From: an uncultured Pseudomonadota bacterium
GTDB lineage: Bacteria; Pseudomonadota; Gammaproteobacteria; Xanthomonadales; Wenzhouxiangellaceae
DNA: 58,874 bases
Assembly (NCBI GenBank): GCA_937138395.1
Contig: CAKZPB010000060.1
Location: forward strand, 1 to 58,874
Direction: 5' to 3'
The notes beneath the pieces are model-generated. The model ran no database searches and was not told the origin of the DNA. It worked only from the letters and a program-made list of their open reading frames with translations. A program made the position numbers and the translations under genes. Below, piece after piece: positions 1-58,874 of this stretch. How positions within the stretch are numbered: position 1 is the stretch's first letter; every line of letters starts with the position of its first letter.

Positions 1-7
1 GGATTCT

Positions 8-1378
8 ATGCACATCAGCATCTTTGGAACCGGATATGTGGGCCTGGTTACCGGCGCCTGCCTGGCCGAGGTCGGCAACGATGTCATTTGCATGGACATT
101 GATCCGGATAAAGTCGAACGCCTGAATCAGGGCGAAATACCGATCTTCGAGCCAGGCCTGGATGTGCTTGTGCGGCGTAACCATCAGGCCGGGCGATTGC
201 GTTTCACGACCGATGCATCGGAGACGATCCAACACGGTGACATTCTGTTTATCGCCGTAGGAACTCCATCAGACCATGACGGCTCGGCTGACTTACGCGC
301 CGTATTGGCTGTCGCACGCGGCATTGGGAAAGAACTGAAACCGGAACAGCTGGTAGTTACCAAGTCCACGGTCCCGGTCGGCACCGCCAGCAAAGTGCGA
401 CAGGCCATTGCAGAAACGCAACCCAAGCCTTTTGCGCCTCGCGTGGCTTCGAACCCGGAATTCCTCAAAGAAGGTGCTGCAGTCAAGGATTTCATGGCGC
501 CCGACCGAATTGTCATTGGCGTAGAGGATCAGGAATCAGAGCACCTGCTCCGTCATTTGTACTCGCCATTCAATCGCAACCGGGAAAAAATAGTCTGCAT
601 GGACATTGCCTCGGCCGAGTTGACCAAATACGCTGCCAATGCCCTCCTGGCAACCAAGATTTCATTCATGAACGAGCTCGCCAACATCGCCGAAAAAGTC
701 GGGGCGGATATCGAGCGCGTGCGGCTCGGGATTGGTTCCGACCCACGCATCGGCTACCACTTCATTTACCCCGGCGTAGGCTATGGCGGCTCCTGTTTCC
801 CCAAGGATATCCGCGCACTGGCAAGGACCGCCGCTGATCACGGCCATCCAGCCCGAATTCTGCAGGCCGTTGAAACCGTGAACCAACAGCAAAAGCATGT
901 CATGTTCGACAAGATCAGTCGGCATTTCGGCCACGACCTGAATGGCCGCAAGATTGCACTATGGGGCCTGGCCTTCAAACCGCAGACCGACGATATGCGC
1001 GAAGCGCCTTCACGCGTGCTGATGGAAGCACTCTGGGAAGCGGGAGCAGAGGTTCACGCACATGATCCAAAAGCCATGGACGAGACGCGCAAGATCTATG
1101 CGGATCGCAGTGAACTCAAGCTCGCTGATGATCCCTATGATTGTTTGACGTCGGCCGATGCGCTGGTCGTCATGACCGAATGGAAACGATTCTGGAGTCC
1201 GGATTTCGAGCGTATCCGATCGACGCTGAAGCAACCCGTGATCTTCGATGGTCGCAATATCTATGACCCCGAGGAAATGCACAAGCTGGGGCTGATGCAC
1301 TACGCCATTGGCCGGGCCAGCCAAACGCCGAAAAAGGATCAACCGTCTTCTACTGTGCCTCGAAGGCGGGTTGATTGA
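8..1378 (+). CDS. ugd: UDP-glucose 6-dehydrogenase
   Basis: Oxidises UDP-glucose to UDP-glucuronate in the cytoplasm with two NAD+, supplying uronic acid for surface polysaccharide or lipid A modification. The 456 residues show the N-terminal Rossmann motif GTGYVG (7-12), the family segment STVPVGT, and the catalytic cysteine C263 in GGSCFPKD, followed by a C-terminal UDP-binding domain. Length fits the family (about 440-460). The ATG at 8 has a GGATT purine-rich stretch just before it. Its usual partner GalU is encoded about 28 kb away in this window rather than next door. GDP-mannose dehydrogenase is the main alternative but the central region fits UGD better. Confidence 0.94.
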
Positions 1379-1487
1379 GACAAGTCGCTGAACCAAAGCC
1401 AAGCGATGTTCACAGAAGATTGGCGTCAATCGAGCAGATAGTACGTAATAGGATAGGACCATCATTATCCGAATACGAGGAAAAATA

Positions 1488-2477
1488 ATGAAACTCAATC
1501 ATGCATTCCAACAGGCTGTATTCATCGCGCTGGCAGCGTTTATGGCGCTGTGCCTTACGCAACCAGCGGAGGCCAACCGCACCATTGCGGACGCACAGGC
1601 CGAGGCCTACAACGGGCCCAAGGCGCGTATCGCCGTCGCCCGTTTCGAAAACAAGACCGCTGATTCGGCCAATTGGTGGAATCCCAGCATTGGTGACGGC
1701 ATGTCCGACATGCTGACGACCGCGCTGGTCAATTCAGGTCGCTATATCGTCCTTGAACGCGAAAGCCTGGATACCGTGCTGCTCGAACAGGACCTCGGTG
1801 CCAGTGGCCGCGTGCGTCAGGACACGGCGGCACAGATCGGCGAAATTGAGGGTGCGGAGCTGTTGATTGTAGCCGCCGTCACCGAGTTTGGCGAAAAGGG
1901 CGGCACTCAGGCGCGACTTGGTGGTAGTGATATCGGCCGTTTGATCGGTTCGGTTACTGGCGGAACACGAACGGCTCATATGGCGATCGACCTGCGCGTG
2001 GTCGACGCCAATACCAGCCGAATTCTGGCGGCCACCAGCGTCGAAGGCGAAGCGAAAGACTTCAATATCGGTGGTGGATTATCAGGCTATACCAGCGGAT
2101 ACAGCCTGGGCGGCTCGCTCAGCACCTGGAGTAACACGCCGCGCGAAAAAGCCCTGCGTCAAGTGATCGGCGAAGCCGTCGAATACGTCATTTCCGTAAC
2201 CCCGCCTGCAATGCTGCGCTATGACACCATGGGTCGCCCGGTTGGCACCGCGACGTCTGCAGGTGTTGATCCGATGGCCGATCTCGATCGCGTGGTGATT
2301 ACAGCCAGTTCTGTCGACGTTCGTCAGGGCCCGAATGCAGATAACCCAGCTGTATTCAGCCTCGGATCCGGCAGCATTGTTGGTGTTTCAGCCCGAGCTG
2401 GTGACTGGCTGAGCATTGTCGATGACCAGGGTCGGACCGGCTGGATTGCAGCCGGGGACACCCTGGCCGTTCAGTGA
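1488..2477 (+). CDS. Secreted CsgG-family protein with C-terminal SH3-like domain
   Basis: The 329-residue protein has a signal peptide (1-29, cleavage likely after AEA) and then a CsgG/curli-assembly-type fold: RIAVARFENKT near residue 46, then GDGMSDMLTTAL and a GRYIVLERE segment. Residues about 266-329 form a bacterial SH3-like domain (VDVRQGPN, GDWLSIVDDQGRTGWI). Classical CsgG is a lipoprotein that forms the curli secretion pore; here the region before cysteine 22 is not a good lipobox, so this is probably a soluble periplasmic or loosely attached member. No csgA, csgB or csgE homologue lies nearby. GAGGAA six bases before the ATG supports the start. A strong terminator follows. Confidence 0.8.
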   Translation: MKLNHAFQQAVFIALAAFMALCLTQPAEANRTIADAQAEAYNGPKARIAVARFENKTADSANWWNPSIGDGMSDMLTTALVNSGRYIVLERESLDTVLLEQDLGASGRVRQDTAAQIGEIEGAELLIVAAVTEFGEKGGTQARLGGSDIGRLIGSVTGGTRTAHMAIDLRVVDANTSRILAATSVEGEAKDFNIGGGLSGYTSGYSLGGSLSTWSNTPREKALRQVIGEAVEYVISVTPPAMLRYDTMGRPVGTATSAGVDPMADLDRVVITASSVDVRQGPNADNPAVFSLGSGSIVGVSARAGDWLSIVDDQGRTGWIAAGDTLAVQ

Positions 2478-2492
2478 GACCCACACTCAGGT

Positions 2493-2530
2493 CCATAAAA
2501 AACCCGGCCACGGCCGGGTTTTTTTTATGG
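2493..2530 (+). terminator. Rho-independent terminator after the CsgG-family gene
   Basis: A long GC-rich stem (ACCCGGCC paired with GGCCGGGT) is followed by eight T on the plus strand and preceded by six A, so it could also work on the minus strand. It begins 16 bases after the stop codon of the CsgG-family gene. The next 260 bases contain no gene I can support. Confidence 0.9.
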
Positions 2531-2789
2531 ACCAGGACCAGCTGAATATCCTTGTGCGGAGGCCGTGATGTTGAAATGAGTCAAGCCAACCGCACAGGAC
2601 GGCGTTTATCCAGCTATTGATCACGCCAACCGCTCTATGCGAAAGCCCCCCGGATCGAGTGCTGGATAGATTCGTTACGCCGTCAGTGAATTTAAGAAAC
2701 TGATTGCTCTAACCATCGCCGCTTGCATAACAACGAGCCGGAGCCTTAGTCAGAAGAGCATTCCGAAGTGCTGTAAAAAAAGGGGTACC

Positions 2790-3563
2790 TCAATCAAAGC
2801 GCAAATGACGAACGGTGCTTCCACCGCGCTGGATGGCACGCAGGGCATCGATGCCGATCTCGATTTGTTTATCGACAAAACTTGCGGTGATCAAACGGTC
2901 AGAGGCATCGGTTTTCACACCATCCGGAATCATGGGCTGATCGGATACCAACAGCAGCGCTCCGGTCGGAATCTGGTTTGCAAAACCAGTAATGAAGATC
3001 GTGGCGGTCTCCATATCGATTGCCATACAGCGAGTCTTTCGCAAGTATTTCTTGAACGACTTGTCGTGCTCCCAGACGCGGCGGTTGGTCGTGTAGACGG
3101 TTCCCGTCCAGTAGTCCAGGTCATGATCGCGGATATTGGTCGACACTGCGCGCTGTAAAGTGAACGCAGGCAAGGAAGGCACTTCTGGCGGGAAATAGTC
3201 GTTTGATGTGCCCTCCCCTCGGATCGCAGCGATCGGCAATATCATATCGCCAAGCTGATTTTTCTTTTTCAGGCCGCCGCACTTGCCAAGGAACAGACAG
3301 GCCCGAGGCTTGACGGCACTCAGCAAGTCCATGATGGTGGCAGCATTCGCGCTCCCCATCCCGAAATTGATCATCGAGATTCCGTCAGCAGTTGCGTTGC
3401 GCATGGCTTTGTCCGTGCCCTGCACCTCCGCACCCATGCGCTCGGCAAACTTTTCGACATAATTGTCGAAATTGGTCAGCAGGATGAACTTGCCGAAATC
3501 CTCTATCGCCGTGCCGGTATAGCGCGGCAGCCAGTTTTCTACAATCTTGTCTTTGGAGTCCAT
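2790..3563 (-). CDS. amn: AMP nucleosidase, short form
   Basis: A 257-residue nucleoside phosphorylase-superfamily enzyme, predicted to split AMP into adenine and ribose 5-phosphate. It resembles the short, single-domain form seen in Bacteroidetes and some xanthomonad-like bacteria rather than the roughly 480-residue enteric Amn. Seen in the sequence: GMGSANAAT in the phosphate-binding region, KCGGLKKKNQLGD, and the purine-contacting DMETATIF motif in place of the usual MExAA. It is divergent from thrB, separated by 97 bases. A purine nucleoside phosphorylase of different specificity is the main alternative. No clear Shine-Dalgarno sequence is seen before the ATG. Confidence 0.8.
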   Translation of the reverse strand: MDSKDKIVENWLPRYTGTAIEDFGKFILLTNFDNYVEKFAERMGAEVQGTDKAMRNATADGISMINFGMGSANAATIMDLLSAVKPRACLFLGKCGGLKKKNQLGDMILPIAAIRGEGTSNDYFPPEVPSLPAFTLQRAVSTNIRDHDLDYWTGTVYTTNRRVWEHDKSFKKYLRKTRCMAIDMETATIFITGFANQIPTGALLLVSDQPMIPDGVKTDASDRLITASFVDKQIEIGIDALRAIQRGGSTVRHLRFD

Positions 3564-3623
3564 CTGGGCATGGTACCGATTTCATGCACTTGATGTGACC
3601 ACACGATCAGTTTGGACGGCACA

Positions 3624-3653
3624 CTGACAACGCAGAACCAGTGGCTCTACAAT
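3624..3653 (+). promoter_or_regulatory. Predicted sigma70 promoter abutting thrB
   Basis: CTGACA at 3624-3629 and TACAAT at 3648-3653 are separated by 18 bases and each match the sigma70 consensus in five of six positions. The expected transcription start (about 3659-3661) coincides with the thrB ATG at 3661, implying a leaderless or nearly leaderless mRNA. Confidence 0.55.
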
Positions 3654-3660
3654 TCCTCCT

Positions 3661-4593
3661 ATGCACAAGCCAAGCGTTACAGCATTCGCCCCAGCCAGCG
3701 TCGGCAACGTGGCTTCGGGATTTGACATTCTGGGCCATGCGCTGGCCGGCCAGGGTGATCGTGTAACGGTCCGGGGCGGCACAAGACCGGGGGTACGCAT
3801 TCGCCGAATCGAAGGCCTGAACGATCAGTTGCCGATCACGACGGAACGCAACACGGCGGGTCGAGCAGTTCAGTCCCTGATGGAGGCATTCGATCAGGAC
3901 GTGCCCATCGAGCTGGATATCCACAAGGGCATTCCACTTGCATCGGGCCTGGGCGGGTCTGCCGCTTCCGCCGTTGCTGCCGTGGTTGCCGCCAATGCCT
4001 GGCTGGGCCTGAAGCTGAGTCCACGCGAATTGTATCCGTTTGCATTGGCCGGAGAAGCCGTCGCCAGCGGTAGCGCGCATGGTGACAATATTGCCCCTCA
4101 GTTGCTCGGCGGGCTGGTGCTTGTAGCCGAGGACGAATTGATCGAACTGCCCGTTCCCGAAGGCCTGACGGCCGTGGCCGTTCATCCGCATTGTCAGGTC
4201 AGAACCGCCGAGGCACGGGCAATGCTGCAACAACCGTTCGAGCTGAAGCCGGTAATTCAACAGACCACCTATCTGGCACAGCTGATTGCGGGTTGCTATC
4301 GAAACGACCTTCCACTGGTCGCCAGAGGCCTGAAGGATGTACTGATTGAACCACGCCGATCCAGCCTGATCCCGGGCTTTGAGGCTGTTCAGCAAGCCGC
4401 GCTCGAGCACGGCGCACTGGCAGCTGCCATTTCGGGTGCTGGTCCTACGGTTTGTGCATGGCTTGATGGCCTGGACTCGGCGCAGGCAGTGGCCGGTGCC
4501 ATGCAGGCTGCGTTCAAACAGCACGGACTCGACTCTGAGCACTTGATTTGCCCCGTCGATAGCCCCGGCGCATGTATCGAGGTGATTGACTGA
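3661..4593 (+). CDS. thrB: Homoserine kinase
   Basis: GHMP-family kinase of 310 residues that phosphorylates homoserine to O-phosphohomoserine, the substrate for the next gene. The N-terminal family segment FAPASVGNVASGFD (about 8-21) and the ATP-binding motif PLASGLGGSAAS (about 96-107) are clear, as is the C-terminal SGAGPTVCAW. Length is normal. There is no Shine-Dalgarno sequence before the ATG, only a pyrimidine-rich stretch, which fits the leaderless promoter proposed at 3624-3653. The stop codon is one base before the preferred thrC start, so the pair is translationally coupled. Confidence 0.93.
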   Translation: MHKPSVTAFAPASVGNVASGFDILGHALAGQGDRVTVRGGTRPGVRIRRIEGLNDQLPITTERNTAGRAVQSLMEAFDQDVPIELDIHKGIPLASGLGGSAASAVAAVVAANAWLGLKLSPRELYPFALAGEAVASGSAHGDNIAPQLLGGLVLVAEDELIELPVPEGLTAVAVHPHCQVRTAEARAMLQQPFELKPVIQQTTYLAQLIAGCYRNDLPLVARGLKDVLIEPRRSSLIPGFEAVQQAALEHGALAAAISGAGPTVCAWLDGLDSAQAVAGAMQAAFKQHGLDSEHLICPVDSPGACIEVID

Positions 4594-4594
4594 T

Positions 4595-5911
4595 ATGGAC
4601 TATGTCAGTACCCGCGCGCAAACGTCTTCGAGGCCCTCAGCCCCGGTCGGCCTGGACCAAGCGCTGACGGCCGGCCTGGCCGATGATGGCGGCCTGTATG
4701 TGCCCATGCAGATCCCGACGCTAATGCCCGATCGCCTGGACGGGTCACAGCCCCTGGCCGAGCTGGCTTCGCACGTGTTACAGCCGTTCTTTTCCGGCTC
4801 CAGCCTGGCACCCGAACTCGACTCGATCTGTCGACAGGCGCTTGATCTGCCCATTCCGCTGGTGCCGGTTTTCGCAGATGATCACGCCTGGTTGCTGGAG
4901 CTGTTTCATGGGCCGACGGCGGCCTTCAAGGATTTTGCGGCACGCTTTCTAGCGACCTGCCTGGCTGCATTACGCAATGACCCGCAGCAGCATCAAACCG
5001 TACTGGTCGCCACCTCCGGCGATACCGGAGCGGCCGTCGCATCCGCATTTCATCGACGGCCCGGCTTTTCAGTAGTCATTCTTTATCCGGATGGGAAAGT
5101 TTCACCGCGACAGGCCCATCAGCTCGGTGCATTTGGCGATAACGTCCATTGCTACAAGGTTCAGGGCAATTTCGATCAATGTCAGGCCATGGCCAAGCAG
5201 GCGTTGAATGACGTTGAACTATCCAGTCGGCTCGGCTTGACCTCAGCCAACAGCATCTCGATGGGCCGGCTGCTGCCGCAGATTACCTACTATGCCTATG
5301 CGGCCCTTCGGCTTGCCAACCCAAACGACAAGTTGAACGTGATCGTCCCAACCGGCAATCTCGGCAATGCGCTGGGCTGTATTCTGGCCCGCGCCATGGG
5401 GTTGCCGATTGGCCGCATCGTACTGGCAACCAATGCCAATCGTACGCTTCCTGATTTCTTCGAACATCGAAACTATCGGGGACGACCCGGCCTGGAAACC
5501 CTGGCCAATGCAATGGATGTCGGCGACCCCAGCAACTTCGAGCGCCTGGCCTGGTTTTATCGCGACGCTGATCTGCACAAGGCAAACCTCAAGGCAGAAA
5601 GCATTAACGACGATACGATTCGCCAGTGTATCGAGCGTGTGTATCGAGCCGGTGGTTACGTGTTGTGCCCACACACTGCATGTGCGATGGAACTGCTGCA
5701 TCGTTATCGCAAGCAGGGCGACAGCCGAACGTGGTTGGTTGCGGCAACAGCCCACCCTGCTAAATTCGAAACGATCGTCGAGGCGGTCACTGGGCAGCGC
5801 CTGGATCCGCCGCCTGCGCTGGCTGAATTACTGACTCAGTCGAGCCATGCAGTCGCTCTAGAACCCGACGTTAACCAATTAAGAAATGAACTGATCACGA
5901 TCCGCCAATGA
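4595..5911 (+). CDS. thrC: Threonine synthase
   Basis: PLP enzyme of 438 residues converting O-phosphohomoserine to threonine. The Schiff-base lysine is K112 in TAAFKDFAARF, and the phosphate-binding region appears as SGDTGAAVASAF followed by VPTGNLGNALG. I use the ATG at 4595, preceded ten bases upstream by GAGGTG; a TTG at 4586 overlapping thrB is possible but less likely. Together with thrB it completes the last two steps of threonine synthesis; the aspartokinase/homoserine dehydrogenase gene is not adjacent, unlike the enteric thrABC operon. Confidence 0.93.
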   Translation: MDYVSTRAQTSSRPSAPVGLDQALTAGLADDGGLYVPMQIPTLMPDRLDGSQPLAELASHVLQPFFSGSSLAPELDSICRQALDLPIPLVPVFADDHAWLLELFHGPTAAFKDFAARFLATCLAALRNDPQQHQTVLVATSGDTGAAVASAFHRRPGFSVVILYPDGKVSPRQAHQLGAFGDNVHCYKVQGNFDQCQAMAKQALNDVELSSRLGLTSANSISMGRLLPQITYYAYAALRLANPNDKLNVIVPTGNLGNALGCILARAMGLPIGRIVLATNANRTLPDFFEHRNYRGRPGLETLANAMDVGDPSNFERLAWFYRDADLHKANLKAESINDDTIRQCIERVYRAGGYVLCPHTACAMELLHRYRKQGDSRTWLVAATAHPAKFETIVEAVTGQRLDPPPALAELLTQSSHAVALEPDVNQLRNELITIRQ

Positions 5912-5927
5912 TCACCGGAGAACTCGA

Positions 5928-6482
5928 ATGATGGAACTACTGGCCGGCCTGGCCGGACTTGCGCTCGTGGTCTGGGGCATCTGGACGTTCAATCACCTGG
6001 TCAAGCTTCGCAATCGAACTGCCACGGCCTGGAGTGATATAGACGTACAGCTGACGCGTCGCCACGACCTGGTCCCGCAGCTCGTTCGCACTGTGCAGGC
6101 CTATGCCAGTCATGAAAAGCAGCTGCTGGAGACGGTAACCGGGCTGCGCTCGCTGGCTCAGCAAACCCAACAGCCTGCGCAACTTGCCAGCATCGAAGAT
6201 GAGCTGGCGCAGACGCTGGAGCGACTGTTGCTGCTGAGCGAGGCTTATCCGGACCTCAAGGCCGACCAGAATTTCTCGCAGCTGCAGACCGAACTGGTCG
6301 AAATCGAAAATCATCTGGTCTATGCACGGCGCTATTACAACGGTGCCGTACGTGACCTGAATACCCGAATCGAACAGTTTCCGGACTTGGTCGTTGCACA
6401 GACCTTTCGCTTCAGCAAGGCTGATTTTTATCAAGCGGAACCCCAACATCGTCCGGCAATCCCGGTCGATGAGAGAAACTGA
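5928..6482 (+). CDS. lemA: LemA family protein
   Basis: The 184-residue protein has one N-terminal membrane segment (about 4-22) and then a mostly helical domain with the LemA hallmarks: [24 protein letters not shown] cannot be quoted whole, but its key residues are W36, D38-D40 and the RRxDLVP core, and the second conserved part is [20 protein letters not shown]. The precise role of LemA proteins is unsettled; they anchor at the inner membrane and are often paired with DUF2207 or TPM_phosphatase-type proteins, as here. CCGGAGAA precedes the first ATG; a second ATG follows immediately. The stop overlaps the next start by one base. Confidence 0.9.
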
Positions 6483-8251
6483 TGTCCGTTCGATCTCAAG
6501 CATTCCTTGTGCTGGTTGCGCTCGGGCTGGGCATGGGCCTGCCGGCAGCGAATCTGCTTGCCATCGAGCGAATCGAGCAGTTTCACAGCCAAATCGAAAT
6601 CCAGTCCGATGGATCCATGGAGGTGACCGAAACCATTGTTGTCAGGGCTGAAGGACAGTCCATACGGCGCGGCATCTTTCGTGATTTCCCGACCCGCTAC
6701 ACCGACCAGAATGGCAATCGCGTAGTGGTTGATTTTGAACCCATTGAAGTACTGCGTGACGGACTGCCCGAGCCATGGTTTACTGAACGACGCGACAATG
6801 GCGTGCGCCTGAACACCGGTGATGACCGCTTGCTCGAAGTACCGGCCACCATCGAATATACGCTGCGCTATCGAACCAACCGGCAGTTGGGTTTTTTTGA
6901 AGATCACGACGAGTTGTACTGGAATGTCACCGGCAATGGCTGGCGTTTTCCGATCGACGAGGCCAGTGCACAGGTCGTGCTGCCCGAATCAGCAACGTTT
7001 GATCGTCTCGAGGCTTCGGCCTTTACCGGCCGCTTTGGCTCGCAAAATCAACATGCCATCGCAGAAGTTGCCGCGGTCAATCGATTTCGATTCATCACAA
7101 CCCGACCACTGTCGCCCGGCCAGGGTTTGACCATCGTCGCCGAGTGGCCCAAAGGCATGATCGATGAGCCTACGGACTGGCAGCGCTTTGGCTGGCTCCT
7201 CAGCGACAACCGCGGTGTACTCGTGCTGTTGCTTGGCATACCGTTGATCATTTTTTTCTACTACCGGCAATGGCATCAAAAGGGGCGCGACCCAACCCCC
7301 GGAGTCATCATTGCCCGCTATGCCCCGCCTGCAGGTTATTCGCCTGCCGATTTGCGCTACATGCTGCGACGCGGCCACGATTCGCGCTGTTTTGCAGCTG
7401 ACCTGGTCGAGCTTGGCGTCAAAGGTTACGTACGCATTCACCGGGAAGGCGGGCGCAACGGGGTGTTCAAAAAAGACCCCGACTGGGTCGTGACCAGCAT
7501 TCGATCGGATTCAATGGAAACGCTGTCGGCCAGCCAGTCGGCACTGCTCAAGGCATTGTTCGCGGACGGCCCGGTGGTCAAGTTCGAGAAGAGCAATGCT
7601 TCGCTGCTGATGACAGCCCGCAGCGCCCAGGCAAAAGCATTGAGTACACGATTCAAGGGTGATTATCTGATCAACAATGGCGGCGTCATTGGGCTCGGCG
7701 TAGCGGCATCCATAGTGCTGTTCGTGCTGGCCTTGATCATCGGCCAAGGATTTGCACCGGGCCTGACCCTGGCCCTGTCGTTCGCGCTGGCAGTGGCCAA
7801 CGGCCTGTTCATCTGGCTGCTGCAAAACGTAACCACCAAAGGCCGTGCACTGCTGGACCAGATCGAAGGCCTGAAACGCTATCTCGACATCGCCGAAAAG
7901 CAGGATCTCGCGCGGCTCGAACACCGCAATGAGGATGAGCCTGAATTGAACGCAGAGCGCTTCGAGGCACTCCTGCCCTATGCGCTCGCACTGGATGTCG
8001 AAGGTGCATGGACGAAAAAATTCGAGTTGGCCGCTGGGACTGCGGCTGCTGCTGCAGCTGCCAGTGGCTTGAGCTGGTACACCAGTGCGGCCGGTCGACC
8101 TGGCTCATTGGCCGAATTGGGCGACTCACTGGGCCAGGGGTTTTCCAGTCAAATCAGCTCCTCGTCTACGCCACCCGGCAGCAGTTCAGGAGGCGGCGGC
8201 GGAGGCTTTTCTGGTGGCGGCGGTGGTGGCGGAGGCGGTGGCGGGCGCTGA
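6482..8251 (+). CDS. DUF2207 membrane protein
   Basis: A 589-residue DUF2207 protein: signal peptide (1-27), an extracytoplasmic beta-rich domain beginning [17 protein letters not shown], a membrane segment near 240-258, a cytoplasmic domain ([20 protein letters not shown]), and two further membrane segments near 400-450. The C-terminus ends in a very glycine-rich tail preceded by a serine run (about 558-589). Function is unknown; the pairing with lemA through an ATGA overlap is the common arrangement of this family and suggests the two proteins act together at the inner membrane. Confidence 0.87.
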
Positions 8252-8288
8252 CAATGCACCCCGGATTTACACCACGTTCAACCGTTGC

Positions 8289-8786
8289 TTACCGCTGAGA
8301 TTCGAGACTGCCTTGTTGCTGACGCAGCTGCTGGAATTCTGCTTTCAATTCAGGCAGGGGCTTGGCATATAAAAAGCCATACGATACGCAATCATCCTTT
8401 CCATGGCCCGCGTGATGAATCTTGTGCGCCTGCACCAAACGCTTGAGATAGCCACCTTTCGGGTTCCACTTGAATGGCCAGCGCCGATGCACCAATCCGT
8501 CGTGAAACAGAAAGTAGATCAGACCATAGCCGGTCATACCCCAGCCAATCCACCAGGTCGGGCCGTAGCCTTCGCGGCCGAACCAGATCAGCGTAATGGA
8601 CAGGCCGGCACCGACAACGGCAAATAAATCATTCTTTTCGAACCAGCCCCGGCGTGGCCTGTGGTGAGACTCGTGCCAAGCCCAGCCCCAGCCATGCATG
8701 ATGTAGCGGTGGGAAAACCAGGCAACCCATTCCATGCCAACCAGCGTCAGCAAGAACAACGAGGCGTTGAAAAAAATAATTTCCAT
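8289..8786 (-). CDS. crtZ: Beta-carotene hydroxylase
   Basis: Membrane di-iron hydroxylase of 165 residues, predicted to hydroxylate beta-ionone rings (beta-carotene to zeaxanthin). The histidine clusters of the fatty-acid-hydroxylase superfamily are all present: HRYIMH, HESHH, HDGLVH and HKIHH, with hydrophobic segments between them. It is the last gene of the minus-strand run crtE-ABC-ABC-crtZ, 34 bases downstream of the permease. A palindrome ATACATGTAT overlaps the start codon but may be chance. No lycopene cyclase is encoded in the window, so the substrate must be made by a gene elsewhere. Confidence 0.9.
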   Translation of the reverse strand: MEIIFFNASLFLLTLVGMEWVAWFSHRYIMHGWGWAWHESHHRPRRGWFEKNDLFAVVGAGLSITLIWFGREGYGPTWWIGWGMTGYGLIYFLFHDGLVHRRWPFKWNPKGGYLKRLVQAHKIHHAGHGKDDCVSYGFLYAKPLPELKAEFQQLRQQQGSLESQR

Positions 8787-8820
8787 ACATGTATCTTATT
8801 TCAATAGCGTTCAGCTTGCG

Positions 8821-10062
8821 TCAAGCCCGTGCATACCGTGTGGACAGTACGAGACTGAGCCACATCGCAAGCAGTGCCGTCAGACCAAGCACAAGCCAGG
8901 CCAGCCAGAGTTCCGACCAACTCTGACCACGCCAGAAGATACCCTGCCAGGCCTCGATGGCCCAGGCATTCGGGGTCAGCCAGCCAAGCTCGCGCAGCCA
9001 GCCTGGCATCAGAAACCTGGGCATCATGCTGCCACCAATCGCCGACAGGATCAAAACCAGAAACGCGGCCGCCGTCTGAGCCTGCTGCCGGGTTGCACAT
9101 AACGATGCCGTCAACATGGCCAACCAGGCCGCATTGGCCGATGCCAGCACAGCGGTGACCAGCCACAAGTCGAACTTGCCGAACCAGTCAATGCCATACA
9201 CCCACCAGGCCAGCGCGAAGATCAGACTGACCTGCACCAACCCCTGAAGATTCAGAAACAGCCCTTTTCCGAAAACGACCACGCCTGCCCCGCCCGGTCC
9301 GGCAAGCAGGCGATCGACGATGCCCGACGAGCGTTCGTCAATCAGCGAAATGGCACCCTGCATGGCTGAGAACAGCAGAAACAATATGGCAACAGCACCC
9401 GCGTAGTAGCTGATGCCGCCGTCGTCATCGACGCCGGTGGCGCCTTGTAGCATGCGCGGCTCAATCAGGCTGTTAACCGGCTCAGGCATGGCCTCACCCG
9501 TCGCCGCTTCAGCCTCCATTTCGGCCAAGACTTCATCAAGCAGCTGCTGTTGTTCCGGCGAATAGGGTCCAGCCAGGATGTCGACCAGTGTGACCGCACG
9601 GGCCACGTTCAGCGCTGGAAACTCTTGCTGAAGGAGCCCTTGAAGACGGCCTTGAACGACGGCCAGCGCCAGCGCCTTGGATGAATCTCCAATGACTACA
9701 ATGGGCGCATCGGAATCAATATCACTACTCAGCTCGGCGCGAACCCAGATCGCTGCGTCCGCCGCGCCACGCCGAACCAGATCACTCAGTTGATCATCAG
9801 CAGCCGGCAGGCCGCCCTGCAAATCAAGCACACTCAATTCAAAACCGTCAATCGTCTCGATCGAATCAATCAGCTGGCGACTGAAACCAGATTGCGATTG
9901 ATCAGCCAACGCGATATTCAGCGCCAGTCCTTCACCCGTGCTGCCCGAGAATACTTCCGCAAACACGACAAACAATAACGGCGGAAACAAAAACGCCAGC
10001 ACCAACGCACCTCGGTCGCGCCACAAACCCAGCCACATGATTCTGAGGACCGTAAGAATCAT
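8821..10062 (-). CDS. ABC-2 type transporter permease in the carotenoid operon
   Basis: A 413-residue ABC-2 family permease: one N-terminal membrane helix (about 14-36), a large extracytoplasmic domain (about 40-215), then five to six hydrophobic segments between about 220 and 410. This layout matches the YhhJ/DrrB-like exporters. Its ATG overlaps the ATPase stop codon by four bases, so the two subunits are coupled. The substrate is not evident from sequence. Location between crtE and crtZ suggests, but does not prove, a link to carotenoid or other lipid export or membrane placement. Confidence 0.86.
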   Translation of the reverse strand: MILTVLRIMWLGLWRDRGALVLAFLFPPLLFVVFAEVFSGSTGEGLALNIALADQSQSGFSRQLIDSIETIDGFELSVLDLQGGLPAADDQLSDLVRRGAADAAIWVRAELSSDIDSDAPIVVIGDSSKALALAVVQGRLQGLLQQEFPALNVARAVTLVDILAGPYSPEQQQLLDEVLAEMEAEAATGEAMPEPVNSLIEPRMLQGATGVDDDGGISYYAGAVAILFLLFSAMQGAISLIDERSSGIVDRLLAGPGGAGVVVFGKGLFLNLQGLVQVSLIFALAWWVYGIDWFGKFDLWLVTAVLASANAAWLAMLTASLCATRQQAQTAAAFLVLILSAIGGSMMPRFLMPGWLRELGWLTPNAWAIEAWQGIFWRGQSWSELWLAWLVLGLTALLAMWLSLVLSTRYARA

Positions 10063-11036
10063 GCGCTTGAGCCGCTGACGTCAGGTTGATTCATGCCCGG
10101 CCCGGGCTGGTCAAACAGCGCACGCCACAGCGCATCCAGTCCAGGTTGGCGCACCCGCCACTCCTTGACTGCAACATGCTCGAGCTTGCGCATCCGCTGG
10201 CTCGCCTGTTGGTCACTGTGAACTGCACCCAACCAATGCATCGGACCCGCTGCCGGATCTGCTTCCAGGCCCAGGTCGGTCAGTAACTGCTGAACACCCG
10301 CCTCGGGTGCCTGATCAAGCATGACGCGCCACTCAAAGCGACCGGAAAAAAAACGTTTCAGCAATTCAGCCGGTGATCCAATCGGCTCGATTGCGCCCCG
10401 CACCAGAAAACCGACCCGATCGGCAAGCCGCTCAACCTGATCAAGGTCATGACTGATCAACAGAATGGTCATGCCGTTCGACGCCATTTCAGCCAACAGA
10501 TGCTCGATCTCAAGGCGTGCTGGTAAATCTACACCAACGGTGGGTTCGTCGAGTACCAACAGGCTCGGCGCATGCACGACTCCACAGGCAATATTGGCCC
10601 TACGCTGCCAGCCACCGGACAGTTCATGAACCGGTCGTTGAGCAACGGACGTAAGCCCACAGCGTCGAATGGTCTGTTTGGCAGCCGATCGAGCCGCACT
10701 GCGGCGGCAACCCGACAATTGCGCAAATGCAATCAGATTTTCCAGCACCGAAAGATGGCGATACAGTGCGACCTGCTGAGGCACAAGCCCCATCGAACGT
10801 CGCGCAGCAGCGCTGAGTTTCGGATTTTGTCCATTGACCAGGATCCGGCCCGATGCAGGCTGTAGTCGACCACACAATAATTTGATCAGCGTGGATTTCC
10901 CGGCGCCATTTGGTCCCAATAGCCCAAAGCACTCACCGCGAATCAATTCAAGGTCAAGCTCAGCGAGTACCGTTTGACCGGGATAGTCAAAACGCACATC
11001 CTGAAGTGCCGCGACCACCGGCTCCGAAAGACTCAT
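10059..11036 (-). CDS. ABC transporter ATP-binding protein in the carotenoid operon
   Basis: A 325-residue ABC ATPase with Walker A GPNGAGKST, the Q-loop region, signature LSGGWQRR, Walker B LLVLDEPTVGVD and the switch histidine in LLISHD. It has the roughly 90-residue C-terminal extension typical of drug/lipid exporter ATPases. The signature has W instead of the usual Q or M after LSGG. I chose the ATG at 11036; a TTG at 11045, directly after the crtE stop, is equally in frame. It works with the permease downstream and appears co-transcribed with crtE upstream. Confidence 0.88.
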   Translation of the reverse strand: MSLSEPVVAALQDVRFDYPGQTVLAELDLELIRGECFGLLGPNGAGKSTLIKLLCGRLQPASGRILVNGQNPKLSAAARRSMGLVPQQVALYRHLSVLENLIAFAQLSGCRRSAARSAAKQTIRRCGLTSVAQRPVHELSGGWQRRANIACGVVHAPSLLVLDEPTVGVDLPARLEIEHLLAEMASNGMTILLISHDLDQVERLADRVGFLVRGAIEPIGSPAELLKRFFSGRFEWRVMLDQAPEAGVQQLLTDLGLEADPAAGPMHWLGAVHSDQQASQRMRKLEHVAVKEWRVRQPGLDALWRALFDQPGPGMNQPDVSGSSA

Positions 11037-11045
11037 TCTGAACAA

Positions 11046-11990
11046 TCAGACAAAGCGACTGAATAACTGCTCAGCATACAGGTGCAGCCAATTGGCCCGC
11101 GCACCCAGCCCCGCGGGCAACTTCGATCGTGCATTGTTCAATTCATCGCTCAGTTTCTGTTTGATTGCCTGTTCACCAAGCGCGTGCACAGACCCTGACT
11201 TGCTGCGATCGGCGTTGGAATCCTTACCGCTACCTTCAGCATACAGCCTGCTTTCAAGCAGGTCATCGGCCAATTGAAAGGCCTGACCCAGGTTTCGTGC
11301 GTACTGCCGCATCTGGGCCAGGGCCTGCGATTCAAGTTGAATCAGCGTGGCTGCACCCACGACTGCCAGCTCGAACAGCACGCCGGTCTTCTGGTAATTG
11401 ATGCTGCGCATCTGGGCCGCACCTACGCGATCAGTACGTTCCAGCAGATCCCTGCACTGCCCTGACACCAGCCCTCGCGCGCCGATTGCCGCAGACAATT
11501 GGTCGATCAGCGCACAGCGGGTCCCGGAAGGTAAATGCTGTTCACGCGCCAGTACCGAAAAAGCCTGGTTCATCAGCGCAACCGAGGCCAATGAAGCCGT
11601 AGCTTCACCAAACTGCAAGTGACAAGCCGGCTTGCCCCTGCGCAGCCGCGCGTCGTCCATGCAGGGCAGATCGTCAAGAATCAACGAAGCACAGTGAACC
11701 AGTTCGAGCGCACAGGCAAAATCGAGCAGCCTGTCCTGGCCATGGTCAAAATGCGCTGCTGTCAGCAGCGCCAACATGGGCCGCACCCGCTTGCCGGGCG
11801 ACAGCAGGCTGTAACGCATCGCTTCTGCCAACTCCGCGCAGCCGTCGCTCACGGGCATGGTCAAGCGGTCCAATCGTGATTGAATGGCTTCCGAGGCTTG
11901 TCGACACCAGGCGTGCATTTCGGCACTGATCTGGTCATCCACTGCGCGCTGCTGAGCGCTCAGTGACAAATCATCATGCCGAATGACCAT
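11046..11990 (-). CDS. crtE: Polyprenyl diphosphate synthase, probable geranylgeranyl diphosphate synthase
   Basis: Trans-prenyltransferase of 314 residues expected to make GGPP (or FPP) for phytoene synthesis. The first aspartate-rich motif is intact (DDLPCMDD), as are GKRVRPML and the CrtE-like GKDSNADRSKSGS segment. The second aspartate-rich motif reads DDLLE instead of the usual DDxxD. The start at 11990 has AAGGGAG seven bases upstream; the reading frame stays open 27 codons further but without a ribosome site. It heads a minus-strand run crtE-ABC-ABC-crtZ and diverges from crtI. IspA-type FPP synthase is the main alternative, less likely given the neighbours. Confidence 0.87.
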   Translation of the reverse strand: MVIRHDDLSLSAQQRAVDDQISAEMHAWCRQASEAIQSRLDRLTMPVSDGCAELAEAMRYSLLSPGKRVRPMLALLTAAHFDHGQDRLLDFACALELVHCASLILDDLPCMDDARLRRGKPACHLQFGEATASLASVALMNQAFSVLAREQHLPSGTRCALIDQLSAAIGARGLVSGQCRDLLERTDRVGAAQMRSINYQKTGVLFELAVVGAATLIQLESQALAQMRQYARNLGQAFQLADDLLESRLYAEGSGKDSNADRSKSGSVHALGEQAIKQKLSDELNNARSKLPAGLGARANWLHLYAEQLFSRFV

Positions 11991-12042
11991 AGTGAACTCC
12001 CTTATCTGACTTCTGTGCTTTACCGATGTTATTTTAAGCGCT

Positions 12043-12067
12043 TCAGCGCAGTAAAACACAGCGCTGA
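12043..12067. promoter_or_regulatory. Candidate operator upstream of crtE
   Basis: TCAGCGC and GCGCTGA form a perfect 7+7 palindrome with an 11-base spacer, 53-77 bases upstream of the crtE start and just upstream of the minus-strand TAAAAT candidate. The position suits a dimeric repressor or MerR-type activator. This is pattern-based only. Confidence 0.35.
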
Positions 12068-12313
12068 GCAAGCCTGATTCATCAGCGCTTGAGGCTCGCT
12101 AAGCACCGAGTCTGCCAGGATTCATTCAGCCACTGACAGCACCGGGATCTGTATCGGCAACAGGATCGTCGCAGACGCCGTTGACCGATCGTTTTATCAG
12201 GCCAGGATCAGACGCTGCCGGCCCGGACAAAACGGATAGAATGAACCGCGGTTGAAGTGTGGCAACCATCGTCACATTTTCTTCCGGTCTCAAAAAACAA
12301 AATACGAGTTACA

Positions 12314-12356
12314 TTCAGGCCGGTTCGGACCCATGCGGTTTCATTCTCGGCCTGAA
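12314..12356. promoter_or_regulatory. Inverted repeat in the crtI leader
   Basis: TTCAGGCCG (12314-12322) and CGGCCTGAA (12348-12356) are perfectly complementary, separated by 25 bases and ending 40 bases before the crtI ATG. It could fold in the crtI mRNA leader or be a protein binding site; nothing else in the sequence decides between these. Confidence 0.3.
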
Positions 12357-12396
12357 CAATCGTCATAAAAAGCCATTACTAAAAGAGCGAATCATC

Positions 12397-13902
12397 ATGT
12401 CTAACCAACCCAGCGCAGCCGTCATCGGCTCCGGTTTTGGCGGTCTCAGTCTGGCCATTCGACTCCAGTCCTCAGGCATCAATACCACGGTGCTTGAAAA
12501 GCGCGACAAACCCGGGGGTCGAGCCTATGTTTATGAAGACAAGGGATTCAGCTTCGATGGTGGTCCAACCGTCATCACCGACCCGTCCTCACTCGAATCG
12601 CTGTTCAAGCTCAGCGGTCGAAAAATGGAAGACTACGTCGAGTTGATGCCGATCGACCCAATGTATCGTTTGTGTTGGGAAGATGGCGATGTGTTCGACT
12701 ACACCAACGACAACGAGAAGCTCGAAGCTCAAATTCGAGCGCGCAGTCCGGAAGACCTGGAAGGCTATCGCCGATTTCTGGAGTATTCGAGCAATACCTT
12801 CGAAAAAGGCTACCTCGAATTGGGCCATGTCCCGTTCCTGAATTTCGGCAGTATGCTGAAGGTGGCACCTGATCTGATTCGACTGGGTGCCTACCGCAGC
12901 GTGTATTCGATGGTCTCGAAATTCATCAAGGATGAACATTTGCGCCAGGCGTTTTCCTTTCACCCGCTCCTGGTGGGTGGAAATCCATTCAAGACCTCTG
13001 CAATCTACTCACTGATTCATGCCCTTGAGCGCGAGTGGGGGGTCTGGTTTGCACGCGGTGGCACAGCAGCACTGGTCCGAGGACTGGTTCGCTTGTTCGA
13101 GGATCTCGGGGGCACGATACGCTTGAATGCTGAGGTATCCAGCATCCAGGAGGCCAATGGGCGAATTACCGGACTGACGACCCAGGATGGATGGAGCGGT
13201 TCTTTCGATGCCGTTGCCAGCAACGCCGACGTGATGCATACCTACCGCAAGCTACTTGGACATACTGCGCGCGGCCAGCGGAAGTCACGCACGCTGAACC
13301 GTCAGAAATGGAGCATGTCCCTGTTTGTCATTTATTTTGGCCTGAAGCGCGTGCATCCCGATCTCAAGCATCATATGGTCATCTTCGGGCCGCGCTACAA
13401 AGAACTGATTCATGACATTTTCAATGCACCAGACCTGGCCGATGACTTTTCGCTCTATCTGCACGCACCGACCCTGTCGGATCCATCGCTGGCGCCTGAA
13501 GGCTGCAGCGCGTATTACGTGCTCTCGCCAGTGCCTCACCTTGGAACCGCAGACCTGAACTGGGATGAGGTCGGGCCGAAATATACCGACCGTATTCTTG
13601 GCTATCTGGAACAACACTACTTGCCTGGGCTGAAAGACGATCTGGTCACGCTGCGCACGCTGACGCCGTTCGGTTTTCGCGATGACCTGAACGCTCATCA
13701 TGGTTCGGCGTTTTCCGTAGAGCCGGTGCTGACCCAGTCGGCCTGGTTCCGGCCGCATAATCGGGACCCGAAGCTGGACAACCTTTACCTGGTCGGAGCA
13801 GGAACGCACCCTGGGGCCGGCATACCGGGCGTAGTGGGCTCGGCCCGAGCAACCGCGAGCTTGATGCTGGACGATTTCAATTTGCCAGCCCAAGCGATTT
13901 GA
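12397..13902 (+). CDS. crtI: Phytoene desaturase
   Basis: FAD-dependent desaturase of 501 residues that converts phytoene stepwise to lycopene or neurosporene. The N-terminal dinucleotide motif GSGFGGLSLAIRL is followed by EKRDKPGGRAY and FDGGPTVIT; the C-terminal carotenoid-desaturase signature appears as LVGAGTHPGAGIPGV. The frame extends upstream by 46 codons, but the family N-terminus begins at the ATG at 12397, where AAAGAGCG gives a modest ribosome site. crtB follows after 21 bases, the common crtIB order. Confidence 0.93.
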   Translation: MSNQPSAAVIGSGFGGLSLAIRLQSSGINTTVLEKRDKPGGRAYVYEDKGFSFDGGPTVITDPSSLESLFKLSGRKMEDYVELMPIDPMYRLCWEDGDVFDYTNDNEKLEAQIRARSPEDLEGYRRFLEYSSNTFEKGYLELGHVPFLNFGSMLKVAPDLIRLGAYRSVYSMVSKFIKDEHLRQAFSFHPLLVGGNPFKTSAIYSLIHALEREWGVWFARGGTAALVRGLVRLFEDLGGTIRLNAEVSSIQEANGRITGLTTQDGWSGSFDAVASNADVMHTYRKLLGHTARGQRKSRTLNRQKWSMSLFVIYFGLKRVHPDLKHHMVIFGPRYKELIHDIFNAPDLADDFSLYLHAPTLSDPSLAPEGCSAYYVLSPVPHLGTADLNWDEVGPKYTDRILGYLEQHYLPGLKDDLVTLRTLTPFGFRDDLNAHHGSAFSVEPVLTQSAWFRPHNRDPKLDNLYLVGAGTHPGAGIPGVVGSARATASLMLDDFNLPAQAI

Positions 13903-13923
13903 ACCATCGCTGGCACTGAGGCT

Positions 13924-14856
13924 ATGGACGCGCTACAGCAGCAGGCAGAACAGGCGATTGCAGAAGGCTCGAAAAGCTTTGCTGCTGCGACGCGACTGTT
14001 CAGGCCCGATATGCGTCGGGATGTCATGCTGCTCTATTCCTGGTGCCGTCATTGTGACGACGTCACCGACGGTCAGGATAAGGGTCGGGGCCAGCACGCA
14101 GCCGCGTCCAGCGCGGTCATCAAGCAGCTCAAAACCGATTCTCTGGACGCGCATGCGGGTACACCCGGTGACTTGTTTCCTTTCCAGGCCCTGGCGTCCG
14201 TCTGTCAGCGGCATGCGTTACCGGAGGCCGTGATTCGTGATCATATTCAGGGCTTTGAACGCGACGCGAACGGCTGGCGGCCTGAAACCGAACATGACCT
14301 GCTGGAATACTGCTACTTCGTTGCCGGTGCCGTCGGCATTCTGATGGCACGAATCATGGGCGTGCGCGATCCAAATATCCTGCTCAGAGCCTGTGACCTG
14401 GGCCTTGCCTTTCAGTTGACCAACATTGCACGCGACGTGGTCGAGGATGCCAGAGCGGATCGTTGTTATATTCCAGCGGAATGGCTGCAAGGACAGGGTG
14501 TCATCGAACGCGATCTGGCTCGGGCGGACGCCAGTGCCAAAGTCTATCCGCTGGTGTGCCGGCTCGTGACATTGGCTGAACCCTACTACGCATCAGCCAA
14601 TATCGGCATTCGTGCACTGCCTGGCCGCGCCGCCTGGGCCATCGCTACTGCACGATCCGTGTACCGCGATATCGGTATCCAGTTGCTCAACAGCCACCCT
14701 GAAGTCATTCAGCAACGCAGCTATACCAGCAAGTCTCGAAAAGTCTGGAGGATGATCACCGGCGGTTCTCAGGTGCTCGGCGGACGAATACTGGAACACT
14801 CTCTCAGTCGCAACGCGGACCTTTGGACGCCACGATCAGCCTCGGAGTGGGCTTGA
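13924..14856 (+). CDS. crtB: Phytoene synthase
   Basis: Head-to-head prenyltransferase of 310 residues joining two GGPP into phytoene. Both aspartate-rich metal sites are visible: DDVTD near residue 41 and NIARDVVED near 165, plus the family segment YCYFVAGAVG. The ATG at 13924 has GAGG very close upstream, giving short spacing. It is translated after crtI on the same transcript and converges with the FAH-family gene 33 bases downstream; no terminator hairpin is seen between them. Confidence 0.93.
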   Translation: MDALQQQAEQAIAEGSKSFAAATRLFRPDMRRDVMLLYSWCRHCDDVTDGQDKGRGQHAAASSAVIKQLKTDSLDAHAGTPGDLFPFQALASVCQRHALPEAVIRDHIQGFERDANGWRPETEHDLLEYCYFVAGAVGILMARIMGVRDPNILLRACDLGLAFQLTNIARDVVEDARADRCYIPAEWLQGQGVIERDLARADASAKVYPLVCRLVTLAEPYYASANIGIRALPGRAAWAIATARSVYRDIGIQLLNSHPEVIQQRSYTSKSRKVWRMITGGSQVLGGRILEHSLSRNADLWTPRSASEWA

Positions 14857-14889
14857 AAAGATGATCGCTTTGCTGCAGAAATTCCAAAT

Positions 14890-15561
14890 CTAGACCAGGG
14901 CAAAACAAAGATCATCGAGCCCCTGGATGCTGATTCGAACTTCATCCTGGCGAACGATTTCACCCACGCCTGAAGGTGTACCGGTCAGTACAACATCGCC
15001 GGCATGCAACGTGACCTGATCGGAAAGGCGCGACAACAGCGCAGGCACATCCCAGATCATTTCGCCCAGCCTGGCTTGCTGACAAAGCTCGCCGTTGACG
15101 GTCAGTTCAATCGTAGTGTCAGGATCTGGCTGCCAGTCGGATACGGACGTAATCCGTCCAACGGGTGCCGATTGATCGAAGCCTTTGCTCATTTCCCATG
15201 GGTGTCCGGCCTGCTTGGCCTTGGACTGCAGATCGCGCCTTGTCAAATCACATGCAGCCGCCCAGCCAGCGATACAACCCTGCGCTTGTTCCCGGCCAAG
15301 ATAACGACCGCCAGCACCCAGAAAAACCGCGAGTTCCGCCTCGTAATGGAGCAGCTCGGTTTGCGCAGGATACTCGATGCGCTCGGATTGAACCATGCAT
15401 GCGGCCGGCTTGGAAAAAAACAGTGGGGACTCCGTTTCCGGGTTCGAGCCCATCTCCCTGGCATGTGCCGCATAATTTCGACCAATACACCAGATATGCC
15501 GGAGTTCAATTGACTTGCCGTCACGGGTTTTGAGTGACCGGGGGGACCAGTTGAAATCCAT
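14890..15561 (-). CDS. Fumarylacetoacetate hydrolase family protein
   Basis: A 223-residue single-domain FAH-family enzyme, resembling the acylpyruvase/oxaloacetate decarboxylase group (YcgM-like). Seen: CIGRNYAAHA near the N-terminus, the metal-binding E-x-E in HYEAELAVFL, D in CDLTRRDLQ, WEMSKGFD, and the C-terminal DVVLTGTPSGVG. Members act on short beta-keto acids in the cytoplasm; the exact substrate cannot be told. It lies 22 bases downstream of trpS on the same strand and could share its transcript. Confidence 0.88.
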   Translation of the reverse strand: MDFNWSPRSLKTRDGKSIELRHIWCIGRNYAAHAREMGSNPETESPLFFSKPAACMVQSERIEYPAQTELLHYEAELAVFLGAGGRYLGREQAQGCIAGWAAACDLTRRDLQSKAKQAGHPWEMSKGFDQSAPVGRITSVSDWQPDPDTTIELTVNGELCQQARLGEMIWDVPALLSRLSDQVTLHAGDVVLTGTPSGVGEIVRQDEVRISIQGLDDLCFALV

Positions 15562-15583
15562 AGCAAACGTCTCGGCGAATGGT

Positions 15584-16606
15584 TCAATCGCTCAGTGGTC
15601 GAATACCAACGGCATTGCGTAGCGCTGCGATGAATCGTGCAGCATCAGCGCGTGCCCGTTCGGCGCCATTTTGAAGAATGGTTTCCAACTGCTGTGGATT
15701 GCTGATCAACTCCTGGTATCGATCGCGTGGTTCAAGTAATTCTGCATTGATCAGCTCAAACAACTGTTGCTTGACTTCACCCCAGCTGATGCCATCGGCA
15801 AAGGCCTGTCGCATTTCCGAGCGCTGTGATTCGGTTGCAAAGGCAGCGTAAATGGCATAGACCGAAGCCTGATCAGGATCCTTCGGTTCGCCGGGCTCCT
15901 GTGAGTTGGTCTTGATTCGCATGATGGCTTTGCGCAGTTTCTTCTCCGGTAACCACAACGGGATCGTATTATCGTAACTCTTCGACATCTTGCGACCATC
16001 CGTGCCCGGGAGCGTGGCCACGTGATCGTCGATTTGGGCTTCGGGCAGTACAAACAGCTCGCCGTAGCGATGATTGAAACGACCCGCAATGTCACGTGCC
16101 ATTTCCAGATGCTGTATCTGGTCTCTACCCACCGGCACCTGATGCGCATTGAACATCAGAATATCGGCTGCCATCAGCACCGGATAGCTGAATAAGCCCA
16201 TTGAAATACCAAGATCTTCATCCTCACCGGCGGACTCATTGTCTGCGACCTGCGCTTTGTAGGCGTGGGCCCGATTCATCAGGCCTTTTGCTGTCACGCA
16301 GGTCAACAGCCAGGTCAGCTCTGGAATTTGAGGAACGTCGGACTGCCGATAGAACCAACAGCGTTCAGCATCCAGCCCAAGGGCGATCCAGGTCGCGGCG
16401 ATCTCAAGCGTGGACTGCTGCACGCGTTCGGGCTCAAAGCACTTGACCAGTGCATGATAATCCGCCAGGAAATAAAACGATTCAACTTCTTCACTGGTGC
16501 TGGCCTGGATGGCCGGCTTGATCGCACCGACATAGTTCCCGAGGTGAGGCGTTCCGGTTGTCGTAATGCCGGTCAGAACGCGACGTTTTATTGGAGTAGT
16601 GGTCAT
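15584..16606 (-). CDS. trpS: Tryptophan--tRNA ligase
   Basis: Class I aminoacyl-tRNA synthetase of 340 residues charging tRNA-Trp. The HIGH-like motif appears as [12 protein letters not shown] near residues 17-28 and the KMSKS motif as [10 protein letters not shown], with the family segment [12 protein letters not shown] between. Length is within the range for bacterial TrpS (about 325-345). It starts with several threonine codons before RRVLTGI, normal for the family. It sits between a thioesterase and an FAH-family gene with no functional link apparent. Confidence 0.95.
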
Positions 16607-16648
16607 GGGTAATGTTGTTCGTATCAGACAGGCGTATTCAAGGGCAGC

Positions 16649-17050
16649 TCATCGCGTACTGGTAGCGCTTTCGATCTTGACCGGACGCATAGTTTCATCA
16701 ACGGCAACCATGACAAGCGTGCCTGTGATGGCTTGCTGTTGTTCACCCGACCGCGGATCCTCAACGTAAATCTTGACTTCAACGGTCACGCTGGTCGTAC
16801 CCACCCGTGTCACGTGGCCGACTATTTCGACGATACTGCCCGTTTCGATCGGAACCTGGAAATCGACCCGATCCATCGAAACGGTCACGACCTGACGGCG
16901 GGTAAACCGGGTCGCGGTCAGGAATGCCACTTCATCCATCCAGTGCAAGGCATTGCCGCCATACAACGTGCCTAGCGGATTGGCGTCATGGGGAAACACC
17001 AGCTTGGTGATGCGCGTCTCGGCGGCCTGGATCTGCTGTTGAATGGTCAT
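16649..17050 (-). CDS. Acyl-CoA thioesterase, YciA/BACH-like
   Basis: A 133-residue hotdog-fold thioesterase. It shows the conserved FPHDANPLGTLYGGNALHWMD region (the catalytic aspartate lies in WMDEVA) and VDFQVPIETGSIVE, features of the YciA/cytosolic acyl-CoA hydrolase group. It releases CoA from acyl-CoAs in the cytoplasm. Length is typical. It precedes trpS on the minus strand with a 42-base gap. Its upstream region is a 478-bp gap with an inverted repeat. Confidence 0.88.
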   Translation of the reverse strand: MTIQQQIQAAETRITKLVFPHDANPLGTLYGGNALHWMDEVAFLTATRFTRRQVVTVSMDRVDFQVPIETGSIVEIVGHVTRVGTTSVTVEVKIYVEDPRSGEQQQAITGTLVMVAVDETMRPVKIESATSTR

Positions 17051-17528
17051 CAGGAACTCGTTGCTGGCTCAGCCGCTGAGAGGCCAACGGTTGATGCTGA
17101 ATAGAAAGCCAATGTTATCACTCTGATCCACGCACTGTTCGCGAATGAAACGGCCCCAAGCCCTGGGACCTGGAAAACAGCTGAACCATTCGCTACGGAG
17201 CGCGGTTCAGTCGGAAAAGCCGCAGGGCGTGCGACGCGATCCGAGTGACCGTCGCTGTAGCTCCGATCGCAGCGTGCGAGATGCGGCTTCTCCGGTCGCT
17301 TCACATCACACTTCTCATCACACTTGTCATAACTATCGCCATGTGGGTCCGGCCTCAATGAGCTCTCCGCCTCGATTGTGATGCAAAGCGGACGCGCTGA
17401 TTTGGAATGACCGATTGTTATACCTATCGGTGATCGCTCAGGCCGGGCCGGAGCCGCCCAGAGGGGCGCCCCGCGCCCGCACAGAGTTATTCATAGCTTC
17501 CCTGGGTGATGACTGGACAGATCGTGCT
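17051..17528. other. Gene-free gap with a long inverted repeat
   Basis: No gene is supported in these 478 bases. The frames open here have composition unlike a protein, including a run of short CACATCACA-type repeats near 17300. Two 13-base arms at 17212-17224 and 17282-17294 are complementary except one position, with an inner GCGATC/GATCGC pair (17236-17241 and 17265-17270), so a branched RNA or DNA fold is possible upstream of the thioesterase gene. Confidence 0.5.
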
Positions 17529-18071
17529 TCAGGCAAACGAGGCTTCGGATTCAACCACCAGCGCAACAGCATGGATGACCGATGCAATCTTGACCGCAGA
17601 CTGGATCGCCTGGGTTGTCATGCCGGCCTTGATCAACACTTTTTCATGACTGTCAATGCACAGACCACAGCCGTTGATGGCCGACACCGCGAGGCTCAAG
17701 AGCTCGAAATCGGCTTTGTCAATACCGGGATTTCCGATCACGTTCATCCGCAAGCCGGCAGGCATCTTGCCGTAATCCTCGTTACTGGCAAGGTGAATGA
17801 AGCGGTAGTACACGTTATTCATCCCCATGATGGCAGCAGCCGCCTTCGATGCCTCGATGTGCGCGGCGTCCAAAATGCCCTCGGCTTGTTCATGCACGGC
17901 GCTGATGATATCCGGATTTCGGCTGGCAATCGCACTGGCCAGGGCGACACAGTGGATTTGAGCGGCGCTGAGCGCATCGTTTCGATCAGGATCCAGCACG
18001 GTACCCAGATTGATTTTCAGATCACGCGCGTAGTCTGGAAGTTGTTGTTTCAGTGTCTCAAGTGATGACAT
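17529..18071 (-). CDS. ahpD: Alkylhydroperoxidase AhpD family protein
   Basis: A 180-residue carboxymuconolactone decarboxylase-fold protein with the AhpD redox motif C-x2-C in NGCGLCIDSHEK near residue 137, the cysteines plus histidine that relay electrons to AhpC or act directly on peroxides. The length matches AhpD (about 175-180). It lies downstream of ahpC on the same strand, separated by a terminator hairpin, so its expression may depend on read-through or its own promoter. This replaces AhpF, which is not present here. Confidence 0.9.
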   Translation of the reverse strand: MSSLETLKQQLPDYARDLKINLGTVLDPDRNDALSAAQIHCVALASAIASRNPDIISAVHEQAEGILDAAHIEASKAAAAIMGMNNVYYRFIHLASNEDYGKMPAGLRMNVIGNPGIDKADFELLSLAVSAINGCGLCIDSHEKVLIKAGMTTQAIQSAVKIASVIHAVALVVESEASFA

Positions 18072-18106
18072 CGTTACTCCTTATCCGCCTAATAGCGGTT
18101 CATAGC

Positions 18107-18145
18107 AAAAAGAAAAACAAAACGGGCCGCCTCCCGGCGGCCCGT
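18107..18145 (-). terminator. Terminator between ahpC and ahpD
   Basis: A perfect 10-bp stem (18122-18131 with 18136-18145, loop four bases) is followed on the minus strand by a T-rich tract (complement of 18107-18121). It lies 30 bases beyond the ahpC stop, so ahpC is probably made in excess over ahpD through partial termination. Confidence 0.85.
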
Positions 18146-18174
18146 CGACAAGGCTTGTTGCCTTGCAATTCAGA

Positions 18175-18714
18175 TCAAGCTGCGGCCAGCACGTCGTCGC
18201 CCGGCTGCCAGTTGCAGGGACACAGTTCATCGGTCTGCAGTGCATCGAGGATGCGCAGCACTTCTTTCGGGTTACGGCCAACATTCATGTCGGTAACCGA
18301 TACATGACGAATGATGCCCTGGGGGTCGACCAGGAACGTTGCGCGATTGGCGACGCCTTCGTCTTCGTTCAAGATGCCCAGCTGACCGGACAGTTCGCGT
18401 TTGATATCAGCGAGCAGTGGAATCGGCAGGTCGCGCAGGTCATCATGGCTATTTCTCCAGGCCATGTGAACAAATTCGCTGTCGGTGCTGGCGCCAAGCA
18501 CTTGGCAATCACGGTCGGCAAACTCGCCTGCCAAATCGCCGAATGCCTTGATTTCAGTCGGACATACAAACGTAAAATCCTTCGGGTAGAAAAATACCAG
18601 CAGCCACTTGCCAGCATAGGTGTTCGAATCTACGTCGATAAAGGCGCTGTCGACGTCATTGCTGACCGTTGCCTGCATGTTGAATTCAGGAAATTTATTG
18701 CCAATCGTGAGCAT
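18175..18714 (-). CDS. ahpC: Peroxiredoxin, alkyl hydroperoxide reductase subunit C
   Basis: Typical 2-Cys peroxiredoxin of 179 residues that reduces H2O2 and organic peroxides. Peroxidatic C51 sits in FTFVCPTE and resolving C165 in ELCPCNW, with an extra C167 making a C-P-C pair. GASTDSEFVHMAW and TFLVDPQGIIRH are standard family segments. The frame opens 27 codons earlier but the ATG at 18714 has AGAGGA eight bases upstream and matches the family N-terminus. The CPC form and the AhpD neighbour match the thioredoxin/AhpD-dependent group rather than AhpF-dependent enzymes. Confidence 0.94.
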   Translation of the reverse strand: MLTIGNKFPEFNMQATVSNDVDSAFIDVDSNTYAGKWLLVFFYPKDFTFVCPTEIKAFGDLAGEFADRDCQVLGASTDSEFVHMAWRNSHDDLRDLPIPLLADIKRELSGQLGILNEDEGVANRATFLVDPQGIIRHVSVTDMNVGRNPKEVLRILDALQTDELCPCNWQPGDDVLAAA

Positions 18715-18913
18715 GGGTTGAGTCCTCTTTTTTTGAGTTTGAAAAGGTAAAAATTGGTTACTACAGTCATGAAACAGATTTGGGTACCGCGTCATGCGGT
18801 TTCAAGCCCGGAAACATCATTCACCAGTGTAGTTTCCTGGCGCAAGCGCGCTGTGAATGACTGATTACGGCGTGAACCGTAAGCCCGTGCTTGAAATGCC
18901 AGTCACAGCGATA

Positions 18914-19849
18914 TTATTTCTTCGGGCTTCGCGCCTGATCCAGGGTCTTCGTCAAGCCGGCCACCACCCCACCAATGTCTGCCAGCTCCGCCGGTAGGAT
19001 GAGGGTATTGGTTTCCTTGGCAAGCTTGCCGAATTCACCGACGTATTGTTCCGCGATACGCAGACTGACTGCATCGGCACCACCAGGCTGATTGATGGCC
19101 ATGGCAATCCGCTCGATCCCGCTTGCCGTCGCATCGGCTATTAGCGTAATTTCTTCGGCTCGACCCCGGGCCTCGTTGATTTGCTTCTGCATGTCGCCTT
19201 CTGAGACGTTGATCATCTCCTGCTTCATGCCTTCGGACACATTGATCTTGGCCTCCCGTTCGCCCTCCGACTCAGCAACAACCGCGCGGCGTTCACGTTC
19301 AGCGCGCATCTGCTTTTCCAGCGCATCGCGGATGGTTTCCGGCAACACGATATCGGCAACTTCATAGCGCAGCACTTTGACGCCCCAGGGCTCGGCTGCT
19401 TCGGTCAACGCTTCAACGACTTTTTCATTGATGACCGCACGCTCTTCGAACGATTTGTCCAATTCGATTTTACCGATGACCGAACGCAGCGTCGTCTGAG
19501 CCAGCTGAATAGCCGCAAAGCGATAGTCAGTAATGCCGTAGCTGGCCAGACGGGCATCAATGACCTGCATATAGATCACACCGTCAACATGGATCTGGAT
19601 GTTGTCCCGGGTTACGCAGGCCTGCTGCGGTACGTCGATGGCCTCTTCCTTCAGGGTATGCCGGTATGCAACCTTATCGACGAACGGAATCAGCAGATGA
19701 AAGCCTGCATCCAGCGTTTTGGCGTAGCGCCCAAGACGCTCGATCACAAAGGCCGAGCGCTGCGGAACGATTTGCGCAGTCTTGGCCAGCGCAACGATGA
19801 TGATGACCAGGATGATCAACGAAACTATGGTTGGAAAATCAATATCCAT
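18914..19849 (-). CDS. qmcA: SPFH/Band 7 (stomatin-like) membrane protein
   Basis: A 311-residue stomatin-type protein: one N-terminal membrane helix (about 7-25), then the Band 7 domain starting VPQRSAFVIERLGRY, and a charged helical stretch (RAERERRAVVAESEGEREA) leading to the oligomerisation region. QmcA/YbbK-like proteins form ring assemblies in the inner membrane and bind membrane proteases or organise lipid domains. It follows the NfeD gene on the same strand (69 bases), the typical SPFH-NfeD pair. Confidence 0.92.
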   Translation of the reverse strand: MDIDFPTIVSLIILVIIIVALAKTAQIVPQRSAFVIERLGRYAKTLDAGFHLLIPFVDKVAYRHTLKEEAIDVPQQACVTRDNIQIHVDGVIYMQVIDARLASYGITDYRFAAIQLAQTTLRSVIGKIELDKSFEERAVINEKVVEALTEAAEPWGVKVLRYEVADIVLPETIRDALEKQMRAERERRAVVAESEGEREAKINVSEGMKQEMINVSEGDMQKQINEARGRAEEITLIADATASGIERIAMAINQPGGADAVSLRIAEQYVGEFGKLAKETNTLILPAELADIGGVVAGLTKTLDQARSPKK

Positions 19850-19918
19850 CTACCGCTCCAATACAAGACTTAATTAGTCCGGGCCGCCAACGGCCTGGTT
19901 CAATTACTGCTGACCCAA

Positions 19919-20389
19919 TTACTGCTTCCCGCTGCTATCGGCGAGCGGCTTTTCTCTGGTCACCAGCAGAGTAATGCCCCGATGTCCGATGACCCACACA
20001 GTATCGCCGGAAACAATCGAATCATCACTTTCAGCCTTCCAGTCCGTACCGCTCAAACGCACCTTGCCCAGACCATCACGAAAATCACTGACAGCGCTGC
20101 CGCGTTGTCCGCGCGCACTGATCAGGTCCTTGTCGCCACTCCATTCATCCGTCACGTTTCCACGAAACCAGACCTTGATGCGCTCCCGCGCAAACAACAA
20201 GGAGCCCAGACTCAGCAGCGCGAACAGGACGATCTGTTCCGGCGGTTCCGATAACAATCCGACCGCAGTTGCCAGCCCAACCAGTAGTGCGCCGATGCCG
20301 AAAAACATCGCAATGACGCCCGTCAGGAAGAATTCCGACAGAATCAGCAGTGCACCCAGAATCATCCAAAACCATGGTTCTGCCAGCAT
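19919..20389 (-). CDS. NfeD family protein
   Basis: A 156-residue NfeD1b-type protein with two to three membrane segments in the first 75 residues and a C-terminal OB-fold (about 95-150, GKVRLSGTDWKAES and VIGHRGITLLV). NfeD proteins partner with SPFH proteins such as the one encoded directly downstream. GGAGA eight bases before the ATG fixes the start. The gene lies 67 bases downstream of the prpC end on the plus coordinate side but on the same strand, so it follows prpC in transcription order. Confidence 0.9.
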   Translation of the reverse strand: MLAEPWFWMILGALLILSEFFLTGVIAMFFGIGALLVGLATAVGLLSEPPEQIVLFALLSLGSLLFARERIKVWFRGNVTDEWSGDKDLISARGQRGSAVSDFRDGLGKVRLSGTDWKAESDDSIVSGDTVWVIGHRGITLLVTREKPLADSSGKQ

Positions 20390-20456
20390 GTTCAGGTCTC
20401 CATAATCCTACGCATGCAGTATAACGCGATGATTTCCAACCTCAAAGCAAGCGGCC

Positions 20457-21578
20457 TCAGCGCTGCTCGATCGGCTCTACAGCGCGACTCTCCGGACCAA
20501 TGTAGTCGGCACCCGGCCGGATAATGCGGTTGTTCGCGCGCTGTTCCATGACGTGCGCACACCAGCCAGTGACGCGTGACATCACGAAAATCGGCGTAAA
20601 CAAACCCGTCGGAATTCCCATGAAGTGATAGGACGACGCGTGGTAGAAATCAGCGTTGGCAAACAGGCCCTTTTCCTCTTTCATGATGCGTTCGACTTCC
20701 TGTGAAGCCGGGAACAGCACCTGGTCGCCGACGTCCTGGGCCAATTTGCGCGACCATTCGCGAATGATGGCATTGCGAGGGTCCCGTTCACGGTAGACCG
20801 CATGGCCAAAGCCCATGATTTTGTCCCGGGCCGCCAATTTTGCGTGCACATCGTCACGCGCCTGTTCAACCGAATCATATTGTTCGAGCATGGCCATCGC
20901 CGCTTCGTTGGCGCCGCCGTGCAGAGGGCCACGCAGCGAACCGATTGCGCCGGTAATGCATGAATGCATATCCGATAGCGTAGATGCGCAGACCCGTGCG
21001 GTAAAGGTGGATGCATTGAATTCGTGTTCGGCATACAGGATCAGCGAGACGTCCATTACGCGTGCATGTAAATCAGACGGTGGCTTGCCGTGCAGCAATT
21101 CAAGGAAATGACCGCCAACACCCTGTTGATCGGTCTCGGTATCAATCCGCTCGCCGTCATGGCTGAACCGGTACCAGTAGGTAATCATCGCCGGGAACGC
21201 CGCTAGCAATCGATCGGATACATCCTGCTGCTGATCGAACGCCAACTCCGGCTCGACATTACCGAGAAATGAACAACCGGTTCGCATGACATCCATCGGA
21301 TGAGCCGAGGCCGGGATTCGTTCGAGCACCTGTTTCAAGGAGTCGGGCAGTCCGCGCATGGACTGAAGCCGTGCCTGATAGTTGTCCAGTTCTGACCGGG
21401 TCGGGAGATGCCCTTTGAGAATCAAAAATGCCACTTCATTAAAAGTAGAATTTTCTGCAAGATCATCAACAGCATAGCCGCGATACCTCAGGCTATTTCC
21501 AGTTGCGCCAACCGTGCATATTGCCGTTTCTCCTGCCGACTGTCCGCGCAAACCTGCGCCCGTATTCTTGTTGCTCAT
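20457..21578 (-). CDS. prpC: 2-methylcitrate synthase
   Basis: Citrate synthase-fold enzyme of 373 residues joining propionyl-CoA and oxaloacetate. The catalytic residues are visible as the histidine in [11 protein letters not shown], the histidine in [13 protein letters not shown], and the aspartate in [10 protein letters not shown]. The compact length and the coupling to prpB (ATGA overlap) argue for methylcitrate rather than citrate synthase. No prpD, acnD or prpR is present in the window, so the cycle must be completed by genes elsewhere. Confidence 0.92.
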
Positions 21579-22459
21579 GCGGTTTCCTTGCCAAAAAGCT
21601 GATCGAGTTTCTTTTCAAACGTGTAGTAATCGAGATACTGGTACATTTCATCCCGCGTCTGCATGATGTCGATGACATCGCGCTGATGGCCCTGTTCGAG
21701 CAGCGCCCGGTAAACGGTTTCGGCCCCGCGGTTCATGGCCCGATACGCACCACAGCAGTACAGCACGATATCAACGCCCTGCTCGCCCAGCTCAGGCGTT
21801 GAAAACAGTGGCGTATGGCCGAATTCGGTGATGTTGGCCAGAATCGGCACCTGCACCGCCTGACGGAACCGGCCATATTGCTCGAGTTCACGCATCGCTT
21901 CCGGGAAGATCATGTCTGCACCGGCCTCGACACAGGCCTGAGCCCGTTCGATGGCGGCCGACTCGCCCTCTACCGCGAGTGCATCGGTCCTGGCCATGAT
22001 CACAAAATGCTCGTCTTGGCGAGCATCGACGGCCATTCGAATGCGATCGACCATTTCCTGCTGCGTCACAATGGCCTTGCCGGGGCGATGACCGCAGCGC
22101 TTGGCCTGCACCTGGTCTTCAATATGCACGGCCGCTGCACCGGCCTTCTCCAGCGACCGGACGGTACGTGCAATGTTGAATGCGCTGCCAAAGCCGGTAT
22201 CGCCATCCACCAGAATCGGCAGCCCGCTCGCATCCGTGATGCGACGAACGTCAATCAACACGTCTTCCAGCGTGCTGATGCCAAGATCAGGCAGGCCGAG
22301 GGAATTCGCCGCCAGTCCACCACCTGACAGATAGATCGCCTGGTGGCCAATTTTTTCAGCCATTCTGGCGGTCAGTGCATTAATGGTTCCAACCACCTGT
22401 AGTGGCGCGTGCTGCTGTACCAGCGCTCGGAAACGAGCACCAGGGCTGGTCTGACTCAT
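21575..22459 (-). CDS. prpB: Methylisocitrate lyase
   Basis: PEP mutase/isocitrate lyase-superfamily enzyme of 294 residues splitting 2-methylisocitrate into pyruvate and succinate. Seen: DGDTGFG, the active-site loop KRCGHRPGK (KKCGHRxGK in the family), and [10 protein letters not shown]. The start at 22459 has AGGAGT upstream with good spacing; an upstream in-frame extension of 25 codons lacks a ribosome site. It is the first gene of a minus-strand prpB-prpC operon and diverges from the dipeptidyl peptidase gene. Confidence 0.93.
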
Positions 22460-22621
22460 GCGAATACTCCTGAAACGACAGTGTGATTGCAGACCTCGAA
22501 GTGCGTAATGGATCGAGTCTCCAACACCTTTCATAATTTACCATGAAAGCCATTTTCAGTGGCCCGGGCGTGGCACCAGCATCATTTACCGCGCCCAAAG
22601 GCTGATCAAGCCGATGGGAAT

Positions 22622-22650
22622 TTGTCACAATGAAGCCCTATCCATAATCC
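22622..22650 (+). promoter_or_regulatory. Candidate promoter of the dipeptidyl peptidase gene
   Basis: TTGTCA at 22622-22627 is followed by either CATAAT (22643-22648, 15-base spacer) or TAATCC (22645-22650, 17-base spacer). The start of transcription would fall about 5-8 bases before the ATG at 22662, which supports that ATG over the one at 22614. Confidence 0.4.
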
Positions 22651-22661
22651 GCTGCTATTTC

Positions 22662-25004
22662 ATGTTGATCCTTTCCAATACGACAGCAACAAGTGCTCCT
22701 CGTTTGCAAACCGCGCAGCTGGTTTTCGGGTGCCTGCTTTTCTTGTTCGCAAGCGGGTTGATCACAGGCCCGGCCTCGGCTGAGCAATTGACGCTTGAGC
22801 GAATCTTTGCCTCTCCAGCACTGTCTGGACCGACACTGAGGCAGGTCGAGCTCTCGCCTGCAGGTGACCGGGTCACCTTTCTGCGTGGGCGTGACGAAGA
22901 CCGGAGCCTGCTGGACTTGTGGGAATATGACCTTGAAGAAGGTGTAACCCGTCGGTTGATTGCCGCCGACGAACTACTCACCGAAGACGTTGCGCTCTCC
23001 GCCGAAGAGCAGGCCAGGCGGGAACGCGCGCGAATCTCCGATCTGCGCGGCATTGTTGAATACCGCTGGTCTCAGGATGGTTCCCAGCTGCTGTTTCCAC
23101 TGGGCGGTAACCTGTTTCATGCAAGCCTGCCGCAAACAGCCGATGCGCCGGTCGAGATTCGTCAATTGACCGCCAGTGATTCCTTCGATCTGGATCCGAA
23201 GATTGCACCCGATCATCGCCATGCTGCCTTCATTCGCGACCAGAATCTCTGGATCGTCAATATCGAGAGTGCGCAGTCGCAGGCGCTGACCAACGACGGC
23301 GGCGGTACCTTGAAAAATGGCATGGCTGAATTTATCGCCCAGGAAGAGATGGGTCGCTCGACCGGCTACTGGTGGTCACCGGATGGCCAGATGATCGCCT
23401 TCCTTCAGGTTGACGAATCTCCGATCGAACCCAGCACACGCTTTGAGGTCAGCGGTGACCGCATTGACATGATCGAACAGCGCTATCCCTATGCGGGCAC
23501 TCCGAATGTCCGCTACCGCCTTGGTCTCGTTCGCATCGAAGAGCCCGGGGCCATCGAATACATCGATGTGCTGGATCAAAGTCAGAACCAGGATATCTAC
23601 ATCCCCAGAGTGCAATGGCTTCCGGACTCCAGCGGCCTGACCTTCCAACGACAGTCACGCAACCAGCAGCGGCTGGAACTCGTGCTGCACTCCATTGATG
23701 GAAGCGCGCAGCGCGTGCTGGTTCAGGAAACCAGCGACACCTGGATCAATCTTCACGATGACCTGAATTTCCTGTCTGAAAAAGAGGCGCTGATCTGGTC
23801 ATCCGAACAGTCCGGCTATCGGCACATCTACCTGATTGACCTGGATGGAAACCCGATTCGAAGTCTCACGACTGGACAATGGCCGGTGGACGCTGTGGTC
23901 GGCGTCGATGAGGAGCTGGGTTTTGTGTACTTCACGGCCTTCAAGGAAGGTCCGACCGAGCAGCATCTGTACCGACAGTCGCTGGCCACGGAAAGCCCCG
24001 GCGATGTCACAAAAGTAAGCCGGCGCTCCGGCTGGCATGAAATCTCGATGGATTCCGCGGCTCGCCATTATCTCGACCAGTTTTCCAGCACCGATCAACC
24101 ACCCCAACTTTCGCTTCATTCTGCCGATGGCGAGCGAATTGCGTGGTTGATCGAAAACCAGGTCAATACTGATCACCCCTACGCGCCTTTTCTTGATGAT
24201 CATCAGCCGACCGAATTCGGCATCATCCAGAGCGACGACGGAATGGACCTGCACTACCGGATGATCAAGCCAGCCAATTTCAGTCAACAGCGGCAATATC
24301 CGGTATTCCTGCACGTCTACGGCGGACCCACGTCTCGCGTGGTGCTGAACCGCTGGGGACGGCGACATCTGGTTGACCAGTTCATGGCGCAATCAGGCTA
24401 CCTTGTGTTTTCAATCGATAATCGTGGCATTGTCGGCCAGGGCATGAAATTTCAAGAACCGGCCTACAAGAAACTGGGCATCGTCGAAGTGGCCGACCAG
24501 ATGGCCGGCGTCGAATTTCTGCGTAACCTGCCCTTCGTTGACCAGAATCGGATTGGTGTCTTCGGTTGGAGCTACGGTGGCTACATGGCGCTGATGATGC
24601 AGATGCAGCATCCTGGAAGCTTCGCGGCCGGCGTTGCCGTAGCGCCAGTGACAGACTGGGCCTTGTACGATACCCATTACACCGAACGCTATCTGGGCAT
24701 GCCGCGCGACGAACAGGGCCTGCCAACCGAGGCGTACCGGCTGGGCAACGTGTTGACCTATGCCAGCCAACTATCTGATCCGATGCTGTTGATTCACGGC
24801 ATGGCAGATGACAACGTACTGTTCACGCATTCCACGATGCTGATGCAGCAGCTGCAGGATCAAGCCATCCCGTTCGAACTGATGACTTATCCTGGTGAAA
24901 AGCACGGAATTTCAGGAACCGGGCAACGCCTGCATGTCTACCGTCACTGGGTTGATTTTTTCAACCGGACATTGGAACCTGAATCAATTCAGCTGATCGA
25001 GTGA
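22662..25004 (+). CDS. Secreted dipeptidyl peptidase IV (peptidase S9B)
   Basis: Serine exopeptidase of 780 residues that removes X-Pro dipeptides from peptides, predicted periplasmic or cell-surface. A signal peptide ends near PASA, followed by the beta-propeller DPPIV N-terminal domain (with the double-glutamate site in IAQEEMGRSTGYWWSPDG) and the alpha/beta hydrolase domain. The triad is S637 in GWSYGGY, D716 in HGMADDNV and H748 in GEKHG. I chose the ATG at 22662 because the upstream ATG at 22614 lies before a promoter-like sequence. There is no Shine-Dalgarno sequence. Such enzymes suit a protein-degrading lifestyle. Confidence 0.92.
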   Translation: MLILSNTTATSAPRLQTAQLVFGCLLFLFASGLITGPASAEQLTLERIFASPALSGPTLRQVELSPAGDRVTFLRGRDEDRSLLDLWEYDLEEGVTRRLIAADELLTEDVALSAEEQARRERARISDLRGIVEYRWSQDGSQLLFPLGGNLFHASLPQTADAPVEIRQLTASDSFDLDPKIAPDHRHAAFIRDQNLWIVNIESAQSQALTNDGGGTLKNGMAEFIAQEEMGRSTGYWWSPDGQMIAFLQVDESPIEPSTRFEVSGDRIDMIEQRYPYAGTPNVRYRLGLVRIEEPGAIEYIDVLDQSQNQDIYIPRVQWLPDSSGLTFQRQSRNQQRLELVLHSIDGSAQRVLVQETSDTWINLHDDLNFLSEKEALIWSSEQSGYRHIYLIDLDGNPIRSLTTGQWPVDAVVGVDEELGFVYFTAFKEGPTEQHLYRQSLATESPGDVTKVSRRSGWHEISMDSAARHYLDQFSSTDQPPQLSLHSADGERIAWLIENQVNTDHPYAPFLDDHQPTEFGIIQSDDGMDLHYRMIKPANFSQQRQYPVFLHVYGGPTSRVVLNRWGRRHLVDQFMAQSGYLVFSIDNRGIVGQGMKFQEPAYKKLGIVEVADQMAGVEFLRNLPFVDQNRIGVFGWSYGGYMALMMQMQHPGSFAAGVAVAPVTDWALYDTHYTERYLGMPRDEQGLPTEAYRLGNVLTYASQLSDPMLLIHGMADDNVLFTHSTMLMQQLQDQAIPFELMTYPGEKHGISGTGQRLHVYRHWVDFFNRTLEPESIQLIE

Positions 25005-25695
25005 TTTCAGTGCCTGACTGCTCGAATGGGTCCTGCAGCCGCTTGGCTGGTCAGTGTTGCTGATGTGCTTTTCAAGTCGACGGCATATCACCGTGCGGCT
25101 TCGCTGGCTGATGCGACTGACCGCTTGTCATAACAAACGTGTCTTGCCAAAAAAGTAAGCAACAACACCCGCTTTCAAACGGCCTCCGGGATTGCTTTCT
25201 ATGTAATCAAGGCAATAATCCGGTTCGTGCCTTTGTTCAGGCTTTTCGGATCGTGGGGTGCAATCGTATAATCTCAGGGGCTTGAAAGCACGGCTTTTGA
25301 GTGGGTTTTCTGCCAAAGGCGACTCAGCATCTACAGTTCCGTTTGGCAAGAATCTTTACCGTTTTGGTTTTGCCTTTGCTTTTGAACTTGGTGAGCGTGT
25401 GAGCCGTCGAAGCGCGGAGACTCTGTCAACAAAAGAGACGCCGCATGTCCGGGCGCAGCGAGTTCGGCGGCTACTGACAGACTTGAGCACTGGAGGGGAC
25501 CCGGCGCAGCCGGGCGGGGAAGTCGCGCGAGATCTTTGCTTGCGTTTGGGTCGCCGATCGTCACAACAACCAATAAGACGCATCAACTCAAGCACCGAGC
25601 AGCGAAATGCCGTTATCTTGATATGCGGAGCAACGAAAGGCCTTTAAAAGTAAATCTATAATCAGCCTCAATATTACATTGTAAACTATTGAAAA
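25005..25695. other. Gene-free 691-bp stretch with dispersed repeat
   Basis: I find no gene here; the open frames look non-coding. The right part holds one copy of a repeat also found at the window end (25451-25537). CTTGCCAAA at 25143-25151 and TTTGGCAAG at 25342-25350 form an inverted pair around a 190-bp segment, possibly remnants of the same element family. The last 60 bases before the cysNC end are A/T-rich. Confidence 0.6.
25451..25537 (+). repeat. Dispersed intergenic repeat, copy 1
   Basis: The core 25485-25537 matches the minus strand of 58761-58812 with only a few differences. It includes a perfect hairpin CCCGGC-GCA-GCCGGG (25500-25514) inside GGGGA and GAAGTCGCG flanks; an AGCGAGTTC segment lies upstream in both copies. 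Both copies lie between genes. Similar GC-rich elements are, from memory, common between genes in Xanthomonadales-like genomes. Confidence 0.75.
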
Positions 25696-27606
25696 CTAAC
25701 CAATCAATACGCCACGCTGCTTTAGATAAACCAATAATTCGTCGACGCACTCATCAATGCTCAGCTTTTCGGTATCGATCACCACATCCGGGTCGAGCGG
25801 CGGCTCGTACGGCGAGTCGATGCCGGTAAAGTTGTTGATTACGCCAGCTCTGGCCTTGGCATACAAACCTTTGGGATCCCGTTGCTCACAAATCTCGAGC
25901 GGTGCATCAATATGAATCTCGATGAACTCGCCGTCCTCCATTAATTCACGAACCATGGCGCGATCCGCCCGAAACGGTGAAATGAAAGCACTCAAGACCA
26001 CCAGGCCGGCATCGGCCATCAGCTTTGACACCTCGCCGATTCGTCGAATATTTTCAACCCGATCATCATCGGAAAAGCCAAGATCACGATTCAGGCCAAG
26101 CCTGACATTGTCGCCATCCAGCAGATAGCTGTGATGGCCTCGTTTGAACAGCGCCTGTTCCAGCGCATTGGCCACGGTCGATTTGCCTGCGCCTGACAGG
26201 CCGGTAAACCAGAGCACGGTGGGCCGCTGCGCTTTCTGCTGTGCGCGGGCTCGCTTGGAGATGCCCATTTCATGCCAGGTAACATGCTCAGGTCGATCAT
26301 CGTGGTCGCTGCTCACGGGCCGGACGATCATGCCCGCCCCGACTGTGCTGTTGTCGACGCGGTCGATCAGAATAAAACTTCCGCTATGCGGCAAACGATC
26401 AAAGGCATCAAACGTCAACTCGCGCGAACTGCGCAGCCGGCAATACCCGATCTCATTCAGTGCCAGCTGTTCGGCTGGATGATGCTCAAGCGTATTGACA
26501 TCGACTCGGTGGTGAATGAACTCCGGTGTCACTGGTGCGTCGATCGACGTCAACTTCAAGTCATATTGGCGGCCCGGCAACATCGGCCGTTCGCTCATCC
26601 AGACCATGCGTGCATCAAAGGCCATGGCAACGCGCGGCAGCTCGTTTGCGTGAACCAACCAGTCGCCACGGCTCAGGTCGATTTCATCCTCGAGCCGCAG
26701 CGTGATCGACTGGGCTGCATGAGCTTGTTCCAGGCTGCCGTCATAGCTGACGATTTCCCGGATAGAACTGGTTTTACCGGATGGCAAAGCAGTCACCGCG
26801 TCACCCCGTCGAACCTGTCCGCTGGCAAGAGTGCCGGAATAGCCGCGGAAATCATTGCTGGATCGATTGACATACTGAATCGGAAACCGGAATGGCTGAT
26901 GGCTTGATCGGAGCTCGTCGATGTCAGCCTGCTCCAGACACTCGACAATGGTGCTGCCCTCGTACCACGGCATCTCTTCGGCAGCACGACTGACGTTCGC
27001 ACCATTCAATGCGCATACCGGAATGCAAGTCAGCCCCTCGACGCCCAGCTGATTGGCAAAGCGCCTGTAGGCCTGTTCGATCTTGTCGAAGGTGTGCTGC
27101 TGGTAGTCCACCAGGTCCATCTTGTTGACCGCAACCACAAGCTGGCGTATGCCCATCAGGTGAACCAGGTAGGTGTGTCGGCGGGTCTGCTGCTGCAGTC
27201 CGCTGCTGGCATCGACCAGCACCAGAGCCAGATCAGCCGTGGATGCACCCGTCACCATATTGCGGGTGTATTGCTCATGCCCGGGACAGTCAGCGATGAT
27301 GAATTTTCTGCGTTCCGTCGTGAAATAGCGGTACGCAACGTCAATCGTGATGCCCTGCTCTCGTTCGGCCTGCAGACCGTCAACCAACAGCGCGAGATCC
27401 GGCACGTCACCCGTTGTGCCGAATTTTCGAGAGTCACGACCGAGTGCCTCCAGTTGATCATCCAGCACTTGCTGCGTGTCGTACAGGATCCGGCCAATCA
27501 GGCTGGACTTGCCGTCGTCGACCGAACCGCAGGTCACGAACCGCAGCAGCTCCTTGTTGCGATGCTGTTCAAGATAGTCTTCGATATCGAACGCGGATTC
27601 GGACAT
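25696..27606 (-). CDS. cysNC: Bifunctional sulfate adenylyltransferase subunit 1 / adenylylsulfate kinase
   Basis: A 636-residue fusion. Residues about 1-440 are CysN, an EF-Tu-like GTPase (P-loop GSVDDGKS at 27-34, [12 protein letters not shown]) that drives CysD to make APS from sulfate and ATP. Residues about 450-636 are CysC, the APS kinase that makes PAPS (P-loop GLSGAGKST at 469-477, LDGDNVR, and the FISPFRADR segment). The fusion is common in proteobacteria outside the enterics. Its start shares one base with the cysD stop. It supports assimilatory sulfate reduction or sulfation. Confidence 0.96.
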
Positions 27607-28523
27607 CAGAAATAGCCCTCGCGTTTTTTCTTTTCCATCGAGGCCGACTCATCGTGATCGATCGCTCGGCCCTGTCGCTCAGAGGCGCGGGCACGCAGCA
27701 TTTCTTCGATGATCTCCGGCAACGTTGCAGCATCGGAGCGCACAGCACCACTCAACGGATAACAGCCCAGTGTTCTGAAGCGCACCGACTCGATGCTGGG
27801 TTGTTCCCCCGGCAGTAAAGGCAACCGTTCATCAACGCGCATGATCAACAGACCGTCTCGCTCGACAACCGGCCGGGGTGCGGCCAGATACAGTGGTACG
27901 ACCTCAATTCCTTCAAGATGAATATATTGCCATACGTCCAGTTCGGTCCAGTTCGAGAGCGGAAAGACCCGAATGCTCTCCCCTTTGCGCACCCGGCCGT
28001 TGTAAAGGTTCCACAGTTCGGGACGCTGTTGCTTCGGATCCCAGCGATGGTGCGCGTCGCGAAATGAAAACACGCGCTCCTTGGCACGTGACCGTTCTTC
28101 GTCACGGCGCGCACCGCCGAATGCGGCATCGAAACGATGCTCATTCAAGGCCTGCTTCAGGGCTTGGGTTTTCATGATGTCCGTGTGCACTGCAGCACCA
28201 TGCGTCATCGGGCTGACCCCATCGCGAACACCCTCCTGGTTGGTATGAACCAGCAGCTCAATACCCGGTTCGGCAGCGAGCTTGTCGCGCTGAGCATACA
28301 TTTCCGGGAATTTCCAGGTGGTGTCGACGTGCAGTAGTGGAAACGGCAACGTAGCCGGATAAAACGCTTTGCGCGCCAGATGCAACATGACGGCCGAATC
28401 CTTGCCGATCGAATACAGCATGACGGGACGTTCGGCCGTTGCAACCACTTCGCGCAGGATATGAATGGACTCCGCCTCTAGCGCCTGCAGATGAGTCCAG
28501 CATGATTGATCTGATTGAGACAT
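27606..28523 (-). CDS. cysD: Sulfate adenylyltransferase subunit 2
   Basis: PP-loop ATPase of 305 residues forming the catalytic subunit of ATP sulfurylase with CysN. Family segments: [12 protein letters not shown], the PP-loop [18 protein letters not shown] read as [22 protein letters not shown], and [14 protein letters not shown]. The start at 28523 fits the E. coli N-terminus; a GTG 15 codons upstream overlapping galU is in frame but adds unrelated residues. It forms an operon with cysNC and lies just after galU. Confidence 0.95.
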
Positions 28524-28557
28524 CAGTTGATCGAGCTCTCCCAGAGGCGCACCGAAC

Positions 28558-29436
28558 TCACAATGCACCTCGATGAGTCAAATACTCAGCAAAGCCCTGC
28601 TTCAATTCCGGGTGCTTGAGTGCATATTCAACGGTTGCTTGCAGAAAACCAAGCTTGCTGCCGCAGTCGAAATGCTGGCCGTTGAATTCATAGCTGTCAG
28701 CGCCCTGCTCGTCCAGCAGGCGCGCGATTGCGTCGGTCAATTGGATTTCACCGCGTTGGTCTGGTGCCGTGGTCTCCAGCAGCTCGAAAATCCTCGGTGT
28801 CAGCAGATAGCGACCCACCACGGCCAGATTCGATGGTGCCTGGCCCCGGGCGGGCTTTTCGACAATCGAGTGTATTGCTGCCGCAGGCCCGGCCTGATCA
28901 CCAATATCGACCACGCCATAGAGCTGGGTCAGGTCTTCCGGCACTCGTTTGACGCTGATGACCGAACGACCGGTCTGGTCGAATTGATCGGCCAACTGTT
29001 GCATGACAGGCTGCTGGCCGGCATCGATCAGATCGTCGGGCAGGATCACACCAAACGGTCGATCCCCGACCAGGGGTTTGGCACATAACACGGCATGGCC
29101 TAGCCCCAGCGGTTGACTCTGACGCACAAATGCGCAGCTGACACCCTCGGGAAGCACGCTTTTCGCGCAGTCAAGCAGCGCCTGCTTATGGCTCTTGGCC
29201 AGCTCGGTTTCGAGCTCATAGGCCATATCGAAGTGATCTTCAATTGCCTTTTTGGTTCGTCCGGTGACAAAGATCAGCCGGCGAGCGCCGGCAGCCACGG
29301 CTTCATTGACAGCGTACTGAATCAACGGCTGGTCCACCACCGGCAGCATTTCTTTTGGAATGGCCTTGGTGGCCGGTAGAAATCGACTACCCAGGCCGGC
29401 TACTGGAAACACGACTGTTTCGATGGATTGCGTCAT
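28558..29436 (-). CDS. galU: UTP--glucose-1-phosphate uridylyltransferase
   Basis: Nucleotidyltransferase of 292 residues making UDP-glucose, the substrate of the UDP-glucose dehydrogenase encoded at 8-1378. The N-terminal signature [24 protein letters not shown] is present (key residues G12, G14, R16, K22, K26), as are [23 protein letters not shown] and IVEKP. Length is typical. It precedes cysD by about 35 bases on the same strand; this may simply be adjacency. Confidence 0.95.
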
Positions 29437-29568
29437 TCTGGCCCCACAGAGACAAGATGTCTGATCTGCAGCATTGCAACGATTCCAAAGGCCGTCAGAT
29501 CATGCTTCATGCAAAGCGCGGCCAGCGGCCGCGCCTGCATACGATGCGTCAATTCTGTTACAGCACGA

Positions 29569-30390
29569 TTACCGCTTGACAAACTTCAGCGTGAAGCGGT
29601 CGCTTTCACCGACTGCCTGATTGATTTCGCGCTGCGCCTCGTCGTCAACGTTCAGCGATGGCGGTAGCGACCAAACGCCATTTTCATGATCGGCCGTATC
29701 CGCCGGATTGGCGTTGATATCGGACGCTTCGATCAGTTTGAAGCCGTTGGATTCTGCCTGTGCCACCACCCAGCTTTGCTTGACATAGCCATTGAACACC
29801 GAATCGTCGCCGTCTTCTGGAAGGCGGTGGCCCACGATGCCAAAGACGCCACCCGGCTTGAGTACTTCGTGTGTGCTCTTCAGGACATCATCGAACACCT
29901 CATCCCGCTTCCAGCCGTGCACGCTGCGGAAGGAAACGACCAGGTCGGCACTGCCAGGCTCGCCCAAGCTACTGACCGTCGGAGGGTCAAACGGCAGGAT
30001 TTCAATAGACCCGAAGCGTTCTGCATCGCTGATCCGTTCGTCATAGGCAGTCCGCGCCCGGGCATAGTAGTCCGGCGCATTTTCACGATCGAGGTTGAAA
30101 TGTGCCGCAACCAACTGACCCTGATCAGCCAGATATGGACCGAGTATCTCGGTGTACCAGCCGCCGCTGGGGGATAGCTCGACGACGGTCATATCCGGCG
30201 CAATGCCGAAAAACGTCAGGGTTTCATAGGGATTACGAAACGGGTCTCTCGCCGCCTCGTCCTGTCGTTGATCCGCGTCGATTACTGCACGCAGGCGATC
30301 GTCAGCCCAGGCCGTGCCGAACAACATGGATAGCGTAAAGACGGCTGCCACTGCGATTCGCAGCTGCTGGAATGGGTGCTTATGAGTCAT
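29569..30390 (-). CDS. Class I methyltransferase-like protein with signal peptide
   Basis: A 273-residue protein with a signal peptide (1-29, cleavage near AWA) followed by a Rossmann methyltransferase-like domain: VVELSPSGGWYTEIL takes the place of the SAM-binding motif I, then ADLVVSFRSVHGW and VLKPGGVFGIVGH. It belongs to the COG4798-like predicted methyltransferases. The export signal is odd for a SAM-dependent enzyme because SAM is cytoplasmic, so a non-methyltransfer function is possible. The start overlaps the TrmB-like stop by 11 bases, implying coupling. Confidence 0.8.
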   Translation of the reverse strand: MTHKHPFQQLRIAVAAVFTLSMLFGTAWADDRLRAVIDADQRQDEAARDPFRNPYETLTFFGIAPDMTVVELSPSGGWYTEILGPYLADQGQLVAAHFNLDRENAPDYYARARTAYDERISDAERFGSIEILPFDPPTVSSLGEPGSADLVVSFRSVHGWKRDEVFDDVLKSTHEVLKPGGVFGIVGHRLPEDGDDSVFNGYVKQSWVVAQAESNGFKLIEASDINANPADTADHENGVWSLPPSLNVDDEAQREINQAVGESDRFTLKFVKR

Positions 30391-31042
30391 ATCGATCTCC
30401 GGGTTGATTGGCTTGCAATAATGAAATCAGTCGGTACAGGGTATGACCGCTGGCGATGTATTTTCGCTCGAACAACGTCGTTGGTTGAGTGTCGTTTTTG
30501 ATCACTTCCAACCCACACTTTCTTGAATAATACTCCAGTGCAATCTGGAATTCTTCCGCGTAGGGCTTCCAATTGGTGCGGAGTTCAAGCTGTCCTCCGA
30601 GCTGAATCAACGACGGAAAGGCCGGGTGCGCGTGCCAGCGGCGCATCAAGTGCCGGGGCTTCGGCCATGGATTTGGATATAGCAGATAATGTTGGGACGC
30701 CGACAACCCACGCTCCAGCAGCAATCGCCAGACATCCTCAGCCCGGGCACGGATCAGGCGCGCGTTGTTGGGCACAGGCGGCGACTTGCTCAGACGCGCC
30801 TGCGATTGATCGATACCGAGCACTAGCCCTTCTGGATACCGTTCAGCCAGGCCAACCGTGCTGTGACCGGTCCCGCAGCCCGAATCGAGGATCAGCTCGC
30901 GTTCGGGATGCAGCCAGGGGGCAATCGAGTTGAAGGCCGCTTGACTGGCCGCCAGCACAGGCTGAAGCCAGGCATTGGCCCGATGCTTGTCCAGGCAGCG
31001 GAGCAAATCCTTGTGCGGCATGGTCTGGCAGCTTCGTACCAT
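30380..31042 (-). CDS. TrmB-like tRNA (guanine-N7)-methyltransferase
   Basis: A 220-residue class I methyltransferase with SAM motif LDSGCGTGHST and TrmB hallmarks PNPWPKPRHLMRRW and TNWKPYAEEF (compare PDPWxKxRHxKRR and TxWxxYAE in E. coli TrmB). It probably forms m7G46 in tRNA, though the segments differ enough that it may be a paralogue. Start is uncertain: ATG at 31042 is used, ATG at 31021 and a TTG at 31081 are alternatives, none with a clear ribosome site. It lies 77 bases downstream of tRNA-Lys on the same strand, possibly co-transcribed. Confidence 0.8.
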   Translation of the reverse strand: MVRSCQTMPHKDLLRCLDKHRANAWLQPVLAASQAAFNSIAPWLHPERELILDSGCGTGHSTVGLAERYPEGLVLGIDQSQARLSKSPPVPNNARLIRARAEDVWRLLLERGLSASQHYLLYPNPWPKPRHLMRRWHAHPAFPSLIQLGGQLELRTNWKPYAEEFQIALEYYSRKCGLEVIKNDTQPTTLFERKYIASGHTLYRLISLLQANQPGDRYDS

Positions 31043-31118
31043 TCGCGATTGGCCCACAGTGCCTGGTTGAGGAGGATTCAATGCGATCAGAAGGCCAGGG
31101 GCGCAGAGCGGGTCGAAA

Positions 31119-31194
31119 TGGTGGGCCGTGAAGGACTCGAACCTTCAACCAACGGATTAAAAGCCCGGTGCTCTACCACTTGAGCTAACGGCCC
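31119..31194 (-). tRNA. tRNA-Lys (anticodon UUU)
   Basis: A full 76-base cloverleaf with encoded CCA. Acceptor stem GGGCCGT/ACGGCCC pairs perfectly, D stem GCTC/GAGC, anticodon loop CTTTTAA, T stem GAAGG/CCTTC with loop TTCGAGT, discriminator A. The top pair of the anticodon stem (27-43) is a C-U mismatch and the bottom pair is G-U. Position 46 in the variable loop is G, the target of TrmB. Confidence 0.95.
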
Positions 31195-31281
31195 ATTTCG
31201 TTCGCTGCGTAGTATAACGGATTGTGTGTCGGCATCAATCATCCAGCGTTGTATTTCAGCGCATTCACGGCCCGCACCCAT

Positions 31282-32598
31282 TCAGGCGGTGCCGATCGCA
31301 CGCAGCCAGTCCCGGCCCTGCTGACGCCAGTAATACAGCTGAGCAAACATGCGACCAAGGCGGTTGCCGGCCCAAACCGGTTTCCAGGCTTGAAAGCGTT
31401 GCAAGCGATCATTCTTTCCACAGATTGCATCGGCCAGCACACGACCCGCGACGTTGGTCGGTGCCATGCCGTGACCGCCAAAGGCAACGGCCAGCCAGAG
31501 TCCCGGCTCGGGATGGGCAAGAACAGGCATTTGATGGCGCGCATAGCTCATCCAGCCACCCCAGCTGAAATCGAAGCCTACGTCGGCCAGTTCCGGAAAG
31601 ACTTTGCGCAGGTCCTTGCGCATCAGCTGCTCGATCTGCTCCGGCGACCGGTCACGAATGGAAATACGACCACCCCACAACAGCCGATCGTTTGTAACCC
31701 GCCGATAATAGTCAAACGCAAATCGGTTGTCGTAAACAGCGGACCGGGTTGGCAACAGCGCGGGCAGCGTGCCCGGAATCGGTTCAGACACCGCAATGTA
31801 AGTGCCGATGGGTTGAATCCAGGGGCGCACCCGCGGCAGGCTATCCTGGCTGTAACCACCACCCGACAGCACCAGATTCGGCGTCTCGATCGAGATGCCG
31901 TTGGCTTTGATCGTCCAATGCTTGGCGTTCGGTCCTGCACTTGAATGCTGCTTCAGTGAATTCACCTGGCTATGGCCGTACAATCGCACGCCCTGCGAGA
32001 CCAGCCAGCGCGACAGTGCCTGAACATAGTGCAGCGGATTGAAGTGGAACGCGTCGGCTTCCATCAAAGCAGCACCGTAGCGGTTCGAGTGAATATGCTG
32101 CTGCCGCTCGGACAGCGTCAGGAATTCAAGCTTCTGGCCGGTGTAGCGTCGATGATGCTCGGCGAATTGTTTTAACTGACGGTCACGTTTGAACCAGTCC
32201 ACCAGCACCACGCCATGGTCCTGAATCGGCACCTCAAGATCGGCGCACCGCCGCCGGATTCGATGAACGGCATCGTGAGTCATGCCCTGAAGCTGACGAG
32301 CGGCATCAAGGCCGAGCTGTCGCGCCAGCCGAGCCGGATCGAGCGAGTATCCACCGAACACAAAACCACCATTTCGACCGGATGCGCCTTCGCCTGGCTG
32401 GCCCTGCTCGAACACTGCGATGTCGTTGATTCCCGCCTCAACCAGGTATGCAGCCGTGCTCAGGCCGGCCAGACCGGCGCCGACGATCACGACCTCGGCC
32501 TGCTCGGATGTCTCGATCGGCGCAAAAGGCTCGCTCGGGCCGCAGGCATGCTGATACCAGGTCGGGGCGTGAAACAACGGTGGCTTGAAGTCGCTCAT
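31282..32598 (-). CDS. FAD-dependent oxidoreductase (amine/amino-acid oxidase, PuuB/DadA-like)
   Basis: A 438-residue DAO-family flavoenzyme. The FAD-binding motif VVIVGAGLAGLSTA is at 35-48 and GASGRNGGFVFGGY follows, a segment typical of gamma-glutamylputrescine oxidase (PuuB) and related enzymes; LWLAVAFGGHGMAP near the C-terminus closes the FAD site. It likely deaminates an amine or amino acid with O2, in the cytoplasm. No other polyamine-breakdown gene is adjacent, so substrate is open. It diverges from phhA. Confidence 0.87.
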   Translation of the reverse strand: MSDFKPPLFHAPTWYQHACGPSEPFAPIETSEQAEVVIVGAGLAGLSTAAYLVEAGINDIAVFEQGQPGEGASGRNGGFVFGGYSLDPARLARQLGLDAARQLQGMTHDAVHRIRRRCADLEVPIQDHGVVLVDWFKRDRQLKQFAEHHRRYTGQKLEFLTLSERQQHIHSNRYGAALMEADAFHFNPLHYVQALSRWLVSQGVRLYGHSQVNSLKQHSSAGPNAKHWTIKANGISIETPNLVLSGGGYSQDSLPRVRPWIQPIGTYIAVSEPIPGTLPALLPTRSAVYDNRFAFDYYRRVTNDRLLWGGRISIRDRSPEQIEQLMRKDLRKVFPELADVGFDFSWGGWMSYARHQMPVLAHPEPGLWLAVAFGGHGMAPTNVAGRVLADAICGKNDRLQRFQAWKPVWAGNRLGRMFAQLYYWRQQGRDWLRAIGTA

Positions 32599-32699
32599 GG
32601 CTGCCTACCGGCTAAGCGTTTGGAGCGGATCGGATTCGACATGGTCCATGACCGTTGACTGATAGAATATGAAACAAAGCATACGCGAGTATCCAGATC

Positions 32700-33500
32700 A
32701 TGGCGAAATCATCCAAATACCAGGCCAAGATTCCTGACCAGAACGGCATCATCCACTACAGCGACGAAGAGCATGCGATCTGGCGTGAACTTTACGCGCG
32801 ACAGATCGAGATTATCGAGGACCGGGTCTGCAGCCCGTTTCTGGAGGGCCTTGAAGCACTCCAGTTACCACACGATCACATTCCGCAACCGAATGACGTT
32901 TCCGACGTGCTGTTTGAAAAAACCGGGTGGCGGGTAGAACCGGTGCCGGCGTTGATCAACTTCGACCGTTTTTTCAAATTGCTCAGCGAAAAGAAATTTC
33001 CGGCAGCTTCATTCATTCGCACCCGAGAAGAAATGGACTATCTCCAGGAACCGGACATTTTCCATGAAATTTTCGGCCACACCGCCATGCTGACGCATCC
33101 GGCATTCGCCAACTTTACAGAAGCCTATGGTCATGCGGGCATCAAGGCCAGCAAGGCTGAACGCGTGTATCTGGCCCGCTTGTACTGGTTTACCGTCGAA
33201 TTCGGGCTGTTGAATACTCTTGATGGCGTCCGGATCTACGGCGGTGGCATTGCCTCATCACCGGGTGAAACCGTGTATGCGTTGGACAGCGATGAACCCC
33301 TGCGCCGACCGTTTGATCCAGTCGATGCATTACGAACGCCCTACCGGATCGATATCTACCAAACCGTGTATTACATTCTGGACTCCATGAATGACCTGTT
33401 CGAGCTGGCGAATCAAGATCTTCTTGCACTGATTCGCAGGGCGCGCGCACTGGGTCCTTTCAAACCAACCTATCCTGCTATCGAAAAGGACGCTGCATAA
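32700..33500 (+). CDS. phhA: Phenylalanine 4-monooxygenase
   Basis: Tetrahydrobiopterin-dependent enzyme of 266 residues that converts phenylalanine to tyrosine. The iron ligands are H122 and H127 in DIFHEIFGHTAM and E167 in TVEFGLL, spaced as in other bacterial enzymes. It is the minimal catalytic-domain form without an ACT domain. The stop is followed after one base by the phhB start, so enzyme and cofactor-recycling partner are coupled. This gene opens a gene chain that runs without gaps to 38373. Confidence 0.95.
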   Translation: MAKSSKYQAKIPDQNGIIHYSDEEHAIWRELYARQIEIIEDRVCSPFLEGLEALQLPHDHIPQPNDVSDVLFEKTGWRVEPVPALINFDRFFKLLSEKKFPAASFIRTREEMDYLQEPDIFHEIFGHTAMLTHPAFANFTEAYGHAGIKASKAERVYLARLYWFTVEFGLLNTLDGVRIYGGGIASSPGETVYALDSDEPLRRPFDPVDALRTPYRIDIYQTVYYILDSMNDLFELANQDLLALIRRARALGPFKPTYPAIEKDAA

Positions 33501-33501
33501 A

Positions 33502-33852
33502 ATGAGCAATTCTGAATCCAATGCCCTGCAAGAGCAACAATGCAAGCCCTGTGAGGGCGGCACCGAGCCACTATCCGCCGAACGAGCGAAGACGCTGCTT
33601 GAACAAGTTCCGGAGTGGTCGATATCCGGGGATGGCAAAACCATCTACCGCCGATTCGAATTCAAGGGCTTTTACAAAACCATGGCGTTCATCAACGTCA
33701 TGGCCTGGATCGCCAACCAGGAAGGGCATCACCCTGATTTTGAAGCTGGCTATAACTTCTGTCTGGTGAACTTCACCACGCACGCAATCGACGGCCTGAG
33801 TGAGAACGACTTCATTTGTGCCGCCAAGCTGAATGCCATGCTGAATGACTGA
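33502..33852 (+). CDS. phhB: Pterin-4a-carbinolamine dehydratase
   Basis: Recycles the 4a-hydroxypterin made by PhhA. The 116-residue protein has the family core EGHHPDF (paired catalytic histidines) and NFCLVNFTTHAIDGLSENDF read as key residues T-H-x4-L-S-E-x-D-F. It carries about 20 extra N-terminal residues including a C-x2-C pair (C14, C17) not usual for the family. Its last eight bases overlap the moxR start. Confidence 0.94.
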   Translation: MSNSESNALQEQQCKPCEGGTEPLSAERAKTLLEQVPEWSISGDGKTIYRRFEFKGFYKTMAFINVMAWIANQEGHHPDFEAGYNFCLVNFTTHAIDGLSENDFICAAKLNAMLND

Positions 33853-34813
33853 ACACGCCTCGACTGCCATGTCTACGGTCGAACCGGATCGGATCGAGCA
33901 ATTGGATCAGCACCTGGGCAATGCCATTGATGCAGTCAATCAGGTGGTCCTGGACAAACGCGACCAGATTCATCTGGCTTTTTCCGCCTTGTTGGCCGGC
34001 GGCCACCTGTTGGTCGAAGACTTGCCGGGCGTGGGCAAGACCACGCTGGCGCACGCCATGGCCGAAGTGATCGGCGGACAATGGCATCGAATTCAATTTA
34101 CCAGCGACTTGTTGCCGGCCGACATACTGGGCGTTTCGATCTGGAGTCGCCAACAGGAGCAGTTCGAATTTCGGCCAGGCCCCGTGTTTGCCAATGTAGT
34201 ACTGGCTGACGAGATCAACCGGGCAACCCCCCGAACGCAGAGCGCGCTGCTAGAGGCCATGGCCGAGGGCCAGGTCAGTATTGACAGCCAGACCCATCAA
34301 TTGCCCAGACCGTTTTTCGTGATCGGAACCCAGAACCCACTGGACCTGGCCGGTACTTATGCGCTGCCAGACTCCCAGCTCGACCGGTTCCTGCTGAAGA
34401 TCAGCCTTGGCTATCCAGACCCATCGTTCGAACGCGCATTATTGGTCGAGCCCGACCGGCGCGAGTTGCTCAACCAGGTCACGACCCAGCTCAACGTCGA
34501 TGAGTTGATCGAACTGATTCACCTGACCAACCAGCTGCACATCAGTGATCCGGTACTGGACTATATTCAGGCACTGGTCCAGGCAACGCGGACGCATCCG
34601 GCCATTCAGGCCGGACTGTCACCGCGGGCCGCGATTGCCCTGGTGCGCGTCAGTCGCGCGTTTGCCAAGGTATCCGGCATGGCCTATGTGCTCCCTGACC
34701 ACGTCAAGCACGTGTTTCCAGCCCTGGCCAGTCACCGCTTGCAGTGCAAGCCGAACGCGGGTCAGAGCGACGATGTGGTCGGGCAAATCCTGGTCAACAC
34801 GCCCATTGACTGA
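33845..34813 (+). CDS. moxR: MoxR family AAA ATPase
   Basis: A 322-residue MoxR ATPase: Walker A GVGKTT (62-67), Walker B VLADE (D122, E123), and the family segment PRTQSALLEAMAE followed by NPLDLAGTYALPDSQLDRF. MoxR proteins act as chaperone-like ATPases with DUF58 partners, the next gene here. The start overlaps phhB by eight bases. In many gammaproteobacteria moxR-DUF58-tgpA form a block; here the block is joined to phhAB. Confidence 0.93.
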   Translation: MTEHASTAMSTVEPDRIEQLDQHLGNAIDAVNQVVLDKRDQIHLAFSALLAGGHLLVEDLPGVGKTTLAHAMAEVIGGQWHRIQFTSDLLPADILGVSIWSRQQEQFEFRPGPVFANVVLADEINRATPRTQSALLEAMAEGQVSIDSQTHQLPRPFFVIGTQNPLDLAGTYALPDSQLDRFLLKISLGYPDPSFERALLVEPDRRELLNQVTTQLNVDELIELIHLTNQLHISDPVLDYIQALVQATRTHPAIQAGLSPRAAIALVRVSRAFAKVSGMAYVLPDHVKHVFPALASHRLQCKPNAGQSDDVVGQILVNTPID

Positions 34814-35783
34814 ACTCAGCCAGACCGATCCCGGTTCACTGAAGAATCGACTGGATCGTCTGTTTGCGCGCTGGCTCAAGCGGCGCGGACCCGTTACGCC
34901 GCCCTTTCGACTGAACTATCGACAGATTTTCATTCTGCCAACTGGATTTGGCTGCCTGCTGGGTGCCATTGCCTTTGCAATGCTGATCAGCAGCCTGAAC
35001 TTCAACAACAACATGGGGTTGTTCACGACCTTTTTGGTCGCCGGAATTGCAGTGTTATCCATGCACATCGCCTACCGCAACCTGGAAGGCATCACTATCC
35101 GGCAGTGCACGGCCGAGCCGGTCTTTGCAGGTCAGGACCTTGCGCTATTGGTCCGGCTCTCAGAAGATAGCAACCGATTGCGCAGTGGCCTGAGATTATC
35201 CAGCCAGGACGATGCGCGCACCGATGTCATTCGACTGAAGCCTGCTGATCATGACCAGATGATGCTGACCCTGCCCACCGTGGAACGCGGCTGGTTCAAG
35301 CCAGGGCGACTGACGCTGGCGACCCGTCATCCATTGGGACTGTTCCGAGCCTGGTCGGTATTCTGGCCCGAACAGCAATTCCTGGTCTGGCCAAAGCCGG
35401 CCGACCAGGCACCGGCGCTGCCGTTATCCAACCGCCTGAACAGCGGCGAAAAGCCCGGCGACGAGGGCGATGAATATCATGGCTTGCGCAGCTGGCGAGA
35501 GGGCGATCCAATCCATCGCATCGCCTGGAAAGCCAGTCAGCGACACCAGGATTTGCTAGCGCGCGAGTTTACCCAGCCGGTCCAGGATGAACTGCTGTTC
35601 AGCATTGATCAAACCGGTGTTCGCGAGCGCGAGCGTGCCATCTCGATTGTGACAAGCTGGGTCTTGGAGTCTGATCAGCGCGGCCTGCAGTACGGTCTCG
35701 AACTGGGTGCTGTTCGAGTCGACACCGGCAGCGGACGTCGTCACCGTGATCGCTGCCTGAATGCGTTGGCTGAATTGCCGTGA
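34806..35783 (+). CDS. DUF58 domain protein
   Basis: A 325-residue protein with two membrane helices near the N-terminus (about 40-62 and 68-88) and a cytoplasmic DUF58 domain whose core motif DEYHGLRSWREGDPIHRIAWK is present (key residues G-R-Y/H-x-x-G-D-x-x-R-x-I-x-W). DUF58 proteins are usual partners of MoxR ATPases. No ATG is available before the first membrane helix; TTG at 34806, overlapping the moxR stop, is the likely start through translational coupling. Its stop overlaps the next gene's GTG. Confidence 0.88.
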   Translation: MTELSQTDPGSLKNRLDRLFARWLKRRGPVTPPFRLNYRQIFILPTGFGCLLGAIAFAMLISSLNFNNNMGLFTTFLVAGIAVLSMHIAYRNLEGITIRQCTAEPVFAGQDLALLVRLSEDSNRLRSGLRLSSQDDARTDVIRLKPADHDQMMLTLPTVERGWFKPGRLTLATRHPLGLFRAWSVFWPEQQFLVWPKPADQAPALPLSNRLNSGEKPGDEGDEYHGLRSWREGDPIHRIAWKASQRHQDLLAREFTQPVQDELLFSIDQTGVRERERAISIVTSWVLESDQRGLQYGLELGAVRVDTGSGRRHRDRCLNALAELP

Positions 35784-37894
35784 AGCTGCTGGCCTTGAAA
35801 GCAAACAAGACGTCGATAGCAATCACCAGCCCGTCGCAGTTTACGGTCAGCTTGACTGTGCTGGCCTATCTGGTCGCAGCGGGCCCTCATCTGATGGCCA
35901 TGCCGCGCTGGCTTGCGCTCTGCATCCTGGTCATCAGCGCATGGCGCGTCGTGACGGCCTGGCAACGCTGGCGGCCGCCTCACTGGCTGATTCGTACGCT
36001 CGTCACCTTCAGCGCATTGGGTGCTGTTCTTGCAAGCTATGGCACCCTCTGGGGTCGGCGTGCCGCAACCGCACTGCTGTGCGTCATGGTAGCGGTCAAG
36101 CTGATGGAAATGTTCAGGACCCGCGACGCAAGACAGATTGCGGCATTGGGCTTCTTCCTGGTTGCTGCACAGTTCCTGTTCAGCCAGCAGATCGCGCTGC
36201 TGCCATACCTGCTGATCGCCTGCGGACTGGCAACCGCGGCCATGCTATCCGTTCAGGCTGATGACGACCGTCGGCGTCATCCAGACGTAGTGGCTCGACA
36301 AAACGAGCCACTGAAGTCAGGCGGGTCGGACTGGAGCCGCCATCTGAAAAGCGGCCTGGTGCTGCTCGGCCTGTCGATCCCGTTTGCTTTGGTGTTGTTC
36401 GCAGTGTTTCCCCGACTGGCATCGCCACTATGGGGAATACCGGAGAATGCGCTGGACGGACGCACCGGATTGTCCGATGAAATGTCACCCGGTGCGATCG
36501 CCAGCCTGTATGCCGACGATAGCCCGGCCTTCCGGGTGGAGTTCGAGGGCCAGCGGCCGGAGCAGTCCGACCTGTATTGGCGCGGGCCTGTCCTCTGGCA
36601 CTTCAATGGAACCACCTGGAGCAGGCTGATTTCGGCCCACACGGAGACGCCACGCCGCCCGACCGGCAATAATCCGCCGTTGCAATACTCCGTTCAGCTG
36701 GAGCCGAATGAGCGACGCTGGTTATTCACCCTGGATTATCCGGTTGAATGGTCAGAAGAGGCGCGCCTGACCCGGGACTATCAGCTAGTACGAGAACGCC
36801 CCGTGACCCGGCTCATCAGTTATAGCGTCAGCAGTGAACCCGATTTCATCGATGAGCCTCAACTCGACCCCACGCTCAGGCGCGCTGCCCTGCGATTGCC
36901 TGAGGGGCAAAATCCGCGCACGCTTGAGCTGGCAGCAGACTATCGTCAAGAATATGCCGATGACCGGGAGCTGATCAATGCAGTCTTGCGCTGGTTCAAT
37001 GAAGATGCGTTTTTCTACAGCCTCGAAACGCTACCGCTGGGGCTGAACGGTGCCGATGAGTTTCTGTTCGACCTGAAAACCGGGTATTGCGAATACTATG
37101 CGTCAGCATTTGCCATTCTGATGCGCGCTGCCGGCATTCCTGCCCGCATCGTGACCGGTTACCAGGGCGGCTTCTGGCAGCAGTCCAGCGAATACCTTCT
37201 GGTGCGTCAATCCGACGCACATGCCTGGGTGGAAGTCTGGCTGCAGGGTCGTGGCTGGACGCGCATCGATCCGACGGCTGCCGTTTCACCCACGCGCATC
37301 CTGGAAAATGCACGCCGGGCGCTGAATGACACGCCCGGGTGGATGGGCGGTCGGTGGGCGCAAAATCTGCGCAATCAGTTCGACCGTGTTCAGCACTACT
37401 GGAATCAATGGGTGCTCGGGTTTAACGCTGCACGTCAGAATGAACTGTTCAGCCGCCTTGGCCTGGATCGCCTGAGTGGGCCGTTGCTGGCTGTGGTCAT
37501 CGTGCTGCTGGCGCTCCTCACGGTGGTGCCCTTGGCATTCTTGTTGCGCGGTCTCGGCCAGACCCGCCGGGTCCTGACGCCTGACCAACGCGCCTGGAAA
37601 CGGATGATTCAAAAACTGAAACCTTTCAAGCTCCAGCCGCGGCGTGCCGAAACGCCATTGGAATTCGCCGAACGCGCGGCTGTCAAGCTGAACAATGGGC
37701 AACGCTTGATCAATGCAGCCAGGGTTTACAATCAACTCCGATATGCGCACAGCGACAACATCAGCGAGTCGCTCCGCGCTTCGCTGCAGCAAGCAAGCCG
37801 GAACTGGCGACCGGACCCAAACCCTGAGCTGTTGAACTCGGCGCCGGTTATCCGGGTCCTACTACAGAGGATGACAACGAGGAAACCCGCATGA
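35780..37894 (+). CDS. tgpA: TgpA-like membrane transglutaminase
   Basis: A 704-residue protein with about six N-terminal membrane segments (DUF3488), a periplasmic transglutaminase core and a C-terminal membrane helix plus DUF4129. The catalytic cysteine is in TGYCEYYASAFA, with the histidine in SDAHAWVEVW and aspartate in RIDPTAAVSP. TgpA of Pseudomonas aeruginosa is an essential periplasmic transglutaminase. The GTG start overlaps the DUF58 stop by four bases. Confidence 0.93.
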   Translation: MKLLALKANKTSIAITSPSQFTVSLTVLAYLVAAGPHLMAMPRWLALCILVISAWRVVTAWQRWRPPHWLIRTLVTFSALGAVLASYGTLWGRRAATALLCVMVAVKLMEMFRTRDARQIAALGFFLVAAQFLFSQQIALLPYLLIACGLATAAMLSVQADDDRRRHPDVVARQNEPLKSGGSDWSRHLKSGLVLLGLSIPFALVLFAVFPRLASPLWGIPENALDGRTGLSDEMSPGAIASLYADDSPAFRVEFEGQRPEQSDLYWRGPVLWHFNGTTWSRLISAHTETPRRPTGNNPPLQYSVQLEPNERRWLFTLDYPVEWSEEARLTRDYQLVRERPVTRLISYSVSSEPDFIDEPQLDPTLRRAALRLPEGQNPRTLELAADYRQEYADDRELINAVLRWFNEDAFFYSLETLPLGLNGADEFLFDLKTGYCEYYASAFAILMRAAGIPARIVTGYQGGFWQQSSEYLLVRQSDAHAWVEVWLQGRGWTRIDPTAAVSPTRILENARRALNDTPGWMGGRWAQNLRNQFDRVQHYWNQWVLGFNAARQNELFSRLGLDRLSGPLLAVVIVLLALLTVVPLAFLLRGLGQTRRVLTPDQRAWKRMIQKLKPFKLQPRRAETPLEFAERAAVKLNNGQRLINAARVYNQLRYAHSDNISESLRASLQQASRNWRPDPNPELLNSAPVIRVLLQRMTTRKPA

Positions 37895-38373
37895 TTGTTA
37901 CGAATTCGCCCTTCCGTCTTATTGTGCTCATGACCAGCCTTGTCATTGTCCAGGGCTGTACGACCATCCCGTCGCCTCTGCAGGGAGAATTCAACGAGTT
38001 CTACCCGGAACAGGCCGTGGAGCGCTCTGCAGGGGCTCAGGTCCGCTGGGGCGGCACGATTATCAGGACGCTGCCTGAGAATGACCAAACCTGCATTGAA
38101 ATTCTTGCTCGGCAGTTGGATCCAAGCTATCGGCCCATATCATCCGATCAGACCTTCGGTCGATTCCTGGCATGCCGCAGCGTGTTCATCGATCCGGAGG
38201 TCTTTGTCAATGATCGCCAGGTCACCATTACCGGGGCCATCACCGGCTTCAGCGAACAGGCTATCGGCGAATTTACCTACCGCTATCCCGTGGTGCAGGC
38301 CGAAGCGATCTACCTCTGGCCGGAATATATCGATGTTTGGCGGGGTCGGCACTACCCCTACTACTGGTGGTGA
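37891..38373 (+). CDS. slp: Slp family outer-membrane lipoprotein
   Basis: A 160-residue lipoprotein: signal peptide with lipobox VQGC (C23 lipidated), then the Slp domain (VRWGGTIIRT, TFGRFLACRSVFIDP, YPVVQAEAIYLWP) ending in a tyrosine/tryptophan-rich tail. Slp proteins are starvation- or acid-induced lipoproteins of the outer membrane. The serine-free position after the cysteine is threonine, compatible with outer-membrane sorting. The ATG overlaps the tgpA stop by four bases, closing the chain that began with phhA. Confidence 0.9.
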   Translation: MIVTNSPFRLIVLMTSLVIVQGCTTIPSPLQGEFNEFYPEQAVERSAGAQVRWGGTIIRTLPENDQTCIEILARQLDPSYRPISSDQTFGRFLACRSVFIDPEVFVNDRQVTITGAITGFSEQAIGEFTYRYPVVQAEAIYLWPEYIDVWRGRHYPYYWW

Positions 38374-38417
38374 TGACTCACGGCCATCAACAAGAATTCG
38401 ACGCCTGCAGGATCCCC

Positions 38418-39206
38418 TCAGCCCAGCTCGAAGCGGTCACGGTCTGGAAGAAACGGCAAGCGGGTCCGGATTTCGTTGAGTTTCTCCAGATCCAATTCAA
38501 CCATTACCGCCGCCGGTTCATTCTCTAGCTGCACCAAGCAATGGCCGTCGGCGTCATAAACCGCTGATTGTCCGGAATACTGCGTTCCGCTTGGGTCCGT
38601 TCCGACCCGGTTGACGCCAATCACATAGGCCTGATTTTCAATGGCGCGTGCTTTCAACAGAGCCAGCCAGGCCTCAATTCGTGGAGCGGGCCAGTTTGCG
38701 ACAAACAGCTGCAGGTCATAGCGATTGAATTCACTGGCCTGATTGCGACACCAGACCGGGAATCGCAGGTCGTAGCAGATCTGCAAATCTACACGCCAAT
38801 GATCGAACTGCACGCCGCTGCGCTGAATGCCCGGTGAGTAGCCGGCCGCCTTGTCTTCGCCAGCATAAGAAAACAGATGACGTTTGTCGTAATGGCTCAG
38901 CGTGCCGTCCGGCTTCGCAACGACCATTCGATTGAAAATACGATCATCTTCCTCGATCAATACGCCGGCTGCAATGGCGGCATTTCGTTGCCCGGCCTGT
39001 TGCAAAAGCCAGGATACGCTCGGCCCGTCCATGGGTTCAGCCAGGTCAATTCCCGCCGGAAAGCCGGTCGTACAGGTTTCAGGAAGAATATATAGATCAC
39101 AACCAGGCAGCTGGTTCATCAGCGTATCGAGGCGGCGGAAATTGGTCGCGGGGTCGCGCCAGGCGACGTCCGGCTGAATCAGACCACATTGAAGTATTGA
39201 TGCCAT
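38418..39206 (-). CDS. Nitrilase-family amidohydrolase (omega-amidase YafV-like)
   Basis: Carbon-nitrogen hydrolase of 262 residues. The triad is the glutamate in YILPETCTTGF, the lysine in HYDKRHLFSYAGED, and the cysteine in QICYDLRFPVW. These segments match omega-amidase/YafV, which hydrolyses 2-oxoglutaramate or 2-oxosuccinamate in the glutamine transaminase (methionine salvage) route. The frame extends 16 codons upstream, but the ATG at 39206 gives the normal N-terminus. Convergent with slp, divergent from the DUF1499 gene. Confidence 0.9.
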   Translation of the reverse strand: MASILQCGLIQPDVAWRDPATNFRRLDTLMNQLPGCDLYILPETCTTGFPAGIDLAEPMDGPSVSWLLQQAGQRNAAIAAGVLIEEDDRIFNRMVVAKPDGTLSHYDKRHLFSYAGEDKAAGYSPGIQRSGVQFDHWRVDLQICYDLRFPVWCRNQASEFNRYDLQLFVANWPAPRIEAWLALLKARAIENQAYVIGVNRVGTDPSGTQYSGQSAVYDADGHCLVQLENEPAAVMVELDLEKLNEIRTRLPFLPDRDRFELG

Positions 39207-39247
39207 CGTCTGTAGATTACTGGTGTAGTTTCGACTCAAAAAAGAGT

Positions 39248-39279
39248 CTGCCACAGATTCATCCGACTGCGCGTGGCAG
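39248..39279. promoter_or_regulatory. Inverted repeat upstream of the DUF1499 gene
   Basis: CTGCCAC (39248-39254) and GTGGCAG (39273-39279) are perfectly complementary across an 18-base spacer, 33-64 bases before the DUF1499 start in the divergent gap. Just upstream GACTC and GAGTC flank six A. It may be an operator or a leader hairpin. Confidence 0.25.
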
Positions 39280-39311
39280 AATAGCGGAATCTTCGAAGCA
39301 GGAAAGCAATC

Positions 39312-40031
39312 ATGAAATGGTCTTTACTGGCGCTGTTGGTCGCGGGCGTGGCAGTCATCTTGCTACTGATTGGCGGACCGGGCACTCGCCTGGGTCTGTG
39401 GGACTTCGGCTTCGGGTTTCAGCTGATGCGCTATGCCTTGTATGCGGGCATCGCCGGTGCAAGTCTTGCGCTGGTCCTGCTGATCATTCCCGCGACACGA
39501 AAAGGCAGCGCCTTCATGCTGATACTCGCCATGATCACAAGCCTGGTTGTGATTACTGTGCCGCTGCAGCTTCGCGACACGGCGCGCAGCGTCCCCTTTA
39601 TCCATGACATCACGACCGACACCAGCAATCCCCCGCAGTTTGTGGCTGTGCTGCCGTTGCGGGCCGATGCGCCCAATCCGCCTGAGTATGCCGGCGCGGA
39701 AGTCGCAGCGCAGCAGCTGGAAGCCTACCCGGATATCCAGACGCGCGCATTCGAGCGGAGCACGGATGAGGTTTTTCAGGCTGCACTGGCTGCTGCGGAG
39801 GCACAGCCCTGGGACATCATCGATGTGGCCGCGGCCGATGGCCGGATCGAAGCCGTGGAAACCACCCTTTGGTACGGATTCAAGGATGATGTCGTGATCC
39901 GGATTGAGCCGACGCCTGGCGGCAGCAAACTGGATGTCCGGTCCAAATCGCGCATCGGAGGTAGCGATCTGGGCGCGAATGCGGCCCGTATTCGTGAATT
40001 TCTAGCGTCGCTCGAGCAACAGCTGGACTGA
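39312..40031 (+). CDS. DUF1499 domain membrane protein
   Basis: A 239-residue protein with three hydrophobic segments (about 4-20, 36-58, 66-80) and a C-terminal DUF1499 domain (about 105-238), recognisable by DIIDVAAADGRIEAVETTLWYGFKDDVVIRI (key residues W-x-I-x6-D-x-R-I-E-A-x4-W-x-G-F-x-D-D) and SKSRIGGSDLGANAARIREF. Function is unknown. ATG at 39312 follows GCAGGAAAG. It is followed after 28 bases by a methyltransferase gene on the same strand. Confidence 0.85.
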   Translation: MKWSLLALLVAGVAVILLLIGGPGTRLGLWDFGFGFQLMRYALYAGIAGASLALVLLIIPATRKGSAFMLILAMITSLVVITVPLQLRDTARSVPFIHDITTDTSNPPQFVAVLPLRADAPNPPEYAGAEVAAQQLEAYPDIQTRAFERSTDEVFQAALAAAEAQPWDIIDVAAADGRIEAVETTLWYGFKDDVVIRIEPTPGGSKLDVRSKSRIGGSDLGANAARIREFLASLEQQLD

Positions 40032-40059
40032 TTCTGTCCAGTCCATCAACAGGTACTGA

Positions 40060-40740
40060 GTGAGCGCCAGCAAACCGCCAGTAGCCTGCCCGGTGTGTCG
40101 CAGCCGCCTGATTGATTTTTTTCAATCGGTCGATCAGCAGCGCTACTGGCGCTGTGAACGATGTCAGGCCACGTTTCTTGAACCCGGACAGCGACTGAGC
40201 CCTGAACAGGAAAAAGCCCATTACGATCTGCATCAGAACCGCATGGACGATCCGGGCTACCGCAGTTTTCTGAACCGGCTGGCAACGCCGTTATTGAAGC
40301 GTCTTTCGCCGGGTCAGCACGGTCTCGATTATGGCTCTGGCCCCGGTCCTCTGCTGGCGCGGATCTTGACGGAAGCCGGATACCCGACGACCTGCTGGGA
40401 TCCGCTGTACTGTGCGCATGAAGACCGACTGAACCAACACTATGACTTCATTACGCTGAGCGAAGTTGCCGAACACTTGTACGATCCAGCGGGCACTTTC
40501 GAACGAATCATGGCCATGATTCGGCCAGGCGGCTGGCTCGCCATCATGACCACGTTTCAAACCGAGGACGATCGATTCGCAGGCTGGCATTACCGCCGCG
40601 ATCCGACCCACGTGGTGTTTTATCGGACTCAGACCATGCGCTGGCTTGCCAAGCAATACGAATGCAGCCTCCATTTACCCGCGCGCAATGTCGCCCTGCT
40701 GCAGTTAAAACCCGTTCGGTCAGGCCGTCGAAGCGGGTAA
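40060..40740 (+). CDS. Class I SAM-dependent methyltransferase with N-terminal zinc-ribbon-like motif
   Basis: A 226-residue protein. An N-terminal pair of C-x2-C motifs (CPVC at 10-13 and CERC near 32-35) suggests a small zinc ribbon, followed by a methyltransferase domain: LDYGSGPGPLLARIL is motif I and LSEVAEHLYDP plus MIRPGGWLAIMT are later motifs. This two-part layout is common among small-molecule or glycan-modifying methyltransferases. A GTG start with a weak AGG upstream is used. It precedes liuB by 35 bases but a functional link is not evident. Confidence 0.85.
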   Translation: MSASKPPVACPVCRSRLIDFFQSVDQQRYWRCERCQATFLEPGQRLSPEQEKAHYDLHQNRMDDPGYRSFLNRLATPLLKRLSPGQHGLDYGSGPGPLLARILTEAGYPTTCWDPLYCAHEDRLNQHYDFITLSEVAEHLYDPAGTFERIMAMIRPGGWLAIMTTFQTEDDRFAGWHYRRDPTHVVFYRTQTMRWLAKQYECSLHLPARNVALLQLKPVRSGRRSG

Positions 40741-40775
40741 ACTTGTGATTGGATGATCCAGACCCTCGAAGCCGC

Positions 40776-42401
40776 GTGCAAATCAAATCACAGATCGACC
40801 CCAAATCGTCAGCGTTTCAGCAGCAGTTCGAACATCATCGCCAGTTGGCAGACGATCTCGACGCTTTGCTTGAACAAACGGCTGTTGGCGGTTCCGAGCG
40901 TGCGCGCCGGAAGCATCAGGATCGTGGCAAGCTGCTTCCGCGAGAGCGCATCCGGACGCTGTTGGACGCCGCAAGTCCATTCCTTGAAATAGCACCGCTT
41001 GCGGCCCATGGACTGTATGAAGACGCCGCGCCGGCAGCTGGCGTCATTGCCGGTATCGGAACCATTCAGGGCACGCTCTGCATGGTTGTCGCCAATGATG
41101 CAACCGTCAAAGGCGGCACCTACTATCCGATGACGGTCAAGAAACATCTGCGAGCCCAGGACATTGCCTTGGACAACCATCTGCCCTGCATCTACCTGGT
41201 GGATTCGGGCGGCGCTTTCCTGCCGTTACAGGACGAAGTATTCCCCGACCGTGACCACTTCGGCCGGATCTTTTATAACCAGGCCAAGCTTTCGGCCAGA
41301 AATATCCCGCAGATTGCTGTAGTCATGGGCTCGTGCACGGCCGGTGGCGCCTACGTTCCTGCAATGTGCGATGAAGCGATCATCGTCAAGCAACAGGGCA
41401 CGATTTTTCTGGGTGGCCCGCCGCTGGTCAAGGCGGCAACCGGTGAAGAAGTGGACGCCGAAACGCTCGGTGGCGCCGATGTGCACACCCGCCTGTCCGG
41501 AGTGGCAGACCATTTCGCCGAAAATGATTCGCATGCCCTGTCGCTGGCCCGCGAGTGCGTGGCCAACCTGAACCGGCCCCGGACACAATCGGAACCACCC
41601 GGCCCTTCCAGCGAGCCGGTGTTGAAGCCCGAAGAGCTGTACGGTGTCCTGCCCACCGATACGCGCTTTCCGTACGATGTGCGTGAAATCATCGGTCGGA
41701 TAGTCGATGGGTCTGAATTCAGTGAGTTCAAGCAGCGTTACGGTACGACGCTGGTCACCGGGTTTGCCCGTATTCACGGTTATCCGGTTGGCATCATTGC
41801 CAATAACGGCATCCTGTTTTCAGAATCGGCGCTGAAAGGTGCCCACTTCATACAACTTTGCAATCAACGCAATATCCCGTTGATATTCCTGCAAAATATT
41901 ACGGGATTCATGGTCGGCAAGAAATACGAACAAGCCGGCATTGCCCGCGATGGCGCTAAAATGGTCAACGCGGTGGCCAGTGCCCGAGTTCCGAAATATA
42001 CCGTGATCATCGGCGGCTCGTTTGGCGCTGGGAACTATGCAATGTGCGGTCGTGCCTATGGCGCACGTTTCCTGTGGACCTGGCCCAATGCCCGTATTTC
42101 GGTCATGGGTGGAGAACAGGCGGCCAGCGTGCTGGCCACCGTGAAGCGTGACGCGATGGAACAGCGCGACCAGGCCTGGAGCGAACAGGAAGAAGAGGCC
42201 TTCAAGACCCCCGTCCGTGAGCAATACGAACGCCAGGGCCATCCCTACTATGCGACCGCCAGGCTCTGGGATGATGGCGTGATCAAACCAGTCGATACCC
42301 GGCGCGTGCTTGGGCTGGCCCTGCAGCTTTCTGCTCAATCGCCACCACTGGCCACTGAACAATCAATCAAACAGCAGGATTATGGTGTTTTCCGAATGTA
42401 G
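40776..42401 (+). CDS. liuB: Methylcrotonyl-CoA carboxylase, carboxyltransferase (beta) subunit
   Basis: Carboxyltransferase subunit of 541 residues in leucine breakdown, acting with LiuD. Seen: the crotonase-like cores with [18 protein letters not shown] and [18 protein letters not shown], and [17 protein letters not shown], all typical of MCC beta. I chose the GTG at 40776 because the family N-terminus (IDPKSSAFQ) begins right after it; a TTG at 40749 is in frame. liuC and liuD follow, but liuA (isovaleryl-CoA dehydrogenase) and liuR are not in the window. Confidence 0.93.
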
Positions 42402-42446
42402 TCACCAGCTTGAGCCCGAAACAAAGGCTCGCGCAGGGATGTTGCC

Positions 42447-43247
42447 ATGTTGACCCTGGAGATCGATCAACGTGGCGTTGCAACGCTGATGCTGAACCGG
42501 CCTGAACGGCATAACGCGTTCAATGCGGAGCTGATCGCGCAGTTGACCTCGGCGCTCGAACAACTGGTCAATACCGATCAAACCGTGCGAGCGCTGATTG
42601 TGACCGGCGCTGGCCGCTCGTTTTCTGCTGGCGCCGACCTGCACTGGATGCAATCGATGTGCACCGCGTCGGAAATGGACAACCGCGCAGACGCAACGCG
42701 TCTGGCTGGGCTTTTTCGTTCCCTGGATGAGCTGCCTATCCCAACGATCGGCAAAGTGAACGGCGCAGCCTATGGAGGCGGTATTGGATTGATCAGCTGC
42801 TGTGATATTGCCGTCGCAAAGCGCACGGCCCGTTTTGCGCTGACTGAAGTGCGACTGGGCCTGATCCCTGCGACGATTGCACCGTTCGTCATCGAGCGGA
42901 TCGGCATGACGGCAGCCCGACGCCTGTTCCTGACTGCCGAATCAATCGATGCGCAACAAGCACAAGCACTTGGCCTGATTTCAGAAGCGGTCGATGACGA
43001 GCAACTCGATGATCACGTCGAATCGATACTGGCCGATCTGTTGGCTGCTGGACCACAGGCGATTGATCAGTGCAAACAACTGATTCGACGCATTCGCAAT
43101 TTCGACGGCAACCCAAGACAGCTGGATGCCATGACAGCGGACTGGATCGCGCGCCTGCGCGTTTCGGAAGAAGGTCAGCACGGGCTGAACGCCTTTTTGA
43201 ACAAACAAGCGCCGGACTGGATCAATCGTCCTGAGGATCGGTCATGA
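42447..43247 (+). CDS. liuC: Enoyl-CoA hydratase family protein, probable methylglutaconyl-CoA hydratase
   Basis: Crotonase-family enzyme of 266 residues, predicted to hydrate 3-methylglutaconyl-CoA to HMG-CoA. GRSFSAGADLHWMQSM and NGAAYGGGIGLISCCDIAVA carry the oxyanion-hole glycines; LTEVRLGLIPATIAPFV contains the catalytic glutamate region. The assignment as LiuC rests on position between liuB and liuD. Its stop overlaps the liuD ATG by four bases. Confidence 0.9.
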   Translation: MLTLEIDQRGVATLMLNRPERHNAFNAELIAQLTSALEQLVNTDQTVRALIVTGAGRSFSAGADLHWMQSMCTASEMDNRADATRLAGLFRSLDELPIPTIGKVNGAAYGGGIGLISCCDIAVAKRTARFALTEVRLGLIPATIAPFVIERIGMTAARRLFLTAESIDAQQAQALGLISEAVDDEQLDDHVESILADLLAAGPQAIDQCKQLIRRIRNFDGNPRQLDAMTADWIARLRVSEEGQHGLNAFLNKQAPDWINRPEDRS

Positions 43248-45268
43248 GCCGTGCCGACACTGGGCCGCCGTTTGATCGTGTGTTGATCGCAAACCGCGGT
43301 GAAATTGCCTGTCGCATTATCGATACCTGCCGCAAGCTCGGGATCGAGTCCGTGGCAGTCTATTCGGACGCCGATCGCAACGCACGGCATACGCGGCTGG
43401 CCGATCAGGCTGTTCTGATTGGCCAGGCCGAAGCGAGCCAATCGTATTTGAACATTGAGCGCATCGTTCAAGCAGCCCGGCATTGCCAGGCCCAGGCGAT
43501 TCATCCTGGCTATGGATTTCTCTCCGAAAATGCTGCGTTTGCACGGGCGATTGACGCGGCCGGCCTGGTCATGATCGGACCCACTGCGAAAACCATTGAC
43601 GTCATGGGCTCAAAGGCCGAAGCCAAAGCGCTGATGGCCAAGGCTCAAGTTCCATTGGTGCCCGGTTATCACGGTGAAGATCAGTCTGATGAATCGCTGA
43701 GGGCTCACGCAGTCGAAATCGGTTTTCCATTGATGCTGAAAGCCGCTGCCGGCGGTGGTGGCAAGGGCATGCGAATTGTCCACAGCGACGCGGAATTCCT
43801 CGATGCGCTGGCTGCCGCGCGACGGGAGGCGCGCGCTGCATTTGGCAACGAACGCATGATTCTAGAACGCTATATTGAAAAGCCACGGCATATCGAAGCA
43901 CAGATATTCGGTGATCAGCATGGCCAGATCATTCACCTGTTCGAACGAGACTGCTCCAGTCAGCGTCGACACCAGAAGGTCATTGAGGAAGCACCAGCGG
44001 CGGATCTGGACCCGACGCTGCGTGATCAACTGCTTGGCTCGGCTGTAGCAGCCGCACAAGCGGTCCAGTATGTCGGCGCAGGGACCGTGGAATTTCTGGT
44101 CGATCAGGATGCCTTCTATTTTCTCGAAATGAATACCCGGCTGCAGGTCGAACACCCGGTCACCGAATCGATTACCGGCCAGGACCTGGTCGAATGGCAA
44201 CTGCGTATCGCGGCTGGCCAGGCCCTGCCGTTGAATCAGGAGGAACTTGAACGCAACGGTCATGCCATGGAAGCCCGCATCTATGCCGAGGATCCAAACA
44301 GCGGATTTCTGCCGGCCTCCGGTACCATCACAGCCCTGTCATTTCCCGAGCAGGACTGGATACGGGTCGATCGCGGCGTGGAATCTGGGGATGAAGTCAG
44401 CGTGCACTATGACCCGATGATCGCGAAACTGATCGTTAGCGGTCAGAATCGCGATGAATGCCTGGCGCGGCTCCAGTCCGCGCTCGCTGCCTCGTTTATC
44501 GGAGGCTTGACCAGTAACCTGGGATTTCTTCAACTGTTGGCCAACAATCAGGCATTTCAGGACGCCAGCCTGGATACAGGCTATCTGGATCGCAACCTGG
44601 ATGCGTTACTCGAGGTGGATCAGCAACCGCCGCACCAGGTCCCGGTTATTGCCGCAGCTCATGTGTTCCAGACCATGCGTGATTCGAGCCTCGGCAACAC
44701 GCCCTGGAGCCTGGCCGATGGCTGGCGTATCGGTGCTACAGCAGCTGTGCCGATCGAGCTTGAAATCGGCGGTCTACCCTGTGCATTTGAATGCAAAGTC
44801 AATGACGACCGAAGCATTCAGGTAATCACGAGCGATAACGAATGCTTCGACGTTCAGCTGAATCAAGATGGGACAAGCCAGGTGTCGGCACGCATCAATG
44901 ACAAGAACGCTCGCATCTGGCTGCATCAGTGTTCAACGCACGAACTCGAGATCGTACTTGATCACCGGCGGTGGCCTGTCAGTTGGGTTGAACGGGTTGA
45001 TGGATCCGATGCCGCAGCAACCGGCAGTGGTCAGGTTGTCGCACCGATGCCCGGCAAAGTCATTCAACTTGCCGTTGATGTAGGCGACCCTGTTACTGAG
45101 GGCCAAACATTGGCCCTGATGGAAGCCATGAAGATGGAGCTGTCGATCAAGGCCGATATCAGCGGGACAGTCAAGGCGATCACCGTTCAGGTTGGTGATC
45201 TGATTGATGCAGAAACGCTGCTGATGGACATTGAACCACCAGGGAAGGATGCAAAAGGCGAATCCTAG
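43244..45268 (+). CDS. liuD: Methylcrotonyl-CoA carboxylase, biotin-containing (alpha) subunit
   Basis: A 674-residue biotin carboxylase plus carrier protein. The N-terminal biotin carboxylase domain (LIANRGEIACRI, AAAGGGGKGMRIV, the ATP-grasp core and MNTRLQVEHPVTE) spans about 1-450; the carrier domain at the C-terminus has the biotinylated lysine K630 in EAMKMEL. It carboxylates biotin for LiuB. Length and domain order are standard for MCC alpha. It ends the liuBCD operon. Confidence 0.95.
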   Translation: MSRADTGPPFDRVLIANRGEIACRIIDTCRKLGIESVAVYSDADRNARHTRLADQAVLIGQAEASQSYLNIERIVQAARHCQAQAIHPGYGFLSENAAFARAIDAAGLVMIGPTAKTIDVMGSKAEAKALMAKAQVPLVPGYHGEDQSDESLRAHAVEIGFPLMLKAAAGGGGKGMRIVHSDAEFLDALAAARREARAAFGNERMILERYIEKPRHIEAQIFGDQHGQIIHLFERDCSSQRRHQKVIEEAPAADLDPTLRDQLLGSAVAAAQAVQYVGAGTVEFLVDQDAFYFLEMNTRLQVEHPVTESITGQDLVEWQLRIAAGQALPLNQEELERNGHAMEARIYAEDPNSGFLPASGTITALSFPEQDWIRVDRGVESGDEVSVHYDPMIAKLIVSGQNRDECLARLQSALAASFIGGLTSNLGFLQLLANNQAFQDASLDTGYLDRNLDALLEVDQQPPHQVPVIAAAHVFQTMRDSSLGNTPWSLADGWRIGATAAVPIELEIGGLPCAFECKVNDDRSIQVITSDNECFDVQLNQDGTSQVSARINDKNARIWLHQCSTHELEIVLDHRRWPVSWVERVDGSDAAATGSGQVVAPMPGKVIQLAVDVGDPVTEGQTLALMEAMKMELSIKADISGTVKAITVQVGDLIDAETLLMDIEPPGKDAKGES

Positions 45269-45356
45269 ATATTCGTATTGTCTCTGGGTCTTGAACTGCA
45301 AGTCCTTCCTGTCATTCGGTCATTCCTGACCGCAAAGTTGCCAACCCAACAATCCG

Positions 45357-45393
45357 AAAAAAAGAACGGCACGCGAACCGGGTTCGTGTGCCG
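45357..45393 (-). terminator. Rho-independent terminator on the minus strand
   Basis: Arms 45367-45377 and 45383-45393 pair over 11 bp with one G-U, loop CCGGG, and on the minus strand the stem is followed by seven T (complement of 45357-45363). It is about 200 bases after the mazG stop, so the mazG mRNA would carry a long 3' tail, or it ends a small RNA from within the gap. Confidence 0.8.
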
Positions 45394-45526
45394 CTCAATG
45401 TCCTGAAGAGTGAGAGCCTCTCCAGAACCACCCCACCGTTGAATGACCTACATCATAGGCTTTCAGTGAGGCGATTGACTGACGGAAATGACTTGAAAGT
45501 GAGTAGGAAATCGAGACGTTCGGCAT

Positions 45527-45560
45527 CAGTAGATTTCCTACAAACGTAGGAAATCCACTG
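45527..45560 (-). other. 15-bp hairpin downstream of mazG
   Basis: The arms 45527-45541 and 45546-45560 are complementary at all but one of 15 positions; on the minus strand the odd pair is G-U, so the fold is complete there. The loop is four bases. It lies 37 bases after the mazG stop with no T-tract, so it is not a standard terminator. It may stabilise the 3' end or be part of a small RNA ended by the terminator at 45357-45393. Confidence 0.5.
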
Positions 45561-45597
45561 ACGTGTTCGTACGCAGTACAGCAGGAACAAGCCCCGA

Positions 45598-46404
45598 CTA
45601 GTTTGGCGGTTCATTTGACTTGACCTGTTGCCAAAGAGCCTCCTGTTGATCCAGGTCAAATTCTTCAATGCGCTTTCCGGACTGACCGGCAATCGATTCC
45701 ATCGCGCGAAAGCGACGCTCGAACTTGTAGTTCGCGCGCCGCAATGCTGCATCGGGATCCAGCTTCAGCTTGCGCGACAGGTTTGCCGCGACGAACAACA
45801 CATCACCAAGTTCGTCTTCGAGTCGATCAAGATCGGCACTGGCCAATTCAACCTCAAGCTCAGCCAACTCCTCGCGCATCTTGTCCAGAATCTGTGATGC
45901 ATCGGTCCAATCGAAGCCGGCCCGTGCGGCACGCTTTTGCAGCTTGAGAGCGCGACTCAGCGCAGGCAGTGCAGCCGGTACATCGTCGAGGTGACTGGTT
46001 GCACCGGCCTGGGCCCGCTCTTCGGCTTTGATCGCTTCCCAGGCATCGGTCTGCGCATCGGCATCCAGATTGGGGGCGTCGTTGAACACATGCGGGTGTC
46101 GCCGAATTAATTTATCAGCAATAGAAGCGGCAACCTGATCGAAATCGAACGCATCGATCTCTTCGGCGAGTTGGGCATGAAACACGACCTGAAACAGCAG
46201 ATCACCTAGTTCACTGCGTAAATCATCCAGGTTTTCGCGCTCGATGGCATCCGCAACTTCGTGGGCTTCTTCAATCGTGTACGGCGCAATCGTACGAAAA
46301 GTCTGCTGCTGATCCCAGGGACAGCCGCCATCTGGAGAGCGCAGTCGGCGCATGACTTCGAGCAAGCGGGTCATCGGGCGTGGATTGTCCAGCGCATCGG
46401 TCAT
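45598..46404 (-). CDS. mazG: Nucleoside triphosphate pyrophosphohydrolase
   Basis: House-cleaning NTP pyrophosphatase of 268 residues with two MazG domains. Seen: LRSPDGGCPWDQQQTF at the N-terminus, EEAHEVADAI and LRSELGDLLFQVVFHA in domain 1, and EELAELEVEL with LEDELGDVLFVAANL in domain 2, giving the E-x2-E and E-x2-D metal sites twice. The frame runs 88 codons further upstream, overlapping the sensor-kinase gene, but the family start is the ATG at 46404. It follows the sensor kinase by 31 bases. Confidence 0.94.
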   Translation of the reverse strand: MTDALDNPRPMTRLLEVMRRLRSPDGGCPWDQQQTFRTIAPYTIEEAHEVADAIERENLDDLRSELGDLLFQVVFHAQLAEEIDAFDFDQVAASIADKLIRRHPHVFNDAPNLDADAQTDAWEAIKAEERAQAGATSHLDDVPAALPALSRALKLQKRAARAGFDWTDASQILDKMREELAELEVELASADLDRLEDELGDVLFVAANLSRKLKLDPDAALRRANYKFERRFRAMESIAGQSGKRIEEFDLDQQEALWQQVKSNEPPN

Positions 46405-46435
46405 CGTGTGGTGCTCCGGTCCAAGCGGAAGTGGA

Positions 46436-47818
46436 TTATTCAGGCAGCAGTGTAACCCGGATACTGGTGCCACCCAGGCGCGCGGGTTGCGTTGTGATGG
46501 AGCCTTGATAACTGCGGGCGATACGCTCGACGATGGCCAGCCCGAGGCCCTGGCCTTCAGCACGTTGATCACCCCGGATGCCGCGCTGCAGCAAATACTC
46601 GAATTCGACCTGGGTAAGGCCGGGACCATCGTCATCGACATCGATCTGAAGTCCGGTGCGTCGGCCACCTGAAACGGCGGGCTGCAGCTGAATCCGCGTT
46701 ATATTTGCGCCATACTTGGCTGAATTTTCCAGCAGATTGCCGAGCACCTCGATCAGGTCGCGCTCCAGGATGTTCGCACTTAATTCGGTTGTACAGTCAA
46801 GCTCGAAACGGTGTTCGGGATAGAGTTTCTGGAGTGAAGTGATGACCCGCAGCGTGACGGGGCCAACGTCGATTGACGCAAGCATTGTGCGACGCCCGGA
46901 TCGAGCAGCACGATCCAGTTCGTGGCGGATATGATGTTGCATCTGTACAACCGTATCGCGTAACGATTCCGCATCGTGCGCAGGCAGGTCGTCCAACTGC
47001 GCCTGAATCACGGCCAGTGGTGTCTTCAGGGCATGTGCCAGATCCGCCAGCGCGCGCTGATACTGCTCGGTATTTGCGCGCTCTGTTTCCATCAGGGCAT
47101 TCAGATTGTCCGTCAATGGCTTCAACTCACGAGGATAACGGCCCTGAAGCCGCTGCTGCTTGCCGGACTCCATGTTTTGGACTTCGGTGGCAACCTTGCG
47201 GAATGCCTGCAGCGGCACCAGCAGCAAGACGAGCTGGGCCGACAGAATGACAATGCCTGCGATCAGGAGCCAGCGGCCAAGATTGGCGCGAAACGCGTTG
47301 CCGGTCTCGCTTGAACGGGCCTCATCTTCGGCAACCCATAAGGTCAGATCGATAATCTCACCGCCCTGCGTTTCCCAGCCCAGGCCCATCTGATAACGAT
47401 AGAACGGCAGCGCAGAACTCGGCTGAATTCGTCTCGAATCACCGCGCTCCATCATCGAAAGAGTCTCGAGCGGATCAATCGACGCGTTGATGGTTGATGC
47501 TGAAAACCAGCGATCAGCTTGAGTGATGCCGCCAGCGTACAAGCCAGACCCGGGCTGCATCAGTCGAGAATCCAGCGGCGTTGCGGCCCATTGAAGTTGA
47601 CCGTTTTGATCCACCTCGATGCCAGCCAACACCACAAACAAGTTCGACTCGAGCCGCTCCCACAGAGCGGCCTGCTCAGTGGAGCGAAAAGCCTGGTCGA
47701 TAACCAATCCAATCAGACCCAGTGCCAACACGACAATCAGTACCGAGGCTATTGACTGCCTGAAGATCAGCGAGGGAATCCGGCGACTCGCTCCAGATGC
47801 AGCATCTTGTTTTGGCAT
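46436..47818 (-). CDS. Sensor histidine kinase, PhoQ-like
   Basis: A 460-residue membrane kinase: two membrane helices (about 22-42 and 183-203) flank a periplasmic sensor domain, followed by a HAMP-like linker, dimerisation domain with H262 in LAHALKTPL, and an ATPase domain with LLENSAKYG (N box), DDDGPGL (G1) and EGQGLGLAIV (G2). It pairs with the response regulator 47 bases upstream. PhoQ-like by overall layout; the sensed signal (Mg2+, peptides or other) cannot be told. Confidence 0.9.
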   Translation of the reverse strand: MPKQDAASGASRRIPSLIFRQSIASVLIVVLALGLIGLVIDQAFRSTEQAALWERLESNLFVVLAGIEVDQNGQLQWAATPLDSRLMQPGSGLYAGGITQADRWFSASTINASIDPLETLSMMERGDSRRIQPSSALPFYRYQMGLGWETQGGEIIDLTLWVAEDEARSSETGNAFRANLGRWLLIAGIVILSAQLVLLLVPLQAFRKVATEVQNMESGKQQRLQGRYPRELKPLTDNLNALMETERANTEQYQRALADLAHALKTPLAVIQAQLDDLPAHDAESLRDTVVQMQHHIRHELDRAARSGRRTMLASIDVGPVTLRVITSLQKLYPEHRFELDCTTELSANILERDLIEVLGNLLENSAKYGANITRIQLQPAVSGGRRTGLQIDVDDDGPGLTQVEFEYLLQRGIRGDQRAEGQGLGLAIVERIARSYQGSITTQPARLGGTSIRVTLLPE

Positions 47819-47865
47819 TGCTCAGATCCAGCAAGTCAGAGCGAGGAGCTCAATGGCAACGGGCA

Positions 47866-48561
47866 TCATTCAGAATCATGTGCTTTTTCGACATCGGGGC
47901 TGAATCGATAGCCACGCCCACGGAGCGTTTGAATGGGCTTCCAGTCGCCCTCAGGATCCAGTTTCTTTCGTAAACGGCCAAGTATGACTTCGATCACGTT
48001 GCTGTCCGGATCCGCATCATCCTCATAGAGATGCTCATTCAGTTCCAACTTGGACAGTACCTGGTCAGGATGCAGCACAAAATAGGCCAGCAATTTATAT
48101 TCGAATCCGGTGAGCTCCATCGGCTCGTCATTGAGCGTGGCTTTTTGCGCCGTCAGATTGACCTTCAGTGGACCAAACTCGATTTGAGAGGTTGCATGCC
48201 CACCTGCCCTGCGCAGCAATGCCTGCACGCGGGCCAATAACTCCTCGGTTTGAAAAGGCTTGGTCAAATAGTCATCGGCACCAAGCTCAAGCGCTTCAAC
48301 CTTGTCCTGCCAGTGATCGCGGGCGGTCAGGATCAGCACCGGATATTTCTTACCGGCCTTGCGCAATTTCTTGACCACGTCGAGGCCGGACTGCCCAGGA
48401 AGGCCAAGGTCCACGATCGCAAGATCAATCGGATACTCAGTCGCGAAATACACGCCTTCAATACCATCGCCACAGGCATCAACAACAAAGCCTGCCTTGA
48501 TCAGTCGATCGGTCAGTGCTTCGCGGAGTGTGGTTTCGTCTTCGATCAGCAGCAGTCTCAT
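47866..48561 (-). CDS. Response regulator, OmpR/PhoP family
   Basis: A 231-residue regulator with receiver acidic pocket E7-D8, phospho-acceptor D51 in AIVDLGLPG, conserved K101-containing LTKPF, and a winged-helix DNA-binding domain ending with LRGRGYRF. It resembles PhoP. The ATG overlaps the stop of the PepSY gene by four bases, so PepSY protein, regulator and kinase form one operon, suggesting that the PepSY protein is part of the signalling circuit or its input. Confidence 0.93.
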   Translation of the reverse strand: MRLLLIEDETTLREALTDRLIKAGFVVDACGDGIEGVYFATEYPIDLAIVDLGLPGQSGLDVVKKLRKAGKKYPVLILTARDHWQDKVEALELGADDYLTKPFQTEELLARVQALLRRAGGHATSQIEFGPLKVNLTAQKATLNDEPMELTGFEYKLLAYFVLHPDQVLSKLELNEHLYEDDADPDSNVIEVILGRLRKKLDPEGDWKPIQTLRGRGYRFSPDVEKAHDSE

Positions 48562-48965
48562 CTGGTAGTACCAGTCTGTTGCGGAGGGGGCAGTGGAGTC
48601 TGGTGACTGAATCCAGTGAACTGGAATGCAGCATCATCTAATAGATGTGTGTTTTGCATGGAAAGCCCGACGTCGTATAAATCAGACTGTACACGCCAGT
48701 TCATCGTGTCAGCAGGCACCCGAATCGTGCGAACCACCCCTTCACGAGTCAATATCCGAATGACATAGATGCGCTGACCGTTTCGGTCAGACACCTCACG
48801 CGCAGAAATAACCTTTGCATCATGCTGGCGGGCGACGCGTTCTGCAACTTCGCGAAGCGTGTCGGCATACGCAACTCCCTGGCGATCCATCAACGGTGGC
48901 GCAACAAGCACTACCAATCCGAACAACACACAGCGCGCAAGTTTAATGCAAGGCTTTAATTCCAT
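48558..48965 (-). CDS. PepSY-like secreted small protein
   Basis: A 135-residue protein with a signal peptide (1-34, cleavage near AYA) and a PepSY-like beta fold: EVAERVARQHDAKVISAREV, GQRIYVIRILTREGVVRTIRVPADT (key residues G-x2-Y-x-I-x-I-L). PepSY domains are often found with two-component systems or M4 proteases, where they are thought to inhibit proteases or sense. Starting an operon with a PhoP/PhoQ-like pair fits a periplasmic accessory role. The C-terminal 20 residues are rich in P, Q and T. Confidence 0.75.
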   Translation of the reverse strand: MELKPCIKLARCVLFGLVVLVAPPLMDRQGVAYADTLREVAERVARQHDAKVISAREVSDRNGQRIYVIRILTREGVVRTIRVPADTMNWRVQSDLYDVGLSMQNTHLLDDAAFQFTGFSHQTPLPPPQQTGTTR

Positions 48966-49207
48966 AGCTCGATTCTAGCGCCTGCGACTGAATATGTGCT
49001 GAATGGTTGTTGCTTAATGGCGCTAGTCGATTGAAGAGAAACGTTGTCGACCATCCGTATTCAGTGTTCGAAACGCTCGGCGCTACCTTAACAAGAAAAT
49101 CTTGTAACGATGAATTCAAAGAACGAGTGCTGGGTTGAATTGACGATTCTTTTTGAAAATCGGTGATTTTGATATTGTGAATTTCTTCGTTCGTCCAATT
49201 GCCCATT

Positions 49208-49234
49208 AAAAAAGCCGCCCTGGGGGCGGCTTTT
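49208..49234 (-). terminator. Terminator of the cohesin-dockerin operon
   Basis: A perfect 11-bp stem AAAAGCCGCCC/GGGCGGCTTTT (49210-49220 with 49224-49234, loop TGG) is followed by six T on the minus strand. It lies 22 bases after the stop of the IPTL-CTERM gene and closes the three-gene operon. Between it and the PepSY gene (48966-49207) nothing is supported. Confidence 0.9.
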
Positions 49235-49256
49235 GAACTAGCGTTCAGCGTTCAGA

Positions 49257-51284
49257 TCAGGCTTGGCTAGCAAACCAGCGGCGGCCAAACAGGCCGGCGA
49301 CCAGCAGCAGCATCAAGCTCATGATGATCAGACCCCACTGATTCATGGTCGGAACAACCAGTGGTTGGCCCTGGCATGCAATCGTGTAAGTAGCATCCGG
49401 GAGACCGCGTGGCACCGGCTGCAGCACATCTTCGACAAAGCACTCGAAGGTGGCCTGGAAGCTCTGTGGCGTAGGCGGTGTACACTGGAACTCTGCTGTT
49501 GCAGAGGCCCCGGGACCAATCACGGTACTAAACGGTGAGTCCAGTGATGTGATTGCACCGTCGACATCACCCGTGAAATTACAGGTCACCTCAATGCTGT
49601 CAGTATCACCATTGTTGAAGAATTCAATATCACCAATGGGTGTTGGGGTATTCGGTGGAACGATACCCAGGTTCAGCGTGCCTCCCGGCAGCGGATCCGA
49701 GGTGAAATCGCCATCCGGTTCACCAATACATTCCAGATCATATTCAACCGGGCTGGCAGGATTCGCATCACCGTTGTGTGTAACCGAGAGCGTTGCAGTA
49801 ATCAAACCACCGGTACCAGCATCCGGAGTACAAGTCACTTCGACTGCATCAGCCAGCGTGTCACCAACCGCAATGGCGGCACCATTGAACGTTGCTGTGA
49901 ACTGAGAATCGCTGGTCGTAACGCCCGTAATGGTCAGATTGGAATCCGGAGCGGGTCCGACACCGTCATTCGTTACGTCGATACCTACAGCTGTAGTCGT
50001 AACACCATTTGGCGTTGTTCCAAGGTCAATTGTAGCCGCCGGAGCAGGTGTTGAGTCATACGATGGAACTGCGTCAGTAATTTCACATTCCACAGTGACG
50101 GTGGTATTGAAGGCCGGACCACCTCTGGGTACGAAATCAAAGCTTTCCCATGTAATTTCGATGTCTCGGCTGAAGTTGCCGTCGTTGGTGTTGTCACATT
50201 CAACAACAACATCGAAGTTCCCGTCTGGGGCGACATCATTCGCTGGCCCGCCACCAGTTATCACAGTGATTGGATTAGCTGCACCAACTGCAGTTGCAGT
50301 CACTTGGAAAGCGGTGCTAGTGAAACCATCCTGGGGATTAGTAACAGAAATTGTACCGGTTGGCGCTGTTGGATCAACTGTCAGACCAGTAATGGTCGCA
50401 GGTGTGGAGGCCGCTACATTTGGCGTTAAACCATCACAAACAAAGGTATATTCTGCGACTGGGCTTAGGTTGTCAGAATTATTTGTTACGGACAAAGTGC
50501 CGCTGTTTTCGCCTCGTTGATCTGGCGTGCAATTAAACGATACGTTTTGAGTCGTAACCCCTTCATCGCCAGGGATATTTACAGGCAACATTGGGCTTGG
50601 CGAACCAATCGTTGCTGCACCTACATTTGCAGTTCCACCCAATGCAGTAATGTCAAAAGCAGTATCGCTACTCAGGTTTTGAATTGCGATTTGTTGAACT
50701 GCTGTAGCAGATCCGACTACTTCCTGTCCGAAATCAACCTCTTCGCCCGGTGCCGGATTTGTTGAACTATAGAAGCTTTCACCGGGTGGTACTTCAGTTG
50801 TTACTGAACCACCATCAAGGGTCACTGATCCAACCGTTGCACCCGCATCCGTTGTAGCAGACAAGAGTGTCAATTCAACCGGGATTATGGTTCCAGGTGG
50901 GACGGTACCATTGATATCAAATGTAATTGAGCCTAATGGTGCTGTAGTAGGAAGAACTGTTCCGCTAAGCTGGTCCGTTACTGTAAGTGCAATATTCCCA
51001 GGTGAAGGATTATTACAACCAGTAAAAGCACCTGTGTGTGATGGTGGGGTGTTGGCTGTACAACCGTTCACATTAGGGTTTGCAGCCATGTCTGTTTGTG
51101 GAGTTAACCGAGTGCTGTCATAGGTGATTTGTACACTAAATGAAGCTAAATTAGCACCTGCAGTGTAATTAATCTCGACAACTGCTGTACCGCCAGCAGC
51201 ACCTGTGACTTCGGTTAGCTCTACAGTTTGTGCTTGAATCGATGCACCCGCTGAGAGTAGCAATATCGCTATAAAACGTTTCAT
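49257..51284 (-). CDS. Cohesin-like domain surface protein with Ig-like repeats and IPTL-CTERM anchor
   Basis: A 675-residue exported protein. Signal peptide 1-18 (SIQA); residues about 20-165 look like a cohesin domain: ELTEVTGAAGGTAVVEI, LASFSVQITYDSTRL, and a later LGSITFDINGTVPPGT. Its loop C75-x14-C90 holds C-x4-P-x2-H-x-G-x-F-T-x-C. Then come about four beta-sandwich repeats of the choice-of-anchor D type with FNCTPD/VTCTPDAG/FQCTPP motifs. The C-terminus is an IPTL-CTERM signal: PTMNQWG, a membrane helix and GRRWF. That signal is known to be read by exosortase H-type enzymes, which attach proteins at the surface. GGAG before the ATG supports the start. The gene is visibly more A/T-rich in its 5' half than its neighbours. 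Confidence 0.8.
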   Translation of the reverse strand: MKRFIAILLLSAGASIQAQTVELTEVTGAAGGTAVVEINYTAGANLASFSVQITYDSTRLTPQTDMAANPNVNGCTANTPPSHTGAFTGCNNPSPGNIALTVTDQLSGTVLPTTAPLGSITFDINGTVPPGTIIPVELTLLSATTDAGATVGSVTLDGGSVTTEVPPGESFYSSTNPAPGEEVDFGQEVVGSATAVQQIAIQNLSSDTAFDITALGGTANVGAATIGSPSPMLPVNIPGDEGVTTQNVSFNCTPDQRGENSGTLSVTNNSDNLSPVAEYTFVCDGLTPNVAASTPATITGLTVDPTAPTGTISVTNPQDGFTSTAFQVTATAVGAANPITVITGGGPANDVAPDGNFDVVVECDNTNDGNFSRDIEITWESFDFVPRGGPAFNTTVTVECEITDAVPSYDSTPAPAATIDLGTTPNGVTTTAVGIDVTNDGVGPAPDSNLTITGVTTSDSQFTATFNGAAIAVGDTLADAVEVTCTPDAGTGGLITATLSVTHNGDANPASPVEYDLECIGEPDGDFTSDPLPGGTLNLGIVPPNTPTPIGDIEFFNNGDTDSIEVTCNFTGDVDGAITSLDSPFSTVIGPGASATAEFQCTPPTPQSFQATFECFVEDVLQPVPRGLPDATYTIACQGQPLVVPTMNQWGLIIMSLMLLLVAGLFGRRWFASQA

Positions 51285-51330
51285 GAGGATAGACTCCGTT
51301 GTCTTGTTTTTTATAAATTCTAATTTAGGG

Positions 51331-51795
51331 TTATTCAACGCTAAAGCTTATGCTGTTTGATGAATCCGAAAGCGTTTGGCCATTCGTATCTAATGCAACG
51401 ATTTGTGACAGGCGAAATGGAGATTCGGATGTTCTTGATGCGCCCTGAAATTCGATCCAACCAATCGGACCAGTAAGTGAGCGAGACTCTCCTATGTCAG
51501 AAACTACAACAAGAACTGTATTCTTGTCTGGGAAATGCTTGCAAGTTGTAAAAGAACCTTTATGAGTTTCCGGAATACCTGCAAGACAGTTCTCTACCGA
51601 ACTAACTTGTACGGTTTCATCATAACGAAATTCGAACTGAATCCCACTAATGTTTTGTTGATTTATTTCCAACATCGCAATTTTTCCTTCCCGATTAAAT
51701 TGATAATCGTGGTCAGCGGCAGATTCATACTGAGCTAAAGCTACGGCAGCCGAAACTGATGAAAGAAGGATTAAGAATGATTTAACAATTTTCAT
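51331..51795 (-). CDS. Small secreted cohesin-like protein
   Basis: A 154-residue protein with a signal peptide (to about ALA, residue 21) and a single beta-rich domain resembling the cohesin-like domain of the neighbouring gene: ISGIQFEFRYDETV, the loop C70-x14-C85 with the same C-x4-P-x2-H-x-G-x-F-T-x-C pattern, then TVLVVVSDIGESRSLTGPIGWIEF. It has no membrane anchor or other domain. ATG at 51795 is used; the frame also opens with a TTG two codons earlier directly after the dockerin-gene stop. The IPTL-CTERM gene follows after 46 bases. Confidence 0.68.
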   Translation of the reverse strand: MKIVKSFLILLSSVSAAVALAQYESAADHDYQFNREGKIAMLEINQQNISGIQFEFRYDETVQVSSVENCLAGIPETHKGSFTTCKHFPDKNTVLVVVSDIGESRSLTGPIGWIEFQGASRTSESPFRLSQIVALDTNGQTLSDSSNSISFSVE

Positions 51796-51801
51796 AGACA
51801 A

Positions 51802-52653
51802 TTACCCCGGAAATGCGCCGCAATCTCCTTGCAACGCCTGGATGAAGTTAAAAGTTGCTTGAAGATCAGGAAGACTAACAACACCGTCTTCGTTCACGTC
51901 TGGTGTCCCAGCTGCTGGAGTACCACCTAGCGATTGGATTTCAGCGAAAAGATCCTGCAAATCACTAATATCACGAGTACCAGAGCCATCAGCATCACCG
52001 CGACACAGACGACCTACAGCAGTACTGCGGCGAGACTCATAGGCATCAAAATTTAATATCCCAGTGGCACCGTCTATATTGCCGAGGCGGACAGAAGAAA
52101 GAGATCCACTTGCACTACCGATATTTTGAACAGTTTCACTTTGGCCATTAACTGAAAGACTAATGCTATCCCCTTCCGCCCAATCTATCTCTACGGAAGA
52201 CCAACCAGCGGCAGAACCAGTTTGTTCAACGGGGGTCCCGGGATTTGCAGAATCAACAAGTGTGATATCACCTGAGTCGTCCAAAGTAACGGTGAATCGT
52301 TCGCCACCTCCAGCCTGATCACCATAACCTGCATAAATCACAGCATCCTGGCCTGCACTTAAATCGTTCAACACATAGAAACGCGCGACAATTCTGTTGA
52401 TTCCGCCAGGGTTGTTATCCTGAACCCAGCCTTGGCTTGTAACCTGCATTCCACAGAAACCAGAATATCTTGCAATTGCAGGGTCCGAAGATGCCGGAGG
52501 AGCTTCGGGGTCACCAGCGGTCACGGCACCAGAGCTTGATGACCAGTTATCCAGTGTGCAGGCCACCGCACTCTGACCTGCCAGCATGGCACCGGCCAGC
52601 ACTGCACCTGCTGCCAGGGTGCGATTGAGGAAATTGAATTTCGCGTTTGTCAT
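51802..52653 (-). CDS. Secreted LamG-like protein with C-terminal type I dockerin
   Basis: A 283-residue exported protein: signal peptide (1-31, cleavage near AVA), a LamG/concanavalin-like beta-sandwich (about 32-210), and a C-terminal dockerin. Two Ca-binding loops are complete: D220-x-D222-x-S224-G225-x5-D231 and D252-x-N254-x-D256-G257-x5-D263, each followed by a helix. Cysteines C217 and C278 bracket the module. Dockerins bind cohesin domains, and the next two genes encode cohesin-like proteins. The stop is followed directly by the next frame, so the three genes look like one operon. Confidence 0.85.
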   Translation of the reverse strand: MTNAKFNFLNRTLAAGAVLAGAMLAGQSAVACTLDNWSSSSGAVTAGDPEAPPASSDPAIARYSGFCGMQVTSQGWVQDNNPGGINRIVARFYVLNDLSAGQDAVIYAGYGDQAGGGERFTVTLDDSGDITLVDSANPGTPVEQTGSAAGWSSVEIDWAEGDSISLSVNGQSETVQNIGSASGSLSSVRLGNIDGATGILNFDAYESRRSTAVGRLCRGDADGSGTRDISDLQDLFAEIQSLGGTPAAGTPDVNEDGVVSLPDLQATFNFIQALQGDCGAFPG

Positions 52654-53082
52654 GTGTACAACTCCTGATGTGTCTTGCCGGTGTTAGCCGAGATTGGTAA
52701 CAATGCTTGATTAATGTAATTAAGAATATGGACTAAGAATTTCAAAAAAGTTACAAAGAAACTTTGGCTTAATGTTTCCAGTTCTTATACTGATTATAGG
52801 GTCCAACCTTCCAAGAATCTTTGAACTGCTTCACAACTTTGTTGATTGTTACGGCCAATAAAAACCATATGTCCTACAGAGTCTAATGCAGTTGGAGATC
52901 AATTACCACCCCAATTTAGAGTGATTGATTCTAGCGCTGACGGCTTTTTCAAGCCCGTAAAACGCGCTTGCCTACCCCTAATAAACGCAAAGCAGCGCTG
53001 AAACCGGTCAAACTTTGCTTGCAAATTAAATAATAGTAATATTTTCAGTTACTTATTTATTCAATGCGAACGCTGATACGCG
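52654..53082. other. A/T-rich upstream region of the dockerin operon
   Basis: A 429-bp gap with no supportable gene, clearly richer in A and T than the surrounding sequence. ATTATA at 52793-52798 gives a perfect minus-strand TATAAT about 140 bases before the dockerin start, but no good -35 lies at the right distance. AGGAGT eleven bases before the dockerin ATG is its ribosome site. Confidence 0.5.
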
Positions 53083-54000
53083 CTAAAAAATCTCTGCAAT
53101 ACAGCATCGCAATGAGCCACCCGCTTTTTCCACTTCGTCCAGCTCGATCGCGTGCACTTCAAACCCCCAGCGCTTGAGCGCCCGTCGCTTCTCCGGCGCA
53201 AGGCAGCGCCAGCCACAGGCGCTGATGAACAGGTCCTGCTCGGTCAATGCCAGGCAATTGCCGGCGAATGCGGTTTTTTCTGCCTGACTCAACTCCAGCA
53301 CGCGATCGGGGTACAGTTCGGCAATCGCTGCCGGAACAGCGGGGTCGACAAACGCATCGGGACAAATAACCAGCGCGCGCGAAGCCAGCACGGACATGAC
53401 CACATTGGTGTGATATTCCTCGGGCTTCAGGTCAAAACGAAACGTCAGATCAAGACCAAAGGCCTGATGCATAGCCTCACATCCGGCGCGATCCACGCGC
53501 GTAGTCATGCCGCAGAAGCCGATATTCTTGGCCCGGTCAATCACCAGGCTGCCGGTCAACTCCGCAACCAGGTCCTGGCCTGAAAGGTCGACCAGCTGGT
53601 AATCCATCAAATCGGCGAAGAAGGTCCGTATATCCTTGCGCTGTGATTCCCGCTTGCGCTCGGGGTGCAGCATGGCACCGACGATGAATCGCCCCGCCGT
53701 CGTGGCAAACACGTTATTCGGAAACAGATCGTCCGGGTTTTCAATTCGACCCGGAAACCGCACGACCGGCACTTGACACTCGGCAATGGCATTACTCAGG
53801 TAGCGATGCTGTTCGAGCGCCACCGATGGGCTGACACCCACCGTTAAATCCATGTACTGATTATCACGTGCCGCCTGACGCGAGAGCTTGAACTCTGCCG
53901 GTTCGACCAGGAAGACGGCCCGCGGCACGGATGGGTGCCTGTGAACCGGCGCTAGTTCTTCGATATTTCTGCGGAAGGCATCCGCGCTGGTAACAATCAT
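53083..54000 (-). CDS. Amidinotransferase-superfamily hydrolase, CtlX/arginine deiminase-like
   Basis: A 305-residue pentein-fold protein. The substrate-binding region FPNNVF, the catalytic histidine in EEYHTNVVMS and the catalytic cysteine in the C-terminal SLRCC are in the family positions. These features match the citrulline-utilisation hydrolase CtlX / DDAH-like group acting on guanidino or ureido amino acids. Exact substrate is open. A second cysteine follows the catalytic one directly. The gene stands alone, between the dockerin operon and a repeat-rich gap. Confidence 0.83.
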   Translation of the reverse strand: MIVTSADAFRRNIEELAPVHRHPSVPRAVFLVEPAEFKLSRQAARDNQYMDLTVGVSPSVALEQHRYLSNAIAECQVPVVRFPGRIENPDDLFPNNVFATTAGRFIVGAMLHPERKRESQRKDIRTFFADLMDYQLVDLSGQDLVAELTGSLVIDRAKNIGFCGMTTRVDRAGCEAMHQAFGLDLTFRFDLKPEEYHTNVVMSVLASRALVICPDAFVDPAVPAAIAELYPDRVLELSQAEKTAFAGNCLALTEQDLFISACGWRCLAPEKRRALKRWGFEVHAIELDEVEKAGGSLRCCIAEIF

Positions 54001-54122
54001 GAATACACGATGTTCGAATTCGCGGGTATTGTGGTGGCGAATGCTGGAATCGTCAATATGCCCAAGCCTTGAAACCGCAGATTACACAGAATTCGCAGAT
54101 TTGAAACCAACGATCTTGTTTA

Positions 54123-54156
54123 GGATTCCGGCCCTGCCGGTCCCGGAATGACGGCC
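54123..54156 (+). repeat. 34-base palindromic unit, copy 1
   Basis: Contains ATTCCGG and CCGGAAT arms around a GC-rich centre and ends GACGGCC. It matches the unit at 54340-54373 in the same direction at all but a handful of positions. Confidence 0.8.
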
Positions 54157-54339
54157 TAACACGAAACCAGCAAGGCAGCTCGGGATTCAATGGTTTTCTC
54201 AAATCAATCGCGAGCAGGCTCGTTCCTACACAAACACCCTACCAAGGAACCAGAGTTCCAAGTCTCCCAACGGATCGTCCGCATTCCAGATCTCGATGCG
54301 GAATCTTTTCGACCTGCAGTCATTGAAATCAATAAAACT

Positions 54340-54373
54340 GGATTCCGGCTTTGCCGGCCCCGGAATGACGACC
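54340..54373 (+). repeat. 34-base palindromic unit, copy 2
   Basis: Second copy, same orientation, with the same ATTCCGG/CCGGAAT arms; it differs from copy 1 mainly in the centre and last bases. Confidence 0.8.
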
Positions 54374-54461
54374 AAGACAACCCAAGCTTGTGTTGATTAA
54401 ATCTGTGTCATCTGTGTAATCTGCGGATCGCTTATTTTTGCCAGAAGGCTAAGGATTACCA

Positions 54462-55553
54462 TCAAACGTTGAACCGAAAATGCATCACGTCGCCCTCCTG
54501 GACGATATAGTCCTTACCCTCCAGGCGCAGCTTGCCGGCTGCGCGTGCGCCGGCCTCGCCGTTGGTATCGACAAAATCCTGGTAGGCCGTGACCTCGGCG
54601 CGAATAAACCCTTTCTGAAAATCAGTATGAATCCGACCCGCGGCTTCAGGGGCGCTGGCGCCGTCGCGCACCGTCCATGCACGAACTTCTTTCGGGCCGG
54701 CCGTAAAGAACGTCAGCAGGCCCAGCAGGTCGTAACCGGCGCGGATCAATCGATTCAAGCCGGGTTCGGTTTCCCCGAGCTCGGCCAGGAATTCGACCTG
54801 ATCTTCAGGATCAAGCTGGGCCAACTCGGCTTCCATTGCAGCCGAAACCACCACGAAACCTGCATCGGTCTGTTCAGCATGGGCCTCGACCTGCTTGACC
54901 AGGTCATGATCGGCGTCGTTGGCATCCTCGACATTGGCCACGAACAGCACCGGCTTGGCCGAAATGAACTGCCAGGTTTTCAATGCCTGCCTTTCTTCTT
55001 CGTTCTGTTCCAATGTGCGAACCGGGTGGCCTTCACCAAGATGGGCAACCAGCCGCTGAAGCAGTGAAGACAGCTTCAGTGCTTCCTTGTCGCCGGAACG
55101 GGTCTGCTTATTGATCTTTTCCAGTGCCTTCTCGGCCGCATCGAGGTCCGCCAGGATCAATTCCGTATCGATGGTTTCAATATCGGATAAAGGATCGACT
55201 CGTCCCGCCACATGGGTGACATCATCGTCTTCAAAGCAACGAACGATGTGTGCGATTGCATCGGTCTCGCGGATATTGGCCAGGAACTTGTTCCCGAGAC
55301 CTTCACCCCGAGAGGCGCCCGCCACCAGGCCGGCGATATCGACAAACTGCATCGTTGTGGGGATGACCTTGTCGGGCGTCGCAATTTCAGCCAGCGTTTG
55401 CAGGCGCAGGTCAGGCACCGGCACCATCCCCACGTTCGGATCAATGGTGCAGAACGGATAATTCTCTGCCGCAATCTCGGCCTTGGTCAAACAATTGAAT
55501 AGCGTTGATTTCCCGACGTTGGGCAGACCAACGATTCCACATTTGAAGCCCAT
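54462..55553 (-). CDS. ychF: Redox-regulated ATPase/GTPase YchF
   Basis: OBG-family P-loop protein of 363 residues that associates with ribosomes and stress responses; members of this subgroup prefer ATP. P-loop GLPNVGKS (9-16), the switch region [24 protein letters not shown] and the C-terminal TGS domain (ending FRFNV) are present. Length is exactly typical (363). It is the last gene of the conserved rplY-pth-ychF order. Confidence 0.96.
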
Positions 55554-55601
55554 TTCAAACTCCCGAATTCGGTGTTGTTGGTTCGATCTTCTTGAGGTCG
55601 T

Positions 55602-56204
55602 TCAGTTTGAACGGCCCGCCGGGGCCGCTTTGGCATGCAGCACTTTCATGGCTTCGTTGGCCTGACCGCTCAGGAACTGCGGCATCACCTCGACCGCGCG
55701 CTCGATCGATTGTTCGATCAGTTGCTGGTCATCCGCTGGGGCGCGACTCAACACCCAGGGCGTGACATCACTGGCCTGACCGGGATGCCCGATGCCAATT
55801 CTCAATCGCCAGAAATCACGCGTTCCAAGATGGCTGAAGCTGCTGCGCAGGCCGTTATGACCACCGTGACCACCGGCGTGCTTCAGGCGGACAACCCCGG
55901 GCGGCAGGTCCAGCTCATCATGTGCGATCAGCACCCGACCGGGCGACAGCTTGTAGAAGTCGATCGCAGCACGAAGGGATTGGCCCGAGTCATTCATGAA
56001 GGTATCGGGCATCAGCAGAATCAATTCCGCGCCGGCAGTGCGAGCCCGGACTGCATCTCCAAGCAGCTTGCGATTGGATGAAAGCTGGACACCCAGCTTG
56101 CGCGCCAGTGCCTCGACAAACCAGAACCCGGCATTGTGCCGGGTCTGTTCGTAGTTCCGGCCCGGGTTACCAAGGCCTGCCACCAGCCAGGATTCCATCG
56201 TCAT
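55602..56204 (-). CDS. pth: Peptidyl-tRNA hydrolase
   Basis: Frees tRNA from peptidyl-tRNA dropped by ribosomes. The 200-residue protein carries the catalytic region GLGNPGRNYEQTRHNAGF (N13, H23), the second signature PDTFMNDSG, and the HDELDLPPG and GGHGGHNGLRS segments. The start is ATG 56204 or the ATG two codons later. It sits between rplY and ychF, the common order in gammaproteobacteria. Confidence 0.96.
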   Translation of the reverse strand: MTMESWLVAGLGNPGRNYEQTRHNAGFWFVEALARKLGVQLSSNRKLLGDAVRARTAGAELILLMPDTFMNDSGQSLRAAIDFYKLSPGRVLIAHDELDLPPGVVRLKHAGGHGGHNGLRSSFSHLGTRDFWRLRIGIGHPGQASDVTPWVLSRAPADDQQLIEQSIERAVEVMPQFLSGQANEAMKVLHAKAAPAGRSN

Positions 56205-56247
56205 TCGTGCGATCGGGTTGACGACCGGGCCTTGGGCTCAGACTGGA

Positions 56248-57033
56248 TCAGTCCGAAGACTTCTCGTCATCCGGGCTGTCCTGGTCGCCGTCTGCATCAT
56301 CGCCTGCATCCGCGTCGGCATCATCGGCTTCGGCCTCATCGGCATCCTGCTCGATGGCTTCCGGCTCGGCGCCTTCGGCCAGCGCCGCATCGGCTTCTTC
56401 AGCCAGCGCGCCTGTGCCCTGGGATTCGCGGACGAAGATCGCGGTTACAACCGAAGGATCGTAGTCTTCTTCGTATTCAAGCGCGGGAATCTTGACGCCT
56501 TCGGGCAGCTTGATTTCGCTCATCAAGATGCTTTCGCCAGGCTCCAGCTCGGACAGATCGACCGACAGGTATTCCGGCAGGTCTTTGGGCAAAGCCATGA
56601 TTTCGATTTCGGTGATCTGATGCGAAATTACGACACCACCCTTCTTGCCTGCCGGTGACTCCTCTTCATTCAGGAAGTGCAGCGGGACGTTCAGGCGAAT
56701 TTCAGTGTTTTCGCTGATGCGCTGGAAATCGACATGCATGACACGCAGCCTGAACGGATGACGCTGCAAGTCGCGCAGTACGACCTTTTGACGACGACCA
56801 TCACCACTATCGTCACCACTACCGTCGCTGACGTGCAGTTCAAGTACCGAGGAGTGAAACGCCTCGTCCTCGATCGCATGCAAAATAAAATCATGTTCGA
56901 GCGTTAACGCGACCGGGTCACGTTCCGCTCCATATACGACAGCCGGCACTTTATTCTGATGACGCAGGCGGCGGCTCGCACCCTTCCCCACATCCTCACG
57001 AACTTCAGCCGGCACGCTATACACCTTACTCAT
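56248..57033 (-). CDS. rplY: 50S ribosomal protein L25 / general stress protein Ctc
   Basis: Binds 5S rRNA in the large subunit. The 261-residue protein is the long Ctc/TL5 type: N-terminal L25 domain (about 1-95, GKGASRRLRHQNKVPAVVYG), a C-terminal beta domain (about 100-190), and a strongly acidic tail of about 55 residues from about 205 made mostly of D, E and A. AAGAGG before the ATG is the ribosome site. The leader contains two hairpins that may control expression. It starts the rplY-pth-ychF operon. Confidence 0.94.
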   Translation of the reverse strand: MSKVYSVPAEVREDVGKGASRRLRHQNKVPAVVYGAERDPVALTLEHDFILHAIEDEAFHSSVLELHVSDGSGDDSGDGRRQKVVLRDLQRHPFRLRVMHVDFQRISENTEIRLNVPLHFLNEEESPAGKKGGVVISHQITEIEIMALPKDLPEYLSVDLSELEPGESILMSEIKLPEGVKIPALEYEEDYDPSVVTAIFVRESQGTGALAEEADAALAEGAEPEAIEQDADEAEADDADADAGDDADGDQDSPDDEKSSD

Positions 57034-57057
57034 GGCAATGCCTCTTGAATGTCATTG

Positions 57058-57130
57058 GACTATCGTTGATAGTCTCTGGTGAAAAAAACGGGCATCCGCG
57101 ACCAGATGCCCGAGTCAGCCGCGCATTATA
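57058..57130 (-). promoter_or_regulatory. rplY promoter and leader
   Basis: On the minus strand a perfect TATAAT (57130-57125) has a weak TTCCAA -35 at 17 bases. Downstream follow the terminator hairpin at 57089-57112 and a second perfect hairpin GACTATC/GATAGTC (57058-57064 with 57068-57074, loop three bases) ending 25 bases before the rplY ATG. L25 leaders with autoregulatory structure are known in gammaproteobacteria; whether this one binds L25 is not decidable here. Confidence 0.45.
57082..57112 (-). terminator. Terminator between radA and rplY
   Basis: A perfect 8-bp stem CGGGCATC/GATGCCCG (57089-57096 with 57105-57112) is followed by seven T on the minus strand. It lies 135 bases beyond the radA stop and inside the rplY leader, downstream of a TATAAT box, so it may end radA transcripts or act as an attenuator. 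Confidence 0.8.
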
Positions 57131-57246
57131 GCGCTTGCTGGCGGCTTTTGGAAGCTACCGATTAAATTCAGGTCTGGTGGTGGGGTCTGAACTGGCTGTC
57201 GAAACGCACATCAAGTGAATACTGCAGCTTCAACGGGGTGAATGAC

Positions 57247-58608
57247 TCACTCACGCACGGCTTGCAGCGCATCCGATAATCGGCGACAGCCTTTGATCGT
57301 AAGCTTGGCTTTGACGCCTTTAACGTTGCCTTGCGGCACCAGGGCTGTCGTGAATCCCTGGGCTGCAGCCTCGCGCAGCCGTTCTTCGCCGTTATAGACC
57401 GGACGCAGCTCGCCGGACAGGCCGACCTCCCCGAATGCGGCGCAATCCCTGGCCAGCGGCCGCTCGCGCAGCGAAGACTGTAGCGCAAGCGCCACGGCCA
57501 AATCCGACGCGGTTTCATTGATTCGAAGGCCGCCGGTCACGTTGACAAATACATCCTGATCGTTCAGCTGAATATTGCAGTGCCGGTTCATGACCGCCAA
57601 CAGCATTGCGAGCCGCCCCGGGTCTACGCCCACAGCGACACGCCGGGGCTGCGACAGGCTGGACGGAGAGACCAGCGCTTGCACCTCAACCAGCATCGGC
57701 CGGGTACCTTCGCGCGTAATCAAAACGCAGCTGCCGGGAGCAGGGTCCTCTTCGTCAGAAAGAAAGATTGCCGAAGGATTGGCCACGCCGGTCAAACCAG
57801 TGTCGGTCATGGCAAAGACGCCGAGTTCATTGGCAGCACCGAATCGATTCTTGACCGAGCGAATCAAGCGGAATCGACTGCCAGAATCCGATTCGAAATA
57901 CAGTACGCCGTCAACCATGTGTTCAAGCACGCGCGGCCCAGCCAACGATCCTTCCTTGGTCACGTGCCCAACCAACACGACGGCAGCCCCGCTTTGCTTG
58001 GCAAACTGTACCAGTCGCGAGGCGCATTCCCGCACCTGCGCCACCGCACCGGGCGCGGACTGGAGCGCTTCCGACCACAGCGTCTGAATCGAATCAATAA
58101 CGATGAAATCGGGCCGCTTTGACGCAGCCGTGGCCAGGACGATTTCAAGCTGCGTTTCAGTCAGGCAGGTCAGTTCAGCGCTGTCGAGTTTCAAGCGCTG
58201 CGCACGCATGGCAACCTGGGCAGCCGACTCTTCGCCGGTGACATACAGCGTGGAACGATGTTGCGCAATGCTGGCTTGCGTCTGTAGCAACAACGTGGAC
58301 TTGCCGATGCCCGGCTCACCGCCAAGCAGGATGATCGAGCCAGGCACCAGGCCACCACCCAGCACGCGATCGAGTTCAGCAATGCCAGTCTGAAACCGCG
58401 GTGTATCAGCAGCTGTAACCGAGCCTAGCTGGACGACCTCAGCCGATGCATGACCCGTCCAGCCACCGCGCCGCCCTTTAGGCGCTGCCGCTTCAGTCAT
58501 CGCCTCTTCAAGCGAATTCCAGGCCCCGCAATCGGCACATTGCCCAGCCCACTTTGAATGACTGGCACCGCATTCATTGCAGACGTAACTGGTTTTTGGT
58601 TTTGCCAT
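57247..58608 (-). CDS. radA: DNA repair protein RadA
   Basis: RecA-like protein of 453 residues that helps branch migration during recombination. The N-terminal C4 zinc finger uses C10, C13, C24 and C27; Walker A is GEPGIGKST (97-105); the RadA-specific KNRFG motif is at 253-257; the C-terminal third is the Lon-protease-like domain (GDxxVNVTGGLRINE-type segment). Length matches E. coli RadA (460). It is alone on its strand, followed by a terminator. Confidence 0.96.
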   Translation of the reverse strand: MAKPKTSYVCNECGASHSKWAGQCADCGAWNSLEEAMTEAAAPKGRRGGWTGHASAEVVQLGSVTAADTPRFQTGIAELDRVLGGGLVPGSIILLGGEPGIGKSTLLLQTQASIAQHRSTLYVTGEESAAQVAMRAQRLKLDSAELTCLTETQLEIVLATAASKRPDFIVIDSIQTLWSEALQSAPGAVAQVRECASRLVQFAKQSGAAVVLVGHVTKEGSLAGPRVLEHMVDGVLYFESDSGSRFRLIRSVKNRFGAANELGVFAMTDTGLTGVANPSAIFLSDEEDPAPGSCVLITREGTRPMLVEVQALVSPSSLSQPRRVAVGVDPGRLAMLLAVMNRHCNIQLNDQDVFVNVTGGLRINETASDLAVALALQSSLRERPLARDCAAFGEVGLSGELRPVYNGEERLREAAAQGFTTALVPQGNVKGVKAKLTIKGCRRLSDALQAVRE

Positions 58609-58731
58609 GAAATTTGAAGTTTTGCGGTGCGTTTGAGTTGATCATTTTAATCAGAGCAACGATCGAATGATTGGTTTGATTTGTTTTTAAAGTCAAAATC
58701 GTTTCGCCGCTCAATCTGTGAGCTGATGCGA

Positions 58732-58847
58732 GTGACTTTTTGTGATCAAAAAGTCACCAAAAAATCTCCCGCGACTTCACCGCCCGGCTGCGCCGGGTCC
58801 CCTGCAGTGCTCGATGCGGGCGGGGCGAAAAGAACTCGCTGTCGCTC
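58732..58847 (-). repeat. Dispersed intergenic repeat, copy 2, with terminal hairpin
   Basis: The minus strand of 58761-58812 matches 25485-25537 closely, including the GGGGACCCGGC-GCA-GCCGGG hairpin; AGCGAGTTC again lies upstream (58832-58840 complement). Next to it is a perfect 11-bp hairpin GTGACTTTTTG/CAAAAAGTCAC (58732-58742 with 58747-58757, loop TGAT). The gap from the radA start to the window end holds no gene. Confidence 0.75.
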
Positions 58848-58874
58848 AGACACCTTTTCGCCCGATTGTCATCA

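Follow-up and report, generated by a model that had tools for sequence, protein, structure and literature searches.

The plug-and-socket pairing of cohesin and dockerin modules is known mainly from cellulose-digesting machines. Genomes of ANME archaea encode many cohesin and dockerin domains, the function of which is called unknown in the report describing them (PMC5244752), and non-cellulosomal dockerins of Clostridium thermocellum are described as binding in a single mode in another study (PMC5429695). The C-terminal sorting signal IPTL-CTERM has been reported on an S-layer protein of Methylomirabilis lanthanidiphila (PMC8671808). Here we describe a three-gene locus in a gammaproteobacterium that appears to bring these elements together.

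The locus lies in the window, by which we mean the whole stretch of 58,874 nucleotides that was analysed, and consists of three co-directional minus-strand genes in the order P3, P2, P1 (52653-49257, from the ORF list; Table 1). An earlier reading of the sequence alone had proposed a minus-strand three-gene arrangement at this place, which the ORFs and the sequence bear out. The ATG codons at 51795 (P2) and 51284 (P1) were preferred as starts over those of the listed ORFs (51801-51331 and 51338-49257, respectively), and with these starts the intergenic gaps are 6 nt (P3-P2) and 46 nt (P2-P1). RNA folding gave -18.6 kcal/mol (z -3.9) for the terminator hairpin at the operon end, although a consensus terminator scan did not list the 49230-49208 hairpin among its sites; a consensus promoter scan listed no minus-strand site upstream of P3. 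An RNA-family search of the whole window returned one tRNA and nothing further at the gathering score, and at the operon it gave five sub-threshold matches, four of them overlapping the hairpin of the terminator.

Table 1. Positions of the features of the three-gene locus within the window.
Feature	Positions	Strand	Description	Basis
P3	51802..52653	-	ORF of 283 aa; signal peptide ~1-31 (by eye), ConA-like beta-sandwich ~32-210, dockerin ~215-280	ORF, homologs, AF2 model
P3 dockerin region	51805..52032	-	loop 1 DADGSGTRDISD, helix 229-240; loop 2 DVNEDGVVSLPD, helix 261-272	
P2	51331..51795	-	small cohesin-fold protein, 154 aa; no anchor; signal peptide assigned by eye	profile, model, fold searches
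P1	49257..51284	-	675 aa; N-terminal cohesin followed by Ig-like (choice_anch_D/HYDIN-type) repeats and an IPTL-CTERM tail; signal peptide assigned by eye	
P1 cohesin domain	50790..51230	-	residues 19-165	PF00963 score, family profile vs PDB
P1 IPTL-CTERM sorting signal	49257..49355	-	hydrophobic segment and basic tail	TIGR04174
Intrinsic terminator	~49208..49230	-	G-C stem, A-T extension, T-run	sequence and fold

The N-terminal domain of P1, previously called cohesin-like, scored 27.0 bits against the Pfam model Cohesin (PF00963, cut-off 24.1) when taken alone and 25.7 bits in the genome search. It was not listed when the whole of P1 was scanned with hmmscan against Pfam, and as a single sequence it matched no solved structure. 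The profile of the P1 cohesin family (A2, 23 rows) matched solved cohesins, among them 1g1k (E 7.7e-12) and 2vn5 (E 9.4e-12). The score above the Pfam cut-off and the match of the family profile to solved cohesins together indicate that the domain is a cohesin. The Ig-like repeats that follow resemble choice_anch_D and HYDIN-type domains at scores below the cut-offs of Pfam and NCBIfam. The tail of P1 passed the NCBIfam model TIGR04174 (IPTL-CTERM; 23.1 bits, cut-off 20.5), whereas the Pfam IPTL model gave 16.9 bits, under its cut-off of 20.8. An xrtH gene, which the sequence-only reading had suggested looking for in related genomes, was found on contig C77 of the same genome (E 6.7e-59). Both marks of the XrtH/IPTL-CTERM system, TIGR04174 in P1 and an XrtH gene in the genome, are thus present. 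Outside the family of the host, TIGR04174 was passed by one of the eight P1 tails tested.

P3 had been read as carrying a type I dockerin with two complete calcium loops. The window's copy scored 14.9 bits against Dockerin_1 (PF00404), below the cut-off of 22.9, and a Dockerin_1 search of its own genome gave no match at E <= 0.001. At position 8 of the first calcium loop, where a hydrophobic residue is usual, the window's copy carries Arg. Among the P3 proteins of the family, 22 of 34 matched Dockerin_1 at E <= 1 (best 2.8e-11), those of two genomes (G003 and G024) exceeded the cut-off, and the P3 dockerin family profile matched solved dockerins (best 2y3n_B, E 3.8e-5). The assignment is thus upheld by the family profile, while the window's copy by itself stays under the Pfam cut-off. 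The family profile detected one P3-type dockerin in the host genome, and a single one in 22 of the 27 family genomes possessing any.

The N-terminal domain of P3 has a ConA-like fold in the AF2 model (pLDDT 86.6, pTM 0.82), closest among the matches listed to polysaccharide lyases and lectins. The nearest folds in that list were glucuronan lyase 2zzj (Z 16.3) and Cip1 3zyp (15.1), with family-7 alginate lyases lower (Z about 14); the matches listed share 7-15% identity and include non-catalytic lectin domains. A Pfam scan of P3 gave no family match, and P3 as a single sequence gave five weak matches to solved structures, among which was one dockerin (E 0.62). From the absence of a carbohydrate-active enzyme in the operon, a role in adhesion or matrix rather than polysaccharide breakdown had been suggested. 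Because the ConA-like fold is nearest to those of polysaccharide lyases and lectins, that absence does not suffice to dismiss a carbohydrate ligand, and the fold points to a polysaccharide or glycoconjugate as the probable ligand of the domain.

That P2 is cohesin-like was borne out by profile and fold, not by Pfam, in which none of 16 P2 proteins matched the cohesin model. Against solved structures, P2 as a single sequence found nothing and the P2 profile gave two chance matches only. When P2 was aligned with the P1 cohesin profile by hhalign, a probability of 97.7 and an E value of 2.1e-12 were obtained, and a genome search with the P2 profile picked up P1 cohesins (best E 1.6e-9). With the predicted model of P2 (pLDDT 75.8, pTM 0.66), the first eight Foldseek matches were cohesins, beginning with 2xdh of Archaeoglobus fulgidus (best E 1.9e-3, none below 1e-3). 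Structural re-alignment returned cohesins or cohesin-holding chains for all 50 of the best 50 matches listed (Z 6.8-9.8), the best of those listed being 6kge_A (Z 9.8, rmsd 3.1, 116 aligned). The model thus predicts a soluble cohesin with a putative role in dockerin binding. P2, earlier designated a soluble receptor, is accessory, since the genus-7 lineage of the family has no separate P2 gene and keeps P3 directly before P1.

The gene set recurs in relatives, a check that the sequence-only reading had proposed, and does so across nine families of the order. P3 homologs were found in 29 of 43 genomes of the family and full-length P3 in 50 of 298 genomes of the order, in these nine families. 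A cohesin was detected in 49 of the 298 and together with P3 in 45, that is, in 45/50 of the P3 genomes and 45/49 of the cohesin genomes. XrtH was present in 50/50 P3 genomes versus 111/298 overall, as raw genome counts that ignore kinship. Outside the family, loci were read in 20 of the 28 genomes with full-length P3. A P1-like gene adjoins P3 in 19/19 of these loci with room for it, and its hydrophobic tail is complete in 18, the remaining one being truncated by a contig end; a cohesin was not detected in three of the 19 adjacent genes (L143, L144, L151). Relatives of P3 that have no dockerin stop after the ConA-like domain, without an anchor, in 19 of 20 cases. One dockerin-less relative (L170) carries IPTL-CTERM itself (22.3 bits, cut-off 20.5). 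In genome G041, a hydrophobic tail that TIGR04174 does not recognise replaces the dockerin in the P3 gene, P1 is missing and a cohesin was undetected genome-wide. The relatives with the gene set include named, apparently cultured Wenzhouxiangella strains.

The two dockerin repeats of P3 were compared with each other within each protein. In 25 non-redundant members of the 34 family dockerins, the repeats agreed at 6.44 of 13 positions against 2.27 +/- 0.31 after shuffling (0/20000 shuffles). In 16 further dockerins, to which no redundancy filter was applied and from which L137, L139, L146 and L148 were omitted because their contigs were already represented, the agreement was 8.56 versus 2.88 +/- 0.50, again reached by 0/20000 shuffles. 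Positions 10 and 11, described as cohesin-specificity positions in a published study (PMC8063739), agreed between the repeats in 16/16 and 15/16 of these further dockerins, respectively. The window's own dockerin is below average in symmetry and reads I-S versus L-P at positions 10-11, so the symmetry of the recognition positions is a property of the family and not of the window's protein. The same codon was used at 135/294 matched residues, with 124.7 expected from codon usage. The codons at matched residues are thus randomised, and therefore the repeat symmetry is kept at the protein level, by selection. Gene conversion as the origin of the symmetry was rejected because the codons differ about as much as codon usage predicts and because the repeats never agree at position 19 (0/25 and 0/16). 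As judged from these comparisons of sequence, selection preserves a two-faced dockerin in the family. P2 is not supported as the reason for the two faces, since lineages without P2 (L090, L098, L103) keep symmetric repeats.

We consider it likely that the locus encodes a cohesin-dockerin system that attaches a single ligand and is tied to the exosortase XrtH. In this reading P1 would be exported and its tail handled by XrtH, as suggested by the sorting signal and the co-occurrence with XrtH across genomes, and its N-terminal cohesin would be displayed on the Ig-like repeats, presumably at the surface. P3 would also be exported, and its C-terminal calcium-binding dockerin would plug into the P1 cohesin, both modules being recognised by sequence, profile or fold. 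The ConA-like domain would thereby be retained non-covalently, on the cell surface or within the matrix, and would have no covalent anchor itself. P2, given its fold, most likely binds the same P3 dockerin as an escort, cap or competitor. This reading is favoured by the adjacency of P3 and P1-like genes, by the co-occurrence of P3 with a cohesin and with XrtH, by the symmetry of the dockerin repeats, and by L170 and G041, in which IPTL-CTERM or a hydrophobic tail takes the place of the dockerin. Speaking against it are the score and low symmetry of the window's own dockerin, the weak agreement of dockerin with cohesin distances (below), the dockerin-less relatives that end with no anchor, the tails that TIGR04174 does not recognise, the three adjacent genes in which a cohesin was not detected, and the Foldseek E values of P2.

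It is unlikely that the P3 dockerin instead partners soluble P2 in the periplasm or medium, with the P1 cohesin serving another ligand, P2 acting as a dedicated partner or stabiliser and the anchoring being incidental. Gene order is consistent with such a pair: a P2-profile match lies behind P3 in 14/20 order-level loci, and P2 is the next gene downstream, 5-46 nt after the P3 stop, in 14 named loci (starts chosen by eye). The genus-7 lineage, however, in which the symmetry persists without a separate P2 gene, argues against it, as does the match to solved cohesins by sequence, which was obtained for the P1 cohesin and not for P2. A relay, in which P2 first holds the symmetric dockerin of P3 during export and the P1 cohesin, anchored through XrtH, then takes it over by its other, equivalent face, is just as improbable. 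If it were true, two-faced dockerins would serve delivery across a Gram-negative envelope rather than packing freedom in a multi-enzyme scaffold.

Less probable still, the dockerin-like EF-hand repeats would act within P3 itself as a calcium-stabilised cap that does not bind the cohesins, whose folds would be stalk or adhesion domains. The sub-cut-off score of the window's dockerin fits this arrangement, as does the weak correlation of dockerin and cohesin distances in a mirror-tree analysis of 23 trios (Mantel r 0.19 for P1 and 0.16 for P2; 0.15 and 0.11 after removal of the signal of the ConA-like domain), in which the P1 and P2 distances track each other (r 0.78). An internal cap, however, needs no symmetry at the published recognition positions, which is found despite the randomised codons, and the co-occurrence of P3 with a cohesin in the order also speaks against it. 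A miniature or degenerate cellulosome, with P1 as scaffoldin and P3 as a polysaccharide-degrading subunit with a lyase-type ConA-like domain, accords with the lyase folds nearest to P3 but is very improbable, given one cohesin in P1, one PF00963 match, one P3-type dockerin and no Dockerin_1 match in the host genome, and the low identity, lectin-containing fold matches and lack of a Pfam family in P3.

The proposed attachment system suggests that cohesin-dockerin pairs have a job beyond machines that degrade polysaccharides; it is compact, with three genes, and links such pairs to an exosortase. The pairing is already known, and what appears to be new, on the evidence of sequence, is its one-ligand, exosortase-linked, non-cellulosomal form. 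In the open-access literature searched, dockerins and exosortases were mentioned together only in an archaeal review, and dockerins with PEP-CTERM or Wenzhouxiangella were not found; an earlier mention of the operon is possible. Two-faced dockerins are selected though most genomes have one such dockerin, and therefore the purpose of the second face is directly testable. The family may also yield new plug-and-socket pairs for engineering.

The locus shares with clostridial type I pairs a PF00963 cohesin and a dockerin with two calcium loops, as well as, at the family level, two-fold symmetry at positions 10 and 11 (PMC8063739, PMC5429695). Unlike clostridial cellulosomes, it has one cohesin in an anchored protein and, in most family genomes with such a dockerin, one P3-type dockerin, and it combines a Gram-negative host and an exosortase-type anchor with no scaffoldin array. 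The archaeal cases (Archaeoglobus fulgidus 2xdh; ANME) likewise have a cohesin fold outside cellulosomes, whereas the present operon is fixed, combines a defined candidate ligand with an exosortase-linked anchor, and recurs in one gammaproteobacterial order. As in the direct surface attachment of Clostridium thermocellum, a single dockerin protein would be fixed straight onto an anchored cohesin; in contrast to the single-mode dockerins described for that species, the repeats of the family are symmetric and the anchor is of the XrtH/IPTL-CTERM type. With IPTL-CTERM surface proteins such as the S-layer protein of Methylomirabilis lanthanidiphila, P1 shares the C-terminal signal, to which it adds a cohesin and a dockerin protein encoded alongside.

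P3 (a ConA-like domain with a C-terminal dockerin), P2 (the predicted small cohesin) and P1 (cohesin, Ig-like repeats and IPTL-CTERM tail) are encoded by three successive minus-strand ORFs of the window, with gaps of 6 and 46 nt given the tabulated starts, and each carries a putative N-terminal signal peptide, as judged by eye. The gene 5' of the operon encodes a DDAH-type protein; on the 3' side, a small protein with no Pfam match is followed by a response regulator/histidine kinase pair. Regulator and kinase homologs were also found behind P1 in loci L048, L052, L053, L054, and L055, though not in L051, suggesting a possible link between this pair and the cohesin-dockerin system. The window's genome comprises 2.84 Mb in 142 contigs, and its family has Wenzhouxiangella strains among its named members.

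Coordinates of the operon and other features in the window
Feature	Position	Strand	Description
P3	52653-51802	minus	ORF, 283 aa
P2	51795-51331	minus	ORF from ATG, 154 aa
P1	51284-49257	minus	ORF from ATG, 675 aa
Hairpin and T-run ending the operon	about 49230-49208	minus	-18.6 kcal/mol; 0/200 shuffles equally stable
Small protein, response regulator, histidine kinase	46439-48965		downstream of operon
tRNA gene	31122-31194	minus	sole Rfam match at gathering score

Profile evidence identifies P1 as a cohesin protein. Its residues 19-165 scored 27.0 bits against the Pfam Cohesin model PF00963 (cut-off 24.1), and a profile built from 23 P1-type cohesin domains matched solved cohesins in the PDB (best 7.7e-12). 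Cohesin was absent from the results of a Pfam scan of full-length P1, and a single-sequence PDB search with the cohesin region found no solved cohesin. The P1 tail exceeded the cut-off of the NCBIfam IPTL-CTERM model and not that of Pfam's IPTL model. The gene for XrtH, the exosortase presumed to handle this tail, lies on a different contig of the same genome.

None of 16 P2 proteins matched Pfam Cohesin, and P2 had no meaningful PDB match either as a single sequence or as a profile. Profile-profile alignment with the P1 cohesin gave a probability of 97.7 (E 2.1e-12) and covered two conserved cysteines, and a whole-genome search with the P2 profile recovered P1 cohesins (best 1.6e-9). With the AlphaFold model of P2 (pLDDT 75.8, pTM 0.66), the first eight Foldseek matches were all cohesins, at E-values of 1.9e-3 and above, and structural re-alignment gave a cohesin in all of the best 50 matches listed, the best of them with Z 9.8 and rmsd 3.1 over 116 residues. 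By its modelled fold, P2 is thus a cohesin.

P3 is a ConA-like domain joined to a dockerin. Its model is confident (pLDDT 86.6, pTM 0.82) and shows a beta-sandwich and, behind it, two helices where the dockerin lies. The best 50 structural matches listed for the sandwich had Z 13.6-16.3 at 7-15% identity; those at the top were glucuronan lyase, Cip1, a sialidase, and X122 domains of Teredinibacter, and family-7 alginate lyases ranked lower in the same list. Among the Foldseek matches listed are also clostridial neurotoxins and sialidases, through their lectin-like domains; these matches reflect the ConA-like fold held in common and do not point to a toxin. The dockerin part was hardly probed by these searches because the large ConA-like domain took up the matches listed. 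The window's dockerin scored 14.9 bits, under the Pfam Dockerin_1 cut-off of 22.9; 22 of 34 P3-family dockerins matched this model at E <= 1, and their profile matched solved dockerins (best 3.8e-5).

Within the family, P3 homologs were found in 29 of 43 genomes and in 24 of the 25 near-complete ones, and exactly one P3-type dockerin was present in 22 of the 27 genomes having any. PF00963 matched in 14 of the 43, with 14 of 16 matches adjoining P3. P2 was detected at E <= 1e-30 in nine family genomes, every one from genera 1-4; the P2 profile matched nothing but long P1-type ORFs in genus 7, where P1 lies directly behind P3. In locus L054 (2491-6621, genome G009), one P3 and one P2 are followed by a tandem pair of P1 paralogs, both of which have a cohesin and an anchor tail. 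In L049 (3764-5590, genome G002, from the window's own genus), a second cohesin-bearing ORF of 609 aa lies elsewhere in the genome with no P3 adjoining. Away from P3, Dockerin_1 matched at G005:C382:18554-18718 and G009:C11:242322-242666 (as genome:contig:position); these matches comprise the highest-scoring one in the family search (54.3 bits) and three that overlap within an ORF of 165 aa.

The order was sampled with 298 genomes, at least 90% complete and drawn evenly from a larger group. The P3 profile had some match in 81 of them and a full-length match (E <= 1.3e-45) in 50, from nine families. Among 370 genomes at the class level, full-length P3 occurred in the window's own genome only; in the seven matching genomes beyond the order, the match covered only the dockerin, and the ORFs concerned are 354 to 2301 aa long. 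Full-length P3 was present in 28 order genomes outside the family, and loci were fetched from 20, four of which share contigs with loci already found in named organisms. One (L152) is cut at the contig edge. In all of the remaining 19, a P1-like gene adjoins P3; its hydrophobic tail is visible in 18 (L154 is cut), and it matched the cohesin profile in 16 (no match in L143, L144, and L151). A P2-profile match lies between P3 and the P1-like gene in 14 order-level loci. TIGR04174 (IPTL-CTERM) was passed by one of eight scanned P1 proteins from outside the family. L145 (180-1538, genome G065) has, immediately behind P1, a second protein that matches the cohesin profile and lacks an IPTL-like tail.

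XrtH was found in 111 of the 298 order genomes, among them every one of the 50 that have full-length P3 (naive Fisher 5e-26, treating genomes as unrelated, with no phylogeny correction). In family f2, XrtH and full-length P3 occur in the same two genomes, G112 and G204. The cohesin profile matched 49 order genomes, 45 of which have full-length P3; the others are G073, G097, G146, and G157. Five genomes (G012, G045, G051, G068, G093) have full-length P3 and no cohesin-profile match. ORFs of 565-3141 aa at G073:C99, G073:C3, G097:C48, G157:C153, G057:C297, and G072:C108 match both the P3-dockerin end and the cohesin profile; since the two matches are close, on one strand, and of equal open-frame length, these are probably single proteins with both modules, in which case head-to-tail assembly would be possible.

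Two cases suggest that the dockerin and anchored cohesin may be replaceable by a direct anchor. Of 20 fetched P3 relatives without dockerin, 19 stop just past the ConA-like domain, and the remaining one (L170, genome G129) runs into an IPTL-CTERM scoring above the cut-off, in a genome where no cohesin was found. In genome G041, P3 has a hydrophobic tail where the dockerin would be, P1 is missing, and the neighbours are the same as in relatives; no cohesin was detected, XrtH is still present, and TIGR04174 does not recognise the tail. Most of the dockerin-less relatives (L155-L174) have an SRRQTFIG-like tail, and XrtH was present in 20/20 of their genomes.

According to PMC5429695 and PMC8063739, internal sequence symmetry characterises dockerins able to bind cohesin in either of two orientations, with residues 10 and 11 in every repeat acting as specificity determinants. 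In 25 non-redundant family dockerins, the two repeats of a protein match at 6.44 of the 13 positions scored; when repeats were dealt among proteins, agreement was 2.27 +/- 0.31, and the observed value was reached in 0 of 20000 shuffles. In 16 previously unused dockerins, the repeats agreed at positions 10, 11, 14, and 17 in 16, 15, 16, and 15 cases (2.9, 1.7, 3.6, and 1.6 expected), and at position 19 in none. Identical codons were used at 135 of 294 matched residues, near the 124.7 that the codon usage of each gene predicts, so that recent homogenisation of the repeats was rejected; judging from these counts, selection acting on the protein keeps the symmetry at the family level. Symmetry is lower than average in the window's own dockerin, whose repeats agree at positions 13, 14, 17, and 20 and not at 10 and 11, and a few relatives (L109, L110, L112) have almost none.

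The best-supported reading is that P3, once exported, would be attached non-covalently at the cell surface by plugging its dockerin into the cohesin of XrtH-anchored P1, that this dockerin would also be bound by P2, as a soluble cohesin, and that the ConA-like domain may bind a carbohydrate ligand. It counts against this reading that, over 23 trios, dockerin divergence tracks cohesin divergence weakly (r 0.16-0.19). In the same trios, P1 and P2 divergence track each other strongly (0.78; 0.64 once the signal of the ConA-like domain is removed). The proposed P1-P2-P3 system would function in the manner of a cohesin-dockerin attachment; it is not a cellulosome.
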